In this document: positions 1 to 64,000 of the stretch, piece by piece
Layout: every line of letters begins with the position of its first letter
Numbering within the stretch: position 1 is the stretch's first letter
Assembly (NCBI GenBank): GCA_035944135.1
Contig: DASZBM010000001.1
Location: forward strand, 496,001-560,000
Reading direction: 5' to 3'
Length of the DNA: 64,000 nt
Origin: Acidobacteriaceae bacterium
GTDB taxonomy: Bacteria > Acidobacteriota > Terriglobia > Terriglobales > Acidobacteriaceae
Program-made: the position numbers and the translations under genes
The notes under the pieces: model-generated
What the model was told of the DNA's origin: nothing
The model's input: the letters and a program-made list of their open reading frames with translations, nothing else
Database searches by the model: none

Positions 1-246
1 CAGCGCGATCGTCCGGACCTCGTCGTGCTTGATCCTCCACGGGCGGGCGCGGGGATGGAAGTGTGCCAACTGCTGTCGCGACTCGCTCCGCCACAGATGG
101 TGTATGTCTCCTGCGATCCCGTTACTCTGGGCCGTGACCTCGCGGTTTTGCAGACGGTCTACACGATTGAAGCGCTGCATTCGGTCGATCTTTTTCCCCA
201 GACATATCACCAAGAGGCGGTAGTGAGGCTTCGGCGGCGCTCATGA
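1..246 (+). CDS. 23S rRNA/tRNA uracil-5-methyltransferase, C-terminal fragment (RumA/TrmA family)
   Basis: The reading frame is open from the first base, so the gene begins before the window and only about 81 C-terminal residues are seen. The segment LDPPRAG followed by VSCDPVTLGRDL is the signature of SAM-dependent RNA m5U methyltransferases (RlmC/RlmD/TrmA). The Cys of SCDP is the family nucleophile that attacks C6 of the target uridine. The protein ends in VVRLRRRS, a usual family C-terminus. Which uridine is modified cannot be told without the N-terminal TRAM and Fe-S region. The next gene, comEC, starts 20 bp downstream on the same strand. Confidence 0.88.
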   Translation, partial: QRDRPDLVVLDPPRAGAGMEVCQLLSRLAPPQMVYVSCDPVTLGRDLAVLQTVYTIEALHSVDLFPQTYHQEAVVRLRRRS

Positions 247-265
247 CACACTGAAGGCACACTCC

Positions 266-3004
266 GTGGAATCGGAGTGTCTTCTCATGCAGGCAGTCGG
301 GACTCCCAAACACTGGATGGACTCGCCGCCAGCCGTCGATCCACCTCAGTTGCGGGGTGGTCCGATGTTGGCTGCTGCACTCTGCTTCGCCGCCGGCGAT
401 CTGATTGCGCGCCGATGGCAGCCGCCAGCGTTGTTGGCCACTTCCTTTGCGTTGCTCGTGTTGCTCGCAATCATCAGCCTGGTGTGGTGGCGGCGCATAG
501 CAGTAGTTCCCGTCCTGGCGCTCTGGGTCGTCGTTGGCTGCATATGCGCGCAGGTTCAACTGCCGATCTCCCGGCAATCAGAACTCACCAGGTACGCAGA
601 CGGATTGAGTCGCACGGTGCGCGGGCGAGTAATGCGAGTGCGGGAGCTTCCTCCTGAAAATTCTTCTCAAGACCAGGTGAACGATTTCCCGTGGGCGCTC
701 GGCCCCGGCGCATGGGAACAGATCAGCGGGGAGCCACATCGCTCGGTTGATCTCAATGTGGAGGCAGTCGAAGATGTCGCGCCTGACGTCTCCGAGATGC
801 GACCAGTGAACGGAGGGCTTCGCGTCACTCTGATGGACGCAGACCCTGCACTCGAATGCGGCGATGTCATCGAAGTGCCGTTGCGCCTCCGTGTTCCGGA
901 TACATATCGCGATCCGGGAGCATGGTCTTACTCCGATTACCTGCTCGGCCAGGGCATCGGCGCTCTTGCATCTGCTCATACGCAGAGACTCCATATCGTT
1001 GACCACGCACGGGGAGCCTGGAGTTGCCGTCTCGCAGCGGCGCAGAGCTGGGCTTCGAGTCGCTTGCAGAAGCTGAGTGCTCCCACCCCGGCGCGGTCGC
1101 CCGCGTGGATGCAACCTAATTCAGACGACACAGCTATGCTCAGCGCCATGCTCGTGGGCGACCGGACGCAGCTCACAACAGACTTGCGTGCAGGATTCGA
1201 GCGCACCGGCACCTTTCATCTGTTCGTCGTTTCCGGTCTGCACATCGTGCTGCTGATCGGCGGACTATTGTGGCTGTTGCGAAAGACGAGGATGCGAGAG
1301 GGAGCAGCCGTGACCATCGCATTGAGTCTTGGACTGCTGTTCGCTCTACTGACCGGTTTTGGCGCGCCTGTGCAACGTGCGCTGGGGATGACTGCAGCCT
1401 ATCTACTCGCACGATTATTTGGCCGGGACACCGGCCCGCTGAACGCGCTCGGCATCGCCGCGGCCATCATTCTTGCCATCGATCCGCGGGCACTATTCGA
1501 AGCCAGCTTCCAGATGACAACGCTAGTCATTATTGCGGCTGCCGGGCTCGCACGGCCTGTCGAGGCGCGCAGTTTCCATCCGCATGCGCGTGCACTGCGC
1601 AATCTGGACACGATCGCGCTGGATGCCAACATTCATCCGCGAGTTGCGCAATTACGCGTTCGGCTGCGGATGTTCGGACAGCTGTGCGCGTCGTTGCTTC
1701 ATCCCCGCCTGCGGAATCTTCCACTTTGGCTTGGCCGCGGAATGGCCGGCGTGGCCGGCGCCGTTCTATTCGGCGTTGCCGTGGAGATTTGCATGGTTCT
1801 GCCAATGGCAACCTACTTCCACCGCGCAACACTGCTCGCGCTTCCCACAAATTTGCTGCTTGTCCCGCTCATCGCTGCCCTATTGGCTCTGACCATACTT
1901 ACGTTCTGCACGTCACTCATCAGCATCTCTGTTGCGCGTGTTCCCGCGGCCTGCACCGCTGCACTCATTCACCTGATTCGCGGAACTGTTGATCGAATCG
2001 GCCACGTGAGTGTGGCCGACCTGCGCGTTCCTGCGCCATCTCCTGCACTCGTGTTTGTTGCCTCCACAGCGATTGTGCTGGCTTGCATTGCTCTTCGGAT
2101 GCGGTCGCGTGCGTGGCTCGTCGCCGCGTGTATTTCAATCGTTGCGGCTCCCGTTGTCGCGCTTTGGCCCACGCCGCCGAGAGTTCATCCAGGTGTGCTG
2201 GAGGTCACCGCGATAGATGTCGGCCAGGGTGACTCTCTGCTCGTTGTCTCGCCGCAAGGAGGAACGCTTCTCGTTGACGCCGGCGGTCCCGTCGGTCAAG
2301 CGGCTTCGAACTCGCGCTGGGATGTGGGTGAAGAGGTTGTCGCGCCTTACCTCTGGTCGCGGCACATCCGACGCCTCGATGCAGTGATGCTCACGCATGC
2401 GCACAGCGATCATATGGGCGGCATGCCTGCGATACTGCGCGATTTGCATCCGCGGGAGCTCTGGATCAGCATCGAACCGCGTCAGGCGCCAGCGATGCGC
2501 TCCTTGCTCGCAGAGGCAAAGGGACTGGGCATTACGGTACGCAGCTTCCATGCCGGCGACAGCTTCGACTGGAGCGGCGTGCACGCGGATGTTCTCTCTC
2601 CTGAACTGGGCTACAGCAATCCAGGTGCCCCGAAGAATGATGACTCCCTGGTGATGCGTCTGGCATATGACAGAGGCAGCGTGCTGCTGGAGGGCGATGC
2701 GGAGTGGAGCAGCGAGGCAGATATGGTGCTGGATCATCGAGTTGCACCCTCCACGCTGCTCAAGGTTGGACATCACGGCAGCAAGACCTCAACGGCGGAT
2801 GCCTTTCTTGCAGCCGTTGCGCCGCGCGTGGCGGTAATCAGTGTTGGCACCCATAACACCTTTGGTCACCCACGATGGGAGGTGCTGAATAGACTTGAGC
2901 AGGCCCATGTGCCGACCTGGCGCACCGACCGCGAAGGTGCCGAGACCTTCCTGATCTCGCCAAACGGCAGCATCTCGACGCTCTCGGCAGCGTCCAATCC
3001 TTAA
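266..3004 (+). CDS. comEC: ComEC/Rec2-type DNA uptake channel with metallo-beta-lactamase domain
   Basis: This 912-residue protein has the three-part build of ComEC: an N-terminal soluble region with membrane anchors, a central Competence domain (GTFHLFVVSGLHIVLL near residue 315, then many hydrophobic segments), and a C-terminal metallo-beta-lactamase-like domain with LTHAHSDHMGG near residue 710 and GHHGSKTS near 833. The family carries single-stranded DNA across the inner membrane during natural transformation; the C-terminal domain is thought to degrade the non-transported strand. Start: GTG with GAAGG 8 nt upstream; an in-frame ATG at 287 is an alternative. No other competence gene is in the window. 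Confidence 0.93.
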   Translation: MESECLLMQAVGTPKHWMDSPPAVDPPQLRGGPMLAAALCFAAGDLIARRWQPPALLATSFALLVLLAIISLVWWRRIAVVPVLALWVVVGCICAQVQLPISRQSELTRYADGLSRTVRGRVMRVRELPPENSSQDQVNDFPWALGPGAWEQISGEPHRSVDLNVEAVEDVAPDVSEMRPVNGGLRVTLMDADPALECGDVIEVPLRLRVPDTYRDPGAWSYSDYLLGQGIGALASAHTQRLHIVDHARGAWSCRLAAAQSWASSRLQKLSAPTPARSPAWMQPNSDDTAMLSAMLVGDRTQLTTDLRAGFERTGTFHLFVVSGLHIVLLIGGLLWLLRKTRMREGAAVTIALSLGLLFALLTGFGAPVQRALGMTAAYLLARLFGRDTGPLNALGIAAAIILAIDPRALFEASFQMTTLVIIAAAGLARPVEARSFHPHARALRNLDTIALDANIHPRVAQLRVRLRMFGQLCASLLHPRLRNLPLWLGRGMAGVAGAVLFGVAVEICMVLPMATYFHRATLLALPTNLLLVPLIAALLALTILTFCTSLISISVARVPAACTAALIHLIRGTVDRIGHVSVADLRVPAPSPALVFVASTAIVLACIALRMRSRAWLVAACISIVAAPVVALWPTPPRVHPGVLEVTAIDVGQGDSLLVVSPQGGTLLVDAGGPVGQAASNSRWDVGEEVVAPYLWSRHIRRLDAVMLTHAHSDHMGGMPAILRDLHPRELWISIEPRQAPAMRSLLAEAKGLGITVRSFHAGDSFDWSGVHADVLSPELGYSNPGAPKNDDSLVMRLAYDRGSVLLEGDAEWSSEADMVLDHRVAPSTLLKVGHHGSKTSTADAFLAAVAPRVAVISVGTHNTFGHPRWEVLNRLEQAHVPTWRTDREGAETFLISPNGSISTLSAASNP

Positions 3005-3031
3005 GCCCGCAGTGGCAGCAAGGAGTTCGCA

Positions 3032-3337
3032 TTGAGCAAATCGATCGATCCGCAGCCCACCGGCAATACACCCGCGCCCGATGCTTCCCGGCCTCAACTC
3101 ACCCATGACGCTGTGGGCGACGAGACCAGATTGATTCGTCGGATGCAGATGATGATGAACATGGTCATGCAGGTGATCGCACAGGATGGAACGCTGACGA
3201 TCGAAGACGCTTCGCAAATGATCGCGGATGCGCGCACGGCTGCGCTGGCGATGTTCCCGGGCAAGGAACTTGCCTATGACCTCATCTGGCGTCCGCGATT
3301 TCAGCGGCTTATGCGCGAGCGCTTTCGGCTGATGTGA
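3032..3337 (+). CDS. small hypothetical protein
   Basis: A 101-residue protein with a disordered, Pro-rich first third and a helical remainder containing a Met-rich stretch (RRMQMMMNMVMQV). I do not recognise a family. The start is a TTG at 3032, chosen because AGGAG lies 6 nt upstream at 3021-3025 and no better start is near. The gene sits 27 bp after comEC in the same direction and may be cotranscribed with it. It ends only 6 bp before the convergent lipoprotein gene. The regular length and clear ribosome binding site favour a real gene. Confidence 0.6.
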   Translation: MSKSIDPQPTGNTPAPDASRPQLTHDAVGDETRLIRRMQMMMNMVMQVIAQDGTLTIEDASQMIADARTAALAMFPGKELAYDLIWRPRFQRLMRERFRLM

Positions 3338-3343
3338 CCGGGC

Positions 3344-5248
3344 TTACGGTACGCGGACCGGACCAAGCATCGGAGTCTTGACTGGCGCAGCCAGACCGAT
3401 GAACTCCGTCAGTGTGTTGCTGGCGTAGTTCGATACCCAGATGTTCCCCGCCGCATCGATTGCAATGGAATATGGTTCGAGAAGCTTTGCATCGGCTCCC
3501 CATCCCGCGCTGGGCGAGAGAAGTTGACCGGGGGTCGTGCTCGAGGCAGCGGCAAACTCGGCGAGCGTAGAGCCGCGCTCACTCGCCACCCATGCAGTGC
3601 CGTTGCCATCAACGGCGATTGCCCGTGGCGCATTCAGGGCACCCCCGGTGTATCCGGTTCCGGAGAGAACCATTCCGGCCGGAGAGACCAGGCCGACGCT
3701 GTTCGCATAGAAGTTCGCCGACCAGACATTGTCCGCGCTGTCGACGGCTACGCTGGCCGGTCCCTGCCCTACGACAAAATCTGTAGATGCAGATCCGTCC
3801 GCGATCACGCGTGTGATTGTGTTGCTTGACTGGTTCGCAACATAAGCATTGCACTTCGAGTCAGTAGCAATCGCCGAAGGAAATTCAAGACTCGCAGACG
3901 TATAACCTGCTGTCCCGGACAAGGCCGATCCGTTGCTGCTCAACAGGGTGATATGCGAATTGCCGTAATCGACGATCCAGGCGACTCCGCTCGTATCGAA
4001 TGCGACGGCGATCGGGAAGTTCAGACCGCCGTTCACATACTGCCCGGAGGAGCTACCGCTATTGTTCAGCAGCGTCAGGGAGCCAAGTCCGTTATTTACG
4101 CTGCTCGCGCTTTCCTCATTTGCGATCCACGCCGTGTCGTTCACATCTACGGCACCGCCGTAGCTGTTCTGTAGGCCGTTCCCTGTGATGCCTTGGGGGA
4201 ATATCGGAGTGCCAGCGTTTGAAAACAGGCTTGCGCTTCCAAAGTAATTCGCCACCCACACATTCCCCTGCGAATCGATCGAAAGCGAAGATGGCCCGTT
4301 CATGCCTCCTCCGCTGTAAGTTGCGAAGAGAGTCCAATCGCTCGGTGCCGCGCTCAGTGCGGGCGAGTACGAAGCCGATCCGCCAGTCAATCCGTAGATT
4401 GTCGCCACATTTGCCCCGGGCGATCTGGCGATGTTCATCGCCGCATCAAGAGTGTTCGTCGGAGCCCCGCCATTTCCCGAGGACGCCGCAAAAAGCTGCG
4501 TACACGCCGTGCTTGAGGAGCTACTCGCTACCACGCAACCATTCATGACGTTCGCGAGCGCGTTGATTTTCGTTGTGGGAGCCGTTCCCGATGCCGGAAA
4601 AGAAACGCCCGGAGTCTTGCCAGTTGCGGGATTCACCAGGTTCAACGCGGTCGCAGCACCGAGGCCCATCCCGCTGCTGTTGGTCGCCGTTGCTCCTATT
4701 TGTCCTCCGCTGCCCATGAACGGAGCGAGTGCCCACACGCTCGCGACCGTAGTGGCTTCGTCGATGACCACCCCTGCTCCACTCTTAACCGCAGAGCAGC
4801 TACCCAACACTGATGCCAGCGCTATCGCGCTGTTTGAGGAATCAAGACCGACAGCGGAACCTCCGCGCGCAACGAGATAGACGACCGAGTTGCTGTAAGG
4901 ACATGTGGTGTTCCCTGTTGTAAATGCCCCTGTGGAGTCCGTCGTGATTGGGGCGTTTAATAGGGCTGTTGGAGCGGAGCCGTTGCCCGTTGCGCCCGCA
5001 GCATAAAGCTGCACACTTGCACCGGCAATCGGCAAATTTCCAGCGCGTACAACTCCCGCGAAGCCAGACAACGTGTAGTTTTTCGTCGGAGCGGGTTGCG
5101 TTGGACTCGTTACGTTTATGGCCTTACAACTGTTCGGCTCGCTCGATCCGCCGGAACCGCCCGTGCCTCCCGTGTTGGTCGCAGTGGATCCGCAGCCCGC
5201 AATGCCGAGCATCGCTGCACCCAGCAAACTGAGGATCGTAAGTCGCAT
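3344..5248 (-). CDS. NHL/beta-propeller repeat lipoprotein
   Basis: A 634-residue secreted protein. From the ATG at 5248 it begins with a lipoprotein signal peptide (MRLTILSLLGAAMLGIAGC, lipobox IAGC, Cys19), followed by a Gly/Ser linker. The C-terminal half repeats the pattern 'P.SIAIDxxGNxWVANxxxNTLTEF', that is, NHL-type propeller blades (for example VWVANYFGS, AWIVDYGNS, IWVSNYASN). A longer frame extends 22 codons upstream but would bury the signal peptide. It lies 31 bp after the exosortase gene on the same strand and is probably cotranscribed. Its role is unknown; propellers of this type usually bind ligands or polymers outside the cell. Confidence 0.82.
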   Translation of the reverse strand: MRLTILSLLGAAMLGIAGCGSTATNTGGTGGSGGSSEPNSCKAINVTSPTQPAPTKNYTLSGFAGVVRAGNLPIAGASVQLYAAGATGNGSAPTALLNAPITTDSTGAFTTGNTTCPYSNSVVYLVARGGSAVGLDSSNSAIALASVLGSCSAVKSGAGVVIDEATTVASVWALAPFMGSGGQIGATATNSSGMGLGAATALNLVNPATGKTPGVSFPASGTAPTTKINALANVMNGCVVASSSSSTACTQLFAASSGNGGAPTNTLDAAMNIARSPGANVATIYGLTGGSASYSPALSAAPSDWTLFATYSGGGMNGPSSLSIDSQGNVWVANYFGSASLFSNAGTPIFPQGITGNGLQNSYGGAVDVNDTAWIANEESASSVNNGLGSLTLLNNSGSSSGQYVNGGLNFPIAVAFDTSGVAWIVDYGNSHITLLSSNGSALSGTAGYTSASLEFPSAIATDSKCNAYVANQSSNTITRVIADGSASTDFVVGQGPASVAVDSADNVWSANFYANSVGLVSPAGMVLSGTGYTGGALNAPRAIAVDGNGTAWVASERGSTLAEFAAASSTTPGQLLSPSAGWGADAKLLEPYSIAIDAAGNIWVSNYASNTLTEFIGLAAPVKTPMLGPVRVP

Positions 5249-5279
5249 CTGGCCCGTATTCCAGCGTGGGTAATGCTTC

Positions 5280-6935
5280 TCAGTGTTGGCGATACTGCTT
5301 CGTAAACGCAGCAAGATCGGCTCCGGAGAGAAATTGTGAGAGGCTCTGCGTAAGTTCCTTACGCGCCTGCGCTGTGCTGAGAGTTGCGTCTGGTGTTTCG
5401 GCGCGCAGCAGAATAGGAATTGGTCGCGCGGGATTTTGTGTCAGCAAATCGTGCGCGGCAGGACGGCTGTAGATCAGGCCAAAGCGGGTTCGATCCGTCG
5501 CTGTTTCACTGCAGACAGCACCGGTGCAGACTGTCGCTGCCTCAAGATATTGCGTCGCGCCATCATTGAAGAGTGATGCGCTGACTGGCACTATCCCGTC
5601 CGGAGTTAAGAGATTCAGCGGACCATGCCATATCCAGTTTTCTCCACGCGCAGCATGACAGATGAGGGTGTCATGCGCGCCGAGAGTCGGCGAAACTCCG
5701 ATGGCCACTACCGGGTTTCCGCTGCCTTGGATGTACTCCGCCCAATGAAAGAGTATGGGGCCTGTCATAAGGGACTCGTTCCACTCGCGCTGGAGCTTGT
5801 ACGTTCCTACTTGCTGCGGAAACACACCCGTCCCGCGCACGAACGCAGAGGATGAACTTGCCGGCCGCAACATCGCTCGCGCGTAGCTCACGCTGCCCAT
5901 CGTGATCAGCAGCATGAACGCTCCGCAACGGAATATCAGCGACGGCACGCGAGAGATCGGAGCAACGAATGGATTTGAATGGGCAAGCCGTGGCAGCCGA
6001 AGGTTGCACTGCGGGCTCCAGCGCGAAAGAGCAGCGAACAGCAGCAGCGTCGCACTGAAGAACAGACACGCTCCCAGGATGTAATCGCCCATCGCCGCAT
6101 GATCTTGCAGCCAGGGAAACCGCAGCGCCAATACGTAGTAGAAGACAAGGCCGCAAAGGCGCACGAAGTTGAATACATACGCCAGGAGAACTGCTGCCAG
6201 GGTCAGAAGCGCCCACTGACACGCGCGGAGGCGATACAAATACCCGGCGATCAGCGCGATGAATCCCATCGCGACCGCGCCGCGAATGCCATTGCATCCG
6301 GGCGCGATGAACATGCCGAACTTCGGCGTGAACATCAGGCTGAGCTGATCTGGAGTGAGCGCCTGACCAAGTGCATGCGCGAAGCTGCGCGCGACCATTG
6401 CCGACACGTGCTGCAGCGGCAGGTCGATATACCTGTTGAACACGTGCGGGACCGGATTGACGAACCACATCAGCGCTACCGGGAACCAGGCGGCGCGCAG
6501 CAAACTCACGCCGCCAAACAGCAGCACGAACCCGGCAGTGTATGCCACCGCCACGAGCGAGTGCGGCGGAAGAACAATAGTCCACGATGGCGACAGCACC
6601 AGCTCAATGACCGCCTGGTCGCGCACATGCACCATTGCGATCGTCGCGGCGAGAACGGCGAGTCCCCACCAGCTCCCTCGCAGCGTCCATCCAAGCGACC
6701 GCCACACGCGCAGAATCAGGATGATGCTGACGATCGGAATGAGTGCACCGATCGACTTCAGCGGATCGTTCATCCACATGGCCCACAACGCGCTGCAGGT
6801 CGACCTGATGGCAAACAGGCCGAGGACGCCCAATGCGACCGAGAGTGCCACTGCAGTAGTGATCCGCAGACGGTCTGACGCTTGCTCTTCGCGGACCTGT
6901 GGCTCCGCAGAGGCTGTCAGAGGTGCTGTGGACAT
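5280..6935 (-). CDS. exosortase (XrtJ-like) with C-terminal EpsI-like region
   Basis: Residues 25-330 form a polytopic membrane domain with the exosortase signature: APGCNGIRGA carries the presumed nucleophile Cys214, with Arg259 in FNFVRLCG and His279 in LQDHAAMG as candidates for the other catalytic positions. Residues about 340-551 form a non-membrane region resembling EpsI (FPQQVGTYKLQREW, then VVAIGVSPTLGAHDTLICHAARGE). Exosortases process and sort proteins with a C-terminal signal to the cell surface, often along with exopolysaccharide export. Acidobacteria carry a form named XrtJ; I assign this from architecture and organism. No protein in the window ends in a recognisable PEP-CTERM signal. 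Confidence 0.85.
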   Translation of the reverse strand: MSTAPLTASAEPQVREEQASDRLRITTAVALSVALGVLGLFAIRSTCSALWAMWMNDPLKSIGALIPIVSIILILRVWRSLGWTLRGSWWGLAVLAATIAMVHVRDQAVIELVLSPSWTIVLPPHSLVAVAYTAGFVLLFGGVSLLRAAWFPVALMWFVNPVPHVFNRYIDLPLQHVSAMVARSFAHALGQALTPDQLSLMFTPKFGMFIAPGCNGIRGAVAMGFIALIAGYLYRLRACQWALLTLAAVLLAYVFNFVRLCGLVFYYVLALRFPWLQDHAAMGDYILGACLFFSATLLLFAALSRWSPQCNLRLPRLAHSNPFVAPISRVPSLIFRCGAFMLLITMGSVSYARAMLRPASSSSAFVRGTGVFPQQVGTYKLQREWNESLMTGPILFHWAEYIQGSGNPVVAIGVSPTLGAHDTLICHAARGENWIWHGPLNLLTPDGIVPVSASLFNDGATQYLEAATVCTGAVCSETATDRTRFGLIYSRPAAHDLLTQNPARPIPILLRAETPDATLSTAQARKELTQSLSQFLSGADLAAFTKQYRQH

Positions 6936-6999
6936 GCATAGATTCTACCGCCCATGCAGCCGTACGCGAGCCGTCGTTCTCAGCGGGACGATTGCGATT

Positions 7000-8055
7000 T
7001 CAGGCGCCGTGCACAGATGCCTGCCGTTCCGAGTGCCCGGAGAGTTCCGAAGCACGAGCCTCCGCGTACGCCGCCGCGCCCAGCAACGCGCACGTGTCAT
7101 CCAGAATCACGCGCACCGGAATCGTATCGAGCAGCGGTGACATCCGGCCCTTATCCAGAAACGCGTGCATGAACCCGCCATTTGACAGGAACTTGAGGAT
7201 CTTCGGCGCGATTCCACCGCCGAGATAGATGCCGCCTAACGCCAGCAATTTCAGCGCAAGGTTCCCCGCCTCGGCGCCATACGCTGATGCGACGAGTTCG
7301 ATCGTGCGAACGCAGATCTCGCTCGATCCGTCGTCCGCACAGGAGCCGATAACAGCGTTCGGGTCTTCATTGCTCATGCGGTCGCGGAGCCACGCCGGCT
7401 CGTCCATCTTCTGATCATCGCGGAGAAACTCGTAGACATTCTGCATCCCGATACCGGAGACCACACGCTCCGTGCTGACGCGGCCGTTCAGCTTTCGACG
7501 CAGATAGTTCAGCAGCGAAATCTCGGTTTCGTTGCGCGCTGCAAAGTCACCGTGACCACCCTCTGAAGGAATCGGCAGGTGCCGCCGCAGAATGGGATCC
7601 CAGATCAACAGGCATTCGCCCAATCCTGTCCCCGCCGCAATCAGGCCGCGATGTCCAACCGAACTCGCGTCACCTGCATGCAACGTAAATATCTTGTCGT
7701 GTGCGACTTCGGTGATGCCGTAGCCGTTCGCTTCCAGATCATTAATCAGGAAGATGTGCTGAATACCAAGCGATCGCTGCAGGTCGCGAGCATCAAGCGT
7801 CCAGGGCAGGTTCGTGAGCTTCAGTCGTCCGTCGCGCACTGGTCCTGGACAGCCAAAACACGACGCTATGATCTGATCGCGCACATCCGGCCGTCCGCTC
7901 TTCTCGGGCGAAAGAAATGTCTTCACCACGTCATCGAGGCACGCGAACTCGGCTGCCGGAAACTTCTCGTCACGCACCGGCGACAGCTTGCCCGCGACGA
8001 AGTTGTACAGCGCCAGATGAACCTTGGTCCCACCGACATCCCCAGCCAGAATCAT
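7000..8055 (-). CDS. glk: glucokinase
   Basis: A 351-residue protein opening with ILAGDVGGTKVHLALY, the ATP phosphate-1 loop of the hexokinase/actin fold in bacterial glucokinases (Glk family). LINDLEANGYGI is the region holding the catalytic Asp, and LIAAGTGLGECLL is the adenosine-side loop. It phosphorylates glucose to glucose-6-phosphate, feeding zwf just upstream in the same transcript. It is the last gene of gnd-zwf-pgl-glk, with 23 bp between it and pgl. The length is slightly above the usual 320-340 residues because of a C-terminal tail. Confidence 0.93.
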   Translation of the reverse strand: MILAGDVGGTKVHLALYNFVAGKLSPVRDEKFPAAEFACLDDVVKTFLSPEKSGRPDVRDQIIASCFGCPGPVRDGRLKLTNLPWTLDARDLQRSLGIQHIFLINDLEANGYGITEVAHDKIFTLHAGDASSVGHRGLIAAGTGLGECLLIWDPILRRHLPIPSEGGHGDFAARNETEISLLNYLRRKLNGRVSTERVVSGIGMQNVYEFLRDDQKMDEPAWLRDRMSNEDPNAVIGSCADDGSSEICVRTIELVASAYGAEAGNLALKLLALGGIYLGGGIAPKILKFLSNGGFMHAFLDKGRMSPLLDTIPVRVILDDTCALLGAAAYAEARASELSGHSERQASVHGA

Positions 8056-8078
8056 GCGCTCTCAACTCTCCTGCACTG

Positions 8079-8888
8079 CTAAATCTCCAGCGTGCCAACT
8101 CGATAGCCCTTCGACTCAGCGACCTCAGCGGCCGGCGGCAGCTTCGCCGCCGCGTCCTGATCCAGCAGAAAGAGCAGCTTACCATTCGATGGTCGAATCA
8201 GTTGAGACGGGAGCCTCTCGGGATCGCGAGGCCCAGTGAGAACCTCGGCGAGAACATCCGTTTTCCCCGAGCCTTCCACCTGAAACGCGACCTCAGCGGC
8301 CTGGTTGATGACCGGCCAGGTCAGCGTAATCCTCCACGTCTCTTTCTGTGGCACATGGTTCGCCACCACCAGGCGGCCGATCTCATTGAGCGCTTCCGTG
8401 TGCGGGAAGAGCGAAGCCGTGTGCCCATCCGGCCCCATGCCGAGCACAACGAGATCAAACGCGGGCGACTCAGCGCCCTCAAGCCGCATCACGTTGCGCA
8501 ACGTGCTCTCGTAGCGGGATGCCGCCTCTTCCGGGTCGAGCTCGCCCTCCATGCGGAAGACGTTCGCCTCGGGGATCGGCACCTTCTTCAGCAGCATCTC
8601 GCGGCAGACGCCATAATTTGACTCTGGATGATCTGGCGGAACGCACCGCTCGTCTACCCAGAACAGCTGCAGTTTGTCCCACGGCACTGTCGCCAAAAAC
8701 GGCTGCGCCGGATCAGCCAGCAATTTGAAGGTAGATTGTGGCGTCGAGCCACCGGAGATTGCGATTCTCGCGACCCCGCGGGAAGCAACCGCCTGCTCTA
8801 CTCTGGTCGCAAACAGATGTGCCGAGGCCAGCGCCATCGCGGCGGCCGATGGCCACACCTGGTAAGTGACGGTTACAGGACGAGGCAT
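8079..8888 (-). CDS. pgl: 6-phosphogluconolactonase
   Basis: A 269-residue protein of the DevB/NagB-like 6-phosphogluconolactonase family. Visible motifs are IAISGGSTPQSTFKLLA, the phosphate-binding loop; LQLFWVDERCVPPDHPESNYG, the conserved DERxVPxxxxxSN block; and LVVLGMGPDGHTASLFPHT, the catalytic segment. It hydrolyses 6-phosphogluconolactone made by the G6P dehydrogenase encoded just upstream (23 bp gap). Start: ATG at 8888. Confidence 0.94.
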   Translation of the reverse strand: MPRPVTVTYQVWPSAAAMALASAHLFATRVEQAVASRGVARIAISGGSTPQSTFKLLADPAQPFLATVPWDKLQLFWVDERCVPPDHPESNYGVCREMLLKKVPIPEANVFRMEGELDPEEAASRYESTLRNVMRLEGAESPAFDLVVLGMGPDGHTASLFPHTEALNEIGRLVVANHVPQKETWRITLTWPVINQAAEVAFQVEGSGKTDVLAEVLTGPRDPERLPSQLIRPSNGKLLFLLDQDAAAKLPPAAEVAESKGYRVGTLEI

Positions 8889-8911
8889 GATTCTCCCAAT
8901 CGTTCGATGGC

Positions 8912-10468
8912 CTACCTTGAGTGCCAGGATTTTCCGTCACGCGCCAGCAGATCATCGGCGCACTTCGGTCCCCAACTGCCCGCGGCATAGTTCGGAAAGT
9001 CCTTCGGAGGTTTCGCTTTCCACGCTTCAAGAATGGGAGTCATCAAGGCCCAGGTTGCCTCTACGCCATTACGGTGAGCAAAGAGCGTTCCATCACCAAG
9101 CATCGCGTCGAGTAGTAATCGCTCGTAACCTGTCGCCGAACTCTTTCCAAACGCCTCCGCATAGCTGAAGTTCATCTTCACACTCTTTACGTTGGTCGTC
9201 GGCCCTGGGACCTTCGCGCCGATCTCAAGGGAAATGCCCTCATCGGGTTGAATCCGAATCTTGAGCACGTTCGGACACAATTGACTGTTCCGATTATTGT
9301 TCGTCTTGAACAGGTGCAACGGCGCCTTCTTGAAGGTGACCGTCACCTCAGTCACGCGCGTCTTCAACCGTTTGCCGGCACGAATGTAAAACGGCACACC
9401 AGCCCAGCGCCAGTTCTCGATGTTCAACTTCAACGCGGCAAACGTCTCGGTAGTCGACTGTGGATCGACGCGGTCCTCCTGCCGATAACCAATGACAGCC
9501 TGACCATCGATCGTTCCCGGACCATACTGCCCCCGCACCGTGTTCTCCGCGGGAATCGGATCAATCGCACGCCACACCTTCAGCTTTTCGGTTCGGACCG
9601 CGCCCGACTCGAAGCTATCCGGCGGCTCCATCGCAACGAAGCTCAGCACCTCCATCACGTGATTCTGCAATACATCGCGCAGCGCGCCGGCCTTCTCATA
9701 GAACGGCCCGCGACCTTCAATGCCGATCGACTCGGCCGCTGTAATCTCGACGTAATCGATATAGTTCCGATTCCATACCGGCTCAAAGATGCCGTTTCCA
9801 AACCGGAAGACGAGAATGTTCTGCACCGTCTCCTTGCCGAGATAGTGATCGATGCGGAATATCTGATTCTCGCCGAGCACCTGGTTCAGTTCGTCATTCA
9901 GCTTGCGAGCGCTCTCCAGATCCGTTCCGAACGGCTTCTCGATGATGACATTGATCCACTGTCCCTTCTCCTTGGGCTTCGTCATATCGTGCTTCGCAAG
10001 CCGCTGCGCGATATCAGCGAAGTACTCGGGCGCCACGGCCAGATAAAAGAGCCGGTTTCCCTTCGTACCGTACTGCTTGTCGATATCGGCGAGAAACGCC
10101 TTGAGCTTCTCGAACCCTTCATCGTTATCGAAGTCGGTCGCAAAGTACTTCACGCGATCGACGAACGGCTTCAGTCCGGAGTCACCGCGGTCCACTCCGC
10201 CGCCCTTCAGAATGCCATCCTGCATGTCGCTCGCGAAGGTCGCCGAGAGATCGCGACGCGCCACACCCACAACGGCAAATTCCTTCGGCAGCAGATGCTG
10301 CTGCTCCAGGTGAAAGAGCGACGGCAGCAACTTGCGCTTGGTCAAATCGCCCGATGCGCCAAAGATCACGACGATGCACGGCTCCGGAATTCGCTCGCCC
10401 TTCAACCCACCCTCGAGCACCTCGCGCTCATTCAGCGACTGCCCCACATCCTCAACCATCGTGGCCAT
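8912..10468 (-). CDS. zwf: glucose-6-phosphate 1-dehydrogenase
   Basis: A 518-residue enzyme that oxidises glucose-6-phosphate to 6-phosphogluconolactone with NAD(P)+. CIVVIFGASGDLTKRKLLP near the N-terminus is the dinucleotide-binding loop, and RIDHYLGKETVQN is the family active-site signature (catalytic His, substrate-binding Lys). The ATG at 10468 was chosen, with GAGAGGG just upstream; a TTG nine codons earlier is also in frame. It is followed by pgl and preceded by gnd, all on the minus strand with short gaps, so the oxidative branch is one transcription unit. Confidence 0.95.
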   Translation of the reverse strand: MATMVEDVGQSLNEREVLEGGLKGERIPEPCIVVIFGASGDLTKRKLLPSLFHLEQQHLLPKEFAVVGVARRDLSATFASDMQDGILKGGGVDRGDSGLKPFVDRVKYFATDFDNDEGFEKLKAFLADIDKQYGTKGNRLFYLAVAPEYFADIAQRLAKHDMTKPKEKGQWINVIIEKPFGTDLESARKLNDELNQVLGENQIFRIDHYLGKETVQNILVFRFGNGIFEPVWNRNYIDYVEITAAESIGIEGRGPFYEKAGALRDVLQNHVMEVLSFVAMEPPDSFESGAVRTEKLKVWRAIDPIPAENTVRGQYGPGTIDGQAVIGYRQEDRVDPQSTTETFAALKLNIENWRWAGVPFYIRAGKRLKTRVTEVTVTFKKAPLHLFKTNNNRNSQLCPNVLKIRIQPDEGISLEIGAKVPGPTTNVKSVKMNFSYAEAFGKSSATGYERLLLDAMLGDGTLFAHRNGVEATWALMTPILEAWKAKPPKDFPNYAAGSWGPKCADDLLARDGKSWHSR

Positions 10469-10507
10469 AATGCCCTCTCTTTCTCCGTGCCGCAACGGCA
10501 GCCGATT

Positions 10508-11431
10508 CTACTTCTCGCCCGCAGAGACCTTCTTCACCGCGTGCCCGCCAAACTCGTTGCGCATCACAGCCAGCATGCGGTCGGTAAAGTTGTTCTCCTC
10601 ACGCGAGCGCAGGCGGCGAATCAGCGCATCCGTGATCACCGGCGCCGACACATTCAGGTCGATCGCCTCGAACACCGTCCAGCGCCCCTCTCCGGAATCC
10701 GGAACGTAAGCCTCGAGGCCTTCGAGCGTCGGGTTCTTCTTGAGCGCATCCGCTGTGAGGTCCAGCAGCCACGAACGCACCACCGAACCATAACGCCAGA
10801 TCTCCGAAATCTGCACCAGGTCCAGATGCAGCGGCTGCTTCGCACGCATGATCGAGAAGCCCTCGGCATACGCCTGCATGATGCCGTACTCGATACCGTT
10901 GTGCACCATCTTGACGAAATGCCCCGCACCCGCCGGGCCTACGCGCCCCCAGCCTTCATGCTCCGCCGGCGCCAGCGCCTCGAAGATCGGGGTCAGGTGA
11001 TCGACGGTATCCTCATCTCCGCCGATCATCATCGAGTAGCCCTCGGTGATGCCCCAGATGCCGCCCGACGTACCCACATCTACAAACTCAAACCCTTCCT
11101 TCTTCAGCTCATCATGACGCCGCTGCGAGTCCTTGTAGTTCGAGTTGCCGCCATCAATAAAGATGTCGCCCTTCTTCATCAGCGGCTTAAGCTTCGCAAT
11201 CGTCTGATCCACCGGGTCGCCCGCCGGCACCATGATCCAGATTGCGCGCGGCGAGTCCGTCAGATTCTTCACCAGGTCTTCGAGCGAGCTCACGCCCTTC
11301 GAGCCGGAATCGGTGAGTCGTTTGACCGCGTCCGGCGAGAAGTCGAACCCGACAATCGTGTGGCCTGCTTTGCGAAGACGCTCCGCCATGTTGCCGCCCA
11401 TCTTGCCGAGTCCGATCAATCCAAGTTGCAT
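10508..11431 (-). CDS. gnd: 6-phosphogluconate dehydrogenase, decarboxylating, short form
   Basis: A 307-residue NAD(P)-binding protein beginning MQLGLIGLGKMGGNMAERL, with the family motifs FIDGGNSNYKDS, FVDVGTSGGIWG and GHFVKMVHNGIEYG (catalytic Lys and Asn). It is much shorter than the roughly 470-residue E. coli Gnd and matches the short, often NAD-linked class. It converts 6-phosphogluconate to ribulose-5-phosphate and CO2. It is the first gene of the gnd-zwf-pgl-glk run; zwf starts 39 bp later. Confidence 0.92.
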   Translation of the reverse strand: MQLGLIGLGKMGGNMAERLRKAGHTIVGFDFSPDAVKRLTDSGSKGVSSLEDLVKNLTDSPRAIWIMVPAGDPVDQTIAKLKPLMKKGDIFIDGGNSNYKDSQRRHDELKKEGFEFVDVGTSGGIWGITEGYSMMIGGDEDTVDHLTPIFEALAPAEHEGWGRVGPAGAGHFVKMVHNGIEYGIMQAYAEGFSIMRAKQPLHLDLVQISEIWRYGSVVRSWLLDLTADALKKNPTLEGLEAYVPDSGEGRWTVFEAIDLNVSAPVITDALIRRLRSREENNFTDRMLAVMRNEFGGHAVKKVSAGEK

Positions 11432-11538
11432 AAAGGTCCTTCCTCATCGCCGGTTATCGCCCGGTGTCTTCGCGTTGAATACGCCTCTTAGAGAGTAATC
11501 CCAAACACGGTCAAGGGGAAAAATGACGCCCGTTCCAC

Positions 11539-12402
11539 TCACGCGTCCGGAAAATCCGCACCTTCGGTTGTTGTCTGCCAGCGGTCCAACTCCGCATTCC
11601 ATTCCTGGAGCCGCTTGCGAAAACGCGATAGCGCTATCTTGCCCAGCAGCAGATGCTTGGGTGGATTCGGGTCGCTCACCGCGGTCACGATCGCTTCGAC
11701 AGCGCGCTGCGGATCACCCGGCTGTTTGCCCGCCTGGCTGCGGAAGTACTCCCGCGTTTTACCGACCGTCGGCTCGTAATCAGAGATGTGTTGCTTCGCC
11801 TCCACGGCCGACCGGCCGAGGAAGTCCGTGCGGAACGGCCCCGGTTCTACGACCATCACATTCACCCCCAGCGGCTCGAGCTCAGCTGCGAGTGCTTCCG
11901 AAAGGCCCTCCACCGCGAACTTCGTCGCGTTGTAATAACCCCATCCTGCCCCTCCGATGAGTCCGCCTATTGAAGAAAAATTCACAATCGTTCCCGACCT
12001 GCGCTCACGAAATTGCGGCAGCAGCGCCTTCGTCACATTGATCAGCCCGAAGACATTCGTGTTGAACATCGGCATGTACTCCGCCGCCGTGACCTCTTCC
12101 ACCGCGCCGGCGACGCCGTAGCCTGCGTTGTTCACCAGCACGTCGATGTGTCCCACGCGCGCTATCGCATCCGCTACCGCCTGATCAATGCTGTGTTGGT
12201 CGGTAACATCAAGCTGCAGCGTAATGATTTCTCCGGGGTGCCGAAGCATCATCTCCTGCAGGCTCTCTACATTCCTCGCAGTGGCAACTACCTTCGCTCC
12301 AATCGAGGCAAGGTATTCCGTCATCAGCCGGCCGAAGCCGCTCGAAGCGCCCGTAATGAACCAGCGCTTGTCCTTCTGTGCGATGTCCAGTGAAGTGCTC
12401 AT
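11539..12402 (-). CDS. SDR family oxidoreductase
   Basis: A classical short-chain dehydrogenase/reductase of 287 residues. It shows WFITGASSGFGRLM (TGxxxGxG cofactor loop), LVNNAGYGVAGAVEE (NNAG), a catalytic Ser in NFSSIGG, and the YxxxK pair in GYYNATKFAVEGLSEAL. Substrate cannot be predicted. SDRs of this type ending in a Trp/Asp-rich tail are often annotated only as oxidoreductases. It precedes the pentose phosphate genes by 107 bp on the same strand, but a shared role is not evident. Confidence 0.92.
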   Translation of the reverse strand: MSTSLDIAQKDKRWFITGASSGFGRLMTEYLASIGAKVVATARNVESLQEMMLRHPGEIITLQLDVTDQHSIDQAVADAIARVGHIDVLVNNAGYGVAGAVEEVTAAEYMPMFNTNVFGLINVTKALLPQFRERRSGTIVNFSSIGGLIGGAGWGYYNATKFAVEGLSEALAAELEPLGVNVMVVEPGPFRTDFLGRSAVEAKQHISDYEPTVGKTREYFRSQAGKQPGDPQRAVEAIVTAVSDPNPPKHLLLGKIALSRFRKRLQEWNAELDRWQTTTEGADFPDA

Positions 12403-12547
12403 ACTTCATCGGACGCGAACAAGCCTATTGACGATGCAGGGTCCCGCCCACTTGTCCGAAAATCAGTTCGACATCGCCGCAAATCTCTGCGCAGCCTCTG
12501 TCGTGCCGCCATGAGTCTCGAAGCCCGATACACTTGTTCTCACCGCG

Positions 12548-13129
12548 GTGAACGAACTCTTTCCCATCATCGACGCCGCGCTTGACGCCGCGGCTCTGCG
12601 CTCCGGTCCGCATCTGGCTTGCCGCCCCGGCTGCCACCAGTGCTGCATCGGTGTATTCGCGATCACGCCGCTCGACGCCGCGGCACTCGGTCAGGCGCTC
12701 GCAGCCGCACCTCCTGATCTCGCCCAGCGCATCCGCGCGCGTGCCCTGGCGTCACGCGATCGTCTTCTCGCGGAAGGCTTCCCAGGCGACCCGCAAACCG
12801 GGATCCTCTTCACTGAGCCGCATCACGAACATGCGTTCGAAGACTTCGCCAACGACGAGCCCTGCCCTGTGCTCGACCCCGTCACCGGGACCTGCGATCT
12901 CTACTCCGCGCGCCCCGTGCAGTGCCGCACCTTTGGTCCACCGGTGCGCGACGAGGATGACCATCTCACAGTTTGCGAGCTCTGCTTCACCAACGCCTCA
13001 ACCGAAGAAGTCGCCCTCTGCGAAATGGATCAGAGCTGGCGTCCGCTCGAAGACGATCTCATCGCGCGCGCCGAAGCAGACCCGGCCAACGCCGGCCCGA
13101 CGCTGATCGCCTTCGCGCTTACGCGGTAA
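12548..13129 (+). CDS. YkgJ-family cysteine cluster protein
   Basis: A 193-residue protein with the Cys pattern of the YkgJ/CxxCxxCC family: LACRPGCHQCCIGVFAITPLDA near the N-terminus, then CPVLDPVTGTCDLYSARPVQCRTFG and VCELC. The cluster probably binds a metal (zinc or iron-sulfur); function is not established for the family. Start is GTG at 12548. The gene is convergent with rpiA and their 3' ends overlap by 11 bp. Confidence 0.87.
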   Translation: MNELFPIIDAALDAAALRSGPHLACRPGCHQCCIGVFAITPLDAAALGQALAAAPPDLAQRIRARALASRDRLLAEGFPGDPQTGILFTEPHHEHAFEDFANDEPCPVLDPVTGTCDLYSARPVQCRTFGPPVRDEDDHLTVCELCFTNASTEEVALCEMDQSWRPLEDDLIARAEADPANAGPTLIAFALTR

Positions 13130-13811
13130 GCTCACGCACGCCGCCTTCGCCTGCGACCAGCGCTCTCTCCGCCATACCCAAAAACAATCCGTGCTCCACC
13201 ACGCCGACGATCGACCGTATCTCCGCCGCAGTCTCCTCAGGGTCTTCAATCACACCCGCCGCGCAGTCGAGAATCCAGTTGTTCTCGTCCGTCAGCACCG
13301 GGCCCGAACTATCCTTCTTCATCCGCAGCTTTGGATTCAGCCCAAGTTCAGCCAACCGCGGTTCCACCAGCGGCCGCGCCATCTTAATGATCTCCACCGG
13401 CAGAGGAAACTTACCCAGTTTCGGGACGATCTTCGACTCATCCACCACGCAGACAAATCTATCCGCCGCACTCGCGACAATCTTCTCGCGCAGCAGCGCT
13501 GCGCCTCCGCCCTTGATCAGATACAACCCCGCACCCGGAACCACAGCCACTTCGTCCGCGCCATCGACATAAAGATCAAGCTCCGGCAGTTCCTCCAGCG
13601 TGACGACTTCCATGCCGAGCGACCGGCCCAGCTCCGTACTCGAATCACTCGACGCCACGCAGCGAATCTTCAGGCCGTGCCGCACGCGCTCTCCCAACGC
13701 CTTGATGAACATCACCGAGGTCGACCCGGTTCCCAAACCGACGCGCATGCCGTTTTCCACCAGCTCTGCCGCGCGTTTGCCTACAAGCGCCTTTGCTTCA
13801 TCCTGCGTCAT
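13119..13811 (-). CDS. rpiA: ribose-5-phosphate isomerase A
   Basis: A 230-residue RpiA with all family blocks: MRVGLGTGSTSVMFIKALGERV, LDLYVDGADEVAVVPGAGLYLIKGGGAALLREKIVA, and VVDESKIVPKLGKFPLPVEI. It interconverts ribose-5-phosphate and ribulose-5-phosphate, the product of gnd encoded nearby. It lies downstream of tkt on the same strand, separated by a strong terminator, so it probably has its own promoter in the 13812-13850 gap. The 3' end overlaps the convergent YkgJ gene. Confidence 0.95.
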   Translation of the reverse strand: MTQDEAKALVGKRAAELVENGMRVGLGTGSTSVMFIKALGERVRHGLKIRCVASSDSSTELGRSLGMEVVTLEELPELDLYVDGADEVAVVPGAGLYLIKGGGAALLREKIVASAADRFVCVVDESKIVPKLGKFPLPVEIIKMARPLVEPRLAELGLNPKLRMKKDSSGPVLTDENNWILDCAAGVIEDPEETAAEIRSIVGVVEHGLFLGMAERALVAGEGGVRELTA

Positions 13812-13853
13812 TCCACCATGTTGCCACGAGCCGCTAACTCGTTACTCATGACG

Positions 13854-13885
13854 CAAAAGAAAAAGGACTGGGCTCACCCAGTCCT
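13854..13885 (-). terminator. rho-independent terminator after tkt
   Basis: A perfect 9-bp stem, AGGACTGGG / CCCAGTCCT with a 4-nt CTCA loop, is followed on the minus strand by TTTTTCTTTT. It stands 25 bp past the tkt stop codon. The plus-strand side is only moderately T-rich. Confidence 0.88.
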
Positions 13886-13910
13886 CTTTCTTGCCTTGAA
13901 CCGTTACTGC

Positions 13911-15926
13911 TTACTTCTTCACCAGCTTCTTCGCAGCCTCGACCACGTGCCCCGAGGAGATCCCGAGCTTCTCCAGCGCAACTTCGCCCTTGGCCGACGC
14001 GCCGAAGCGGTCAATACCAATCGCGATGCCATCGCGGCCGATGTACTTGTACCAGCCCAACGTCGCGCCGGCTTCGATCGAGATCTTCGGCACACCGTGC
14101 GGGAAGAGCGACATCTTGTAGTCCTCGCTCTGCTCCTCGAAGATCTTCCAGCTCGGCATCGAAATCACGGTCGCGTTAATGCCCGAGCCCTTCAGCTCGT
14201 TCGCGGCCTTAAGCGCAACCTCGACCTCCGATCCCGTCGCCACGATGATCAGGTCCTTGCCGAACTCCTCGAGCACGTACGCTCCCTTGCGGCAGCCCTC
14301 GAATACCTTGTACTTGTTCAGGTCGAGCACCAAAATATCCTGGCGCGTCAGCGCCATGAAGCTCGCCGACTTGCGCTCCACCATCAGGCCCCAGCACGCC
14401 GAGGTCTCATTCGCATCTGCCGGTCGGAAGTCCGTCAGCTGCGGAACCGCGCGCAGCGCCATCAGGTGCTCAATCGGCTGATGCGTCGGCCCATCCTCAC
14501 CCAATCCCACCGAGTCGTGCGTGAAGATGTACAGCGAATGCGACGACATCAGCGCACCCATGCGCAGCGCCGACTTGCAGTAGTCCGAGAACGTGAAGAA
14601 CGTCGACCCGAACGGCAGCAGACCACCGTGACACGCAATGCCGTTCACCGCAGCCATCATGCCGAACTCGCGCACGCCAAAAAACACGTTGCGCCCCTTC
14701 GGGTCAAGATGGAAGTTGTTCGAGTCCTTGAAGATCGTCTTTGTCGAGCTCGTGAGGTCAGCCGCGCCGCCAAACAGCTCCGGCAGCACCTTGCCGAGAT
14801 TGTTCAGCGCCACCTGTCCGGCGTTGCGTGTCGCAATCTTCTTCTCGGTCGTGAAGGTCGGCAGTGCCTTCTCCCAATCCTTCGGCAGCTCCATTGCCGT
14901 CGTGCGGTCGTACTGCGCCGCGAGCTCCGGAAAATCCTTCTTATAGGCGTCATACCGCTCGTGCCAGTCGGCAACGGCCTTCTTGCCCTTCTCGACAGCC
15001 TGCCGCCAGTTGTTCAGCGCGGCGTCAGGAACAACGAAGCTCTTGTCCGGATCGAACCCGAAGAACCTCTTCGTCTCCTTTGTTCCTTCCGGCCCTAAAG
15101 CCTCACCGTGAACAGCCTTCGTTCCCGCCTTCGGCGCACCGTATCCAATGATCGTGCGCACGCGAATCAGCGACGGCTTTGTCCGCTCCATCTTCGCGGC
15201 TTCAATCGCACGATTCAGCTCCTCGAGATCATTGCCATCGGAGACAAACTGCACGTGCCAGTCATAAGCATGGAAGCGCTCCGTAACGTCCTCGGTGTAG
15301 CTCAGGTCCGTCGGCCCATCCAGCGAGATCAGGTTGTCGTCGTACAGCACAATCAACTTGCCAAGCTGCAGCGTCCCTGCCAGCGACGCGGCCTCGTGGC
15401 TGATGCCCTCCATCAAATCGCCATCGCCACACAGCACATACGTGTAGTGGTCAACGATCTTGTACTGATCGTTGTTATAGACCCCACCCATGTGCTTCTC
15501 AGCCATCGCCAGCCCAACGGCCATCGCAAAGCCCTGCCCCAGCGGTCCGGTCGTCACCTCGACACCTGGCGCCTCGCCGTACTCCGGGTGCCCCGGCGTG
15601 TGCGATCCCCACTGCCGGAACTGCTTCAACTGCTCGAGCGGCAGATCATAACCCGTCAGGTACAGCACGCCGTACAACAACGCCGAAGCGTGTCCATTCG
15701 AGAGGACGAAGCGGTCACGGTCCGACCACTTCGGCTCCGTCGGGTTGTACTTCATGAACTTGTGGTACAGCAAATACGCAATCGGCGCACATCCCAGCGG
15801 CGCTCCTGGGTGCCCGCTATTGGCCGCCTGCACCTGATCGACTGCGAGCATGCGCAGTGTGTTAATCGAAAGCTGATCGAGCTCGGTCTGATTGCGAGCC
15901 TCAGGAGTAGCTGTCTTTTCGGTCAT
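13911..15926 (-). CDS. tkt: transketolase
   Basis: A 671-residue thiamine-diphosphate enzyme. Signature blocks: LAVDQVQAANSGHPGAPLGCAP near the N-terminus, GDGDLMEGISHEAASLAGTL (ThDP/metal motif), and GLGEDGPTHQPIEHL in the pyrimidine domain. It moves two-carbon units between sugar phosphates. The ATG at 15926 with GAGGA upstream was preferred to a TTG 20 codons earlier, because the family N-terminus aligns near it. Together with rpiA and gnd it provides most of the pentose phosphate cycle in this region. Confidence 0.95.
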   Translation of the reverse strand: MTEKTATPEARNQTELDQLSINTLRMLAVDQVQAANSGHPGAPLGCAPIAYLLYHKFMKYNPTEPKWSDRDRFVLSNGHASALLYGVLYLTGYDLPLEQLKQFRQWGSHTPGHPEYGEAPGVEVTTGPLGQGFAMAVGLAMAEKHMGGVYNNDQYKIVDHYTYVLCGDGDLMEGISHEAASLAGTLQLGKLIVLYDDNLISLDGPTDLSYTEDVTERFHAYDWHVQFVSDGNDLEELNRAIEAAKMERTKPSLIRVRTIIGYGAPKAGTKAVHGEALGPEGTKETKRFFGFDPDKSFVVPDAALNNWRQAVEKGKKAVADWHERYDAYKKDFPELAAQYDRTTAMELPKDWEKALPTFTTEKKIATRNAGQVALNNLGKVLPELFGGAADLTSSTKTIFKDSNNFHLDPKGRNVFFGVREFGMMAAVNGIACHGGLLPFGSTFFTFSDYCKSALRMGALMSSHSLYIFTHDSVGLGEDGPTHQPIEHLMALRAVPQLTDFRPADANETSACWGLMVERKSASFMALTRQDILVLDLNKYKVFEGCRKGAYVLEEFGKDLIIVATGSEVEVALKAANELKGSGINATVISMPSWKIFEEQSEDYKMSLFPHGVPKISIEAGATLGWYKYIGRDGIAIGIDRFGASAKGEVALEKLGISSGHVVEAAKKLVKK

Positions 15927-16073
15927 TCTGTCCTCAGGAAGGGAAAAGTTCGCAGGCACGGCTGCGCGGGGGATCGGCGAAATCAAGCGTCCGACACTTT
16001 TTCCAGTGTACTAGGCTTCCCCCGCGCACCGCATCAACGCCCCTTCACCGGGCCAAAAGCTCGTTCGATCTCC

Positions 16074-18056
16074 TCAGTGCTTGCGGTTGTCCTGCCGCGG
16101 CTGTTCCGGAGAGTTGCTGTGCTGCTGCAGCGGCGGGGGCGCAGCCGCCGGATGCGGCGCAGCTTCGCGCGTCTCCGGCTCACCCACCGGCCGGTTCTCC
16201 CGCAGGTTGTCCAGTTGCTGCGGGGTGAGCGGCCGCCCTGGATCTGTGCTCTGGATGGCCTGCCGCTGCTGCTCGAAGCTCGGCCGCGCCGGCGGTGGCA
16301 CGGAACGGTTGTAGAGCTGCTCACTGCCGGTCGGGATCTGCCCGCGCGGCGGTGGCGCAACCGTGGGGACAGGGAGCCGCTGCGTCCCTCGCGCCGGGTT
16401 CGGAGGACGCACCGCTCCCTGGATGTTCATCCCGCTCTGCTGGCTCGCCGGTTGGGTCGGATGTGCAGCGTCAGGTAACGGCTGCCCGCCCTGCACCTGG
16501 AAGCCGCGCCGCTCGATCGGCGCCGGTTGTACTTGCGGCTGCGTCCCTGCAGTCTGTGCGGCACGCTGTTGCTGGTTCCCAATCGCAGCATCCTCATGCG
16601 TCGTCAGCGTCGGCCGGTTCAGCCGCGGAGGCAACGCTCGCGCCGTCGCTGGCGCCACCATCGTCCGCTCCGGCGAAACCATCGGGTGCGGAAGCACCGG
16701 CGCCGCCGCGATCTGCTGCTCTGGCAGATGCAGCATGGCCTGCCGCACCGGCTTGCCCGAGGCCAGGCTCTCCTGCGGCACCTCCACCGTTCCCGCTGCG
16801 CGGTTCGCGAACTCCCGCTGCGGCCCCAGCGCATTCGCAAACATCTCCCGGTTCGACGTGTTGTACACCGTCCGCACCTGGTCGACGTTCCGGTTGTACA
16901 GACCGCTCACGTTCACGCGGTTCTGATACAGCGTGCTCGAGTGATACCAGGGCGCGTAAGGCTCCTTCGGTCCCAGCGGGAACCACGCCGAAACGCCGTT
17001 CCCCGCATGCACGAAAACCACCAGCGCCGGCGCATACACCGGATGCACTACCGGCGGTCCCGGAATCCATCCCCACCGTCCGCCGAAGATCGCCCACCGT
17101 CCGTAATGAAACGGCGCAAAGCCCCACGCTTCAGCCTCGATCCACGTCCATCCCCACGGCGCAACCCACGTCCATCGTCCGTAACAGTATGGTTGCCACC
17201 CCTCCGGCACACCCGCCGGGAACCACACGTTGCCGTAGTCTGCCTGCGGAAGCCAGATTCCATACTGGTACAAATCCGCGGCGCCCACGGTGTCCATGTT
17301 CAGATAGCTCTGCTCAGCCGACTCACCACTCTGATACGCCTGATCCCTCTGCTTCGAAAAATCATCCAGCGCGTCCGTGCTGCGCGCCTGCAGCCACTGC
17401 ACCGAAACCGCACTGAATCCCGAAAACCTTGCCGCCTGTCCGGCCCCCAGTGTCTGCTGCAGGCCATTGCCATCCACCTGCACCACGCCCGACAGCACCC
17501 TCACGTCCGTAAACTGACCCACCGGATCCACATTCACTCGCACATCGCCCGCCGCCAACACCGTCAGCGCGACGTTCGGCGTGTCCAGCTCAATCGTCCC
17601 ATCCGGATCCAGCGCGTATGAGATCAGGTGCAGGCTGCCCTGCCCCAGCCCGAACTGCGCCAGCGTGTCCGTCATCGCAGTCACCGTCAGGTCGGTAGTC
17701 CCTCCCATGCGGGCCACCAGCAGTCCCGCCTGCAGCTCCGCCAGCGAATCCCCGCCCGTCCACACACGGTCACCCGTGGTCAGCGGAGCATTCACCTCCG
17801 CCGGGCTGAACTGATCCACGCTTGCGGGCTCGACCGACACAGTTCCCTGCGCCACGCTCAGCCGCACCACCCGCGACGGCGGATCGCTCGCCGGGACCGC
17901 CGGCGCCTGCTCAACTTGCGCGCTGTCCTGCGGCGGATACCCCTGGCTCCCGTCGGGCGGCTGCTGCGCACGTAGCGCAGCTCCAACCGCTAACCCGAGC
18001 AACGCCACTATCGCGGAACTCCTGAAGGCCCGTGCGTTCCATCTCGTGCGTCTCAT
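16074..18056 (-). CDS. FecR-domain / DUF6600-type secreted protein
   Basis: A 660-residue exported protein (signal peptide ending near AALRAQQ). Residues about 65-215 resemble a FecR domain: RVVRLSVAQGTVSVEP, TTGDRVWTGGDSLAEL, VRVLSGVVQV. Residues about 280-400 are extremely Trp-rich with repeated 'YGRWxWVxxWGW' units (WQPYCYGRWTWVAPWGWTW, FHYGRWAIFGGRWGWIPGPP), the DUF6600 pattern. The last 200 residues are low-complexity Pro/Gln. Such proteins are common in Acidobacteria with no proven function; carbohydrate or envelope binding is a guess. It is the only gene on its strand before tkt. Confidence 0.83.
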   Translation of the reverse strand: MRRTRWNARAFRSSAIVALLGLAVGAALRAQQPPDGSQGYPPQDSAQVEQAPAVPASDPPSRVVRLSVAQGTVSVEPASVDQFSPAEVNAPLTTGDRVWTGGDSLAELQAGLLVARMGGTTDLTVTAMTDTLAQFGLGQGSLHLISYALDPDGTIELDTPNVALTVLAAGDVRVNVDPVGQFTDVRVLSGVVQVDGNGLQQTLGAGQAARFSGFSAVSVQWLQARSTDALDDFSKQRDQAYQSGESAEQSYLNMDTVGAADLYQYGIWLPQADYGNVWFPAGVPEGWQPYCYGRWTWVAPWGWTWIEAEAWGFAPFHYGRWAIFGGRWGWIPGPPVVHPVYAPALVVFVHAGNGVSAWFPLGPKEPYAPWYHSSTLYQNRVNVSGLYNRNVDQVRTVYNTSNREMFANALGPQREFANRAAGTVEVPQESLASGKPVRQAMLHLPEQQIAAAPVLPHPMVSPERTMVAPATARALPPRLNRPTLTTHEDAAIGNQQQRAAQTAGTQPQVQPAPIERRGFQVQGGQPLPDAAHPTQPASQQSGMNIQGAVRPPNPARGTQRLPVPTVAPPPRGQIPTGSEQLYNRSVPPPARPSFEQQRQAIQSTDPGRPLTPQQLDNLRENRPVGEPETREAAPHPAAAPPPLQQHSNSPEQPRQDNRKH

Positions 18057-18263
18057 AGTCGTCCTCCCACCCGCGCGGTGTGGCGCTTGAAGTGTAACCC
18101 CGCGCGCCAGCGAAAGACGCGCTCTTCGCCGCGACCTACCCGAATCTAACCACTCTGAAATCTTTCACCTTCGCCGCCGTTCGGGAACCCGCCGCCCGCA
18201 CTCGGCGTATCCTTCCGGTGAGCCGGTGTGTCGCCCGGTCAAAGCTCTCTGCTGAGGTCCCCG

Positions 18264-18869
18264 ATGAATGCGCTTCGATTGACTCTCTTCGCCGCAGCCT
18301 CGTGCATGCTTCTCGCCGGCTGCCGCGTCTCCAGCAACAAACACGCCAACGGAGACAACGTCCAGGTCAGCACTCCCTTCGGCTCAGTGCACGTGAAGAC
18401 CGACAACGATGCCAACCTCGCCGGAATCGGCCTCACCACCTACCCCGGCGCCGTCCCCGTCAAGGACCACGACGGCAAGGACAAAGATGCCGCCGACATC
18501 AACCTCAACTTCGGCGACTTCCACCTCGGCGTCAAAGCCGCCTCCTTCCAGACCTCCGACTCTCCCGACAAGGTCGAGGCCTTCTACCGTAAAGACATGG
18601 CCCGCTACGGAGAGGTGCTGGAGTGCGAAGGGAACCAGACCGTCGGCCAGCCCACGCACACCGCGCAAGGACTCACATGCCGCGACAACGATCACGGCAG
18701 CCACAAATTCAAGGTCTCCAACGACGACAGCGATCACCCGGAACTCCGCGCCGGCTCGCCTGAGCATCAGCACATCGTAGGCATCGAGCCCAGGGATGGC
18801 GGCACGAAGATCGGCCTCGTCGCACTCGACCTGCCTGGTGGCCACCACGACTCCTCCGACAGCGAATAG
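18264..18869 (+). CDS. hypothetical lipoprotein
   Basis: A 201-residue protein with a lipoprotein signal (MNALRLTLFAAASCMLLAGC, Cys20). The mature part is hydrophilic and His/Asp-rich, with a repeated flavour of 'FGSVHVKTDN' and 'FGDFHLGVKAASF' that suggests beta strands; the C-terminus is His/Asp/Ser-rich. I do not recognise a named family. Start ATG 18264 has GAGG about 6 nt upstream; an upstream in-frame GTG would spoil the signal peptide. The zinc-ribbon gene follows 45 bp later. Confidence 0.75.
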   Translation: MNALRLTLFAAASCMLLAGCRVSSNKHANGDNVQVSTPFGSVHVKTDNDANLAGIGLTTYPGAVPVKDHDGKDKDAADINLNFGDFHLGVKAASFQTSDSPDKVEAFYRKDMARYGEVLECEGNQTVGQPTHTAQGLTCRDNDHGSHKFKVSNDDSDHPELRAGSPEHQHIVGIEPRDGGTKIGLVALDLPGGHHDSSDSE

Positions 18870-18914
18870 CTCGCCTCCGTTGCGGCACGCGCACACCTCG
18901 CGTAGCCTCAAACT

Positions 18915-19637
18915 GTGCCCCCTCGCAATTGCCCCCGCTGTCACGCCGCGCTCCCACTGGAGCACGAGGGCGCACTGCTCTTCTGCCCCAACTGTGGCGC
19001 CCCGCAAATCAGAGTCTCCGAAGAGTTGCTCATGGAGGCACAAAAGCAGCGTGCCGTGCTCGACTCCGGACTCGCTGACGGCTTGCTCGGCAACGGGAAT
19101 CCCGACGCTATCGCCTGGCCCGCCGCAATCCGCTACGCCGTGCTCGCCGGCGCTCTGGCCGCAGCACTCAACCTGCTCGCGCTCGCGGTTCCACCGGTCA
19201 TTCTCCTCGCATGGTTCTGGGCGATCGGCGCTCCTGTCGTTGTTCTCGGCATATATAACTCGAAGATTCGGCCTTCGCGGTTGCGCGCCGGCTTCGGCGC
19301 GACACTTGGCCTGCTCTGCGGGCTCGCCATCACCTTTGGAATGTCCGTGATTAACGCGTCCGGCCTCGTCCTCGGCCGCTTCGTGTTCCACAATGGACCA
19401 GCCATAGACACCGCAGTAGCCGCCGCATTCGCGCAGTTTCGCACTACCGTCCAGCAGCAGGGTGGTCCCGCCCAGGCCTCGCTCCTCAACTGGCTCAACA
19501 TTCCTGAAGACCGCCTCGGCCTGATTCTCATCACCTCCGCCGTGGCTCTTCTCATTTATCTCGGGCTCTCCGCTCTGGGTGGCGCCTTCGCCGCTCTGCT
19601 CCGCTCCCGCAGCGAGCCAAGAGACGCCACGCGCTGA
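18915..19637 (+). CDS. zinc-ribbon membrane protein
   Basis: A 240-residue protein. Residues 6-27 form a zinc ribbon (CPRCHAALPLEHEGALLFCPNCG, two CxxC pairs). Residues about 70-235 hold four to five hydrophobic helices (YAVLAGALAAALNLLALAV, VILLAWFWAIGAPVVVLGI, TLGLLCGLAITFGMSVI, LILITSAVALLIYLGLSAL). GTG start. Role unknown; it may be a small integral membrane protein with a regulatory cytoplasmic ribbon. It precedes pyrR by 38 bp on the same strand. Confidence 0.78.
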   Translation: MPPRNCPRCHAALPLEHEGALLFCPNCGAPQIRVSEELLMEAQKQRAVLDSGLADGLLGNGNPDAIAWPAAIRYAVLAGALAAALNLLALAVPPVILLAWFWAIGAPVVVLGIYNSKIRPSRLRAGFGATLGLLCGLAITFGMSVINASGLVLGRFVFHNGPAIDTAVAAAFAQFRTTVQQQGGPAQASLLNWLNIPEDRLGLILITSAVALLIYLGLSALGGAFAALLRSRSEPRDATR

Positions 19638-19675
19638 CCTGCTGCCTTGCCGCCTTGCTATCATCATCGTCAGCT

Positions 19676-20275
19676 ATGAGCGAAACATCCACCCCCGCTT
19701 CGTCCAGCTCCGACGCCACACAGCCGCGCCTTCGTGAGAAGGGCCGCCTCATGTCCTCCTCCGAGATCGAGCGCACCCTCGTCCGTCTCGCGCATGAGAT
19801 CGTCGAGCGCAACAACGGCGCCGCCAACATCGGTCTCGTGGGCATCAAGCGCCGCGGCGTTCCGCTTGCCCAACGCGTCGGCAAGCTCATCGAAACCATC
19901 GAGCGCCAGCCCGTCGACGTCGGCGTGCTCGACATCAGCTTCTACCGCGATGACCTCTCCACACGCGACGTCCGCCCCGTCGTCGAAAAAGGCGACATCG
20001 GCTTCGACATCGAAGGCCGCGACATCATCCTCATGGACGACGTCCTCTACACCGGCCGCACGATCCGCGCCGCACTCGACGCCCTCTTCGATCACGGCCG
20101 CCCCAAGAGCGTCCAGCTTCTCGTCCTCATCGACCGCGGCCACCGCGAGCTTCCCATCGAAGCACGATTCATCGGCCGCATCGTCCCCACCTCGCGCCGC
20201 GAGATTATCGAGGTCAAGCTCCGCGAGATCGACAACGACGAGCAGGTCTTGCTCGTCGAACTCGTCGAAGACTAA
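19676..20275 (+). CDS. pyrR: PyrR bifunctional pyrimidine regulator / uracil phosphoribosyltransferase
   Basis: About 199 residues with the PRPP-binding loop DIILMDDVLYTGRTIRAALDAL and the PyrR motifs IGLVGIKRRGVPLAQRV and DRGHRELPIEARFIG. PyrR binds UMP/UTP and, in Gram-positives, pyr mRNA to promote attenuation; it also has weak UPRTase activity. The ATG at 19676 was chosen; the N-terminus carries an extra Ser/Thr-rich stretch of about 20 residues. No pyr biosynthetic gene and no obvious pyr attenuator lie next to it, so its target is elsewhere. Confidence 0.9.
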   Translation: MSETSTPASSSSDATQPRLREKGRLMSSSEIERTLVRLAHEIVERNNGAANIGLVGIKRRGVPLAQRVGKLIETIERQPVDVGVLDISFYRDDLSTRDVRPVVEKGDIGFDIEGRDIILMDDVLYTGRTIRAALDALFDHGRPKSVQLLVLIDRGHRELPIEARFIGRIVPTSRREIIEVKLREIDNDEQVLLVELVED

Positions 20276-20332
20276 CCAACGCCCCACAATTTGCTCTAAA
20301 CTCTCTCCACACCCCTGCTGGAGATCTCGCGC

Positions 20333-21655
20333 ATGAGCGCAGACGCCGTTGCCGCCGAGACACCGGAAGGTCTTCCCCTTCCCGCACCCAACGCACCCGA
20401 GCCCCTCAGCATGGGCGCGGTCCTGCGCATCGTCCCCCTGCGCCGCCTCTGGTACGCGCAGGTCGTCAGTGTCTTCGGCGACTTCCTCGCGCTCTACGCT
20501 GTCATGACCATCGTGACCTACAAGCTGCACGCCACACCGCAGCAGGTTACCGGCATCCAGATCGCGTACCTCGCACCCATCGCCGTCCTCGGGATTGTCA
20601 GCGGCGTCTTCGCCGATCGCTGGCCCGTCAAGGCCACCCTCGTCTCAAGCGACCTCACGCGCGCGGCACTCTGCCTTCTGCTTCTCCTGGTCCACTCCAT
20701 CGCCGGCTTCTACGCCGTGCTCGCTTCCATAAGCGTTGTTTCGAGCTTCTTCTCGCCTGCGCAGGGCATTGCCCTTCGCTCCGCAGTCCCCTTCCACGGA
20801 CTCCGCTCCGCCAATGCGCTCATGCAGCAGGTCATGTTCATCATGCGCATCATCGGCGGCCCCATCGCCGTCACCATCGTCACCGTGCTCGGCGTCAGGG
20901 TCTGCTACGTCGGCGACTCCATCAGCTTCATAGCGTCCGCATCTCTTATCGCCTCCATCGCGCTCAACATTCCGCGCAAGCGCGCGCAACAGCCATCCAG
21001 CGCCGTCGTCCCCAGCCAACCCACCGGAATACGCCGCATCATCGCCGACATGCGCGAGGGCACCAGCTTCATCCTTCACCACGCCGCACTTCTCTTCGTC
21101 GTCACCGCGCTCGCCGCCGGCATGTTTGCGCTGGGCTGCTTCGCTCCCATGATCGCCGTCTACGTGCGCGACAATCTGCACGCCTCACAGAAAATCTTCG
21201 GCGTCACCAGTGCAATGATCGGGCTCGGCCTTCTCGCCGGAATGAACATCCTCACGGCCGTCGCCAAAAGAGTGAAGCACACATCGCTCGTCTACTTCGG
21301 GCTCGGCGGCATGGCCGTCGGTACGTTCATCCTCGCCGCCATCCCGCATCTCGTCGCCACCATCCCCGCACTGATCCTTGTCGGGTTCGCCGCCGGCGGC
21401 ATCATCGTGCCTTCCCAGACGCTCATTCAGGAAGAGACGCCGCACACCATGCTCGGCCGCGTCGGCTCAACGGTCATGTCGTTCGTTTTTTCTGCGCAGA
21501 TCGCCGGCCTTCTGCTCAGCGGCGTGCTCGCCCAGCACACCAGCGTGCGCGGCGTCTTTCTGCTCAGCGGCATCCTTCTCGCCGTTCTCATGCTCGCCGG
21601 CAAACTCTGGATGGAACCCACTCATCCTCAACCTGCCGAAGCGGCCACCGTCTAG
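20333..21655 (+). CDS. MFS transporter (EntS/MFS_3-like)
   Basis: A 440-residue permease with about 12 hydrophobic segments after a Pro-rich cytoplasmic N-terminus. [19 protein letters not shown] and [12 protein letters not shown], the loop 2-3 motif of the major facilitator superfamily, point to the MFS_3 drug or siderophore exporter group. Substrate unknown. ATG start with GGAG about 9 nt upstream. The stop codon overlaps the end of convergent hemL by 4 bp. Confidence 0.88.
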
Positions 21656-22971
21656 CGTTCTACTTCGCCGAGCGCCTCATTCGCCGCCGCCAGCACCATC
21701 TCCACCTCGCGCCTTCCAATCACCGCCGACACGAACGCTGCCTCGAACTGGCTCGGCGGCAGCCACACGCCGCGCTCCAGCATCGCACGATGAAAGCGCC
21801 CGAACATTGCAGTATCTGCCGCGCTCGCCGACTCGAAATCCCGCACCTCGCTCGGCGTAAAGAACCACGTGAACATGCTGCCCACACGGTTCGTCGTCAG
21901 CCCGATCCCCTTCTCCGCCGCAATCTTCGCCACACCATCGGCAATCGCCGCCGACGTTCTCTCCAGCGTCGGATAGATCTCCGTCTTGTACGCCAGCAGG
22001 TGCGCCAGCATCGCCACACCCGCGGCCATCGCCAGCGGATTCCCGCTCAGCGTTCCCGCCTGGTACACCGGCCCCAGCGGAGCAAGCTGTTCCATCACCT
22101 CCGCGCGCCCGCCAAACGCCGCTACAGGAAGTCCTCCACCCAAAATCTTCCCCAGCGTCGTCAAATCCGGCGCTCCGTTCTCGCCCAGATCCTCCGCAAA
22201 CCGTTCCTGCGCTCCACCCGGCGCCAGCCGGAAGCCCGTCATCACCTCATCGAAGATCAGCAGCGCGCCGTGCTCGCGGGTCAGCCTTCGCAGTCCCGCA
22301 AGATATCCTGCCGCCGGCGGAATCGTGCCTGCATTCCCCACCACCGGCTCCACAATCACGCACGCAATCTGGTCCGGAAACGCCGCAAACGCCTCTTCAA
22401 CGGCTTCGAGATCGTTGTACGGCAGCGCCAGCGTGTGCATCGCCGTCTCCGGAGGCACACCCGCAGATCCCGGAATCCCAAACGTCGCCACGCCGCTGCC
22501 CGCCTTCACCAGCAGCGCATCCGCATGTCCGTGATAGCAGCCCTCAAACTTGATTACGAACGGCCGACCCGTAAACCCGCGCGCCAGCCGGATCGCTGAC
22601 ATGCAGGCCTCCGTGCCGGAACTCACAAATCGCATCCGCTCCATCGACGGAAAGCATCGCTGCACTAACTCTGCTAGATCCGCCTCGCTCGGCGTGCTCG
22701 CGCCAAACGACGTCCCCCGCTCTGCCGCGCGTTTCACCGCATTCACCACCGGGGCAAACGCATGCCCCAGCAGCATCGGCCCCCACGACCCAAACAGATC
22801 CAGATACCGGTTCTTATCCGCGTCGTAGAGATACGCTCCCTCCGCACGCACCACCATCGGCGGATCGCCGCCCACAGCCCGAAACGCGCGTACTGGCGAG
22901 TCCACCCCGCCTGGCAGATACCGGTTCGCGCGATGATTCAATGCAATAGAGCGAATCTTCTCAAGCGGCAT
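21652..22971 (-). CDS. hemL: glutamate-1-semialdehyde 2,1-aminomutase
   Basis: A 439-residue class-III PLP enzyme. Features: [23 protein letters not shown] at the N-terminus, the typical HemL opening; [33 protein letters not shown]; and [20 protein letters not shown], whose Lys binds PLP. It makes 5-aminolevulinate for tetrapyrroles by the C5 route. It is alone on its strand, with MFS convergent downstream. Length is normal. Confidence 0.95.
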
Positions 22972-23010
22972 GCTGCGACAGTATACGGGTTACTTAAGAA
23001 TTCGCTTTCG

Positions 23011-24108
23011 TTACCGAAGTCCGCGACCCGTAAAAGGCACCGGTGTGCGAAGCAGCAGGAATCCCAGCGCCAGAATCAACCCCAGGAAATACACCATCGT
23101 CGCGGTATGCGGCTTCTCGGGCTCATCGTTCGTGAAGCACCGCCACAGCATCCCCAGCCCCACAAACAGGAACACCCACTGGATGAACGCTCCAGTGAAT
23201 CCCGTGTTCATCTCTTTGTTGACCGTCAGGCCGAAGAAGATGAAGCACGTCAGCGCAATCAGCCCACGCTGCACGCGCCCCAGCGCATACGTCGCTTGCG
23301 CTCCATCCAGACCCAGCAGCGGAACCATGTTGAACAGATTGATCCACGCCCCGACATTCGCCAGCACCACGAACAGCTCACTCGTCCGGCCCTGTGTCCC
23401 CCACGCGATCGCCAGACAAGCCAGTGCCGCCGCCAGCCCATACATCGGTCCGGCCAGCGCAATCGCCGCCAGCTGATCAACCGAGACACCTTGGTTGTAC
23501 CAGCGCACATACGCGCCCAGCCCCGGAAAGAACACCGGCAGGTCCGCCTTTAGCCCGCGCCGCTTTACCGCCACGAAATGCCCCATCTCGTGAACGAAGA
23601 GGCAAACCGTAAACCCCAGCGCGAACTTCCATCCGAACAGCGCCCAGTAAATTCCGAAGAAGCCCAGAATCCCGAGCAGGAACTTCAGCTTGAACAGCAG
23701 GAAGATCGCCGTCTTAATCTTGATCAGAAACAGCGCAATCGGAGCGAACGGTCCCAGCCGCTTCGTCCACTTCGCCTTGCGGTCCTCTTCCGCGCGCATC
23801 CTGCTGTCGATCTGCGCAATGTGCTGCTGTATTCCCGCGGCCTGCTCCGCATTTTCCGGCAGCCACTTCAGCGTCGACCGCCAGCGCTCGCGCGCCTCCG
23901 CCCACTTCCCCTGTTGCTCAAACTGCTGCGCGGTCCCCGCCAGTTCACGCAGATACAGGCCATAGGTCAGCGTGTTGCAATCCGGACACGCGAGCGTCCC
24001 GTCCGGAAGCCAGTGACTGCAACTTGGGCAGCTATGGATCTCCGGTGGCGGTGCGGGTTCGGCAGAAAACGTTGTTGCGGTCGACATCAAAGTGGGTACC
24101 AGTTCCAT
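23011..24108 (-). CDS. site-2-protease-like membrane zinc metalloprotease with N-terminal zinc ribbon
   Basis: About 365 residues. The N-terminus has a zinc ribbon (IHSCPSCSHWLPDGTLACPDC), then a TPR-like helical stretch (QQGKWAEARERWRSTLKWLPENAEQAAGIQ), then a polytopic M50-family domain with VCLFVHEMGHFVAVKRRG (HExxH zinc site) and NMVPLLGLDGAQ (third-ligand motif NxxPxxxxDG). M50 proteases cut substrates within the membrane. The ATG at 24108 was used; ATG 24087 is also possible. The long frame reaching 24192 lacks a good start. Confidence 0.85.
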   Translation of the reverse strand: MELVPTLMSTATTFSAEPAPPPEIHSCPSCSHWLPDGTLACPDCNTLTYGLYLRELAGTAQQFEQQGKWAEARERWRSTLKWLPENAEQAAGIQQHIAQIDSRMRAEEDRKAKWTKRLGPFAPIALFLIKIKTAIFLLFKLKFLLGILGFFGIYWALFGWKFALGFTVCLFVHEMGHFVAVKRRGLKADLPVFFPGLGAYVRWYNQGVSVDQLAAIALAGPMYGLAAALACLAIAWGTQGRTSELFVVLANVGAWINLFNMVPLLGLDGAQATYALGRVQRGLIALTCFIFFGLTVNKEMNTGFTGAFIQWVFLFVGLGMLWRCFTNDEPEKPHTATMVYFLGLILALGFLLLRTPVPFTGRGLR

Positions 24109-24373
24109 TCTATGAGACTCGGCGCCGGAGGATCTGTCGCGCTCTCTCCAGCTGCATGGATTCAGAGCCCAAAATCCAACCCGCCTGCGCACTTCTCGCG
24201 GGAATCGATTGCGAGCAATAAATCGTGCAAAATTTTGCAGGGAAATCGTTTAGTTTCATTACTTCGATCACACCCAACTCATCGTGCTCCGAAGCGAATA
24301 TTTTTGTGGAAATGTGTTTCAAATGACGTATTCTTAAGACTCGCCAGATGGGCAGGTTTGGAGGTGTAGTTCA
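24109..24373. other. intergenic region upstream of rpsU
   Basis: This 265-bp gap is AT-richer in its right half (about 24220-24340) than the surrounding genes. It probably holds the rpsU promoter: TATTCT at 24329-24334 could be a -10 box, with TTGTGG at 24304-24309 as a poorly spaced -35 (19 bp). No RNA gene is evident. Short frames across it show no coding character. Confidence 0.35.
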
Positions 24374-24571
24374 GTGGCAGAGGTTCGTGTGCAGGAAGGC
24401 GAGCCCCTTGAGAATGCCCTGCGCCGGTTTAAGCGCAAGGTGCAGACGGAAGACATCATCAAGGAGGTCAAGCGCCACTCCTTCTACCTGAAGCCCGGCG
24501 AAAAGCGCCGCGTCAAGGAAGCTCTAGCTCGTAAACGGAATCGAAAGAAAGTCCGTAAAGAACAGGACTAA
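24374..24571 (+). CDS. rpsU: 30S ribosomal protein bS21
   Basis: A 65-residue, very basic protein matching bS21: EVRVQEGEPLENALRRFKRKVQ, then KPGEKRRVKEALARKRNRKKVRK. It binds the small subunit near the 3' end of 16S rRNA and helps initiation. The start is GTG, fixed by a strong GGAGGTG at 24360-24366, 7 nt upstream. The last codons are echoed in frame just after the stop (see 24572-24595). Confidence 0.95.
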   Translation: MAEVRVQEGEPLENALRRFKRKVQTEDIIKEVKRHSFYLKPGEKRRVKEALARKRNRKKVRKEQD

Positions 24572-24595
24572 ATCGCCCGTAAGGAGCAGGATTAG
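24572..24595 (+). other. in-frame echo of the rpsU C-terminus beyond the stop codon
   Basis: After the rpsU stop (TAA), the same frame reads I-A-R-K-E-Q-D-stop, repeating the real C-terminus R-K-E-Q-D-stop. The two copies differ at synonymous third positions (AAA/AAG, GAA/GAG, GAC/GAT, TAA/TAG). Read-through or an ancestral longer bS21 are possible; nothing proves translation. Confidence 0.5.
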
Positions 24596-24606
24596 TGACG
24601 AAGTCC

Positions 24607-24671
24607 GGATCAGTGTTCTGCTGATCCCAACAAAACTCGCAGCGAACGGGGCGTGCAATTCGGCGCCCCGT
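24607..24671 (+). terminator. pair of hairpins after rpsU, possible terminator region
   Basis: Two perfect inverted repeats follow rpsU: GGATCAG/CTGATCC (24607-24627, 7-nt loop) and ACGGGGCG/CGCCCCGT (24646-24671, 10-nt loop). Neither has a proper T-tract, so factor-independent termination is uncertain. They could protect the 3' end of the rpsU mRNA. The rest of the gap up to 24847 shows no gene. Confidence 0.4.
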
Positions 24672-24847
24672 CGCCGCAATAACCTGGAGAGCCGCCCCAG
24701 TTCCTGCGGCATCCTCATGATCAAGTCGACGGGCTCCGAAGTGAAAATTCGTACTTAGGCTTGAACACGCGTCCTGGGGATCTCAACCCTTTGAGTCTGG
24801 ACCTCTGGTAACGTTTCAGCCTTATCCCGCAAGATGGGAGAAGGCGC

Positions 24848-25357
24848 ATGGAATTCACGGACCGTATCCTGAAGTGCTCCGACTGTGGCAACGAGTTCGT
24901 CTTTACCGCAGGTGAGCAACTCTTCTTCTACGACAAGCAGTTCAAAAACGACCCCAAGCGATGCAAGCTCTGCAAGGCCAAGCGTGCCGGCCTTGGGCGC
25001 TCTGCCAATGCCACCGGGGCCGTAACCCTTCCGCTCTCACGCACCGAAACCCGAACGAAATGCTCGGCTTGCGGCGTTGAGACCACGGTGCCGTTCAAGC
25101 CCACCCAGGGCCGCCCCGTGCTCTGTCGCTCCTGCTTCCAGCTCAAACGAGTCCCATCAGGTGTCGCTGCCGTTGCGCAAATGGACTCGGCTGCCACGCA
25201 GGTCGCCAACGCCATGGAACAGGTGCTGCCATCCGCGGATGGCGTCGAGACCTCAGCCTCGGCCATGGAGCTGATCACCCAGGCCCCCGCTGCCGTCATC
25301 GCCGAGAACTCCGACGCTCCGCTCGCTGCTGTCGCCGCCGAAGCCGCACAGGCATGA
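24848..25357 (+). CDS. zinc-ribbon domain protein
   Basis: A 169-residue protein with two zinc-ribbon halves: LKCSDCGNEFVFTAGEQLFFYDKQF with RCKLCKAKR (residues 8-45), typical of the small 'probable zinc-ribbon' family; and TKCSACGVETTVPFKPTQGRPVLCRSCF (about 75-100), like the CxxC domain often fused to it. The last 60 residues are Ala-rich and disordered. Start ATG 24848 has GGGAGAAGG just upstream. It may bind nucleic acid; this is inferred only from the fold. Confidence 0.82.
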   Translation: MEFTDRILKCSDCGNEFVFTAGEQLFFYDKQFKNDPKRCKLCKAKRAGLGRSANATGAVTLPLSRTETRTKCSACGVETTVPFKPTQGRPVLCRSCFQLKRVPSGVAAVAQMDSAATQVANAMEQVLPSADGVETSASAMELITQAPAAVIAENSDAPLAAVAAEAAQA

Positions 25358-25397
25358 CCAACGCTGCTCACCCATCAGGCTCGTGTAGCCTGATGCG

Positions 25398-26393
25398 GTG
25401 AAGTACGTCCCGCATCCAGCAGCCCAGCCCACCGACAACAGCCTCATCCGCGCCCGCCACACCCTCGGCGATCTCAGCCTCACCATCTGCACCGACGGCA
25501 CCTTCCTGCTCGATGGCGGAGCCATGTTCGGCGTCGTCCCCAAACCTCTCTGGAGCCGCCGCGCCCCAGCCGACGATCAGAACCGCATCCTTCTCGGCCT
25601 TAACGCCCTAGTAATACGATTCCCCGGCTCAGCGCGCATGCCGTCCGCCCTCGTCGTAATCGAGACCGGCCTCGGAAACAAGCTCTCACCCAAAATGCGC
25701 GAAATCCACGCCAACCAGGAGCTTCTCCCCGCCTCCCTCGCCGCCGCCGGCATCCGCCCCGAAGAGGTGACCCACGTCCTCAACACCCACCTGCACTTCG
25801 ACCATTGCGGCTGGAACACCACCCTCCACCCCGACGGCTCCGTCACCCCCACCTTCCCCAACGCGCGCTACTTCTTCGCCGCCGGTGAGCTCGCCCACGG
25901 GCGCCTCCAGCACGACCGCGACCGCGTCAGCTATCTCTCCCCCAACTACGACCCACTCCTCGCCTCCGGCCAACTCACCCTGCTCGACCCGCACGGCCTC
26001 GGTGGCTTCACCCCAGACGACCAACGCCTTCGCAACCCCGAGGCACCAAATCTCCCACTCCCCACGATCCAAACATCGCCCGAAATCCTTCCCGGCCTCA
26101 CGGTCGAGCCCTTCCCCGGTCACACCTCCAGCATGCTCGCCGTCCATATCACCTCAGGCGATGAACACGCCGTCTACACCGGCGACCTCTTCCCCACGCA
26201 CAACCACCTCGACCCGACCTGGGTTATGGGCTACGATCTCGACCCCATCCGCTGCATCGACGAGCGCAAGCGCCTCCTCGCCCGCGCCATCCCCGAGCGA
26301 TGGCTCCTGATCTTCCCCCACGACCACCAGCTCCCCGCAACCCACGTTACCCTCAACGACAAAGGCCGCCCCATAGCCGAGGCGGCCCTCTAG
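25398..26393 (+). CDS. MBL-fold metallo-hydrolase
   Basis: A 331-residue protein with the metallo-beta-lactamase metal motif HVLNTHLHFDHCGWN (HxHxDH), a distal VEPFPGHTSSMLAVHI and the late Asp/His pair YTGDLFPTHNHLDP. It resembles the quorum-quenching lactonase/YtnP-like group, but the substrate cannot be predicted. Start GTG at 25398. It follows the zinc-ribbon gene by 40 bp. Confidence 0.88.
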   Translation: MKYVPHPAAQPTDNSLIRARHTLGDLSLTICTDGTFLLDGGAMFGVVPKPLWSRRAPADDQNRILLGLNALVIRFPGSARMPSALVVIETGLGNKLSPKMREIHANQELLPASLAAAGIRPEEVTHVLNTHLHFDHCGWNTTLHPDGSVTPTFPNARYFFAAGELAHGRLQHDRDRVSYLSPNYDPLLASGQLTLLDPHGLGGFTPDDQRLRNPEAPNLPLPTIQTSPEILPGLTVEPFPGHTSSMLAVHITSGDEHAVYTGDLFPTHNHLDPTWVMGYDLDPIRCIDERKRLLARAIPERWLLIFPHDHQLPATHVTLNDKGRPIAEAAL

Positions 26394-26411
26394 TCCCTAC
26401 TCCAGGCAGCG

Positions 26412-26819
26412 TCAGCTCTTCGTCGCCACCTGTTGCACTGCCTTGTCCACCACCACATACAGAAGCTGGTCGTGGTCCGCTTTGGCGCCTTCCTTCACCA
26501 GTTGTCCAAAGCGCTTACCCGTCTCTTCTGAATCTGGCAACGTCAAGCCGCGCTTCTGCGCCGAAATCTGCGCGAGTTGCGTGACCATCTCAAAGAACGT
26601 CGCCTCATTCCGTCCGCTCAGCAACCACGCATCGTGCACGGACGAGGTAATCAACTGATCAGTCGTCCATGTAGGCGCCGGCTGCGTAGTCGTCGTCGTC
26701 GACCGTGTCTCTGTCGTCGACGTCTGGGTATTCGCCGGTGCAGCCTGCGCAAATCCGCTGCTCCCCGCCGCCATTCCACCCGCCAGTAACGCTATTGCCA
26801 CCACTCGCATCGTCTTCAT
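26412..26819 (-). CDS. small secreted hypothetical protein
   Basis: About 135 residues from the ATG at 26819: a signal peptide (MKTMRVVAIALLAGGMAAGSSGFAQA), then a Thr-rich linker (TSTTETRSTTTTTQ) and a helical domain (LITSSVHDAWLLSGRNEATFFEMVTQLAQISAQKRG) reminiscent of DUF4142-type periplasmic helices. I am not sure of the family. It lies 44 bp downstream of a glycine-zipper gene on the same strand and may be cotranscribed. Confidence 0.72.
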   Translation of the reverse strand: MKTMRVVAIALLAGGMAAGSSGFAQAAPANTQTSTTETRSTTTTTQPAPTWTTDQLITSSVHDAWLLSGRNEATFFEMVTQLAQISAQKRGLTLPDSEETGKRFGQLVKEGAKADHDQLLYVVVDKAVQQVATKS

Positions 26820-26863
26820 CGCGTCGTCCTTTCGTTCTCGCAAATCTGCTGTAAACCTAGCCA

Positions 26864-27232
26864 TCAGTACCGGCGTTCGCGGTTATCCTGCGCATGCTCG
26901 CCGAGAATCGCGCCGACTCCCGCACCCGCCGCGCCGCCGATGATGGCGCCCTTGGCGCTTCCGGTGAACAGCGCTCCCAGCGCCGCTCCACCCGCGCCGC
27001 CAATCAGCGCTCCCTTGCCCGGCCCTATCCCGCCCTGGTGATACCGCCGGTCGTAGTCGTCATAGCGTCGATCGTGTCCGTAGTAATCGCCGCCCCTTCC
27101 GCCTTCATAAGCTCCGTTGTAAAACCGCTGATGGTCTCCGCGGTGGTAGTCCCTATACTGCTGTCCGTGCCCGCACGACGGAACCGCTGCCAACAAAGGT
27201 ACGCACAGCACAGCCGCCATCAATTTCCGCAT
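26864..27232 (-). CDS. glycine-zipper exported protein
   Basis: A 122-residue protein beginning MRKLMAAVLCVPLLAAVPSC; VPSC is an atypical lipobox. It continues with a Tyr/Arg/Asp/His-rich stretch (about residues 25-68) and then GKGALIGGAGGAALGALFTGSAKGAIIGGAAGAGVGAILG, a glycine-zipper motif that forms membrane-associated helices. Proteins of this type are found in the outer membrane. ATG 27232 was chosen over longer in-frame starts because of the signal peptide. Confidence 0.75.
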   Translation of the reverse strand: MRKLMAAVLCVPLLAAVPSCGHGQQYRDYHRGDHQRFYNGAYEGGRGGDYYGHDRRYDDYDRRYHQGGIGPGKGALIGGAGGAALGALFTGSAKGAIIGGAAGAGVGAILGEHAQDNRERRY

Positions 27233-27343
27233 AAGCCTGCTCTCTTTCCCGCGCATGCATGCACACTGCGCGTAAGCCACTCGGTTAGATGCTCCCAGCG
27301 CCCAATCAAGCCCCTTTGGAATACTCTTCCTCTAGACCATCGC

Positions 27344-27982
27344 ATGCCAGATACCTTCTCCCACTTCGACCTCGCCGCCATGCCCAAGCCCGACGCCTAC
27401 AAGCTCCTGGCTTCGGTCATCATGCCGCGTCCCATCGCCTGGGTCGTCTCGCGCGACCCAGCCGGCACCCTCAATGCCGCGCCCTTCTCCTTCTTCAACA
27501 TCCTCTCCGCCGACCCGCCACTCGTCGCCATCAGCTTCTCCGCCGCACCCGACCGCGAAGGCAAGGACACGCTGGCCAACATCCGCGCTCATAACGATTT
27601 CGTCATCAACATGGTCCCCGAAGAGCTCGCGCCCGAGATGAACATCACCGCCACCAACGCGCCGCGCGGCACCGACGAAACCCGCCTCGCCGGCCTCGAT
27701 CTCGCACCTTCCACCCTCATCGATGTCCCGCGCATCGCCGCCTCGCCCGTCGGCTTCGAGTGCCGTCTCTTCCAGCTCATCGAACCCGGCGGTTCCAGCA
27801 TCATCGCCCTCGCGCGCATCCTCTACGCGCACGTCCGCACCGACGCCTTCGCCAACCTCGAGCGCCTCTACATCGACCCCCACAAACTCCGCCTCATCGG
27901 CCGCATGCACGGTGCCGGCGGCTACTGCCGCACCACCGACATCTTCACCATCGACCGCAAATCGTGGCCTCTCGACGAATAG
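27344..27982 (+). CDS. flavin reductase family protein (FMN-binding split barrel)
   Basis: A 212-residue protein of the flavin_reduct family: VIMPRPIAWVVSRDPAGTLNAAPFSFFNILSADPPLVAISF is the FMN-binding N-terminal block, followed by KDTLANIRAHNDFVINMV. Close relatives are often annotated as flavin reductases or flavoredoxins. ATG 27344 was chosen; the open frame extends far upstream without family similarity. Immediately downstream is a glycosyltransferase remnant. Confidence 0.88.
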   Translation: MPDTFSHFDLAAMPKPDAYKLLASVIMPRPIAWVVSRDPAGTLNAAPFSFFNILSADPPLVAISFSAAPDREGKDTLANIRAHNDFVINMVPEELAPEMNITATNAPRGTDETRLAGLDLAPSTLIDVPRIAASPVGFECRLFQLIEPGGSSIIALARILYAHVRTDAFANLERLYIDPHKLRLIGRMHGAGGYCRTTDIFTIDRKSWPLDE

Positions 27983-27983
27983 C

Positions 27984-28334
27984 CCCAAAGTAGACGGCCG
28001 CGAGCTCCTCTATCGCAACGGTCCTTCCAACGGCGGCCGCTACAGCGCCAACACCCTCATCTTCCGCGCCCGCCTCCTTGCCTCCATCTTCGGCATCATC
28101 GCCACTCTGCTCGTCTTCCTCGGCACAACCGAGATGTTCTCGCTCACTGCCGGCCTCATCGCGCTCATCCTCTTCTGCTTCGAACCTAACCTCCTCGCGC
28201 ACGGCGCCTACGTCACCACCGACATGGCCGCAGCCTGCACCATCTTCGCAACCATCTACGCCTTCTGGCGATGGCACGACACCCTCGCCGACAAGCTCCC
28301 CGGCAAAGCAGACTCACGCAAACGTCTCGACTAG
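27984..28334 (+). pseudogene. remnant of a GT39-like (PMT/ArnT) membrane glycosyltransferase
   Basis: The frame carries GRELLYRNGPS, a hydrophobic helix (ARLLASIFGIIATLLVFLG), and LFCFEPNLLAHGAYVTTDMAAACTIFATIYAFWRW, matching the internal 'FSPNLLAHGxLVTTDxP' region of polyprenol-linked-sugar mannosyl/glycosyltransferases (GT39/PMT superfamily), normally 450-600 residues. Here only about 115 codons remain: there is no start codon before the conserved part, and the frame stops 6 bp before dinB on the other strand. The N-terminal DxD/ExD catalytic loop and the C-terminal half are missing. Probably a deletion product. Confidence 0.72.
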
Positions 28335-28340
28335 CGGCGG

Positions 28341-28886
28341 CTACGCGCCGTGCCCCTCGCACACCATCACGCCCATGTACTTGCGCCACGGCCCCACCGC
28401 CTCGCGATACTGACGCGCCATCACCCGTGAAATCTGGTGCAGATGATTCAGATCGTGCGCCGCCCACGTCGCCATCAACTGCGCGAGCGTCACCTCACCC
28501 AGTGCCGGATGCCTACCGCGCATCGCCATCTGCTCCGCGCTCAAATTCCACTCGCGCACTGTCGCGAGATTCTCTCTCCGCAGTCGCGCAAAATCATCCA
28601 ACACTTCGCCCATCGACTTCGACTGGCTCTCACGAATCCCACCCCAGCGATCGAATGGCGGCAGCTCCCGCACCTCGCCATCCTTCGATTCCAGAATCGT
28701 CCGCGCCCGCGGCACCCAATCGGTCTTCTCGCAGTTGATCAGGTGTACGACGACATCGAACGCACTCCACGTCCCCTCACCCTCGTTCGTGCGCGTCCAC
28801 TCCTCCGGCAACCCACGCAGCAGCGCGGCCAACACCGCCGGCGTCCGCTCCAAAACGGCTATCGTCCTCTGCAGCGTCTGGTCCAT
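28341..28886 (-). CDS. DinB family protein
   Basis: A 181-residue four-helix-bundle protein. TWSAFDVVVHLINCEKTDWVPRARTIL holds the first metal His, and LAQLMATWAAHDLNHLHQISRVM the two others, the usual DinB His triad. The superfamily includes thiol-dependent transferases and many proteins of unknown substrate. Start ATG 28886. It faces the glycosyltransferase remnant tail to tail. Confidence 0.87.
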   Translation of the reverse strand: MDQTLQRTIAVLERTPAVLAALLRGLPEEWTRTNEGEGTWSAFDVVVHLINCEKTDWVPRARTILESKDGEVRELPPFDRWGGIRESQSKSMGEVLDDFARLRRENLATVREWNLSAEQMAMRGRHPALGEVTLAQLMATWAAHDLNHLHQISRVMARQYREAVGPWRKYMGVMVCEGHGA

Positions 28887-28959
28887 GACGTACTCATCTC
28901 CGGAACACCATCCTAAAGCGCTCTCGCCCTCTTTCCCGCGCACCCCATCGCCGTAGCGT

Positions 28960-29001
28960 CCCTTAGCGTTCCCTTCGCGCCCTTTGCGTCAGAGTCTTTC
29001 C
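28960..29001. repeat. dispersed TTTGCGTC-type intergenic repeat, copy 1
   Basis: CCCTTAGCGT, CCCTTCGCG and CCTTTGCGTCAGAG follow one another in the gap between dinB and rpmA. A related run occurs at 35396-35437. Both sit between genes and share the CCTTCGCG...CTTTGCGTCA core. Confidence 0.5.
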
Positions 29002-29027
29002 TCCCGCGCAACTACGCCCAAACGCAC

Positions 29028-29053
29028 GAAAGCCCCGCCGAAGCGGGGCTTTC
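29028..29053 (-). terminator. rho-independent terminator after rpmA
   Basis: A perfect 11-bp stem, GAAAGCCCCGC / GCGGGGCTTTC with a 4-nt loop, lies 20 bp past the rpmA stop. The U-run is short (TTT within the stem end). Confidence 0.8.
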
Positions 29054-29073
29054 AATCCTTATAACGAACGAAC

Positions 29074-29334
29074 TTACTGCGCGACCGGCTCGATCGACAC
29101 GAACCGCCCATGCTGGCCGCGATTCTGAAACTTCACGATGCCATCGATCTTCGCAAACAGCGTGTCATCGCTTCCGCGCCCGACGTTCTTGCCCGGCTTC
29201 AGCGGTGTTCCACGCTGCCGCACCAGGATCGATCCGCCCGTCACCGTCTCGCCGCCAAAGCGCTTCACGCCCAGCCGCTGCGCGTTTGAATCGCGCCCAT
29301 TCTTACTGCTTCCAAGACCTTTTTTATGTGCCAT
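29074..29334 (-). CDS. rpmA: 50S ribosomal protein bL27
   Basis: An 86-residue protein beginning [24 protein letters not shown], the conserved bL27 N-terminus that reaches the peptidyl-transferase centre, with [22 protein letters not shown] and [13 protein letters not shown]. It follows rplU by 67 bp. The usual next gene, obg, is not downstream but lies 4.9 kb away on the other strand. Confidence 0.97.
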
Positions 29335-29401
29335 CGCTCTGCCTCATCGTGAGACCGCCGGAGCATCCGCTCCCGATCTCTGATCTCTCTTCTCTGATCT
29401 C

Positions 29402-29728
29402 TTACTTCTCAGCCTTGAAGCTCTTCCCATTCACCTGAATCTCGTTGATCTTCACCTCAACGAAACTCTGGCGGTGGCCCTGCAGCTTCTTGTACTGCTT
29501 CTTCCGCTTGTAGTGGAAGACCAGGATCTTCTCGCCGCGGCCTTCGCCCACGACCTCGGCCAGCACCTTCGCGCCGCCCAGCTCCTGCTCAAACTTGCCC
29601 TCTTCGCCGCTCACCGCCAGCACGTCCGAGAACTCGAGCGTCCCATTGTGCTCGCTCTTCTCAATCCTCAGCGTGTCGCCGGGAGCTACGCGGTACTGCT
29701 TGCCGCCGGTACGAATGACTGCGTACAT
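29402..29728 (-). CDS. rplU: 50S ribosomal protein bL21
   Basis: A 108-residue protein: MYAVIRTGGKQYRVAPGDTLRIEK is the bL21 N-terminus, and VFHYKRKKQYKKLQGHRQSFVEVKI the conserved basic C-terminal block. ATG 29728 has GAGAGG 7 nt upstream. It starts the rplU-rpmA pair. The 231-bp gap before it probably holds the promoter; I could not assign boxes with confidence. Confidence 0.96.
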   Translation of the reverse strand: MYAVIRTGGKQYRVAPGDTLRIEKSEHNGTLEFSDVLAVSGEEGKFEQELGGAKVLAEVVGEGRGEKILVFHYKRKKQYKKLQGHRQSFVEVKINEIQVNGKSFKAEK

Positions 29729-29959
29729 AACTTCAACCTCTCGCGGGCCACGCACACGCGTCACCCAGAAAATCTCGCTCGATAAGCCTGTATCAGGAAG
29801 CGTTTGCCACGCCAGCTCCGGGCCGTGCTGCCAACCCTTCAGAATCTTCAGGTTGCGTCCACGCCGGAACAGCCTCAGCAGCCAGCCATCCCCTCAAAAG
29901 ACAGGAAGCCCAGCCACTTCGCCGAACTTATTGAGTTTACCCCAGAATCCCGCCCGGAA

Positions 29960-30316
29960 TCAACTGCCGCCCCGTCCCACCGCCGTCGCATGTCGCGGCT
30001 GATACATCCCCAACTCACCTCCGCCCGGCAGCGGCACACTCGTCACCGACCCCCACCGTTCCTCTCTCACCTCTCCGCACCGAACACCCTTCCCCTCCAG
30101 CGCCCGAATCTCCGCCGGCAGATCGTGGCACATCAGGTACAGCTCGTGCCTCCCATTCGCCTCCGCCGGATGCACCGCAACCTCCGCCGGTGGCAGCGCC
30201 AGGATCAGCCATCCGTGCCCCGCGTCGACCGCCGCAAATCCCAGTACATCTCGCAGAAACGCCCGGTCCGCCTCCGCATCCCTGCTGTAAACCACCACGT
30301 GCGCTCCGAAGACCAT
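29960..30316 (-). CDS. VOC (glyoxalase-like) family protein
   Basis: A 118-residue protein from ATG 30316: MVFGAHVVVYSRDAEADRAFLRDVLGF is the usual first beta-alpha-beta unit of a vicinal-oxygen-chelate module, and VPLPGGGELGMYQP the closing strand of the second. HELYLMCHDL lies at the domain middle. The family contains glyoxalases, dioxygenases and resistance proteins; the substrate is unknown. The longer frame (to 30529) overlaps the TonB receptor gene and is not coding. Confidence 0.75.
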   Translation of the reverse strand: MVFGAHVVVYSRDAEADRAFLRDVLGFAAVDAGHGWLILALPPAEVAVHPAEANGRHELYLMCHDLPAEIRALEGKGVRCGEVREERWGSVTSVPLPGGGELGMYQPRHATAVGRGGS

Positions 30317-30393
30317 GCTTCCCGCGCCTCCCTCGCGCGCGGACCCCACTCCTACACACGAAATCCTGCGCTGAAAATCGCCTCCTCCGCAAG

Positions 30394-30423
30394 CAGAAAG
30401 GGCGGCAGCCGAAGCCACCGCCC
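30394..30423 (-). terminator. rho-independent terminator after TonB receptor 1
   Basis: On the minus strand a 10-bp stem (GGGCGGTGGC / GCTGCCGCCC, two G-T pairs) closes a TTCG tetraloop and is followed by TTTCT. It stands 23 bp past the receptor's stop codon. Confidence 0.75.
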
Positions 30424-30446
30424 TCTCAGGTTGATCGGCCTTCCTC

Positions 30447-33400
30447 TTAGAACGAGAGGCGCGCCGAGATCTGGATCTCGCGCGGCGTAAACGTAAAGCC
30501 GCTCGAGTTGATGCTGGTCGGAACACCAAACGTCGTCGGCTGATAAGCCGCCGTGCTGGTCAGCGCCCCGGTGTCGTTGAAGATGTACGCCGTGCTGCCG
30601 ATTCCGCCGACGTTCTCATGGTTGGCCACGTTGAACAAGTCCGCGCGAAGCTGCAGGCTGTAACGCTCCGTGAACGGAATCCCCTTCACCACACGGATGT
30701 CATCCACGATCGGCCGCTTGTTCTTCAACGTATTGCGTCCAATGCCGAACCCCGGCAAAACATTGCTGGGAATGAACGACTGTCCTCCCGCCCCATTCAG
30801 ACTGCCCGAGAGAATCGCGTTATTCGAGTTGTAGCCGCTCAGCGAGACCGAGTACGGCAGACCGCTCTGCATCTGGAAGTCGTCGTTGATCGACCACTGA
30901 TTTGCAATGTACTTCGCCCAGTTTCCACCCTTCAGGTTCGGGAAGTTGTAAAGCGCGTACGCCACAAACCGGTTCGGCACGTTGTAGTTTGAGTTCCCGT
31001 AGTTGGTCCGCATCGACCCATACGGATCGTAGACGTCGTTGCCACCACCCTGCGTCAGCGCGTTCTGGGCATAATCCAGAGCGTGCGACCAGGTGTAGTT
31101 TGCATCCGCCTCCAACCCATGCAGGTTGCGCGTCTTCACTTCCCATACCAGCGCGTTGTAGCTCGAGTTCACGTTGCTCACTGCTTCCGTGATCGCCTGG
31201 AACTTCGTCGCCTGCGGTCCAAACAGCGCCGTGTTTCCATACCCCGTGTACGTCGGGATCTGGACCGACGTGCCGTTTGGAATCGGACCGCCGCCAGTGA
31301 AGGTAATCGTCGCCAGCGAGGTCGTCGGGTTCAGGTTCAGGTCGATGAAGTTCGGCAGCTCGCGTCCCAGCCCGCCCAGGTAGCTCACGCTCAGCACCGC
31401 GCTCTGTCCCAGGTCCTGCTGCAGAATCAGGTCGAACTCATGCACCTGCGGATTCTGGAAGTTGTTCGCAAAGAAGTACACGCTCGGAGCCGCCGGCGCT
31501 GATCCGCTGGTCGTGCTCAGTGCCGGGAACGTCGGTGCCCCCGCCGTCGTCGGCTTGAAGGTTGTCGTGTACTGGCCCAGCGGGCTGCCCGTGTTCAGGA
31601 AGATATTTTCAATCGTCCCGTTCAGCACGCGCCCGTAGTAGATGCCGTATCCTCCGCGCAGAACCGACTTGCCATTACCGAACAGGTCATACGCGAAGCC
31701 AAGCCGCGGTCCAAAGTTGTTCTTGTCGCTCGGACGGTTCGTCACACCCGGAAACGGTGTGTACGATCCGCTGGCCACGGTCAGCGTGCTGCTCGGGTTC
31801 GGCAGCGCCTCGTAGTCCCAGCGCACGCCCAGCTCAACGGTCAACCGCGGCGTCAGCTTCCAGTCGTCCTGCGCAAACACACCGTAGTCCGTCGTGAAGA
31901 TGTCGAACAGCGGATTGCCGTAACCCTGGAAGTACGACGTGTAGCAGGGCAGGCTGCCGACCGCCGAGCTCACCGCTCCGGTCTTGGAGTTGTAGCTTGC
32001 AACCTGCGGCGCACCCGTAGCGCAGCCGGCGTTCGCCAGGTGGTTCTGTTCCGCGTAAACATCCGCGAAGTAGTTGCCGATGTACGAGTAGCTGTAATCG
32101 CCGTTCGACTCGTACGTGTTATTCAGCAGGTCATAGTTGTGCAGCACGTCAACACCGGCCTTGAACGTGTGGTTCCCCTTCACCCAGTACGCCGTGTCGA
32201 ACACCTGCCACTTGCGCTCATCAGGATATGCAAGACGGTAGGAGTAGTAAGGCGACCCCAGGTTGAACCCGCTCGAAGTCGCCAGGTTCACATAGTTGAT
32301 ATTGCCGTTGCTCACCAGGTTCTGCTGCGTGTACGGCGTCAGCGGCTGCTGCGTCTCGTAATCGAGCTCGCGGCTGTACTGATATCCCAGCTCGTTCGAG
32401 ATCTTGTTCGTGATCTGGCTGTCCAGTCTCGCCACACCGTAGTCCAGCTTCACAAAGTCATTGCCGAACGCATCACGCGAGTACGTCGCCGTCGCCGACG
32501 TCTGCACGCCGCCCGGCGAATCCCAGCGCAACCGGTGATACAGCAGCGACACGCGGTTCTTCGAATTGATCTGGAAGTCCAGCTTCGGCGTGTTGATCTC
32601 CTGATCGCCGATACGCGGCACGTTGCCCAGCGTTCCCGCCACGCTCGCCAGCTGCGATGCATAGGTTGACGATCCCGCCGCGTAGCTCCCCAGCTTCAGG
32701 CGCGCCGCCAGCACGCAGGCCATCTCGTTCTGCGTGTTCGTGCTCACCGTCGGGCTCGCCAGCGTTCCCGTGTAGAGCAACCCTGTATTCAGATCGCAGG
32801 TTTCGCCCGTCGCCAGATTCGTCTCCGGTAGCGTGAAGAACGTCGTCGGGTTTGCAGGACGTCCAACGCCAGGAAAGAGATGGTGGTGCTGGTCGTAGGT
32901 GTAGTACCAGAACAGCCGGTCCTTGATCAGAGATCCGCCCGCCGAGAAGCCCCAGATCTTGCGCAGGTCCTTCGGCTTCAGCGGAACATTCGAGTAGGTT
33001 CCCGTCGTCGGGTTCAGCACCGCGTTCGTGACCAGTGGCGTGTACGCCGCCCAGTTGCTCTCGCGGTCATAGAAGTACGCCTCGCCGTGCAACTGGTTGC
33101 CGCCGCTCTTCGTCACCGAGTTGATCACGCCGCCGGCTGCGCGTCCGAACTCCGCCGGAAACACGCCCGTATTCACCGAGAACTCGCGCACCGCGTCCTC
33201 AGAGGTCGAGTACGCCTCACGTGTTCTGCCGCGCTCTTCTGAGAAGAACGCCTGGTTGTCATCCGCGCCGTCAATCAGCACGTTGTTCATCAGCGGGCTC
33301 ACACCGCGGATCGAAACCAGTCCATAGCCGTTCGAATCCGACACCACGCCCGGCGTCATCATCGCCAGGCTCGACCACCGGCGGTTGTTCGCCGGCAGGT

Positions 33401-33845
33401 TCGTAATCGCCGCGGTCGGCACGTTGCTCGAGAACTGCGGCGACTCGAAGTTCAGCTCCGGCGTCACCGCCGTCACTTCCACCGTTTGCGTCTCGCCGCC
33501 CAGCGCCAGATGTGGACGCAGTTCCGTCGACTGGCTCACCTGAACAACCACATGGTCCTGCACGAATGCGCTGAACCCGGTCGCGTTGACCGTCACCTTG
33601 TATTCGCCCGGCTGCAACAGCGGAGCGTTGAAGTATCCCTTATCGTCTGCGGTCAGCGTCGTGTCGGCGTTCGTCGCGTCGTTGTGCACCACGACCGTCG
33701 CCTTCGGCACTACCGCACCCGTCGCATCTTCCACGGTTCCGGTAATCGCGCCCTGCGTCTGCGTCTGTGCGAGCGCCGCGCCTGCCGTAAGTAAAAATGC
33801 GGAACAGAGCAGGCTCAGCCTGCTCAGCGTCATATTGCGTCTCAT
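30447..33845 (-). CDS. TonB-dependent receptor-like outer-membrane protein (Oar/CarboxypepD_reg type)
   Basis: A 1132-residue outer-membrane protein: signal peptide (MRRNMTLSRLSLLCSAFLLTAGAALAQ), an N-terminal carboxypeptidase-regulatory-like domain (ITGTVEDATGAVVPKATVVVHN, about 30-110), a plug (ISIRGVSPLMNNVLIDGAD-like region VSIRGVSPLMNNVLIDGADD, then GVINSVTKSGGNQLHG), and a large beta barrel ending in the aromatic residue F (ISARLSF). Such proteins are greatly expanded in Acidobacteria and are thought to import or bind large substrates. Start ATG 33845 has AGGAG 6-10 nt upstream. Substrate unknown. Confidence 0.9.
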   Translation of the reverse strand: MRRNMTLSRLSLLCSAFLLTAGAALAQTQTQGAITGTVEDATGAVVPKATVVVHNDATNADTTLTADDKGYFNAPLLQPGEYKVTVNATGFSAFVQDHVVVQVSQSTELRPHLALGGETQTVEVTAVTPELNFESPQFSSNVPTAAITNLPANNRRWSSLAMMTPGVVSDSNGYGLVSIRGVSPLMNNVLIDGADDNQAFFSEERGRTREAYSTSEDAVREFSVNTGVFPAEFGRAAGGVINSVTKSGGNQLHGEAYFYDRESNWAAYTPLVTNAVLNPTTGTYSNVPLKPKDLRKIWGFSAGGSLIKDRLFWYYTYDQHHHLFPGVGRPANPTTFFTLPETNLATGETCDLNTGLLYTGTLASPTVSTNTQNEMACVLAARLKLGSYAAGSSTYASQLASVAGTLGNVPRIGDQEINTPKLDFQINSKNRVSLLYHRLRWDSPGGVQTSATATYSRDAFGNDFVKLDYGVARLDSQITNKISNELGYQYSRELDYETQQPLTPYTQQNLVSNGNINYVNLATSSGFNLGSPYYSYRLAYPDERKWQVFDTAYWVKGNHTFKAGVDVLHNYDLLNNTYESNGDYSYSYIGNYFADVYAEQNHLANAGCATGAPQVASYNSKTGAVSSAVGSLPCYTSYFQGYGNPLFDIFTTDYGVFAQDDWKLTPRLTVELGVRWDYEALPNPSSTLTVASGSYTPFPGVTNRPSDKNNFGPRLGFAYDLFGNGKSVLRGGYGIYYGRVLNGTIENIFLNTGSPLGQYTTTFKPTTAGAPTFPALSTTSGSAPAAPSVYFFANNFQNPQVHEFDLILQQDLGQSAVLSVSYLGGLGRELPNFIDLNLNPTTSLATITFTGGGPIPNGTSVQIPTYTGYGNTALFGPQATKFQAITEAVSNVNSSYNALVWEVKTRNLHGLEADANYTWSHALDYAQNALTQGGGNDVYDPYGSMRTNYGNSNYNVPNRFVAYALYNFPNLKGGNWAKYIANQWSINDDFQMQSGLPYSVSLSGYNSNNAILSGSLNGAGGQSFIPSNVLPGFGIGRNTLKNKRPIVDDIRVVKGIPFTERYSLQLRADLFNVANHENVGGIGSTAYIFNDTGALTSTAAYQPTTFGVPTSINSSGFTFTPREIQISARLSF

Positions 33846-34231
33846 ACCGTCTCCTAAAAGTTCGCCGTTTCGGTCAGCTCTGTGAAAGCTACGGAGCTTT
33901 GACCGGGGCACCTGTACTCGCCCTGGCTCGTCAATCGTTTGCGTCCCGGCGCAATGCCTTTTCCACGTCCGGGCGCAGTTTGGCTTTCGATGGCTGCAAG
34001 TGTAGCAACGCCGCATACACCTGAACATTAAAAAATGACGACAAATCCATCTTCGTCGCCCCAAATCGCCGGTTATGTCCCTCCTAATCCACAGTTTGTC
34101 TCCTCCGTTACCAAAACAGCACTTTTCAACTCTTCAGGGCCGCCGAAGCCGCCCACTCTTCCCTCCGCTAAACTCATGGTTGAGTCTGACCAACAGCCTC
34201 AGAATCAATCGCCTGAGGACCAGCACCCCCG
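33846..34231. other. 386-bp divergent intergenic region between TonB receptor 1 and obg
   Basis: This gap must hold the promoters for the leftward receptor gene and the rightward obg gene. Its centre (about 34022-34150) is less GC-rich than the flanks. I see no RNA gene, repeat or clear promoter boxes. Confidence 0.4.
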
Positions 34232-35362
34232 ATGTTCATCGACGAAGCACACATCCGAATCAAAGCCGGCGACGGCGGCAATGGCTGCATGGCCTTCCGC
34301 CGCGAAAAGTTCGTCCCCCGAGGCGGCCCCTCCGGTGGCGACGGTGGCCACGGCGGCGACATCCTCATGCGCTCCTCGCTCTCCCACAACACCCTCATCC
34401 ACTTCCGCTACAACCCCGAGTGGAAGTCCCAGCGCGGCGGCCACGGCCTCGGCTCCAACATGTCCGGCACCACCGGCGAGCCCACCGTCCTCAACGTCCC
34501 CGTCGGCACCCTGCTCTACGACGAAGACACCGGCGAGCTGATCCACGACTTCACCCGTCCCAACGAAGAGATCGTCATCGCCCGCGGCGGCCGCGGCGGT
34601 CGCGGCAACCAGCACTTCGCCACCAGCACGCACCAGGCCCCGCGCGAGCACGAGCTCGGCCGCCCCGGCGAAGCCCGCAACTACCGCCTCGAGCTCCGTC
34701 TCCTCGCCGACGCCGGCCTCGTCGGCTTCCCCAACGTCGGCAAATCCACGCTCATCTCGCGCCTCTCCGCCGCCCGCCCCAAAATCGCCAACTACGCCTT
34801 CACTACCCTCGAGCCCAACCTCGGCGTCGTCCAGGTCGGCGACCCGCCCTACGAGCAATCCTTCACCGTCGCCGACATGCCCGGCCTCATCGAAGGCGCC
34901 AGCCAGGGCGCCGGTCTCGGAACCCAGTTCCTCCGCCACATCGAACGCACCAGCGTCCTGGTCCATCTCGTCGACGTCTCCGATGCCTCGGATGCCATCG
35001 AAGGCAGCGCGCGCCCCGACCCCGTCGAGGACTTCAAGACCATCACCGCCGAGCTCAAAGCCTTCGACCCCGCCCTCGCCGCCAAGCCCACCATCCTCGT
35101 CGCCACCAAAGCCGACGTCGCCAACCCTGACAAGCTCAAAAGGCTGAAAGCCTTCGCCACTCGCCGTAAGCTGCCCTTCTACACCATCAGCGCCGTTACC
35201 GGCGAAGGCATCGACAAGCTGAAATACGCCATCGCCGAAGCCGTCGCGCAGCACCGCACCCACGAGCCCTATACCGAGCCCGAACCTGCGATCTACAAGG
35301 CCCCCAAGCCCAAGCCGGCCTACCCACCTCCGCTCCCCTCCGCGAAAGCGCACCGCCGCTGA
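34232..35362 (+). CDS. obg: GTPase Obg/CgtA
   Basis: A 376-residue GTPase: the N-terminal Obg fold ([41 protein letters not shown], glycine-rich) spans about residues 1-158, and the G domain follows with GFPNVGKST (P loop), DMPG (G3) and TKAD (G4). Obg acts in late 50S subunit assembly and stress control. The tail after about residue 345 is Pro/Lys-rich. ATG 34232; the nearest SD-like GAGGA is about 12 nt upstream, rather far. It is usually next to rplU-rpmA, but here a TonB receptor and a VOC gene separate them and the strand is reversed. Confidence 0.95.
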
Positions 35363-35395
35363 GCGCCATCGCTCGGCATCTTCAACTATGCCGTG

Positions 35396-35437
35396 GCGAA
35401 CCTTCGCGCTCCTTTGCGTCCTTTGCGTCAAAGCACC
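35396..35437. repeat. dispersed TTTGCGTC-type intergenic repeat, copy 2
   Basis: GCGAACCTTCGCGCTCC is followed by two CTTTGCGTC units (CCTTTGCGTC, CTTTGCGTCAAAG) between obg and tag. It resembles copy 1 at 28960-29001. Confidence 0.5.
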
Positions 35438-35483
35438 TTGCTCTAAACTGCCAGCAGACTTTGCAGTCCACAGAAACGTCTCC

Positions 35484-36065
35484 GTGCACGACAGTCCCGC
35501 CAAAACCCGCTGCGCCTGGGTCCGCGCCGACGACCCACTCATGCTCGCCTACCACGACCGCGAATGGGGCGTCCCCGTCCACGACGACCGCACCCACTTC
35601 GAGTTCCTCATCCTCGAAGGCGCCCAGGCCGGCCTCAGCTGGACCACCATCCTCCGCAAACGCGAAAACTACCGCCGCGCCTTCGCCGACTTCGACCCCG
35701 AAAAGGTCGCGCGCTTCACCCCCTCGCGCATCGAAAAACTCATCCTCGATCCCGGCATCATCCGCAACCGCCTCAAGATCGAATCCGCCGTGCGCAACGC
35801 CCGCGCCTTCCTCAAAGTCCAGCAAGAATTCGGCACCTTCGACACCTATTGCTGGCGCTTCGTCGACGGCAAGCCAAAACTCAACCACTGGAAGTCCACC
35901 CAACAGATCCCCGCGACTTCCCCCGAGTCCGACGCCTTCAGCAAGGACCTCAAGCAGCGCGGCTTCAACTTCGTTGGCTCAACCATCCTCTACGCCCACA
36001 TGCAGGCCGTCGGCATGATCAACGACCACCTCACCACCTGCTTCCGCTACCCCAAACTCCGTTAG
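35484..36065 (+). CDS. tag: DNA-3-methyladenine glycosylase I
   Basis: A 193-residue enzyme excising 3-methyladenine from alkylated DNA. RCAWVRADDPLMLAYHDREWGVPVHDD is the TagI N-terminus with its zinc-site Cys; LEGAQAGLSWTTILRKRENYRRAF holds the substrate-pocket residues; and FVGSTILYAHMQAVGMINDH carries the C-terminal zinc His. Start GTG 35484 gives the family length; upstream in-frame ATG 35388 would add 32 unconserved residues over an intergenic repeat. Confidence 0.93.
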   Translation: MHDSPAKTRCAWVRADDPLMLAYHDREWGVPVHDDRTHFEFLILEGAQAGLSWTTILRKRENYRRAFADFDPEKVARFTPSRIEKLILDPGIIRNRLKIESAVRNARAFLKVQQEFGTFDTYCWRFVDGKPKLNHWKSTQQIPATSPESDAFSKDLKQRGFNFVGSTILYAHMQAVGMINDHLTTCFRYPKLR

Positions 36066-36162
36066 CCCTCCGCGTAACGTGACCTCAGCGACAACTCAGT
36101 GGAGCTTTGTTCTTTGCCCGGGCGTCCGCATCCGGTAGAGTACCCGAGACACTCGGCCACCT

Positions 36163-39100
36163 ATGATGACGCGACGGACCCTTCCCTCTGCCAGCCTCCG
36201 GGCTCTGCAGTACCTTCTTGCTGCAATCACTTTCGCTTTCATCTCAGGTTGCTCTGGCGGCTCAGGGGGTGGCACCACATCGCGTGCGCCCGCGCCTATC
36301 GTCGCGAACGTATCGCCGACAACTGTCCCGGTCGGCTCCTCTGGCTTCACCCTCGCCGTCACCGGTAGCAACTTTCAGTCACAGGCAGTCGTCAACTGGA
36401 ACTCCACCGCGCTCGCGACCACCTACAACAGCGCCAGCTCGCTCAATGCCGCAGTCCCCGCAACTCTCGCCGCCACCGGCATCGTCGCCAACATCACTGT
36501 CTCCAACCCAGACGGCCAGGCATCCACTTCCAACGCCGGATCCACGCAGGTCTCTGTCGACAACCCTGCGCCGACTCTCACCGCCGTCAGCCCCACCGCA
36601 CTCTACGCCGGCGCCGGCGACACCACCTTCACCCTCACCGGCACAAACTTCAACTCCTCCTCTGTGGTCATGGCCGGGACCACCGCGCTCACGACCACCT
36701 TCGTCAACGGCACCCAGCTCACTGCCGTCGTTCCCGCCGCCACGCTCGCTCCGGTCGGCACCCTGAGCCTCTCGGTCAGCAATCCAACGCCCGGCGGCGG
36801 CGCCTCGCAAGCCGTCTCCGTCACACTCAAACAGCCGGCTGCCAAGCTTAGCTCGCTCTCGCCGGCGTCCGCCCTCGTCGGTTCTCCCTCACCCGTTACC
36901 GTGACCATCTCCGGCAGCTACTTCACATCCTCCGACGTCGTAATTCTGAACTCCTTGGTAGCGCCGACGACATACGTCTCGGCAACCTCCCTTCAGTTCA
37001 CCATCTCACCGCAATACTTCACCAGCACCGGCAATCTCAACATCTACGTCCGCGACCCCATATCGGGGTTCAACTCGAACAGCCTCACATTTCAGGTCGT
37101 CAATCCGGTTCCAGTACTCAACAGCATCTCGCCCGGTACGGTCACTGCCGGTGCACCTAACTTCGTCCTCACGCTCACTGGAACCAACTTCGTTCAATCC
37201 GCCACAGTCCTCGTTAATGGCGTGCAGGCATCGCAAGCTTCCTATCCCACCGCCACCAGCGCTGCCGTCTTCGTTCCCGCCAGCGCCGTCTCCAGCGTCG
37301 GCAATGTGAGCGTCACCATCGCCAACCCCACTCCCGGCGGCGGCACCTCCACCGCTCAAACTCTCCACGTCATCAGCGCAGACAACCGCGTCCGCACCGT
37401 CAATCTCACCGCTAACGATCTCGGTTGGGACTCAGCTCACAACCTGCTCGTTGCTTCAAGCGGCTGGTCCGTTACGAACACCCCCAACAACCTTGTCACC
37501 ATCGACCCACTCCAAGGCACAATCGTTACCACGCAACCCCTGCCCAGTTCGCCAGCGGGTATTACCGTCACCGACGACGGCAGCTATGTCTACGTCACTC
37601 TCCCATCCACCGGACAGGTCGAGCGCTTCACCCTTCCTTCGCTCACGCCCGATATCACCTTCTCGCTTGGCAACGATTCGAACGGCAAGTTCTACTTGTC
37701 AAATCACGTCGTCGCCGCACCGGGACATCCGCATACCGTCGCGGTCACTCGCCACTCCAGCACCACAAGTGTGTATGGCTCGATCGGCGGCGTTGTCGTC
37801 TATGACGACGGCGTACCGCGCCCCAACATTGCCTACCCGGGCGCCTATCCCAACTATTACGACGACATAATCTGGGGCGCCGACGCTACCACGCTTTACG
37901 GCACGAACCCCGAAATCTCTCCTCAAGGAGATAAAGACACCTTCGCTGTCGACGCGAACGGCGTAACTTTGCTCTCCAATCAGCCGGACGTTTTGGACGC
38001 GTCCCAACACCTTGCCTTCGATACAAAAACCGCTAACCTGATCGACGGCGATGGTCTCGTCGCGAGTGCCGCTACGGGTCAGCAGGTCGGCCGATTCCAA
38101 TCAAGGGGTTCTGGGGGACCGCTCAGCGATCAACCCTTTGCGCTCGACCTCACTCAGCGAAAGGCGTTCTTCCTGACGAGTTCCTCTCTAAGCGGCTCAA
38201 CTCAAATCTCTATCTCGGCGTTTGATCTCGATCATCTCAGCTACCTCAACTCGATGGCTGTCTACGGACTCGGCTATGGCTCCGCAATGGTGCGTTGGGG
38301 ATCAAGCGGGCTTGCGATCGCCGGCTCGCAGATCTACATCATCGACGGCTCATTCGTTGCCTCTACCGGCATCTCCTCTGCCGTCGGTGGCTACTTGGCG
38401 CCATCGCCCACACTCACCTCGCTCAGTCCCGCCGCTGTAACTGCGGGCAGCCCCGACGTTCAGGTCACCTTGACGGGCCGCGACTTCACGCAGGCGTCCG
38501 AAGTCACCTGGAACAATCAAACGCTTCTCATCAACTCCGTCTCCGACACTCAACTCGTCGTCACGATCCCGGCGGCATCGCTCGCCAGTGCGGCCGCCAG
38601 TGGAATAAGCGTCACCAACGGGCCAGGCACCGGCAGTTCCGGTTCGCTCGCCTTCACCGTGCTCCCGAATCTCGGTACGACCGCGCAAATCAGCGTGCTC
38701 GACATCTCCGGTCAGGACCTCGTCTGGGATAACACGCACAACTTGCTCTACGTCGCAGTCCCATCCAACGATCCCGTCTACGCCAACAGCATCGCCGTCA
38801 TCGACCCGAGCAAGTCCGCCCTTCAACAGACCGTCCCCGTCGCACAGGGTCCAAGCTCTATCGCCATCTCCGACGACGACCAGTATCTCTACTCCGGTTT
38901 CTTTGATCAGGCAATCATTCAGCGCTACACGTTGCCATCCTTCGCGCTGGATCTAACCTTCCCATCAGGTGGCCACGCCCCTTCGAACCTGGTAGGTCTC
39001 AGCGAGACCTGCACATTTGCAGTCAGCCTCAAAGTCGCTCCCGGCAAACCACAGACCATCGCGGTCGGCGAGGGTTGTCCCAACGGATTAGAGGCGTCAG

Positions 39101-39702
39101 CTGGTTTCGATATCTACGACAACGCCACCCCGAGACCTGGCTACTTCACCTCCCAGGCCTTCATCACCAGCTTCGCCTGGGGCGCAGATGCCACAACCCT
39201 CTACGGTCAATCCGAAATCTTCGAACCACAGACCCTCGATGGATTTTCCGTCTCACCCTCCGGCGTCACTCTCACAGGACAGTTGAACACCGGCGGCCTC
39301 GGCCTTCACCTCCACTACGACTCCGGCACCGGTCTGCTCTACAGCGATTCCGGCGTAATCACGAATCCCGCTGGTCCCGCACAGGTCGCAAAACTCGCCG
39401 CAGGGTCGGGTGATCTTCTGGTGCCCGACGACACGCTCAAACGGATCTTTATCCTCACCAATACCAGCGGTAACAGCGGGTCAGGACAAGGCGCCATCAG
39501 CTACACGCTCAACGTCTACGACCTCAACACCTACGCTCTGCTCAACTCCATTACCATCCCCGATGTCCTCGGCGCTCCTATGCAAATGGCGCGCTGGGGC
39601 AGCAATGGCATCGTGTTCGTCACGACCGGCACCAACTACACAACCGTATCCCCCGGAACGCTCTACATCCTCCAAGGCAGCGCTATCTCAGGCACGCCAT
39701 AG
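36163..39702 (+). CDS. large TIG/IPT-repeat and beta-propeller lipoprotein
   Basis: A 1179-residue surface protein. Signal peptide with lipobox (FAFISGC, Cys30) and Gly/Ser linker; about four TIG/IPT immunoglobulin-like repeats (residues about 45-405), each opening like 'PxxTxVSPxTxxAGxxxFTLTxTGTNF'; then a YVTN-like propeller region (LVTIDPLQGTIVTTQPLPSSPAGITVTDDGSYVYVTL); another TIG repeat near 740-830; and a second propeller (IAVIDPSKSALQQTVPVAQGPSSIAISDDDQYLYSG). The two halves look like an internal duplication. Adhesion or polymer binding is possible. A strong terminator follows. Confidence 0.85.
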   Translation: MMTRRTLPSASLRALQYLLAAITFAFISGCSGGSGGGTTSRAPAPIVANVSPTTVPVGSSGFTLAVTGSNFQSQAVVNWNSTALATTYNSASSLNAAVPATLAATGIVANITVSNPDGQASTSNAGSTQVSVDNPAPTLTAVSPTALYAGAGDTTFTLTGTNFNSSSVVMAGTTALTTTFVNGTQLTAVVPAATLAPVGTLSLSVSNPTPGGGASQAVSVTLKQPAAKLSSLSPASALVGSPSPVTVTISGSYFTSSDVVILNSLVAPTTYVSATSLQFTISPQYFTSTGNLNIYVRDPISGFNSNSLTFQVVNPVPVLNSISPGTVTAGAPNFVLTLTGTNFVQSATVLVNGVQASQASYPTATSAAVFVPASAVSSVGNVSVTIANPTPGGGTSTAQTLHVISADNRVRTVNLTANDLGWDSAHNLLVASSGWSVTNTPNNLVTIDPLQGTIVTTQPLPSSPAGITVTDDGSYVYVTLPSTGQVERFTLPSLTPDITFSLGNDSNGKFYLSNHVVAAPGHPHTVAVTRHSSTTSVYGSIGGVVVYDDGVPRPNIAYPGAYPNYYDDIIWGADATTLYGTNPEISPQGDKDTFAVDANGVTLLSNQPDVLDASQHLAFDTKTANLIDGDGLVASAATGQQVGRFQSRGSGGPLSDQPFALDLTQRKAFFLTSSSLSGSTQISISAFDLDHLSYLNSMAVYGLGYGSAMVRWGSSGLAIAGSQIYIIDGSFVASTGISSAVGGYLAPSPTLTSLSPAAVTAGSPDVQVTLTGRDFTQASEVTWNNQTLLINSVSDTQLVVTIPAASLASAAASGISVTNGPGTGSSGSLAFTVLPNLGTTAQISVLDISGQDLVWDNTHNLLYVAVPSNDPVYANSIAVIDPSKSALQQTVPVAQGPSSIAISDDDQYLYSGFFDQAIIQRYTLPSFALDLTFPSGGHAPSNLVGLSETCTFAVSLKVAPGKPQTIAVGEGCPNGLEASAGFDIYDNATPRPGYFTSQAFITSFAWGADATTLYGQSEIFEPQTLDGFSVSPSGVTLTGQLNTGGLGLHLHYDSGTGLLYSDSGVITNPAGPAQVAKLAAGSGDLLVPDDTLKRIFILTNTSGNSGSGQGAISYTLNVYDLNTYALLNSITIPDVLGAPMQMARWGSNGIVFVTTGTNYTTVSPGTLYILQGSAISGTP

Positions 39703-39749
39703 ACTTACTCGGCATCGACTTGACAAACTCTCACTTGAAACAGGAACAC

Positions 39750-39782
39750 GAATGCCCGGCACCCGCCGGGCATTCCCATTTT
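39750..39782 (+). terminator. rho-independent terminator after the TIG/propeller gene
   Basis: A perfect 11-bp stem, GAATGCCCGGC / GCCGGGCATTC with loop ACCC, followed by CCATTTT. It lies 47 bp past the stop codon at 39702. Confidence 0.75.
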
Positions 39783-39835
39783 CGGACACACCCCGACACC
39801 TCAGGTGCGCCCCTAAGTTCTCTTCTTTGAGGATT

Positions 39836-39865
39836 TTGCGCAATTTATTGGGGGAGGGGGGACCC
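39836..39865 (-). repeat. GGGT-C-tract / TTGCGCAA element, copy 1
   Basis: On the minus strand, starting a few bases after the small ORF's stop, the order is GGGTCCCCCCTCCCCC, a 6-nt spacer, and TTGCGCAA. The same order follows tyrA (44239-44266). See findings. Confidence 0.6.
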
Positions 39866-39869
39866 TGCC

Positions 39870-39998
39870 TTACCCGCCCAGAAGCGGATGCCAGAAGTCG
39901 ATCCCCAGCATGCACGCGACGCCAAACGCAATCACCAGCCAATACCAGTAACGGTCCACCCAAGCAATCAAACCTGTCTTCTCGTGCTGCGACGTCAT
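39870..39998 (-). CDS. 42-residue membrane microprotein
   Basis: A 42-codon frame reads MTSQHEKTGLIAWVDRYWYW, then a hydrophobic segment LVIAFGVACMLGIDFW and the end HPLLGG. It has one predicted membrane helix (about residues 17-35) with aromatic YWYW at its edge. The start is strongly supported by AAGGAG 8 nt upstream (40007-40012 on the opposite strand). The size is too small for most gene callers. It lies alone on the minus strand between two large plus-strand genes. I recognise no family; the short hydrophilic N-terminus and single helix suggest an inner-membrane regulator or accessory subunit. Confidence 0.68.
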   Translation of the reverse strand: MTSQHEKTGLIAWVDRYWYWLVIAFGVACMLGIDFWHPLLGG

Positions 39999-40275
39999 GC
40001 TCTCAACTCCTTGCCACAAATCCTAACCGAGTCCACCCTATCTCGCACACCCACCTCGCGCAAGGGTATCTCGTAATCCATAGATAGCTCTCAAAAACCG
40101 GAAGGTTTCTCAGCCCCGCGGACCCGCCAACTTCCCTGTTTTCAACAACTATTCGCTTTGGCTTCTCAATTGCACGAAAGCTATTGCCCCAGCTCCAAGT
40201 GTGACGTCGGAGGGTTCGTTCCTGTCGGCCTCCCTGCGCACCGGAGTGGCATTTCCAGGAGAACCTCCTACGACG

Positions 40276-43200
40276 ATGAGACGTTCATTCTCGAAGCTCG
40301 CCTTCCTCTTTCTGCTTTTCGCCTGTACTGCAGCCTTCCTCCACGCTCAAGACAGAGCTGTACTGACAGGTGTCGTTACCGACCAAACCGGCGCGGTCAT
40401 TCCCGGCGCGGCCGTGGATCTTTCCAACCCCACCACCAGCGTGCACCTTAAAACGGTCACCAACGGTGCAGGTTCGTATCGCTTTGACAACGTGCCGCCC
40501 GGGCCGAACTATGTGCTCAGCTTCACGCAGCCCGGTTTCGCGCAATACACCGTCAAGAGCTTCTACGTAAACGTCGGCATTGCGAACAGCCAGAATGCGA
40601 AGCTGTCGGCAGGCGCTGTCACCACGGACATCGAGGTTTCGGCGGGCGAGGGAGTCACGCTCAACACCGAAGACGCGACCATCGGCGACAACGTCCAGGT
40701 GGAGTCGCTGAATAGTCTTCCCGTGCAGAATCGACTGTCCCCGGCCGTACTCTTTACCCTCCAGCCCGGCGTGACCAGCGACGGCTCAAGTGCCGCCAAT
40801 GGCTCGGTGCTCGGCTCGCGCGTCGATCAGGGCGCTGACGTGACGGTTGACGGCCTCGATGTGAACGACTTCGCGACAGGCAACTTCGGAGCGATTACAG
40901 GCGATGCTCCGGTTGATTCTGTGCAGGAGTTTCGCGGCACAGTCGGCGGATTCACAGCCACCAGTGGACAGGGGGGCGGCGGCCAGTTCCAACTGGTCAC
41001 GAAGAGCGGAACGAACCACTGGCACGGGAACGCGAGCGAGTATCACCGCGACAACTCGACGACTGCCAATGATTGGTTCAATAACCTGGCCGGGATTCGC
41101 GCTCCAAAGCTGGTGCAGAACCAGTTCGGGGGCAGCGTGGGCGGTCCCATCAAGCACGACAAGCTGTTCTTCTTCTTCGACTTCGTCGACAACCGCGTCG
41201 CGCAGGACGCGGCCGTCGCGCGCACGGTGCCCCTGCCTTCCTACAAGCAGGGCAACATTGGCTACATCAATAACAATACTGGTTGCACCAGGAGCAGCCG
41301 TCAAAACACCACACCAAACTGCATCAGCTTTCTCACTCCGGCGCAGGTCAAGGCGATGGATCCAGCCGGTGTCGGCGAAAGTCCCGCTCTCTTCAAGATC
41401 ATCGACTCGCGCTATCCCGACCCCAACGACCTGACCGGCGGCGACGGCGTCAACTCCGGTTACTTCCGGTTCAACGCCCCGACCCCGACCTTCACCACGG
41501 TGTATGTCGGTCGCGTGGACTACAACCTGACCTCGAAAATCCGGCTGTGGGGCCGCGGACAGGCGGCTCGTGAAAATCAAGTAAATAGCGCACCTCAGTT
41601 CCCTGGCGACCCACCGGCGGCGCAGTTTGTTGACCGCAGCTACGCATACGTCGGCGGAATGGACTGGCAGATCAGCGCCAGGAAGTTCAACCAGGTCAGC
41701 TACGGCGCGACCGTGCAGGACTACTCATTCCCCCGCCCGTCCAATCCTCTCGGGACGAGCCAGATCACCTTTGCTACCGGAACGACGACGCCGTTCACGG
41801 CGCCCTATGCCAGCCCGTCGAACTCGCAGGCGCGGCACGTCCCCATCCCGCAGGTCACAGACAACTTCACCTGGAATTTGGGACGCCACTCGATCACCTT
41901 GGGCGGCACTTTCAAGTGGATCCACGCCACCGACAACACCGTTCTGGATATCAACTCCTTCGACATCGGGCTGGGCGGCCACGTGTTGGGTCTGAACAGC
42001 AGCCTCCGCCCCTCAAACCTCCTGCCCGGTTCCTCAACTGCAAACACCTTATATGACAGCGCGTTCACTGCGGCGCTGGGTCGGGTGGGCTCCATCTCCG
42101 GCAAGGTCAACTACGACTCGGCCGGCAACCCCTTGCCATTTGCAACGGGCTCGCGCCGGTCGTATCAGTACTACCAGCCGATGCTATATGCCTCGGACAG
42201 CTGGAAGGTCACACCGCACCTGACCTTAACCTACGGATTGAACTGGCAGTACTTCTCCGTTCCTTATGAGACCAACGGTCTCGAAACTGTCCAGACGATG
42301 CCCTTCGACACCTACTTCGCCGATCGCGTGAAGCAGAGTGCGGCCGGCATCAGCGGGCCCACGTCGGTGCCGTTCCTCAGCTACGTGCTGGGAGGCAAGG
42401 CTAATAACGGTCCCGGCTACTATGCCCCGGACTGGAAGGACTACGCACCGCGGTTTGCCTTTGCCTGGAACCCCGGTTTTGACTCCAAGACGGTCTTCAG
42501 CGGAAGCGCCGGAATCGTCTTCGACCGCACCATCGTGAACGCAGTCCAATACCAGCAGGACCAATTCTCGTACCTGTTCTCGCAGCCAATCACCCAAAGC
42601 TACGGTGTCTCGACGAATGTCGTGGGCTCCATCGCGAACGACGCGCGCTTCGATGCGCCGCCAGCCATCAGCATTCCATCAACGCCGAAGCCGCCGTTCA
42701 CGCCGTATGTTTCGAACGGCATTCCCTACGGCCTGCAGAACGGTGGGGCCTTCAACGAAATGGTCGATCCGACGCTGAAGACACCCTACTCCATCGAGTT
42801 CAGCTTCGGCATGCAACACGAGTTCCCCACCTCGACGCTGTTGCGCGTAAGCTGGGCCAGCCGTCTTGGCCGGCGTCTGCTGGGCCAGGCTGACTCAAAC
42901 CAGCTTGTGGACTTCTCGGACAAGGCATCTGGACAGCTCATGTCGCAGGCAATCACGAATATGGAGCTGCAGATCCGCGCCGGTGCAAATACCGCGAACC
43001 TGACCGCACAGCCGTGGATCGAGGATCTTGTTGGACCAAACATCGGCAGCCTCACGGTTGGGAGCACGGTTTATCCCAACTACACCTCCTTGGTCGCTGA
43101 CCAGGCGATCGGCTCCCTGCTGCAGATCGGCGACTTTGCCGACAGTATCCAGGGACTCTCCGGCGTGCTGCCGTACAACGTCGGCATGGGGGCGCAATTC

Positions 43201-44010
43201 TCTGAAAACACCTTCTACACGAACAAGGGCTTTTCCAGCTACAACGGCCTGCTAGTCACGCTGCACCAGAACGTCAAGCACGGACTGCAGTTCGAGGCCA
43301 ACTACACTTGGGCACATTCATTGGACAACGTCTCGCTGATCGCCAACTCGGCCGCCTACGGCGGATACGGGTTCATCTGCGATGCGCTGCGTCCGCGTCT
43401 CTGCCGCGGCAACTCTGACTTCGACATCACCCATACCTTCAACGGATACTCGACCTACTCTCTGCCCTTTGGGCGCGGACGGTCCTTCGCAACCCACATG
43501 CCGCTCGGACTCGAGGAGCTGTTGGGAGGATGGGATGTGAGCGGCATCGTCCGGGCCCATAGCGGACTGGCCTTTACCGCGCAGAGCAACGCATTTATTG
43601 CCGGTTACGCGAACGATGCGCCCGCGCTCTTCGACGGGGACTCGTCGGCAGTTCAGCGCAGCGTCCATAAGGAGACTGGCGGCCTGTTCCTGTTCTCGAA
43701 TACCAACAATGCGTTGAATGCATTTGGGCCGCCGATTGGCTTCAACATTGGCTCTCGCAACACTCTTCGCGGACCGACATTCTTCAACCTCGACGCCGGC
43801 CTCGCCAAGTCGTTTGCGCTCTGGCCCAGTGAGGGGATGAAGCTGCAGTTCCGCGGCGACGCCTTCAACGTGCTAAACCACCCGAACTTCCTGGCTCCAT
43901 CAAACAACGGCAGTGCGGACAACATCCAGAGTCCGAGCAATTTCGGACAGTTGACTGCGATGAACGGCGGAGCCCGCGTGCTGCAGATCGGGGTTCGCTT
44001 AGAGTTCTAA
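40276..44010 (+). CDS. TonB-dependent receptor-like outer-membrane protein 2 (Oar/CarboxypepD_reg type)
   Basis: A 1244-residue outer-membrane protein from ATG 40276: signal peptide (MRRSFSKLAFLFLLFACTAAFLHAQ), CarboxypepD_reg-like domain (LTGVVTDQTGAVIPGAAVDLSN), plug (VDGLDVNDFATGNFG, GGQFQLVTKSGTNHWHG, NQFGGSVGGPIKHDKLFFFFDF) and a barrel ending in F (IGVRLEF). It differs clearly from receptor 1 in its barrel. The putative SD AGGAG (40257-40261) lies 14 nt from the ATG and is inside a small inverted repeat, AGGAG-AAC-CTCCT. Substrate unknown. Confidence 0.9.
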   Translation: MRRSFSKLAFLFLLFACTAAFLHAQDRAVLTGVVTDQTGAVIPGAAVDLSNPTTSVHLKTVTNGAGSYRFDNVPPGPNYVLSFTQPGFAQYTVKSFYVNVGIANSQNAKLSAGAVTTDIEVSAGEGVTLNTEDATIGDNVQVESLNSLPVQNRLSPAVLFTLQPGVTSDGSSAANGSVLGSRVDQGADVTVDGLDVNDFATGNFGAITGDAPVDSVQEFRGTVGGFTATSGQGGGGQFQLVTKSGTNHWHGNASEYHRDNSTTANDWFNNLAGIRAPKLVQNQFGGSVGGPIKHDKLFFFFDFVDNRVAQDAAVARTVPLPSYKQGNIGYINNNTGCTRSSRQNTTPNCISFLTPAQVKAMDPAGVGESPALFKIIDSRYPDPNDLTGGDGVNSGYFRFNAPTPTFTTVYVGRVDYNLTSKIRLWGRGQAARENQVNSAPQFPGDPPAAQFVDRSYAYVGGMDWQISARKFNQVSYGATVQDYSFPRPSNPLGTSQITFATGTTTPFTAPYASPSNSQARHVPIPQVTDNFTWNLGRHSITLGGTFKWIHATDNTVLDINSFDIGLGGHVLGLNSSLRPSNLLPGSSTANTLYDSAFTAALGRVGSISGKVNYDSAGNPLPFATGSRRSYQYYQPMLYASDSWKVTPHLTLTYGLNWQYFSVPYETNGLETVQTMPFDTYFADRVKQSAAGISGPTSVPFLSYVLGGKANNGPGYYAPDWKDYAPRFAFAWNPGFDSKTVFSGSAGIVFDRTIVNAVQYQQDQFSYLFSQPITQSYGVSTNVVGSIANDARFDAPPAISIPSTPKPPFTPYVSNGIPYGLQNGGAFNEMVDPTLKTPYSIEFSFGMQHEFPTSTLLRVSWASRLGRRLLGQADSNQLVDFSDKASGQLMSQAITNMELQIRAGANTANLTAQPWIEDLVGPNIGSLTVGSTVYPNYTSLVADQAIGSLLQIGDFADSIQGLSGVLPYNVGMGAQFSENTFYTNKGFSSYNGLLVTLHQNVKHGLQFEANYTWAHSLDNVSLIANSAAYGGYGFICDALRPRLCRGNSDFDITHTFNGYSTYSLPFGRGRSFATHMPLGLEELLGGWDVSGIVRAHSGLAFTAQSNAFIAGYANDAPALFDGDSSAVQRSVHKETGGLFLFSNTNNALNAFGPPIGFNIGSRNTLRGPTFFNLDAGLAKSFALWPSEGMKLQFRGDAFNVLNHPNFLAPSNNGSADNIQSPSNFGQLTAMNGGARVLQIGVRLEF

Positions 44011-44044
44011 CCTCGACCGCGCCTCCAAGCGCGGTCCTCACCCA

Positions 44045-44082
44045 GCCTGCCGCGACCTCCGTCGCGGCAGGCTTTTTCTTTT
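44045..44082 (+). terminator. strong rho-independent terminator after TonB receptor 2
   Basis: A perfect 12-bp stem, GCCTGCCGCGAC / GTCGCGGCAGGC with loop CTCC, followed by TTTTTCTTTT. It lies 35 bp after the stop codon. Confidence 0.95.
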
Positions 44083-44167
44083 GTGCAACATGCCTCTCCC
44101 AGAACGCACCGCACACTCGAATCCGAGCGCACCCCACCCCATGGCCAACCCCATGATTCTAAATAGC

Positions 44168-44266
44168 TTGCACGTAAAGTCTTTAGATCCAAGACTTTGC
44201 ACATAAAGTCCAGACCTAAGTCCAATCTTCTTAATACTTTGCGCAAAAACAGGGGGAGGGGTACCC
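44168..44266 (-). repeat. GGGT-C-tract / TTGCGCAA element, copy 2, with AAAGTC direct repeats
   Basis: On the minus strand, beginning in the tyrA stop codon, the order is GGGTACCCCTCCCCC, a 5-nt spacer and TTGCGCAA (44239-44246). Further from the gene are two near-identical words, TTGCACATAAAGTC (44197-44210) and TTGCACGTAAAGTC (44168-44181), about 29 bp apart. The first part matches copy 1 at 39836-39865. The whole stretch 44083-44265 has no gene. Confidence 0.6.
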
Positions 44267-45129
44267 TACCCCTTCTCCCGAAACCGATTCGCCGTTCGGA
44301 ACTCGTCGCGCAGCGCGGGCGTGCGCAGGTTCTCGCGCACATGCTGCAACCGCTGCTCTAGTGCGGCGATGGCACGCGCGATCGGCTCGGTGTTGGTGAG
44401 GGCTACATCGCGCCACATGCTGTACGGGCTCGCGCCGAGCCGCGTGGTCTCGCGCAGCGCCCGGCCACCGATCGCCTGAACCGCAGCCATTCCCTCCGGA
44501 TCACCGGCGAAGGTCTCCTCGAGAAGCGCGGCCAGGGCGGTGGAGAGCATCTGCGGCAAGTGGCTGACCCACGCGCACACCTCGTCGTGCCGCGCGGCAT
44601 CCATCTCCATAACGCGCGCTCCGAACCGCCCCACGAGCGCAATCCACTGGCGCTCGATCTCGGACCGCTGATCATCGACAGGAGTGAAGAGCCACGCCGC
44701 CCCGCGGAACAGCTCAGGCTCGGCCAGCGCGGCTCCGCCCGCCTCTTTTCCCGCCATGGGGTGCCCCGGCAAAAATCTCGCCCGCCCCGGCTGGTTGAAG
44801 AGACTCCGCGCGCGACGAACAACCTCCAGCTTCGTTGAGCCGACGTCGGTGACGAGCTGCGCCTCGCCGAGTACCGGTGCCAGGCGCTCCATCCAGTCGA
44901 GGATTGGCAGCACCGGCGTAGCCAGGACAACTATGTCGGCGACATCCGGCTTCAGGACAGATTCACGGTTGTCGAGGGCGCGGTCGATCGCGCCGATGCG
45001 CAGAGCCGTCTGGAGCTCAGTCGCGGCCGCATCCCAGCCGAGCACCTCGCCGGAGAAGTCGTCGAGCGATTTGAGGGCGAGGCCGATGGAGGCTCCGATC
45101 AGGCCCGTGCCGATAATCAGAACCTTCAC
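44266..45129 (-). CDS. tyrA: prephenate dehydrogenase
   Basis: A 287-residue enzyme: VKVLIIGTGLIGASIGLALK is the NAD-binding loop, with DIVVLATPVLPILDWMERLAP, LVTDVGSTK and RFLPGHPMAGKEAGG, all typical of TyrA. It oxidises prephenate to 4-hydroxyphenylpyruvate for tyrosine. Start is GTG 45129, overlapping the proA stop by 4 bp (GTGA), so translation is probably coupled. It ends the trpB-to-tyrA operon. No ACT domain is present at the C-terminus, so feedback control would have to lie elsewhere. Confidence 0.93.
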   Translation of the reverse strand: MKVLIIGTGLIGASIGLALKSLDDFSGEVLGWDAAATELQTALRIGAIDRALDNRESVLKPDVADIVVLATPVLPILDWMERLAPVLGEAQLVTDVGSTKLEVVRRARSLFNQPGRARFLPGHPMAGKEAGGAALAEPELFRGAAWLFTPVDDQRSEIERQWIALVGRFGARVMEMDAARHDEVCAWVSHLPQMLSTALAALLEETFAGDPEGMAAVQAIGGRALRETTRLGASPYSMWRDVALTNTEPIARAIAALEQRLQHVRENLRTPALRDEFRTANRFREKG

Positions 45130-46475
45130 GACTTGGCCTCGCGGCGGTGCGTGAAGGAGCGGGCATCCGGCCCGCGGTAGTCTCCGGCGATGTGGCCGTG
45201 GCCGCGCAGAACGTACTTGTAGGTGGTCAGGCCGTCGAGACCGACGGGGCCGCGGGCGTGCAGCTTGCTGGTGCTGATGCCCACCTCGGCGCCAAAGCCG
45301 TAGCGGAAGCCGTCGGCGAAGCGCGTGGAAGCGTTGTGAAAGACGCCGGCGGCGTCCACCTCGCGGAGAAATCTTTCTGCGGCATCGGGATCTTCCGTGA
45401 GGATCGATTCCGTGTGCGAAGAGCCGTGGGCGTGGATGTGATCGATCGCGGCATCGAGCGAATCGACGATGCCGATCGCGAGCTCGGGTACGCCGTACTC
45501 GCAGTGCCACGTGGTGACCGGTTGCACGTCGTTACTGATGGATCGCACCTGCTCATCGCCGTAAACCACAACGTTGCGATCACGCAAACGGTTCAACAAC
45601 CTCGGAAGAAACTGATCTTTGATGTCGCGATGGACGAGAACGGTTTCGACTGCGTTGCAGGCTGCTGGGTAGTCGAACTTGGCGTCGTCGATCACGCGCA
45701 GAGCGAGCTCCTGGTCGGCGGCGCTGTCGACATAGATGTGGCAGATGCCCTCGGAGTGGCCGAGGACGGGAATCCGCGTGTTCGCCTGCACGTACTCGAC
45801 GAGCGCCTTTGACCCGCGCGGGATCACCATGTCGACGAGGTCGTGCATCGCGAGGAGATCGTTGACCTCGTCGCGCCCGAGCACGAGCGAGATTGCATTT
45901 TCGGGGACTGCTTCGGTTGCCAGAGCGCTGCGCAGCACGCGCACGATGGCTTTTGCGGTGTGCTCTACCTCACGGCCGGGCTTAAGAATGACGGCGTTGC
46001 CGGATTTGATGGCGAGCGAGGAGATTTGGGTTACGGCATCCGGACGAGCTTCGAAGATCACTGCAAGCACGCCAAGCGGAACGGAAATCTTCTCGAGGTG
46101 CAGCCCGCTCTTCGCCATTTCGCGCGCTGAAGAGACATAGGGATCGGCGTCATCGAGTTCGATGGCGTCCAGCTTGCGATTGAGCGGATCCGGCAGTGCG
46201 GCGACCGAGCGAACCTGCACGGTCATCTCGTCGAGTTTGGCTTCCGTGAGCTTGAGCCGGGAGAGTGTGCTTTCGGGCAGCGCGTCGTCTGCACTTAGAG
46301 CGGAGGCACGCTGCATGTCCTCAGCGTTCGCGGCAAAGAGCTCCGAGGCCGATTGTTCGAGCGCAGAGGCCATCGCTTCGAGCATGCGATTGCGCTTCGC
46401 TTCATCGAGCGATGCGAGCGAACGAGAGGCACGCCTGGCTGATTCTGCGATCTCGCGTACGCTCGCGGAACTCAT
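45126..46475 (-). CDS. proA: gamma-glutamyl phosphate reductase
   Basis: A 449-residue NADPH enzyme giving glutamate-5-semialdehyde for proline. Motifs: PLGVLAVIFEARPDAVTQISSLAIKSGNAVILKPGREVEHT; VIPRGSKALVEYVQANTRIPVLGHSEGICHIYVD; and DYPAACNAVETVLVH with the catalytic Cys. ATG 46475 overlaps the proB stop by 4 bp (ATGA). Length is slightly above the E. coli 417 residues because of an Ala/Ser-rich N-terminus. Confidence 0.95.
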   Translation of the reverse strand: MSSASVREIAESARRASRSLASLDEAKRNRMLEAMASALEQSASELFAANAEDMQRASALSADDALPESTLSRLKLTEAKLDEMTVQVRSVAALPDPLNRKLDAIELDDADPYVSSAREMAKSGLHLEKISVPLGVLAVIFEARPDAVTQISSLAIKSGNAVILKPGREVEHTAKAIVRVLRSALATEAVPENAISLVLGRDEVNDLLAMHDLVDMVIPRGSKALVEYVQANTRIPVLGHSEGICHIYVDSAADQELALRVIDDAKFDYPAACNAVETVLVHRDIKDQFLPRLLNRLRDRNVVVYGDEQVRSISNDVQPVTTWHCEYGVPELAIGIVDSLDAAIDHIHAHGSSHTESILTEDPDAAERFLREVDAAGVFHNASTRFADGFRYGFGAEVGISTSKLHARGPVGLDGLTTYKYVLRGHGHIAGDYRGPDARSFTHRREAKS

Positions 46476-47341
46476 CGCGTGACCCCAGCGACCTGATGAG
46501 TGGATGCGAAGCGCGTGCCCACCTCCTCGCCGTCGACGATGCGCTCGAGCACTGCGGGCGTGCGGCCATTGGCGATGACGACCTGTTTCCCGGCGTCGAG
46601 TGCAATGCGCGCGGATTCGAGCTTGGAGAGCATGCCTCCGCGCCCGCGACCGTTGCCGCCGTGCGCGAGCTCGAGCACGCGTGCGTCGATCTGCGAGACC
46701 GAAGGGATGATCGTTGCGCCAGTTTCTGCAGGGTTGCGGTCGTAGAGGCCGTCGACGTCCGACAGAAGAACAAGCAGATCGGCGTCGATGTGCGTGAGCA
46801 ACAGCGCAGAGAGCTTGTCGTTGTCGCCGAAGAGGCGGCCTTGTGTGCCGTTGGTCCGTGGTTCGCCGACGTGTTCGCCCTGCTCGTCGTTGACGTGAGG
46901 AGGAACTAGCGGACGATCGAGCTCCATCGTCGAGACGGTATCGTTCTCGTTCACGATGGGGATGACGCCGAGTGCGAGGAGTGAATGCAGTGTGGCGCGA
47001 AGGTTCGCGTGACGGACAGGATCGCGGAAGTCGTCTTCCGTGAGGAGCACCTGCGCGATGCGGCAACCGAGACGGTCGAATGCGTCGTCGTAGAGAGCCA
47101 TCAAGCGTGATTGGCCGATGGCAGCGCATGCCTGAATTTGTTCAAGCGCCTTGGGCCGTTCGGCAAGTCCGAGACGTTCTGCGCCGAGCCCGATAGCGCC
47201 CGAGCTGACGACGAGCACGTCGATGCCGCGGTTGCGGAGTGCGGCGATCTGCTCCACGAGCCCGCAGAGCAGTCCCAGCGCGACCTTACCGTCAGGACGC
47301 ATGATGACGTTCGTCCCGAGTTTGACGACGATGCGCCGCAT
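46472..47341 (-). CDS. proB: glutamate 5-kinase, short form without PUA domain
   Basis: A 289-residue amino-acid kinase: [63 protein letters not shown] and [21 protein letters not shown] are the ProB signatures. It phosphorylates glutamate in the first step of proline synthesis. E. coli ProB has about 367 residues with a C-terminal PUA domain; here the frame ends after the kinase fold. ATG 47341 has GGGAG 7 nt upstream. It sits 12 bp after aroF. Confidence 0.94.
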
Positions 47342-47353
47342 GCGCGTGCTCCC

Positions 47354-48397
47354 TTACGCGTGGGCCGCGGCGACTGCCGGAGCGATGCTGCGATCGACGA
47401 CGGGAGCGAGTCTGCGGAGACGCTCGACGAGCTCGGTGAGTTGGGCCGGGAAGAGCGACTGCGCGCCGTCCGACATCGCCTTGTCCGGGTTCGGATGCAT
47501 CTCCATCAGCAGCCCGTCAGCGCCTGCCGCGACGCAGGCAAGAGCGAGCGCGGGCACAAGGTCGCGCTTGCCGACACCGTGCGATGGATCGCCGAGCACC
47601 GGAAGGTGCGTGAGCTTCTTGAGCACGGGGATGGCGGAGACGTCCATCGTGTTGCGCGTGTAGGTCTCGAAGGTGCGGATGCCGCGCTCGCAAAGCATAA
47701 GGTCGTAGTTGCCGCCGGAGAGAATGTACTCGGCGGAGAGCAGAACCTCTTCGATGGTGGCGGAGATGCCGCGCTTGAGCAGGCAGGGCTTGCGCACGTG
47801 GCCGAGCTCACGGAGCAGGTTGAAGTTCTGCATGTTGCGCGCGCCGATCTGGAAGCAGTCGATATACGGCAGCATGACTTCTATCTGCGAGATCTCCATG
47901 ACCTCAGTGATGACGAGGAGGCCGTATTCGTCGGCGGCCTCGCGCATGATCTTCAGACCTTCGACGCCCATGCCCTGGAAGCTATAGGGCGAGCTGCGCG
48001 GCTTGAATGCGCCGCCGCGAAGGAACTGCGCGCCCGCAGCAGCAACCTGCTTGGCGCTGAGGCGAATCTGATCACGGCTCTCCACCGAGCACGGGCCGGC
48101 CATGATGACGACCTCTTCGCCGCCAACGACAACGCCATTGGGGAAGCGCACGCGCGTGCCTTCCGGGCGGAAGCCGCGGCCCGCGAGCTTGTAGGGCGAG
48201 GAGATGCGGTAGGCCTGATGCACGCCGGGCAACACCTGGAACTCGGTGACCTCAAAGTGCGCGGGTGTGCCGACACCGGCCAAAATCGTTTGCGTCTCGC
48301 CGGTAGTGCGGTGGACGTTGAAACCCAACTCCACCATGCGCTCGATTACGTGCTGAATCTGTTCGTCCGTGGCTCGGTCCTGCATTGCGACGATCAT
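47354..48397 (-). CDS. aroF: 3-deoxy-7-phosphoheptulonate synthase (AroF/type I-beta, with N-terminal ferredoxin-like domain)
   Basis: A 347-residue enzyme. Residues 1-70 form the small regulatory ferredoxin-like domain of I-beta DAHP synthases ([25 protein letters not shown]). The barrel shows [47 protein letters not shown] and [13 protein letters not shown]. It catalyses the first step of the shikimate pathway. ATG 48397 is preceded by an in-frame GTG and by AAGGA. It lies between the chorismate mutase gene and proB in the operon. Confidence 0.94.
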
Positions 48398-48472
48398 CAC
48401 TGGATTCCTTCCCGCGCCGTCCGCATGACGGCGCTCTCTTGCAAATGTGTGCGCGAGGCGCGCGAGATGTGG

Positions 48473-48778
48473 CTAGCTTTTGCTGCCGGAGACTTGCTGG
48501 TGTGAGGCTGGGATGCCATGATCGGGCCGCTGCAGCGAACGCATGATGTCCATGATGCGTTCGTAGATGTCCTGCACCTGCTCAGGAGCGAGCGGGCCCG
48601 GGCTGGCGTTGCGGGCGTGCTCGATGACCTGGCGCTCGCGCTGCGGCTCGTAGATGGCTGCGCCGTCCTTGCGCTTGATCTCGCCGATGGCGATGGCGCA
48701 GGCGGCTCTTTCATTGAGCAGCTTAACGATCTGCTCATCCAATTCGTCGATTTTCTTGCGCCAGTCGGCGATGTCCAT
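48473..48778 (-). CDS. chorismate mutase, AroQ class
   Basis: A 101-residue all-helical protein: WRKKIDELDEQIVKLLNERAACAIAIGEIKRKDG is the AroQ first helix with its catalytic Arg and Lys, and IYEPQRERQVIEHARNASPGPLAPEQVQDIYERIMDIMRSLQ the later helices. It converts chorismate to prephenate, the substrate of TyrA encoded at the end of the same operon. ATG 48778 with GAGG upstream. Here it is a stand-alone enzyme, not fused to prephenate dehydratase or DAHP synthase. Confidence 0.92.
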   Translation of the reverse strand: MDIADWRKKIDELDEQIVKLLNERAACAIAIGEIKRKDGAAIYEPQRERQVIEHARNASPGPLAPEQVQDIYERIMDIMRSLQRPDHGIPASHQQVSGSKS

Positions 48779-48821
48779 AGTCCTCGTGCCTCATGTTGAT
48801 GATACGTGTTGGTCGAGGAGA

Positions 48822-49630
48822 TCATGCGTGCACCTCGCGGGCGATCTCGTTGGCGTTGTTGTGCGTGGCGTTATCGTTTCCGCGGAGAGAGCGGACGAAA
48901 TCGCCGACGGCTTGCGCGGCTTCAGCTGCTGGAGTTTTTTCGACGAGGCCGACGATGGCGCTTCCGATCACGGCTGCGTCAGCGAAGGCGCTGACCGAGC
49001 GAACATGATCGGCGTTCGAGATTCCGAAGCCGAGTGCGATCGGAAGATCCGTGAACTGTTTCAGGCGGCGGACGAGCGTTTCGGCGTCCGCGGCGAGCTC
49101 CGTCTGCGTGCCGGTGATGCCGACGCGCGAGATGGCGTAGACGAAGCCGCGCGAGTGCTCGGCGATCGCGCGGAGACGATCGTCGGGCGAGGTGGGTGCG
49201 GCGAGGAAGACGGGCGCGAGATCGTTGGCGCGCATGACGTCGAGGTACTCGGCGGCTTCTTCGACGATCATGTCGGTGAGGAGGACGCCGTCGGCGCCGT
49301 GCGCCTTCGCGGCTTTGGCGAACTCGGCCATACCCATGCGGATGACGGGATTGAGATAGCTGAAAAGGATGATGCCGGCTTGCGGGCGCAGCTTGCGGAT
49401 GTCGAGGCAGGTTTCGAGGACGTCGGCGAGACGCGTGCCTCGGGCGACGGCGCGTTCGCTGGCCCGCTGAATCACGGGGCCGTCGGCGAGCGGATCGCTG
49501 AAGGGAACGCCGAGCTCGATGACGTCGGCGCCCGCGTCGATGGCGGCGATGGCCATGTCGCGCGTCGTGGCGAGGTCGGGGTCGCCCGCGGTGAGGTAGA
49601 TGACGAGGCCGGGTTTGCGGTCGAAACGGA

Positions 49631-49634
<4 letters not shown>
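48822..49634 (-). CDS. trpA: tryptophan synthase alpha chain
   Basis: A 270-residue TIM-barrel protein: [38 protein letters not shown] (catalytic Glu) and [13 protein letters not shown] are diagnostic. It releases indole from indole-3-glycerol phosphate and channels it to TrpB. Start GTG 49634 overlaps the trpB stop (GTGA). No other trp genes (trpE, D, C, F) are in the window. Confidence 0.96.
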
Positions 49635-50848
<1,214 letters not shown>

Positions 50849-50878
50849 GTGATGCTCGATCCTCGTTAGCTGGGTCGT

Positions 50879-50999
50879 AAAAACGAAAGCCGCGACTCGT
50901 ATTGAGTTCGCGGCTCGGGGCTTTTTGATGCAGTCTGCTGAGTCTCTTTACTTCAGCAGAAGTCAGTCCGCCGCGGCCGCTACTGTCCACCAGTAGCGG
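50879..50999 (-). promoter_or_regulatory. transcription attenuator of the trpB-tyrA operon
   Basis: Three hairpins follow on the minus strand. (1) CCGCTACTG/CAGTAGCGG, perfect 9 bp, at 50977-50999, covers the leader's Trp codons. (2) TCTGCTGA/TCAGCAGA at 50934-50960. (3) AGCCGCGA/TCGCGGCT with an inner CTC/GAG at 50888-50915, followed by TTCGTTTTT, is a rho-independent terminator. The segment at 50970-50975 can pair with 50909-50914 (six G-C pairs), which would break the terminator. A ribosome at the leader's stop codon would cover that segment, while one stalled on Trp would leave it free. This is inferred by inspection, not by folding. Confidence 0.8.
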
Positions 51000-51037
51000 T
51001 ACGGAAAAGCAAAGAACGCGATGGACGACAGAGACAT
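50963..51037 (-). CDS. trpL: aromatic-amino-acid leader peptide of the trp operon
   Basis: A 24-codon frame in the 5' leader of trpB. It opens MSLSSIA, then reads FFAFP, YRYWW and TVAAAAD before a TGA. Seven of 24 residues are aromatic: Phe at 8, 9 and 11, Tyr at 13 and 15, Trp at 16 and 17. Tandem Trp codons before a terminator are the mark of trp attenuation; the added Phe and Tyr codons match an operon that also makes chorismate, prephenate and tyrosine. The start is ATG with AAGG only 2 nt away, a weak point. A -35/-10-like pair (TTGCGC, 17 nt, TACCGT) lies just upstream but would leave almost no 5' UTR. Confidence 0.78.
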   Translation of the reverse strand: MSLSSIAFFAFPYRYWWTVAAAAD

Positions 51038-51213
51038 CGCCTTTACGGTACACCCGGGCTTCGCATCGCGCAAGGGTTGCCCCAAGAATTCTTTTTTTGA
51101 GTGCATCCGGCGCGCACGCGAGGGGCATCGCATTAGAGGGCCGCAGATACGAAAGTGGGCTTGAAACAAGAGATTTTGCGGAGCGATTCCTTCAGCTTTT
51201 GAGGAGAAAAACA

Positions 51214-51531
51214 ATGAAGAAGTTTATGGGTCAGTTGGTAATCGGATCGATGTTTCTGCTGCCGGTCGGCATGTCGGCGCAGCATAGCGACCAGTACTAT
51301 CACGCCAAGCACGTGCAGGAAGAGCATGACGCGCACCATCACACCAAAGCGAAGATCGTCGGCGGATCAGCGGTGGGCGGAGCGGTAGTCGGCGGCCTGA
51401 TGGGCGGACCGAAGGGCGCAGTGCTTGGCGCTGGTGTAGGCGCGGGCGGCGGCCTGGTTGCGAACCACGTCCGCAAGCAGCACGACATCCACAAGCGCGA
51501 GCGCTGCGAGGATGAGGGCGGCTGCCGCTAA
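51214..51531 (+). CDS. small exported glycine-zipper protein
   Basis: A 105-residue protein: signal peptide (MKKFMGQLVIGSMFLLPVGMSAQ), a His-rich stretch (HAKHVQEEHDAHHHTK), then a glycine zipper (IVGGSAVGGAVVGGLMGGPKGAVLGAGVGAGGGLVANHV) and a charged Cys-containing tail. Similar proteins are seen in Acidobacteria; function unknown. ATG 51214 has GAGGAG 7 nt upstream. It is divergent from the trp leader, with 176 bp between the starts. Confidence 0.8.
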   Translation: MKKFMGQLVIGSMFLLPVGMSAQHSDQYYHAKHVQEEHDAHHHTKAKIVGGSAVGGAVVGGLMGGPKGAVLGAGVGAGGGLVANHVRKQHDIHKRERCEDEGGCR

Positions 51532-51546
51532 CAGCTCTGCAAACTG

Positions 51547-51579
51547 GCAAGTCAGTGCCGAATCAGCGGACTGACTTGC
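51547..51579. repeat. perfect inverted repeat
   Basis: GCAAGTCAGT / ACTGACTTGC, 10 bp, with an inner CCG/CGG pair, lies 15 bp after the glycine-zipper stop. No T-run follows. It may act as an mRNA 3'-end structure or weak terminator. Confidence 0.5.
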
Positions 51580-51627
51580 TGACTCGCTCTCTCATGCATA
51601 AGGACTAGCAAGCAGCATGCCAATACC

Positions 51628-51668
51628 AAAGGGTCGTCGCCGAAAGGCGCGGCCCTTTTTGATTTTTT
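51628..51668 (+). terminator. rho-independent terminator
   Basis: AAAGGG ... CCCTTT with an inner CGCC-GAAA-GGCG hairpin, followed by TTTTTGATTTTTT. It lies about 100 bp past the glycine-zipper gene. The remaining stretch up to 51846 shows no gene. Confidence 0.8.
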
Positions 51669-51846
51669 GTGATGAGGATGGGAAGGAATCAGAAGGATGT
51701 CGGTCGCAGTCACGAAGCTCGAAGTTGCACACGGGGAGGTTGCATGTAACCGCGAGCTCCGTGTCTGTCCCCACAAACTGCGATGCACGCAGATGTTCGC
51801 GCGGATGCCCGACTCCATCGGAACATCTGTGGAAGAAAGCTGCTGA

Positions 51847-52203
51847 CTAGCGCGAGAGCCGCGAACTGAATGTCTGACTGAGCCAGCAGCCGATGATGCC
51901 AAGCTCGGCGAGAAGTGCAAGCTCGATATCGAAGCTGAGGCTATGGAGATTGGGCGTGGCGTGGAGCGCCAAAGCAAACAGTGCTAACGCCGCCACCGGA
52001 ACCGAGAGGAGAGCAATCAGGCTGCCAAACTGCGGTACGATCCTTCGGCGGCGCGGCGGCTGGGCTACTGCAAGGGCCGCGACCTTTGCGGCGAAGTCGG
52101 CGGGAATCTGCAGCTCGGGCTTGTGCTCGAGTGCAGCCGTGAGGCGCGCGTCGTCTGTCATAGGGCCGCGCGGAGGCGTGAGTTTGTTGTCCATGTTGTT
52201 CAT
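51847..52203 (-). CDS. small membrane protein, probable partner of the ECF sigma factor
   Basis: A 118-residue protein: hydrophilic N-terminus (about 1-58), then two hydrophobic helices (FGSLIALLSVPVAALALFALAL and FDIELALLAELGIIGCWLS). Its start (ATG 52203) overlaps the stop of the sigma factor gene by 4 bp, so the two are cotranslated. Position suggests anti-sigma function, but no zinc anti-sigma motif (HxxxCxxC) is visible, so this is inference from context. Confidence 0.72.
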   Translation of the reverse strand: MNNMDNKLTPPRGPMTDDARLTAALEHKPELQIPADFAAKVAALAVAQPPRRRRIVPQFGSLIALLSVPVAALALFALALHATPNLHSLSFDIELALLAELGIIGCWLSQTFSSRLSR

Positions 52204-52817
52204 CGGGCCTCCAGAGGTTGAGGATACCGCGGCGGCGTCATGGGCCGTGATGGCGAGAGTTGCGCCTGGATAAGCGCGCTCATCCGTTTCCGGCCGCGGT
52301 GCAGGTGGGTGCGAACGGTGTTGATGGGCATCTCCAGGGCGGCGGAGATAGCCTCGTAGCTGCAATCCTCCTGGTGGTAGAGGACCAGGACGGCGCGCTC
52401 GGGCTCAGAGAGCGAAAGCAGGGCGGCGTCGACGGCGTTTTGCAGCTCGGCGTCGGACAGGAGCTGTTCCGGCGTGCGGGCGTGGCCGTGCAGGGTGTCG
52501 CCGGGCAGGTTCTCGATCCACTCGGACGCTTCGTCGTCCATCGCGCTGGGTGGAGTAGCGACGAACTCGCGATCGCGGCGGCGGCGTTTCCACTCATCCT
52601 GCGCGACGTTGACGACGATGCGGTAGAGATAGGTGGTGATCGCGGAGTCGCCGCGGAACTCAGGAAGGGCGCGGTAGAGGCGCAGAAAGACCTCCTGCGC
52701 GAGGTCTTCGACATGCGGCCCGGCCCCGGTCATCCGCGAAAGGGTGCGAAAGACCATCGACTGGTGCTCGCGGACCAGGGATTCGAAGGCCTGCGGCGAT
52801 GTAAGGTCGGCGCGCAT
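52200..52817 (-). CDS. ECF-family RNA polymerase sigma factor
   Basis: A 205-residue sigma-70 family protein of RpoE type. Region 2: FESLVREHQSMVFRTLSRMTGAGPHVEDLAQEVFLRLYRALPEFRG and TYLYRIVVNVAQDEWKRRR. Region 4: ALLSLSEPERAVLVLYHQEDCSYEAISAALEMPINTVRTHLHRGRKRM, a helix-turn-helix. It directs RNA polymerase to a stress or surface regulon not identifiable here. Downstream overlaps a membrane protein gene. Confidence 0.93.
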   Translation of the reverse strand: MRADLTSPQAFESLVREHQSMVFRTLSRMTGAGPHVEDLAQEVFLRLYRALPEFRGDSAITTYLYRIVVNVAQDEWKRRRRDREFVATPPSAMDDEASEWIENLPGDTLHGHARTPEQLLSDAELQNAVDAALLSLSEPERAVLVLYHQEDCSYEAISAALEMPINTVRTHLHRGRKRMSALIQAQLSPSRPMTPPRYPQPLEAR

Positions 52818-52949
52818 GGGTGCGGGAGAGTCAGACTTCAGGATCGCGCAAAAGTTTCAGAGTGGCGAGTGAAACTTTCGGACGCCGGCTCAGTCTGAGG
52901 CCGACGTGATGTTGACGCTGACCCAGACGGTCAGGCCGGGAGGAAGCAA

Positions 52950-53420
52950 ATGGTAGATCTTGCAGTTTTGGCAATGCATGAAGCTGGTGATTATGCGTAT
53001 AGCCCCTTTATCGTGCCCGTTGCGGGCTGCGCGATGATTCTTGGAATTGTCGCCTTCAGTATGTGGTCGGGCGTTCGAAACCGTGAGATTCAGTCCCGGG
53101 AGCGCCTCGAAGCCATCGCGCGCGGTGTTCCGATTCCGCCGACGCCGGAAGAGCTTGCCATTACACATGGCCGGCCGACGGCTGACCTGCGGCGGCGGCG
53201 CGCAAACATTCGGCTGGCAGGCGTGGTGCTCCTGGCCAGCGCGGTGGGCATCATCTTGTTCTTCATTGCTCTGTCGGCAGTGTTGCAGGAGAGGGCTGTG
53301 CTCTGTGGCGCGGCGGTCGGGTTGATTCCGCTGGCGATCGGCGGCGGATTCCTCATCGACACCAAGATTCAGACACACGAGATGGATGAGATTCGGACGC
53401 AGGGCGGTTCGCCGGTCTAA
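52950..53420 (+). CDS. membrane protein, DUF6249-like
   Basis: A 156-residue protein with an N-terminal helix (FIVPVAGCAMILGIVAFSMW), a charged segment (RNREIQSRERLEAIARGVPIPPTPEEL) and two C-terminal helices (IRLAGVVLLASAVGIILFFIAL, VLCGAAVGLIPLAIGGGFLI). The 'RLEAIARGVPIPP' block followed by two helices is typical of DUF6249 proteins often found beside ECF sigma factor genes. It is divergent from the sigma gene here. ATG 52950 with GGGAGGA upstream. Confidence 0.72.
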   Translation: MVDLAVLAMHEAGDYAYSPFIVPVAGCAMILGIVAFSMWSGVRNREIQSRERLEAIARGVPIPPTPEELAITHGRPTADLRRRRANIRLAGVVLLASAVGIILFFIALSAVLQERAVLCGAAVGLIPLAIGGGFLIDTKIQTHEMDEIRTQGGSPV

Positions 53421-53456
53421 GTGTCTCCTCGGCTACTTCGATAGACTGGAAGCTCT

Positions 53457-54830
53457 ATGACTTCCGGCAATGACAAGGGCGCGCCTCGCGGTGAGGCGCG
53501 CCCATCGCGAGCGGCGGGCTTACAAATCAAGGCCGTTCGCGGCACCCGTGATCTTCTTCCTGACCAGACTCCGCTGTGGAACCGCGTGGAAGCGACCGCG
53601 CGCGCGGTTTTTGCGCGCTATGGCTTCGGCGAAATTCGCACACCCGTGTTCGAGACGACCGACCTGTTCGCCCGCGGCGTGGGCGAGGAGACGGATATCG
53701 TCTCCAAGGAGATGTTCACGTGGGAGGACCGGGCCCGCGCTGCGAGCGAAAAAGCACAATCGCTGACGCTGCGGCCGGAGTCGACGGCCGGCGTCGTTCG
53801 CGCTTACATCGAGCACAAGATGGGCGAGACCGGCGCGCTGCAGAAGCTCTATTACATCGGGCCACAGTTCCGGCGCGAGCGTCCGCAGAGGGGCCGCTAC
53901 CGCCAGTTCTGGCAGATCGGCGCGGAGGTGATCGGCCCGCCGAGCTCCGGGTCGGAGTCGCCGCTGCGTGATGCTGAAGTGCTGGAAATGCTCGCTTCCC
54001 TGCTGGATGAACTGGGCGTGCGCGACTGGCGGCTGGAGCTGAACTCGGTGGGCAATGCCGAGGACCGTGCACGCTACAACACAGCGCTGCGCGAAGCGTT
54101 AGCGCCGGTAAAGGACCGTCTCTGCCCCGACAACCAGCGTCGAGCGGAGACCAACCCGCTGCGCGTGCTGGACTCCAAGGATGAGCAGGACCAGGAGATC
54201 ATCAACGGCCTGCCGAAGATCGCCGACTACCTCGGCGACGCCTCACGCGAGCACTTTGCGCAGGTGCGCGCGGCGCTCGATGCGTGCGGCGTGCCGTACC
54301 ACGTGAATCCCCGCCTCGTGCGCGGGCTGGACTACTACACGCGCACGACCTTCGAGTTCACGGTGCAGACGGGACTGGGCACGCAGAATGCCCTTCTGGG
54401 CGGCGGCCGGTACGACGGCCTGAGCGAGATGCTCGGCGGCCCGAAGGCCCCGGGGATCGGGTTCGCGATCGGCGAAGACCGCCTGATCCTCGTGCTACAA
54501 GAGCAGGCGAAACAAGACGCTGAAGCAGCCGGTTCCGCCCCTGCCGAGGAGAAGCTGGACGCCTACATCGCCCCGCTGGGCATCGAGCGCAATGCCGCTG
54601 CCCTGGCGGTGGCAAGGGACTTGCGGCGCGCCGGGCTGAGCGTCGAGGTAGGTGACGGCACCTTCAAGCTGCGCAAGAGCTTCGAGGTCGCCGACCGTAT
54701 GGCGCGGGCCATTGTGCTGCTGGGTGAAGATGAGCTCGCCGCCAATGAAGCCACCGTGAAGACCTTCGCGACCGGCGAGCAGCGAAAGGTGCGGCGCGCC
54801 GAATTGGCGGACGCTCTCCGGCAACGCTAG
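53457..54830 (+). CDS. hisS: histidyl-tRNA synthetase
   Basis: A 457-residue class-II synthetase: IKAVRGTRDLLPDQTPLWNRVE, LRPESTAGVVRAYIEHKM (motif 2 region), YYIGPQFRRERPQRGRYRQFWQIGAEVIG, LVRGLDYYTRTTFEF and an anticodon-binding domain (KLDAYIAPLGIERNAAALAVARDLRRAGLSVEV). It charges tRNA-His. An extra basic stretch of about 20 residues precedes the conserved N-terminus. ATG 53457; GGAAG stands just upstream. Confidence 0.95.
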   Translation: MTSGNDKGAPRGEARPSRAAGLQIKAVRGTRDLLPDQTPLWNRVEATARAVFARYGFGEIRTPVFETTDLFARGVGEETDIVSKEMFTWEDRARAASEKAQSLTLRPESTAGVVRAYIEHKMGETGALQKLYYIGPQFRRERPQRGRYRQFWQIGAEVIGPPSSGSESPLRDAEVLEMLASLLDELGVRDWRLELNSVGNAEDRARYNTALREALAPVKDRLCPDNQRRAETNPLRVLDSKDEQDQEIINGLPKIADYLGDASREHFAQVRAALDACGVPYHVNPRLVRGLDYYTRTTFEFTVQTGLGTQNALLGGGRYDGLSEMLGGPKAPGIGFAIGEDRLILVLQEQAKQDAEAAGSAPAEEKLDAYIAPLGIERNAAALAVARDLRRAGLSVEVGDGTFKLRKSFEVADRMARAIVLLGEDELAANEATVKTFATGEQRKVRRAELADALRQR

Positions 54831-54938
54831 GTGACTAAAGACAGCATTGGAATGGCCCGGCGGGTGCGGTAGAGTCGGTGGCACCGAAAGACGCGAAGAT
54901 GCCAGTGCGAATTCAACACTGGTGCGGCCCATTTCGTC

Positions 54939-56291
54939 ATGCTTGATGCACAGACCAGTGCGGGTTCAGAGGCGCGGCGCCGGCGCGTGCGCCGCATCGT
55001 CGGCCGCGTGGGCTACGCCGTCGTGGCGCTGCTGCTGATTGGGTGGGAGCTGCAGGAGGGGCATGTCTATCAGTCGGAAAGCTGCGACCTGAAGACGTCT
55101 GCGCCGAGCGAAAGTGTCCTGATGACGCCGTTGTACAGCCGCGTGCTTGCATTCGCGAAGCTGAAGGATTCGCAACAGGTGAGCATGGTCGCGATAGAGA
55201 GCGGCCTCGATCAGATTCAGGCGAATGTGTGCCCCGCAAGGGCGTTTACCGCGGACCTGCTGCAGGCGATTGCGGCGCAGCAACCGGCCGTAATCGCGAT
55301 CGACAAGTTCTACGGCAAGGGATCGTGCGCTCCCGATGATCCTGATACCGCGAAGCTGCTGGCGACGATCGCCGCGCTGAAGGTGCCGGTCGTGGTGGGC
55401 GCATCGACGCATAGTTCCGAGCAGAGCAACACATCCTCGTGCCTTGTGCTGACGCAACAGCTTTTCACGCCCGTCGCGGGTGGCAACGGCTCAACCGCGC
55501 AGGCTGGTGGGGCAGTCGTACATACCGGGCTGACAAGGCTGAACGAGGACCCGCTCAAAATTCCACTCGTGTGGCAGGTGTTCGCGAAGGACGGCGACAA
55601 GCAAGTCGCGAGTGATCGTTCGGGCGAAAGTTTCGCGCTGGTCACGACCCAGCTGACGAACCCCGCGCTTACGAAGACGAAGAGGTTTCAAAAGCTGATC
55701 GGTAGCCCGCAGCAGCCTTATGCGGATGTGACCGATTCGCTGGAGAAACAGACCGCGACGAACCTGCTGTGCACCGCGGGAGCTCCGGATGCGGTGAAGC
55801 ACTGGGGCCTCAACTGCGCAGGTACGAAGCAGTTCGATCTGAAAGATAAGATTGTGGTCGTCGGAGCGGAAAGCTCGGCGGACAGCTACAGCGTGACGGG
55901 ACACGAGATGTACGGGTTCGATCTGCAGGCGCACTATGTCGCAGCGCTGCTCGGCGGAGCGTACCTGCGCGACATTTCCGCGGCGTGGTTGTTAGTACCG
56001 CTGGCACTGTACTACTGCATCGCGGAGCTGCTGCTGCCGTACATGCAGATCCACAAGCATCCGGTCCGGCCGCTGTGGCACGTGAAGCACGCGATCGTCT
56101 GGGAGCTGGGGCTCTTTTGCTTGACAATGCTGATTGCATTCTTTGTGCCGCTGTTGTTCCATCGATTTCCGCCGGTGGCGATCATGCTGGTGATGATGGC
56201 GATCTTCGTGCCGCGGATCCTGATTGAATCGTGGGCATTATTGAACGAAGGTCTGGAAGAGAAAGAGGCGGAGAAGGAGCTTTCATCATGA
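54939..56291 (+). CDS. CHASE2-like sensory membrane protein without output domain
   Basis: A 450-residue protein: an N-terminal helix (VGYAVVALLLIGWELQEG), a large extracytoplasmic part of about 320 residues ending DKIVVVGAESSADSYSVTGHEMYGFDLQAHYVAALLGGAYL, the CHASE2 signature, and three C-terminal helices (AAWLLVPLALYYCIAELLL, AIVWELGLFCLTMLIAFFVPLLF, VAIMLVMMAIFVPRILI). No kinase, cyclase or GGDEF domain follows, so signalling would need a partner. Its stop overlaps the next gene by 4 bp. Confidence 0.8.
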   Translation: MLDAQTSAGSEARRRRVRRIVGRVGYAVVALLLIGWELQEGHVYQSESCDLKTSAPSESVLMTPLYSRVLAFAKLKDSQQVSMVAIESGLDQIQANVCPARAFTADLLQAIAAQQPAVIAIDKFYGKGSCAPDDPDTAKLLATIAALKVPVVVGASTHSSEQSNTSSCLVLTQQLFTPVAGGNGSTAQAGGAVVHTGLTRLNEDPLKIPLVWQVFAKDGDKQVASDRSGESFALVTTQLTNPALTKTKRFQKLIGSPQQPYADVTDSLEKQTATNLLCTAGAPDAVKHWGLNCAGTKQFDLKDKIVVVGAESSADSYSVTGHEMYGFDLQAHYVAALLGGAYLRDISAAWLLVPLALYYCIAELLLPYMQIHKHPVRPLWHVKHAIVWELGLFCLTMLIAFFVPLLFHRFPPVAIMLVMMAIFVPRILIESWALLNEGLEEKEAEKELSS

Positions 56292-56668
56292 AGGCTGCGT
56301 TAGCGCTGATCGTCTTCGCAGGTGTGGCCGTCGCGGCGGCACAGAGCGGAGGCACGCGTTTCACGGGATGCGTGATGACGGACATGGATGGGCACCTGAC
56401 GTTCTGCGAGCCCGATCATTGTTCGCTGCTTAGCGGCGAGGGAGTGGGTGCAAAGCTGTCAGGGCACACTGTCACCGTCGAAGCAAGCGTGAAGGAGGCC
56501 GGCGATGGGCAGCCTCGCCAGGTGGTAGCGACCAGGATTGTCTCGGTCGGTGCAGCGTGCAATCAAAGCTGCGCGTTGTATTCAGTGCATCATCGCGGGA
56601 TCGGCGGGAAGGACAAGCCGGGCAGCGAGGGCGGCACGCCCGGAGTTACCACCAAGCCGCAGCCGTGA
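56288..56668 (+). CDS. small secreted hypothetical protein
   Basis: A 126-residue protein with a signal peptide (MKAALALIVFAGVAVAAAQSGG) and a Cys-containing mature part (GCVMTDMDGHLTFCEPDHCSLLSG; ACNQSCALYSVHH), perhaps disulfide-bonded or OB-like. ATG 56288 overlaps the CHASE2 stop (ATGA), so the two are translationally coupled and may work together. Family unknown. Confidence 0.7.
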   Translation: MKAALALIVFAGVAVAAAQSGGTRFTGCVMTDMDGHLTFCEPDHCSLLSGEGVGAKLSGHTVTVEASVKEAGDGQPRQVVATRIVSVGAACNQSCALYSVHHRGIGGKDKPGSEGGTPGVTTKPQP

Positions 56669-56690
56669 TGCCGGCAGAAGTCAGGCGAAA

Positions 56691-57218
56691 TTATTTCGTT
56701 TCGACACGACGGTAGACCGTTGGTCCGCGGAACATATCGGTGGGTCCCCCAACTGCTGCCCCTCCTATACCTCCGACGACAGCGCACGCCGCTCGATAAG
56801 CGCCGGTTAAGTCAATAAAGCCGCCAGGGTGGCTCGTCCCGACGCCGATGATCGCACCCACGCCCCCGCCGATTGCGGCGCCGCCGAGTGTGGAGATGCC
56901 GTAGCGCGTGAGCTTGACGCTCTTGACGTCCGCACGCGGGAAAACGTGCCGCGCTTTGTCGGCGCCGTCCTTATGCCCGCAGGTCAGATTTTGATCGTCT
57001 GCGGAGATGAAATAGCAGGTCGCGCCGCCATGATCGGCCGCGACGTGAATGTGCGCGTGCGCCGGAAGTGCCGTCAGATGATTCCAGGTATCCGCGATTG
57101 CGGGAGCAGTTGGAGTTGCGGACGACGCGGCTGCGTTCTGCGCAGATGCGGGCAGAATGGATACAGCAATCGCGCCAGAGAGCAGAGCGATTTGAATGGA
57201 ATGCATGCGCGGAAGCAT
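56691..57218 (-). CDS. exported glycine-rich hypothetical protein
   Basis: About 175 residues: signal peptide (MLPRMHSIQIALLSGAIAVSILPASAQ), a mid domain with two Cys (GATCYFISADDQNLTCGHKDGADKARHVFPRADVKSVKLTRYG) and a glycine-zipper C-terminal stretch (STLGGAAIGGGVGAIIGVG, CAVVGGIGGAAVGGP). Start uncertain: ATG 57218 or 57206. Convergent with the preceding gene, 22 bp apart. Function unknown. Confidence 0.7.
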   Translation of the reverse strand: MLPRMHSIQIALLSGAIAVSILPASAQNAAASSATPTAPAIADTWNHLTALPAHAHIHVAADHGGATCYFISADDQNLTCGHKDGADKARHVFPRADVKSVKLTRYGISTLGGAAIGGGVGAIIGVGTSHPGGFIDLTGAYRAACAVVGGIGGAAVGGPTDMFRGPTVYRRVETK

Positions 57219-57381
57219 AGACCGATCGCTCACCGGCATCTAGAAAAAAAGCGCGGCAGACGAGACATTTTGCATCGCAGAACGAGTCTCTAGACCTCAG
57301 ACGTGTGCGTGCCGGTAAGGCTGCAAAACGACATCCAGCCGTCACGCGAGAGGGAGACGCATCCAAACTCCAGTTTTGAAA

Positions 57382-58470
57382 ATGCATCGGCTCTTCACCA
57401 TCTCGGAAGACACGACCGCGTTTCCGTGGATCAACCGGACGCCATGGTCCGGCGTGGTTGCCGTGCTTGCGGTCGGCCTCGCGCTGCTTCTGGGCTGGCT
57501 GACCGGTCATCGCAGCGCGGGCGCAATCGCGGCCGGCAGCGCCTTCACGGTCGGATTTGCTGTGTTTCACGAGGCGCTGGCGTCGGTGCTCTTGAGTATG
57601 GCGGTCACGACGCTGGGCCTTGCGTCGGCAACGCTGGCGGGAAGTCTGGCTGCGCCGTGGACCGTGGTGGTCCTGGCAGTGGTGTTTGTGGCGGCCGTGA
57701 ACTATGGGTTGCTCGCGGGGCTCGGGCCGACGGAAGGATGGATCGGGCAGCAGAGCGGCGTGTTCGTCATCGTCGCAAGCTACTTCGCGAATGGGCCTCA
57801 CTATGCCCTGGGCCGCACGGGAATGGTTCTCGCGGGTGGCGCGCTGCAAATTGTGGTGTTCTGGTTGTTCTACCTGCTGCGTCCCAAAAGGCGAGAGCCG
57901 GGCGAACAACGAACGCATGAGCGAATACCGCGTCGACTGCGGGAGCTATGGCATTGCCTCCGCGATGAACTGACCCTGCACGGCGATACCGCTGGTTATG
58001 TGGCGCGATTGGCGATAGTGCTGCTGACCGGCACCGAGATTTACCGCTACTTTCATGTACGCAACGGCTACTGGATTCCAATGACAGCGTTGCTGGTGCT
58101 GAAGCCACAGTGGGCCAACACACTAAGCCGCGGGATTGCGCGCATGCTGGGCACGGTTGCCGGCGCGGGGTTTGCGCTGATGATGGCCAGGTTCATGCCA
58201 TACCCGGCGTGGGTAATGCCGGCAATGGTGCTCGTGAGCGCGTGGGGATGTTATGCGCTGCAAGCAGTAAATTATGCCGTTTTTTCGTTCTTTATCACGC
58301 TCTATATCGTCTTTTTGTTCCGATTCGGCGGATTCTCGGAAACAGCGGCCGCCCATATCCGGCTAGTAAATACGGTGGTGGGCGGCAGTCTCGCGCTGGC
58401 GATTGATGCGTTGTGGAAGTTTGCCTTTGCGAAACGCAGGGAGGTTCGCACGGTGGACTCCGTACAATAG
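57382..58470 (+). CDS. FUSC family membrane protein
   Basis: A 362-residue protein with two sets of hydrophobic helices and a central cytoplasmic region (RPKRREPGEQRTHERIPRRLRELWHCLRDE), the usual build of FUSC/aromatic-acid-exporter-like proteins. The C-terminal half contains NGYWIPMTALLVLKPQW, the typical FUSC block. Substrate unknown. The start is ATG 57382; a TTG two codons earlier is possible. It ends 7 bp before aspS. Confidence 0.82.
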   Translation: MHRLFTISEDTTAFPWINRTPWSGVVAVLAVGLALLLGWLTGHRSAGAIAAGSAFTVGFAVFHEALASVLLSMAVTTLGLASATLAGSLAAPWTVVVLAVVFVAAVNYGLLAGLGPTEGWIGQQSGVFVIVASYFANGPHYALGRTGMVLAGGALQIVVFWLFYLLRPKRREPGEQRTHERIPRRLRELWHCLRDELTLHGDTAGYVARLAIVLLTGTEIYRYFHVRNGYWIPMTALLVLKPQWANTLSRGIARMLGTVAGAGFALMMARFMPYPAWVMPAMVLVSAWGCYALQAVNYAVFSFFITLYIVFLFRFGGFSETAAAHIRLVNTVVGGSLALAIDALWKFAFAKRREVRTVDSVQ

Positions 58471-58477
58471 AAGGATT

Positions 58478-60334
58478 GTGACACTAGACTTTTTAGGATC
58501 TCTTCAACGCTCGCACCGTTGCGGCGAGCTCGGCGCATCTGACGCCGGCTCGACCGTCACCCTGATGGGATGGGTGAATGGGCGTCGCGACCATGGCGGA
58601 CTGATCTTTCTCGACCTGCGCGACCGCAGCGGGATTACGCAAGTGGTATTCGATAAGAGCGTATCGGCGGAAGCGCACGCGAAGGCAGAGGCGGCAAGGC
58701 CGGAGTATGTTGTTGCCGTCACCGGCAAGGTGCGGATGCGCGGCGCGGGCCTGACGAATCCGAAGATGGCGACCGGAGAGATCGAGGTTGTTGGGCAGGA
58801 GCTGTTGCTGCTGAACGACGCGAAAACGCCACCATTTTCGCCTGCAGAAGACGCCATAGCGAACGAAGAGGTGCGGCTGAAGTATCGCTACATCGACCTG
58901 CGCCGCGAAGAGATGCAGAAGAATTTCGCCGTTCGCAGCAGGGTCGCGATGGCGATTCGGAATTATCTGGTCGAGCAGGGATTCCTGGAGATCGAGACGC
59001 CGTTCATGACACGGTCCACGCCGGAGGGCGCGCGCGATTACCTTGTGCCGAGCCGCGTGCATGCGGGCAGCTTCTACGCGCTGCCGCAGTCCCCGCAGAT
59101 CTTCAAGCAGATTTTGATGATCTCCGGCTTCGATCGCTACTTCCAGATTGCGCGCTGCTTCCGCGATGAGGACCTGCGCGCGGATAGGCAGCCGGAGTTT
59201 ACACAGATCGACCTGGAGATGACGTTTCCGCAACAGGAGACGGTGTTTCGCATCGTCGAAGGATTTCTGCGCGCGGCGTTCTCGGCAGCAGGAGTTGAAC
59301 TGCCGCAAGGATCCTTTGTGCAGATGACCTACGACCAGGCGATCGCGAAGTATGGCATCGACAAGCCGGACATGCGGCTGCCCGCGATGGTGGATTTATC
59401 CGACGAGCTGACACCGGAGCTGCGTGAGACGCTGAAGATCGATCCGACGCTGCCGGTGTATGGCTTCACGATTCCGAAGGCCGGTGAGATGAGTGGGACA
59501 GCGCGAAAAGCGCTCGTGAACGAAATTCGCGCGAGCCTGGGAGACACTGGGCTGGATTTTCTGGATGTGGCGCGGCTGCGCACGAACGAGGCGTTTGTCC
59601 CGCTCGCCGAAGCGATTGCCGCGAAGCTGACGGCGGAGCAGATTGTCTTTTGCGGAGAGAACTTCACGACCGATGATCTGGCCGTCGTGATCACAGCGAA
59701 GCCGGGAACGGCAACGACGTGGAATAACGACAGGTTATGGATTCCGAAGCGCGTAGGTGCGCTGCGGCTGGAGCTTGCGAAAAAGTTCGCGGAGAAGCAC
59801 GGATTATTCGCGCAGACCGGAACGGCGAAAGACTTCCGGTTCCTCTGGGTCACGGACTTCCCGATGTACGAGTGGAACGAAGAGACGAAGCAGTGGGATG
59901 CGGCACATCATCCGTTCACCTCTCCGCATGAAGAGGACATCAAGTCCGGTGCACTTTGGAACGACAAGGGCGCGGTGCGGGCGCTGGCGTATGACGTGGT
60001 GCTGAATGGGATGGAGCTTGGGTCAGGGTCGATCCGCATTCATCGCAAGGATGTGCAGTCGGAGATATTCCGTACGCTTGGAATGAGTGACGAAGAGGCG
60101 CATGAGCGTTTTGGATTTTTCCTGGATGCGCTGGAGTACGGCACACCTCCGCATGGAGGGATTGCGCTGGGACTGGACCGGATTGTGATGCTGTTGGCGG
60201 GTGCGTCATCGCTGCGCGAGGTGATTGCGTTTCCAAAGACGGCGAAGGCGATCGATCTGATGGTTGATGCGCCGACGCCGGTGAGCGAGATGCAGTTGCG
60301 GGAGTTGAATCTGCGGATCGCACACAGGCCTTAA
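58478..60334 (+). CDS. aspS: aspartyl-tRNA synthetase (bacterial type)
   Basis: A 618-residue class-II synthetase: an OB-fold anticodon domain (TVTLMGWVNGRRDHGGLIFLDLRDRSGITQVVF), motif 2 (FQIARCFRDEDLRADRQPEFTQIDLEMTF), the bacterial GAD insertion domain and motif 3 (GIALGLDRIVMLLAGASSLREVIAFPKT). It charges tRNA-Asp; whether it also acts on tRNA-Asn cannot be decided by eye. GTG 58478 chosen, with AAGGA a few bases upstream. A parS site follows its stop by 4 bp. Confidence 0.95.
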   Translation: MTLDFLGSLQRSHRCGELGASDAGSTVTLMGWVNGRRDHGGLIFLDLRDRSGITQVVFDKSVSAEAHAKAEAARPEYVVAVTGKVRMRGAGLTNPKMATGEIEVVGQELLLLNDAKTPPFSPAEDAIANEEVRLKYRYIDLRREEMQKNFAVRSRVAMAIRNYLVEQGFLEIETPFMTRSTPEGARDYLVPSRVHAGSFYALPQSPQIFKQILMISGFDRYFQIARCFRDEDLRADRQPEFTQIDLEMTFPQQETVFRIVEGFLRAAFSAAGVELPQGSFVQMTYDQAIAKYGIDKPDMRLPAMVDLSDELTPELRETLKIDPTLPVYGFTIPKAGEMSGTARKALVNEIRASLGDTGLDFLDVARLRTNEAFVPLAEAIAAKLTAEQIVFCGENFTTDDLAVVITAKPGTATTWNNDRLWIPKRVGALRLELAKKFAEKHGLFAQTGTAKDFRFLWVTDFPMYEWNEETKQWDAAHHPFTSPHEEDIKSGALWNDKGAVRALAYDVVLNGMELGSGSIRIHRKDVQSEIFRTLGMSDEEAHERFGFFLDALEYGTPPHGGIALGLDRIVMLLAGASSLREVIAFPKTAKAIDLMVDAPTPVSEMQLRELNLRIAHRP

Positions 60335-60338
60335 GAGC

Positions 60339-60354
60339 TGTTCCACGTGGAACA
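60339..60354. other. parS centromere site (ParB-binding palindrome)
   Basis: TGTTCCACGTGGAACA is a perfect 16-bp palindrome and fits the conserved bacterial parS consensus TGTTNCACGTGNAACA at every fixed base. ParB/Spo0J binds such sites, which cluster around the replication origin, to load SMC and separate chromosomes. It lies in the 95-bp gap between aspS and the aldo/keto reductase gene. No parA/parB gene is in the window. Confidence 0.88.
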
Positions 60355-60390
60355 TTCGTTTTTCCGGAGAATTATGGTGGAAAAACGAAT
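60354..60390. repeat. perfect 12-bp inverted repeat touching parS
   Basis: ATTCGTTTTTCC / GGAAAAACGAAT with a 13-nt spacer starts at the last base of parS. The stem is AT-rich with no GC clamp or following T-run, so it is not a typical terminator, although aspS and the convergent gene need one. Confidence 0.65.
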
Positions 60391-60429
60391 ATTCCTGTGG
60401 ATTGCCGCTTTGTGAAGCACGATATTCGG

Positions 60430-61380
60430 CTAGAAGGCGCTCGCTTCGGTGAGCGCCTTTAGCTGGGCGTCGCTGAGCTTCAGGTCGACCGCGGCGAAAA
60501 GTGCTTCGAGTTGCTGTGGGCTGGTTGCGCTGGCGATGGGCGCGGTGATGGTGGGTTGGGCCAGGAGCCACGCGAGAGCAATAGAGGCCTGCTGGGCTCC
60601 GGTTTCGCCGGAGACCTGCTTCAGCGCGGCGAGAATCTTCATGCCGCGATCGTTGAAGTACTTTTCTACGCGGGAGCCGCGGTTCTTGCCTTTCGTGTCT
60701 TCGAGGCTCTGGTATTTGCCGGTGAGGAAACCGGAGGCGAGCGAGAAGTATGGAATGACGCCGAGGCCGTATTTGGCGGCGACGGGCGCGAGATCGGACT
60801 CGTAGTCCTGACGGTCGTACAGGTTGTAGTCGGGCTGGAGCGTCGTGTAGGCGGGAAGGTTGCGCTGCTTTGCGGTTTCCATTGCCTGCGTTAAGCGCTC
60901 GCCTTTGTAGTTTGAGGCTCCTATGGCGCGGACTTTGCCGCTTTTGAGCAGCTCGGCGTAGGCCTCGAGAGTCTCTTCGAGCGGTGTGGATTCGTCGTCC
61001 TTGTGGGATTGGTAGAGGTCGATGAAGTCGGTCTGCAGCCGCTTAAGCGATTGCTCCACTTCGCGGAGGATGTAGTCCTTGCGCAGACCCTCCCCGACGT
61101 TCGGCATCTTCATGCCGACCTTCGTCGCCAGAATTACTTTTTCGCGCTTGCCGGAGTGAGCGAACCAGCGGCCGATGATTGTTTCTGACTCGCCGCCGGT
61201 ATGGCCGGGGACCCAGTAGGAGTAGACGTCGGCGGTGTCGATGCAGTTGAAGCCGCGGTCGACGAAGGCGTCGAGCACTTTGAAGGATTGGGCTTCGTCG
61301 ATGGTCCAGCCGAAGACATTGCCGCCGAGAACGAGGGGGACGATCTCGAGGCCTGAGGTGCCGAGTGCGCGAGTCTGCAT
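60430..61380 (-). CDS. aldo/keto reductase
   Basis: A 316-residue NADPH-dependent (beta/alpha)8 enzyme: GFNCIDTADVYSYWVPG has the catalytic Asp and Tyr, EKVILATKVGMKM the Lys, and TDFIDLYQSHKDD the active-site His region; the C-terminal ALAWLLAQPTITAPIASATSPQQLEAL is the usual NADP-binding end. It resembles AKR11/YajO-type reductases with unknown substrate. It is convergent with aspS. Confidence 0.92.
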   Translation of the reverse strand: MQTRALGTSGLEIVPLVLGGNVFGWTIDEAQSFKVLDAFVDRGFNCIDTADVYSYWVPGHTGGESETIIGRWFAHSGKREKVILATKVGMKMPNVGEGLRKDYILREVEQSLKRLQTDFIDLYQSHKDDESTPLEETLEAYAELLKSGKVRAIGASNYKGERLTQAMETAKQRNLPAYTTLQPDYNLYDRQDYESDLAPVAAKYGLGVIPYFSLASGFLTGKYQSLEDTKGKNRGSRVEKYFNDRGMKILAALKQVSGETGAQQASIALAWLLAQPTITAPIASATSPQQLEALFAAVDLKLSDAQLKALTEASAF

Positions 61381-61456
61381 GGGTACTCCTAGATTGATTG
61401 GATTCGCGTGAGGCGGCTTGCGATGGCAGATGGTTGTGGAAGGGCTGTGAATCAGG

Positions 61457-62281
61457 TCAGTTCATGCGGCGGCGGTCGTCCGGGTCTTCGTCATCAAGGC
61501 CAATGTAGCGGCCGCTCGCGTCGATGTTGACGTCCTTGCCTTGCTTGCGCATGTAGACCTGGAACTTTTTGGCGGCGCGTCGACGCTTGGCGCGGTAGTA
61601 GCGATTGCGCAGACCGAACAGGCCTTCAGATACGCCGTGTCGAAGACCGCGCGCAGGAGCCATCTGGAGATAAATGCACCCGAAGATGCAGTTGCAGATG
61701 GTATTTAGCCCGTCGAAGCGGCGACCGGTGAAGAAGTCGATGACCAGGTAGAAGAGCAGGAATCCGGCTGCGATGTATTTGGCGCGCGCGCGAAAGATGA
61801 AGTTGAAGGTCATCGGCTCTTCGGCGTGGATGCGCGCGTAGACCAGCAGCAGAGCGAGGCTGACGGGCCAGAGTCCGTTGCTGCTGCCATTTGTGATGAT
61901 GGGCAGGGCACGACCCACGGTGAGGCTCAGGAGGGTGGCGAGGATGGCGCCTGCAATCGATGTGAAGAAGAAGAGCTCGGCGAACCAGCGGGTGCCGCGT
62001 TCGTCCTCAAGGGCGGAGCCGAAGTACCAGAGCGTGAGGAGAGCGAAGATCAGGCTGAGCAGGCCGTCTCCCACAAAGGGCCATGTGATGAACTGCCAGG
62101 GCAGCTTAGGAGCGAGCTCCGGAGTGAGGATCAGCAGCCCAATGATGGTGCCGCCAAGCCTGGGCGAGACGATCCCGAGAATGAAGAAGAACAGGAAGCT
62201 CGCGATGGCGAGGATGATGAGCTTCCGCGTGAGGCCGCGAAAGGCGGGTAGCGCGAGAAAAGTTGGGCCACTGGAGCGCAT
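61457..62281 (-). CDS. rhomboid-like membrane protein lacking the catalytic Ser/His motifs
   Basis: A 274-residue protein with about six hydrophobic segments; WQFITWPFVGDGLLSLIFALLTLWYFGSALEDERGTRWFAELFFFTSIAGAI resembles the rhomboid/Der1 core (membrane helices 1-3 with the L1 loop). The active-site GxSG is replaced by GSSNGLWPVS, and the late His motif is absent, so it is probably a pseudoprotease. The tail is basic (RYYRAKRRRAAKKFQVYMRKQG). It ends 76 bp upstream of the aldo/keto reductase start on the same strand. Confidence 0.75.
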   Translation of the reverse strand: MRSSGPTFLALPAFRGLTRKLIILAIASFLFFFILGIVSPRLGGTIIGLLILTPELAPKLPWQFITWPFVGDGLLSLIFALLTLWYFGSALEDERGTRWFAELFFFTSIAGAILATLLSLTVGRALPIITNGSSNGLWPVSLALLLVYARIHAEEPMTFNFIFRARAKYIAAGFLLFYLVIDFFTGRRFDGLNTICNCIFGCIYLQMAPARGLRHGVSEGLFGLRNRYYRAKRRRAAKKFQVYMRKQGKDVNIDASGRYIGLDDEDPDDRRRMN

Positions 62282-62287
62282 GCGTTG

Positions 62288-63736
62288 CTATTGTCTCGCC
62301 GGAACAGGGGGCACGGGAAGTGAACGATGACCGGCGGCATCGACCGCGCGAACGCCGAAGAGGACGTTGTCCTTACTGACGTCCAGGGTTATGTGCGTTT
62401 CCGCGCCGGTGCTGCGGGCGTGCGTCCAGAGCTCGTCTGTGGTGTCGCGCCAGACGACCTCGTAGGTTGTGCCCGGTGGCGCAAAGGCAGATGCGTCCCA
62501 GACGAGTTCGGTGTTGTTGTCGAGATTGCGCGTAAGGACGTGCACGTTGCGGGGCTCGCTTGGAGCGGCGGCAAGCGTAGCGAGGACGGCAGCGTTCAGG
62601 CGGGCCACGCGTGCGACGTAATCCGTATCGACGAACTTGAGGAGGTCGCCATACTCGACGCCGTTTTCTGTGCGCAGGGTCTGGTGCTGGTGGTTGAAGT
62701 TTTCGCGCCATTCGGTAAAGCGGACGGCGGCGAAGCCTGCGTTGTTGAAGCTGGTGTGATCGCCACCGCGAAGGTAGCGGTCGCGGCGAAGCACGAGCAC
62801 GGGACGGAATGCCGCAGCTTGCGGCTGTTTCGCGCGGCGGCCGGGCTGGAAGTAGGCGGGCGCGAGCTCGGCGATGCTGCGGGCGAGCTCGCGGGAGGGC
62901 GAGTCGTTTTCGGCGCCAAGGGAGAGGATCTGGCGCTGCTGCTCGGGCGTGGCGGTGGCAGGAACGGATTCGGAGAAGACGCGAACGACATCCTTGCGCT
63001 GCTGGGTTTCGCCAGGAGTGGTGTCACCGCCAACGATGTCGTTATTGAGGGCGGCGACGAGGGGCCAGCCTTCGGACTTTGCGAGCTCGGCAAGATGCTG
63101 TGAGCCGTTGAGGCCCTGTTCCTCGCCGGCAACCGTGACGAAGACGATGGTTCCGGTGAGTTTGAGCTTTGAGAGAGAGCGGGCGGACTCGAGCGAGACG
63201 GCAACGCCGCTGGCGTCGTCATTGGCGCCGGGAGCGGCGATGTGGGAGTCCATGACGTCGGTGGCGCGCGAATCGTAATGGCCGGTGACGAGGGTCCAGG
63301 GTGCATTCTTGTCGGTGGAGGTGCCGTGGAGAATGGCGTAGATGTTGACCAGACGCGTGGGGCCGGCGAAGCGGCTGGGGCGGCCGTTGAAAGAGGTCGG
63401 TTGCTGGATGAAGGTGTCGCGCTTGACCTCCAGACAGCCGCCGCAGTTTGCGGAGATGGCGCGGAACTGGGACTCGATCCAGTCGGCGGCCGCGTTGATG
63501 CCCTGGCCCGGCGGGAGGTCGGTATCCATGCTGGAGAGCGTGCTGCGGGTGCCGAAGCTGACAAGTTTGGCGATGTCGGCGCGGATGGCGTCCGGCGAGA
63601 TGGTGCGGAGCGCGGCGGCGATAGCGGGATCGGGCGTGGGAGCGGGGAGGCGGTCGGCCGCGGGTGCCTGGGAGCGGCCAAGGGCGGGCGAGAGGAGGCA
63701 GATGGCGGCGGCGCCAAGTGCAAGAAAGCGCTTCAT
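62288..63736 (-). CDS. secreted M28-family zinc aminopeptidase with C-terminal fibronectin-like domain
   Basis: A 482-residue exported peptidase: signal peptide (MKRFLALGAAAICLLSPALGRSQA), then metal ligands in VTGHYDSRATD, APGANDDASGVAV (bridging Asp), VAGEEQGLNGSQHLA (catalytic and ligand Glu) and ALNNDIVGGD, and a His in RGGDHTSFNNAGF. Residues about 395-480 resemble a fibronectin type III domain (NNTELVWDASAFAPPGTTYEVVWRDT). It cleaves N-terminal residues from peptides outside the cytoplasm. ATG 63736 with GGAG 8 nt upstream. It precedes the rhomboid-like gene by 6 bp. Confidence 0.9.
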   Translation of the reverse strand: MKRFLALGAAAICLLSPALGRSQAPAADRLPAPTPDPAIAAALRTISPDAIRADIAKLVSFGTRSTLSSMDTDLPPGQGINAAADWIESQFRAISANCGGCLEVKRDTFIQQPTSFNGRPSRFAGPTRLVNIYAILHGTSTDKNAPWTLVTGHYDSRATDVMDSHIAAPGANDDASGVAVSLESARSLSKLKLTGTIVFVTVAGEEQGLNGSQHLAELAKSEGWPLVAALNNDIVGGDTTPGETQQRKDVVRVFSESVPATATPEQQRQILSLGAENDSPSRELARSIAELAPAYFQPGRRAKQPQAAAFRPVLVLRRDRYLRGGDHTSFNNAGFAAVRFTEWRENFNHQHQTLRTENGVEYGDLLKFVDTDYVARVARLNAAVLATLAAAPSEPRNVHVLTRNLDNNTELVWDASAFAPPGTTYEVVWRDTTDELWTHARSTGAETHITLDVSKDNVLFGVRAVDAAGHRSLPVPPVPARQ

Positions 63737-63890
63737 TCGTCGATCTCCGGGTTGTGGCGAGTAACCGCCAAAGATATTGCGGCGTCCCATGTTGACGAGT
63801 CGGAGGCGCACCGTTAGAACTAGTGAAGCTGCCCGCGGCGCTCTTTGAACATCGTACAGGGCGGCAGGAACCCAGGTTTAGGAGATCGTT

Positions 63891-64000
63891 ATGTCAGTCG
63901 TATGCCCGGAGTGCGACAACCCACTCGATATCGACGTCGATGATGTGGAAGAGGGCGAAGTGATTCAGTGCGAGGAATGTGGAACAGATCTCGAGGTCGT
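63891..64000 (+). CDS. lysW: LysW-type amino-group carrier protein, N-terminal part
   Basis: The first 36 codons of a gene that runs off the window: MSVVCPECDNPLDIDVDDVEEGEVIQCEECGTDLEVV. Two CxxC pairs form a zinc knuckle in a very acidic small protein, as in LysW/ArgW. In the LysW pathway the C-terminal Glu (EDWGE motif, beyond the window) carries alpha-aminoadipate or glutamate through lysine or arginine synthesis. ATG 63891 has AGGAG 6 nt upstream. It is divergent from the M28 peptidase gene. Confidence 0.85.
   Translation, partial: MSVVCPECDNPLDIDVDDVEEGEVIQCEECGTDLEV

Follow-up and report, generated by a model that had tools for sequence, protein, structure and literature searches.

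The trpL and pheL leaders of E. coli are single-amino-acid leaders, each with its own Shine-Dalgarno (SD) sequence. The element described here, upstream of trpB in an Acidobacteriaceae bacterium, resembles them in combining a short leader open reading frame (ORF) carrying codons for product amino acids with protector, antiterminator and terminator arms. It differs in that Phe, Tyr and Trp codons share one predicted stall window and in that the ORF is predicted to be nearly leaderless.

Passages of a review describe the C. glutamicum AroR leader, with a Phe-Tyr-Phe sequence before the DAHP synthase (DAHPS) gene aroF, and state that Phe limitation matters for this leader and Tyr limitation does not (PMC11802643). 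The leaders that precede DAHPS-class genes in our set also have mixed Phe/Tyr codons (18/18). However, the AroR passages name no Trp, the response they report is to Phe only and the organism belongs to another phylum. The C. glutamicum ilvBNC operon has a leader, IlvL (MTIIRLVVVTARRLP), in which Ile, Val and Leu codons occur together, and the transcription start is reported to lie 1 nt from the start codon (PMC11857589). This leader is similar in serving a branched pathway with several amino acids and in being nearly leaderless, but the pathway is that of the branched-chain rather than the aromatic amino acids. In Sinorhizobium meliloti, the trpL leader transcript is reported to start at the ATG (PMC7298713); this leader differs from ours in having Trp codons and in its location before trpE(G).

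Among the titles, abstract openings and passages covered by our literature search, which included few subscription papers, we found no leader combining Phe, Tyr and Trp codons and no assigned leader-peptide attenuator in Acidobacteriota. Within that scope, leaders with several inputs are already known for the branched-chain pathway (ilvBNC), and the nearest in kind are AroR and the ilvBNC leader. Rfam release 15 returned two chance-level matches in positions 50600-51400 (E 3.6 and 4.6) and none at E up to 0.05 for five related loci (L062, L096, L165, L169 and L170), and membership in an Rfam family was rejected on these grounds. The element is best described as a variant of the classical ribosome-mediated attenuator and as one of a family in Acidobacteriota without an Rfam match.

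The leader and operon at the trpB locus

The window is the whole stretch of DNA that was analyzed (64,000 nucleotides). The features of the locus are given below; codons are numbered relative to a conserved Arg codon (0).

51045..51073, minus strand: putative promoter, with a -35-like TTGCGC (51073-51068), a 17-nt spacer and an extended -10 TG-TACCGT (hexamer 51050-51045)
50963..51037, minus strand: leader peptide ORF MSLSSIAFFAFPYRYWWTVAAAAD, 24 codons, ATG at 51037, TGA ending at 50963
50987..51007, minus strand: control codons F(-3) to W(+3), TTT CCG TAC CGC TAC TGG TGG, from stall folding
50977..50999, minus strand: protector hairpin 1:2, arm 1 at 50999-50991 and arm 2 at 50985-50977, from covariation
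50904..50982, minus strand: antiterminator 2:3, predicted by constrained folding
50934..50960, minus strand: spacer hairpin TCTGCTGA/TCAGCAGA directly after the leader stop codon, from sequence and minimum free energy (MFE)
50879..50916, minus strand: intrinsic terminator 3:4 with T run, hairpin at 50916-50887 and TCGTTTTT at 50886-50879
49631..50848, minus strand: trpB, first structural gene (NCBIfam TIGR00263, 637 bits)
48822..49634, minus strand: trpA, overlapping trpB by 4 bp (TIGR00262, 258 bits)
48473..48778, minus strand: chorismate mutase, CM_P2 (TIGR01807, 79 bits)
47354..48400, minus strand: DAHP synthase (NF006421, 454 bits)
44266..47341, minus strand: proB, proA and prephenate dehydrogenase, tyrA (NCBIfam)

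A sequence-only reading had described a 24-codon leader with FFAF, YRY and WW, and the ORF is present exactly at 51037-50963 on the minus strand. Seven of its 24 codons specify aromatic residues, which has a probability of about 0.001 from composition alone. The hairpin that the same reading had placed over the Trp codons is the 9-bp protector CCGCTACTG/CAGTAGCGG (50999-50977), which spans the Tyr-Arg-Tyr-Trp codons and has a folding energy of -15.7 kcal/mol on its own. The reading had also proposed a GC segment capable of pairing with the 5' arm of the terminator; arm 2 can form such a duplex, computed at -20.4 kcal/mol. In the predicted antiterminator, arm 2 and a GC-rich extension (about 50982-50968) pair with the terminator 5' arm (about 50920-50904). 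The intrinsic terminator (50916-50879) indeed separates the leader from the first gene; its hairpin (50916-50887) has an energy of -19.5 kcal/mol, and the T run ends at 50879, 30 nt short of the trpB ATG (50848). Folding of the minus strand, which had been suggested as a check, gave a leader region matched in stability by 1/200 dinucleotide shuffles (z -3.7).

A strict consensus scan of the region listed no promoter or terminator at the leader, and the assignment of both elements therefore rests on sequence and conservation. The MFE structure of the window copy has, in addition, an outer helix (GUCGUCC-AUCGCG with CGCGG-CGGAC) that encloses the protector hairpin within 50963-51037. The hairpin next to the stop codon (CTCTGA...TTCAGAG in some) recurs by eye in relatives such as L071 and L074 and is possibly a pause or spacer element between leader and terminator.

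In the leaders collected from relatives (see below), a -10-like hexamer (TA...T) ends 4-12 nt upstream of the leader ATG in 98/109 cases, most commonly at 10 nt, and is preceded by TG in 68/102; the motif is permissive and these counts are given without a shuffle control. An SD-like 4-mer is present in 13/111 leaders. The recurrent hexamer suggests, indirectly, that the transcript starts upstream of the leader ORF and not downstream of 51037, where a start would have spoken against an attenuator. The ORF is predicted to be nearly leaderless, a trait also described for the S. meliloti trpL and C. glutamicum ilvBNC leaders.

Judging from gene spacing alone, proB, proA and tyrA are probably co-transcribed as the rest of the trpB operon. 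In the window, proB and proA lie between the DAHP synthase gene and tyrA (44266-47341). The gene next after DAHPS is proB in 12 loci of the same genus (such as L101, L105 and L120) and tyrA in loci of other genera (such as L084, L123 and L137).

A family of leaders with conserved aromatic codons

Of 150 genomes sampled from the family, 133 yielded a TrpB match. Among the best 30 trpB loci, 12 had a matching leader upstream of trpB, 10 of them canonical; RYG replaces RYW in L007 and L008. A trpF motif was present within 350 nt upstream of trpB at 0/12 leader loci versus 14/15 leaderless loci, with 3 of the 30 loci that could not be anchored. At three leader loci (L002, L008 and L009), the trpF motif lies 827-1002 nt upstream of trpB. 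This split suggests that the leader goes with a trpB that no longer directly follows trpF. A leader at every trpB locus was rejected, as 14 of the 15 anchored leaderless loci keep trpF beside trpB.

A covariance model built from 10 leaders (R1; E up to 0.1) matched 235/398 family genomes and 44/79 genera, which are upper bounds because the weak matches were partly inspected and several were false. A second model from 77 sequences (R2; E up to 0.01) matched 53 genomes among 396 of the phylum. All of the 17 R2-matched genomes outside the family were checked by eye, yielding eight real leaders and nine plain terminators. Four matches inside the family (L174, L175, L189 and L190) were rejected as plain terminators as well. 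Leaders from other families of the phylum have alternating Phe/Tyr runs such as FYFYFYF and YFYFYYFY (L165-L167 and L170). The three RFYFYFYF leaders (L165-L167) have a pheA match 17-18 nt downstream and DAHP synthase at about 0.9 kb, and L170 (YFYFYYFY) has DAHP synthase 62 nt downstream. In L164, L168, L169 and L172, DAHP synthase lies at 0.86-1.05 kb with one other gene in between.

A search of genome contigs with the core DNA pattern returned 37 stretches, 35 of them titled Acidobacteria or their genera (Granulicella, Terriglobus, Edaphobacter, Silvibacterium and Bryocella). The remaining titles were one 'bacterium' and one Verrucomicrobia. The latter (L217, Verrucomicrobia bacterium Tous-C9LFEB) carries the leader, and its assembly label is probably wrong.

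We tabulated 111 loci chosen among the stronger or second R1 matches, which are not a random sample. With a query set of aromatic genes and proBA only, the nearest matched downstream gene was trpB in 67 loci, shikimate kinase (aroK) in 22, DAHP synthase, chorismate mutase or pheA (the DAHPS class) in 20 and none in two. Hence, an aromatic-pathway gene lies downstream in 109/111 tabulated loci. In a small number of loci, 250-1160 nt separate the leader from the downstream match, leaving room for an unmatched small first gene. In relatives, shikimate kinase and DAHP synthase operons have a predicted leader of this design as well.

In the genome that contains the window, the DAHP synthase of the operon is the only one detected by searches for type I and type II enzymes. 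The type I search returned one further place (32% identity, internal stop), which we read as a probable KDO8P-synthase relative, and the type II search found none. The R2 model gave one strong match in this genome (the window leader), a reverse-strand match to itself and four weak matches (L184-L187) that were rejected as leaders on inspection. There was no R2 match at aroK, which lies behind an ORF labeled by eye as sigma-factor-like, and the 500 nt upstream of trpE contained no small ORF encoding two or more Trp residues.

For codon analysis, we aligned 105 leaders (66 trpB, 21 aroK and 18 DAHPS class) on the conserved Arg codon. This set leaves out L116 (masked bases), L078 (no in-frame start), and L118 and L131, for which the gene context is missing. 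Two DAHPS-class leaders in which R-Y-x was not matched (L094 and L098, identified by elimination) are also excluded. The leader frame and its Phe, Tyr and Trp codons, whose loss among relatives would have spoken against an attenuator, were found again in the alignment. The conserved core consists of F(-3) in 92 leaders, F or Y(-1) in 94, Y(+1) in 100 and W(+2) in 91, counts that are mildly circular for the 9/105 leaders re-anchored partly by aromatic content. Among 99 distinct peptides, the aromatic fraction is 0.60 at -3..+3, 0.30 at -9..-4 and 0.03 at +4..+9. Phe, Tyr and Trp all occur within -3..+3 in 56/66 trpB, 21/21 aroK and 9/18 DAHPS-class leaders, and Phe and Tyr in 58/66, 21/21 and 18/18, respectively. 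Ten of the 66 trpB leaders lack Phe, Tyr or Trp in the core, two of which (L007 and L008) lack Trp. The F(-3) codon is TTT in 90/92 leaders (51007-51005 in the window) and F(+3) of the DAHPS-class leaders is TTT in 12/14, while nine genes of the window use TTC over TTT by about 4:1 (124 versus 32).

W(+2) is kept in 64/66 trpB, 18/21 aroK and 9/18 DAHPS-class leaders. Trp is rarer in the DAHPS class (Fisher p 7e-7, a value that is not a true probability for related sequences). The tandem Trp of the sequence-only reading stands for the window copy and fails for the family, in which W(+3) is present in 2/66 trpB leaders. A tandem-Trp reading of the trpL type was rejected for this reason, and the conserved candidate Trp signal is the single codon at +2. 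The Terriglobus-like trpB leaders L007, L008 and L188 (FRYGATPAA) have lost Trp(+2), with a reshaped protector hairpin and the terminator kept; we read them as a putative natural case of loss of the Trp input.

Helix covariation and modeled ribosome stalls

In the 77 sequences, the two helices are paired in 95.6% of cells. Double changes occur in 10/19 pairs (73 cells, versus 16.4 in shuffles, with 0/500 shuffles as high and 3-22 cells in slid controls), although the alignment was fitted to the structure and the counts lean toward it. The protector contributes double changes in 4/9 pairs, with 94.4% of its cells paired, and the terminator in 6/10 pairs. In the first 10 sequences alone, covariation was weak (one pair). 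Thus, protector 1:2 is supported by covariation, and antiterminator 2:3 is predicted by constrained folding alone.

We modeled stalled ribosomes with each codon in turn in the A site, the RNA free from 12 nt on and the transcript ending just before arm 4. P(2:3), the computed probability of pairing between arms 2 and 3, is an equilibrium measure that leaves out kinetics. Class-mean P(2:3) was 0.65-0.72 at -3..+1, 0.56-0.57 at +2 and 0.38-0.44 at +3, and fell to 0 at +10 and at the stop codon. Without a ribosome, the class means were 0.29-0.35, with the protector at 0.56-0.63. The antiterminator is therefore favored at the control codons and not at the stop codon, by calculation only. The upstream edge was soft, with class-mean P(2:3) of 0.44-0.66 at -9..-4. 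The class-mean protector was 0.29-0.56 at these positions, 0.18-0.27 at -3 and no higher than 0.05 from codon -2 onward. For example, the trpB class had P(2:3) of 0.48-0.57 and a protector of 0.44-0.50 at -9..-4, with the protector decreasing to 0.27 at -3 and 0.03 at -2. The modeled stall window thus has a sharp 3' edge and a soft 5' edge, where only the protector drops clearly. Ribosome offsets of 10 or 14 moved the 3' edge by about one codon (trpB class, before re-anchoring).

In the window copy, P(2:3) was 0.46 at F(-3), 0.65 at P(-2), 0.66 at Y(-1), 0.65 at R(0), 0.54 at Y(+1) and 0.46 at both W(+2) and W(+3), compared to 0.00 without a ribosome and at the stop codon. Constrained folds contained the antiterminator for stalls at F11, Y13, Y15, W16 and W17. 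The protector was still at 0.54 in the F(-3) stall, and a ribosome stalled at W(+2) already encroaches on arm 2. Upstream stalls (-10..-4) gave P(2:3) of 0.45-0.46 with the protector at 0.86-1.00, and the non-aromatic +4 and +5 stalls gave 0.38-0.42. With F(-3) and W(+2) at only 0.46 and upstream stalls similar, the case for three inputs rests more on the family than on the window copy. As a control, a related measure on E. coli trpL (a sequence 100% identical to E. coli records) was high at W10, W11 and R12 and near zero at the stop codon. It was also high a few codons before the Trp codons, the same upstream permissiveness. The stall pattern agrees with the behavior described for trpL (PMC1183508).

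Proposed amino acid inputs and what they would imply

The short ORF with codons for the operon end products (105 leaders), whose translation is predicted, and the alternative pairings computed for each stall site lead us to propose that the element is probably a ribosome-mediated transcription attenuator with several amino acid inputs (Phe, Tyr and Trp), each of which is predicted to act alone. Transcription would begin no more than a few nucleotides from the leader ATG, and a ribosome would translate the leader close behind RNA polymerase. When charged tRNA is plentiful, this ribosome would reach the stop codon, leaving arm 2 unable to hold arm 3, so that the 3:4 terminator would form and RNA polymerase would halt ahead of trpB. 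If Phe-, Tyr- or Trp-tRNA were scarce, the ribosome would stall with F(-3), Y(-1), Y(+1) or W(+2) in the A site and mask arm 1 (the Tyr-Arg-Tyr-Trp codons). Arm 2 would then be free to pair with arm 3, allowing read-through into trpBA-chorismate mutase-DAHPS-proBA-tyrA. An OR-type sensor of the three aromatics fits an operon that carries the only detected DAHP synthase together with branch genes to Trp and to prephenate and Tyr. Furthermore, as aroK and trpE of this genome are without such a leader, a shortage of any aromatic amino acid should open the operon.

The conservation of the aromatic codons could have other causes. That they are by-products of a conserved terminator and upstream hairpin, with no sensing by the peptide, is the least credible of these. 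Arm 1 does include the Arg codon and Y(+1), together with the last base of codon -1 and part of W(+2), and weak model matches are often plain terminators (9/17 outside the family; L174, L175, L189 and L190). Yet F(-3), F(-5)/F(-6) and the F(+3) of DAHPS-class leaders are enriched outside the drawn helix, the reading frame runs open from an ATG close to the promoter and the downstream gene is aromatic in 109/111 tabulated loci. We also regard as very improbable, if slightly less so, a nascent-chain arrest peptide that senses a free aromatic amino acid, comparable to TnaC, with the RNA switch downstream of the arrest. The core motif F-x-[FY]-R-Y-W is short and strongly conserved, frequently with Ala-Ala after it, as would suit an arrest peptide. 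However, Gly or Cys replaces the Arg in L068, L073 and L077, Phe and Tyr interchange at -1, and in other families the leaders show mixed runs of Phe and Tyr (FYFYFYF, YFYFYYFY) and no such motif, as expected of control codons.

An attenuator that in practice answers to one or two of the amino acids, such as Tyr/Phe or just Trp, and in which the remaining aromatic codons have little or no effect, is unlikely but deserves more weight than either of these. AroR, reported in the review passages to respond to Phe only, is a precedent for it (PMC11802643) and indicates that aromatic codons need not all be inputs. In the window copy, P(-2), Y(-1), R(0) and Y(+1) are the best-placed codons, with F(-3) and W(+2) borderline at 0.46. 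Nevertheless, the helix does not include position -3, where 92/105 leaders have Phe, and W(+2) follows the gene class, being nearly constant in trpB (64/66) and frequent in aroK (18/21) leaders but present in half (9/18) of the DAHPS class. These two patterns look like input-specific selection and favor the attenuator with Phe, Tyr and Trp inputs.

A broader proposal, for and against which we see about equal grounds, extends this attenuator to an Acidobacteriota regulon of near-leaderless aromatic attenuators whose inputs are tuned per gene by codon swaps in one stall window. Leaders of DAHP synthase and pheA would take Phe and Tyr as inputs, joined in some genera by Trp, and those of trpB and shikimate kinase would take Phe, Tyr and Trp. 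The window copy would work as a genuine OR gate with three inputs, governing the only DAHP synthase detected in the genome. If true, the proposal would explain control of the shikimate pathway in a large soil phylum. It would also offer about a hundred natural variants, with inputs gained or lost at fixed positions, as a direct test of the stall positions that count.
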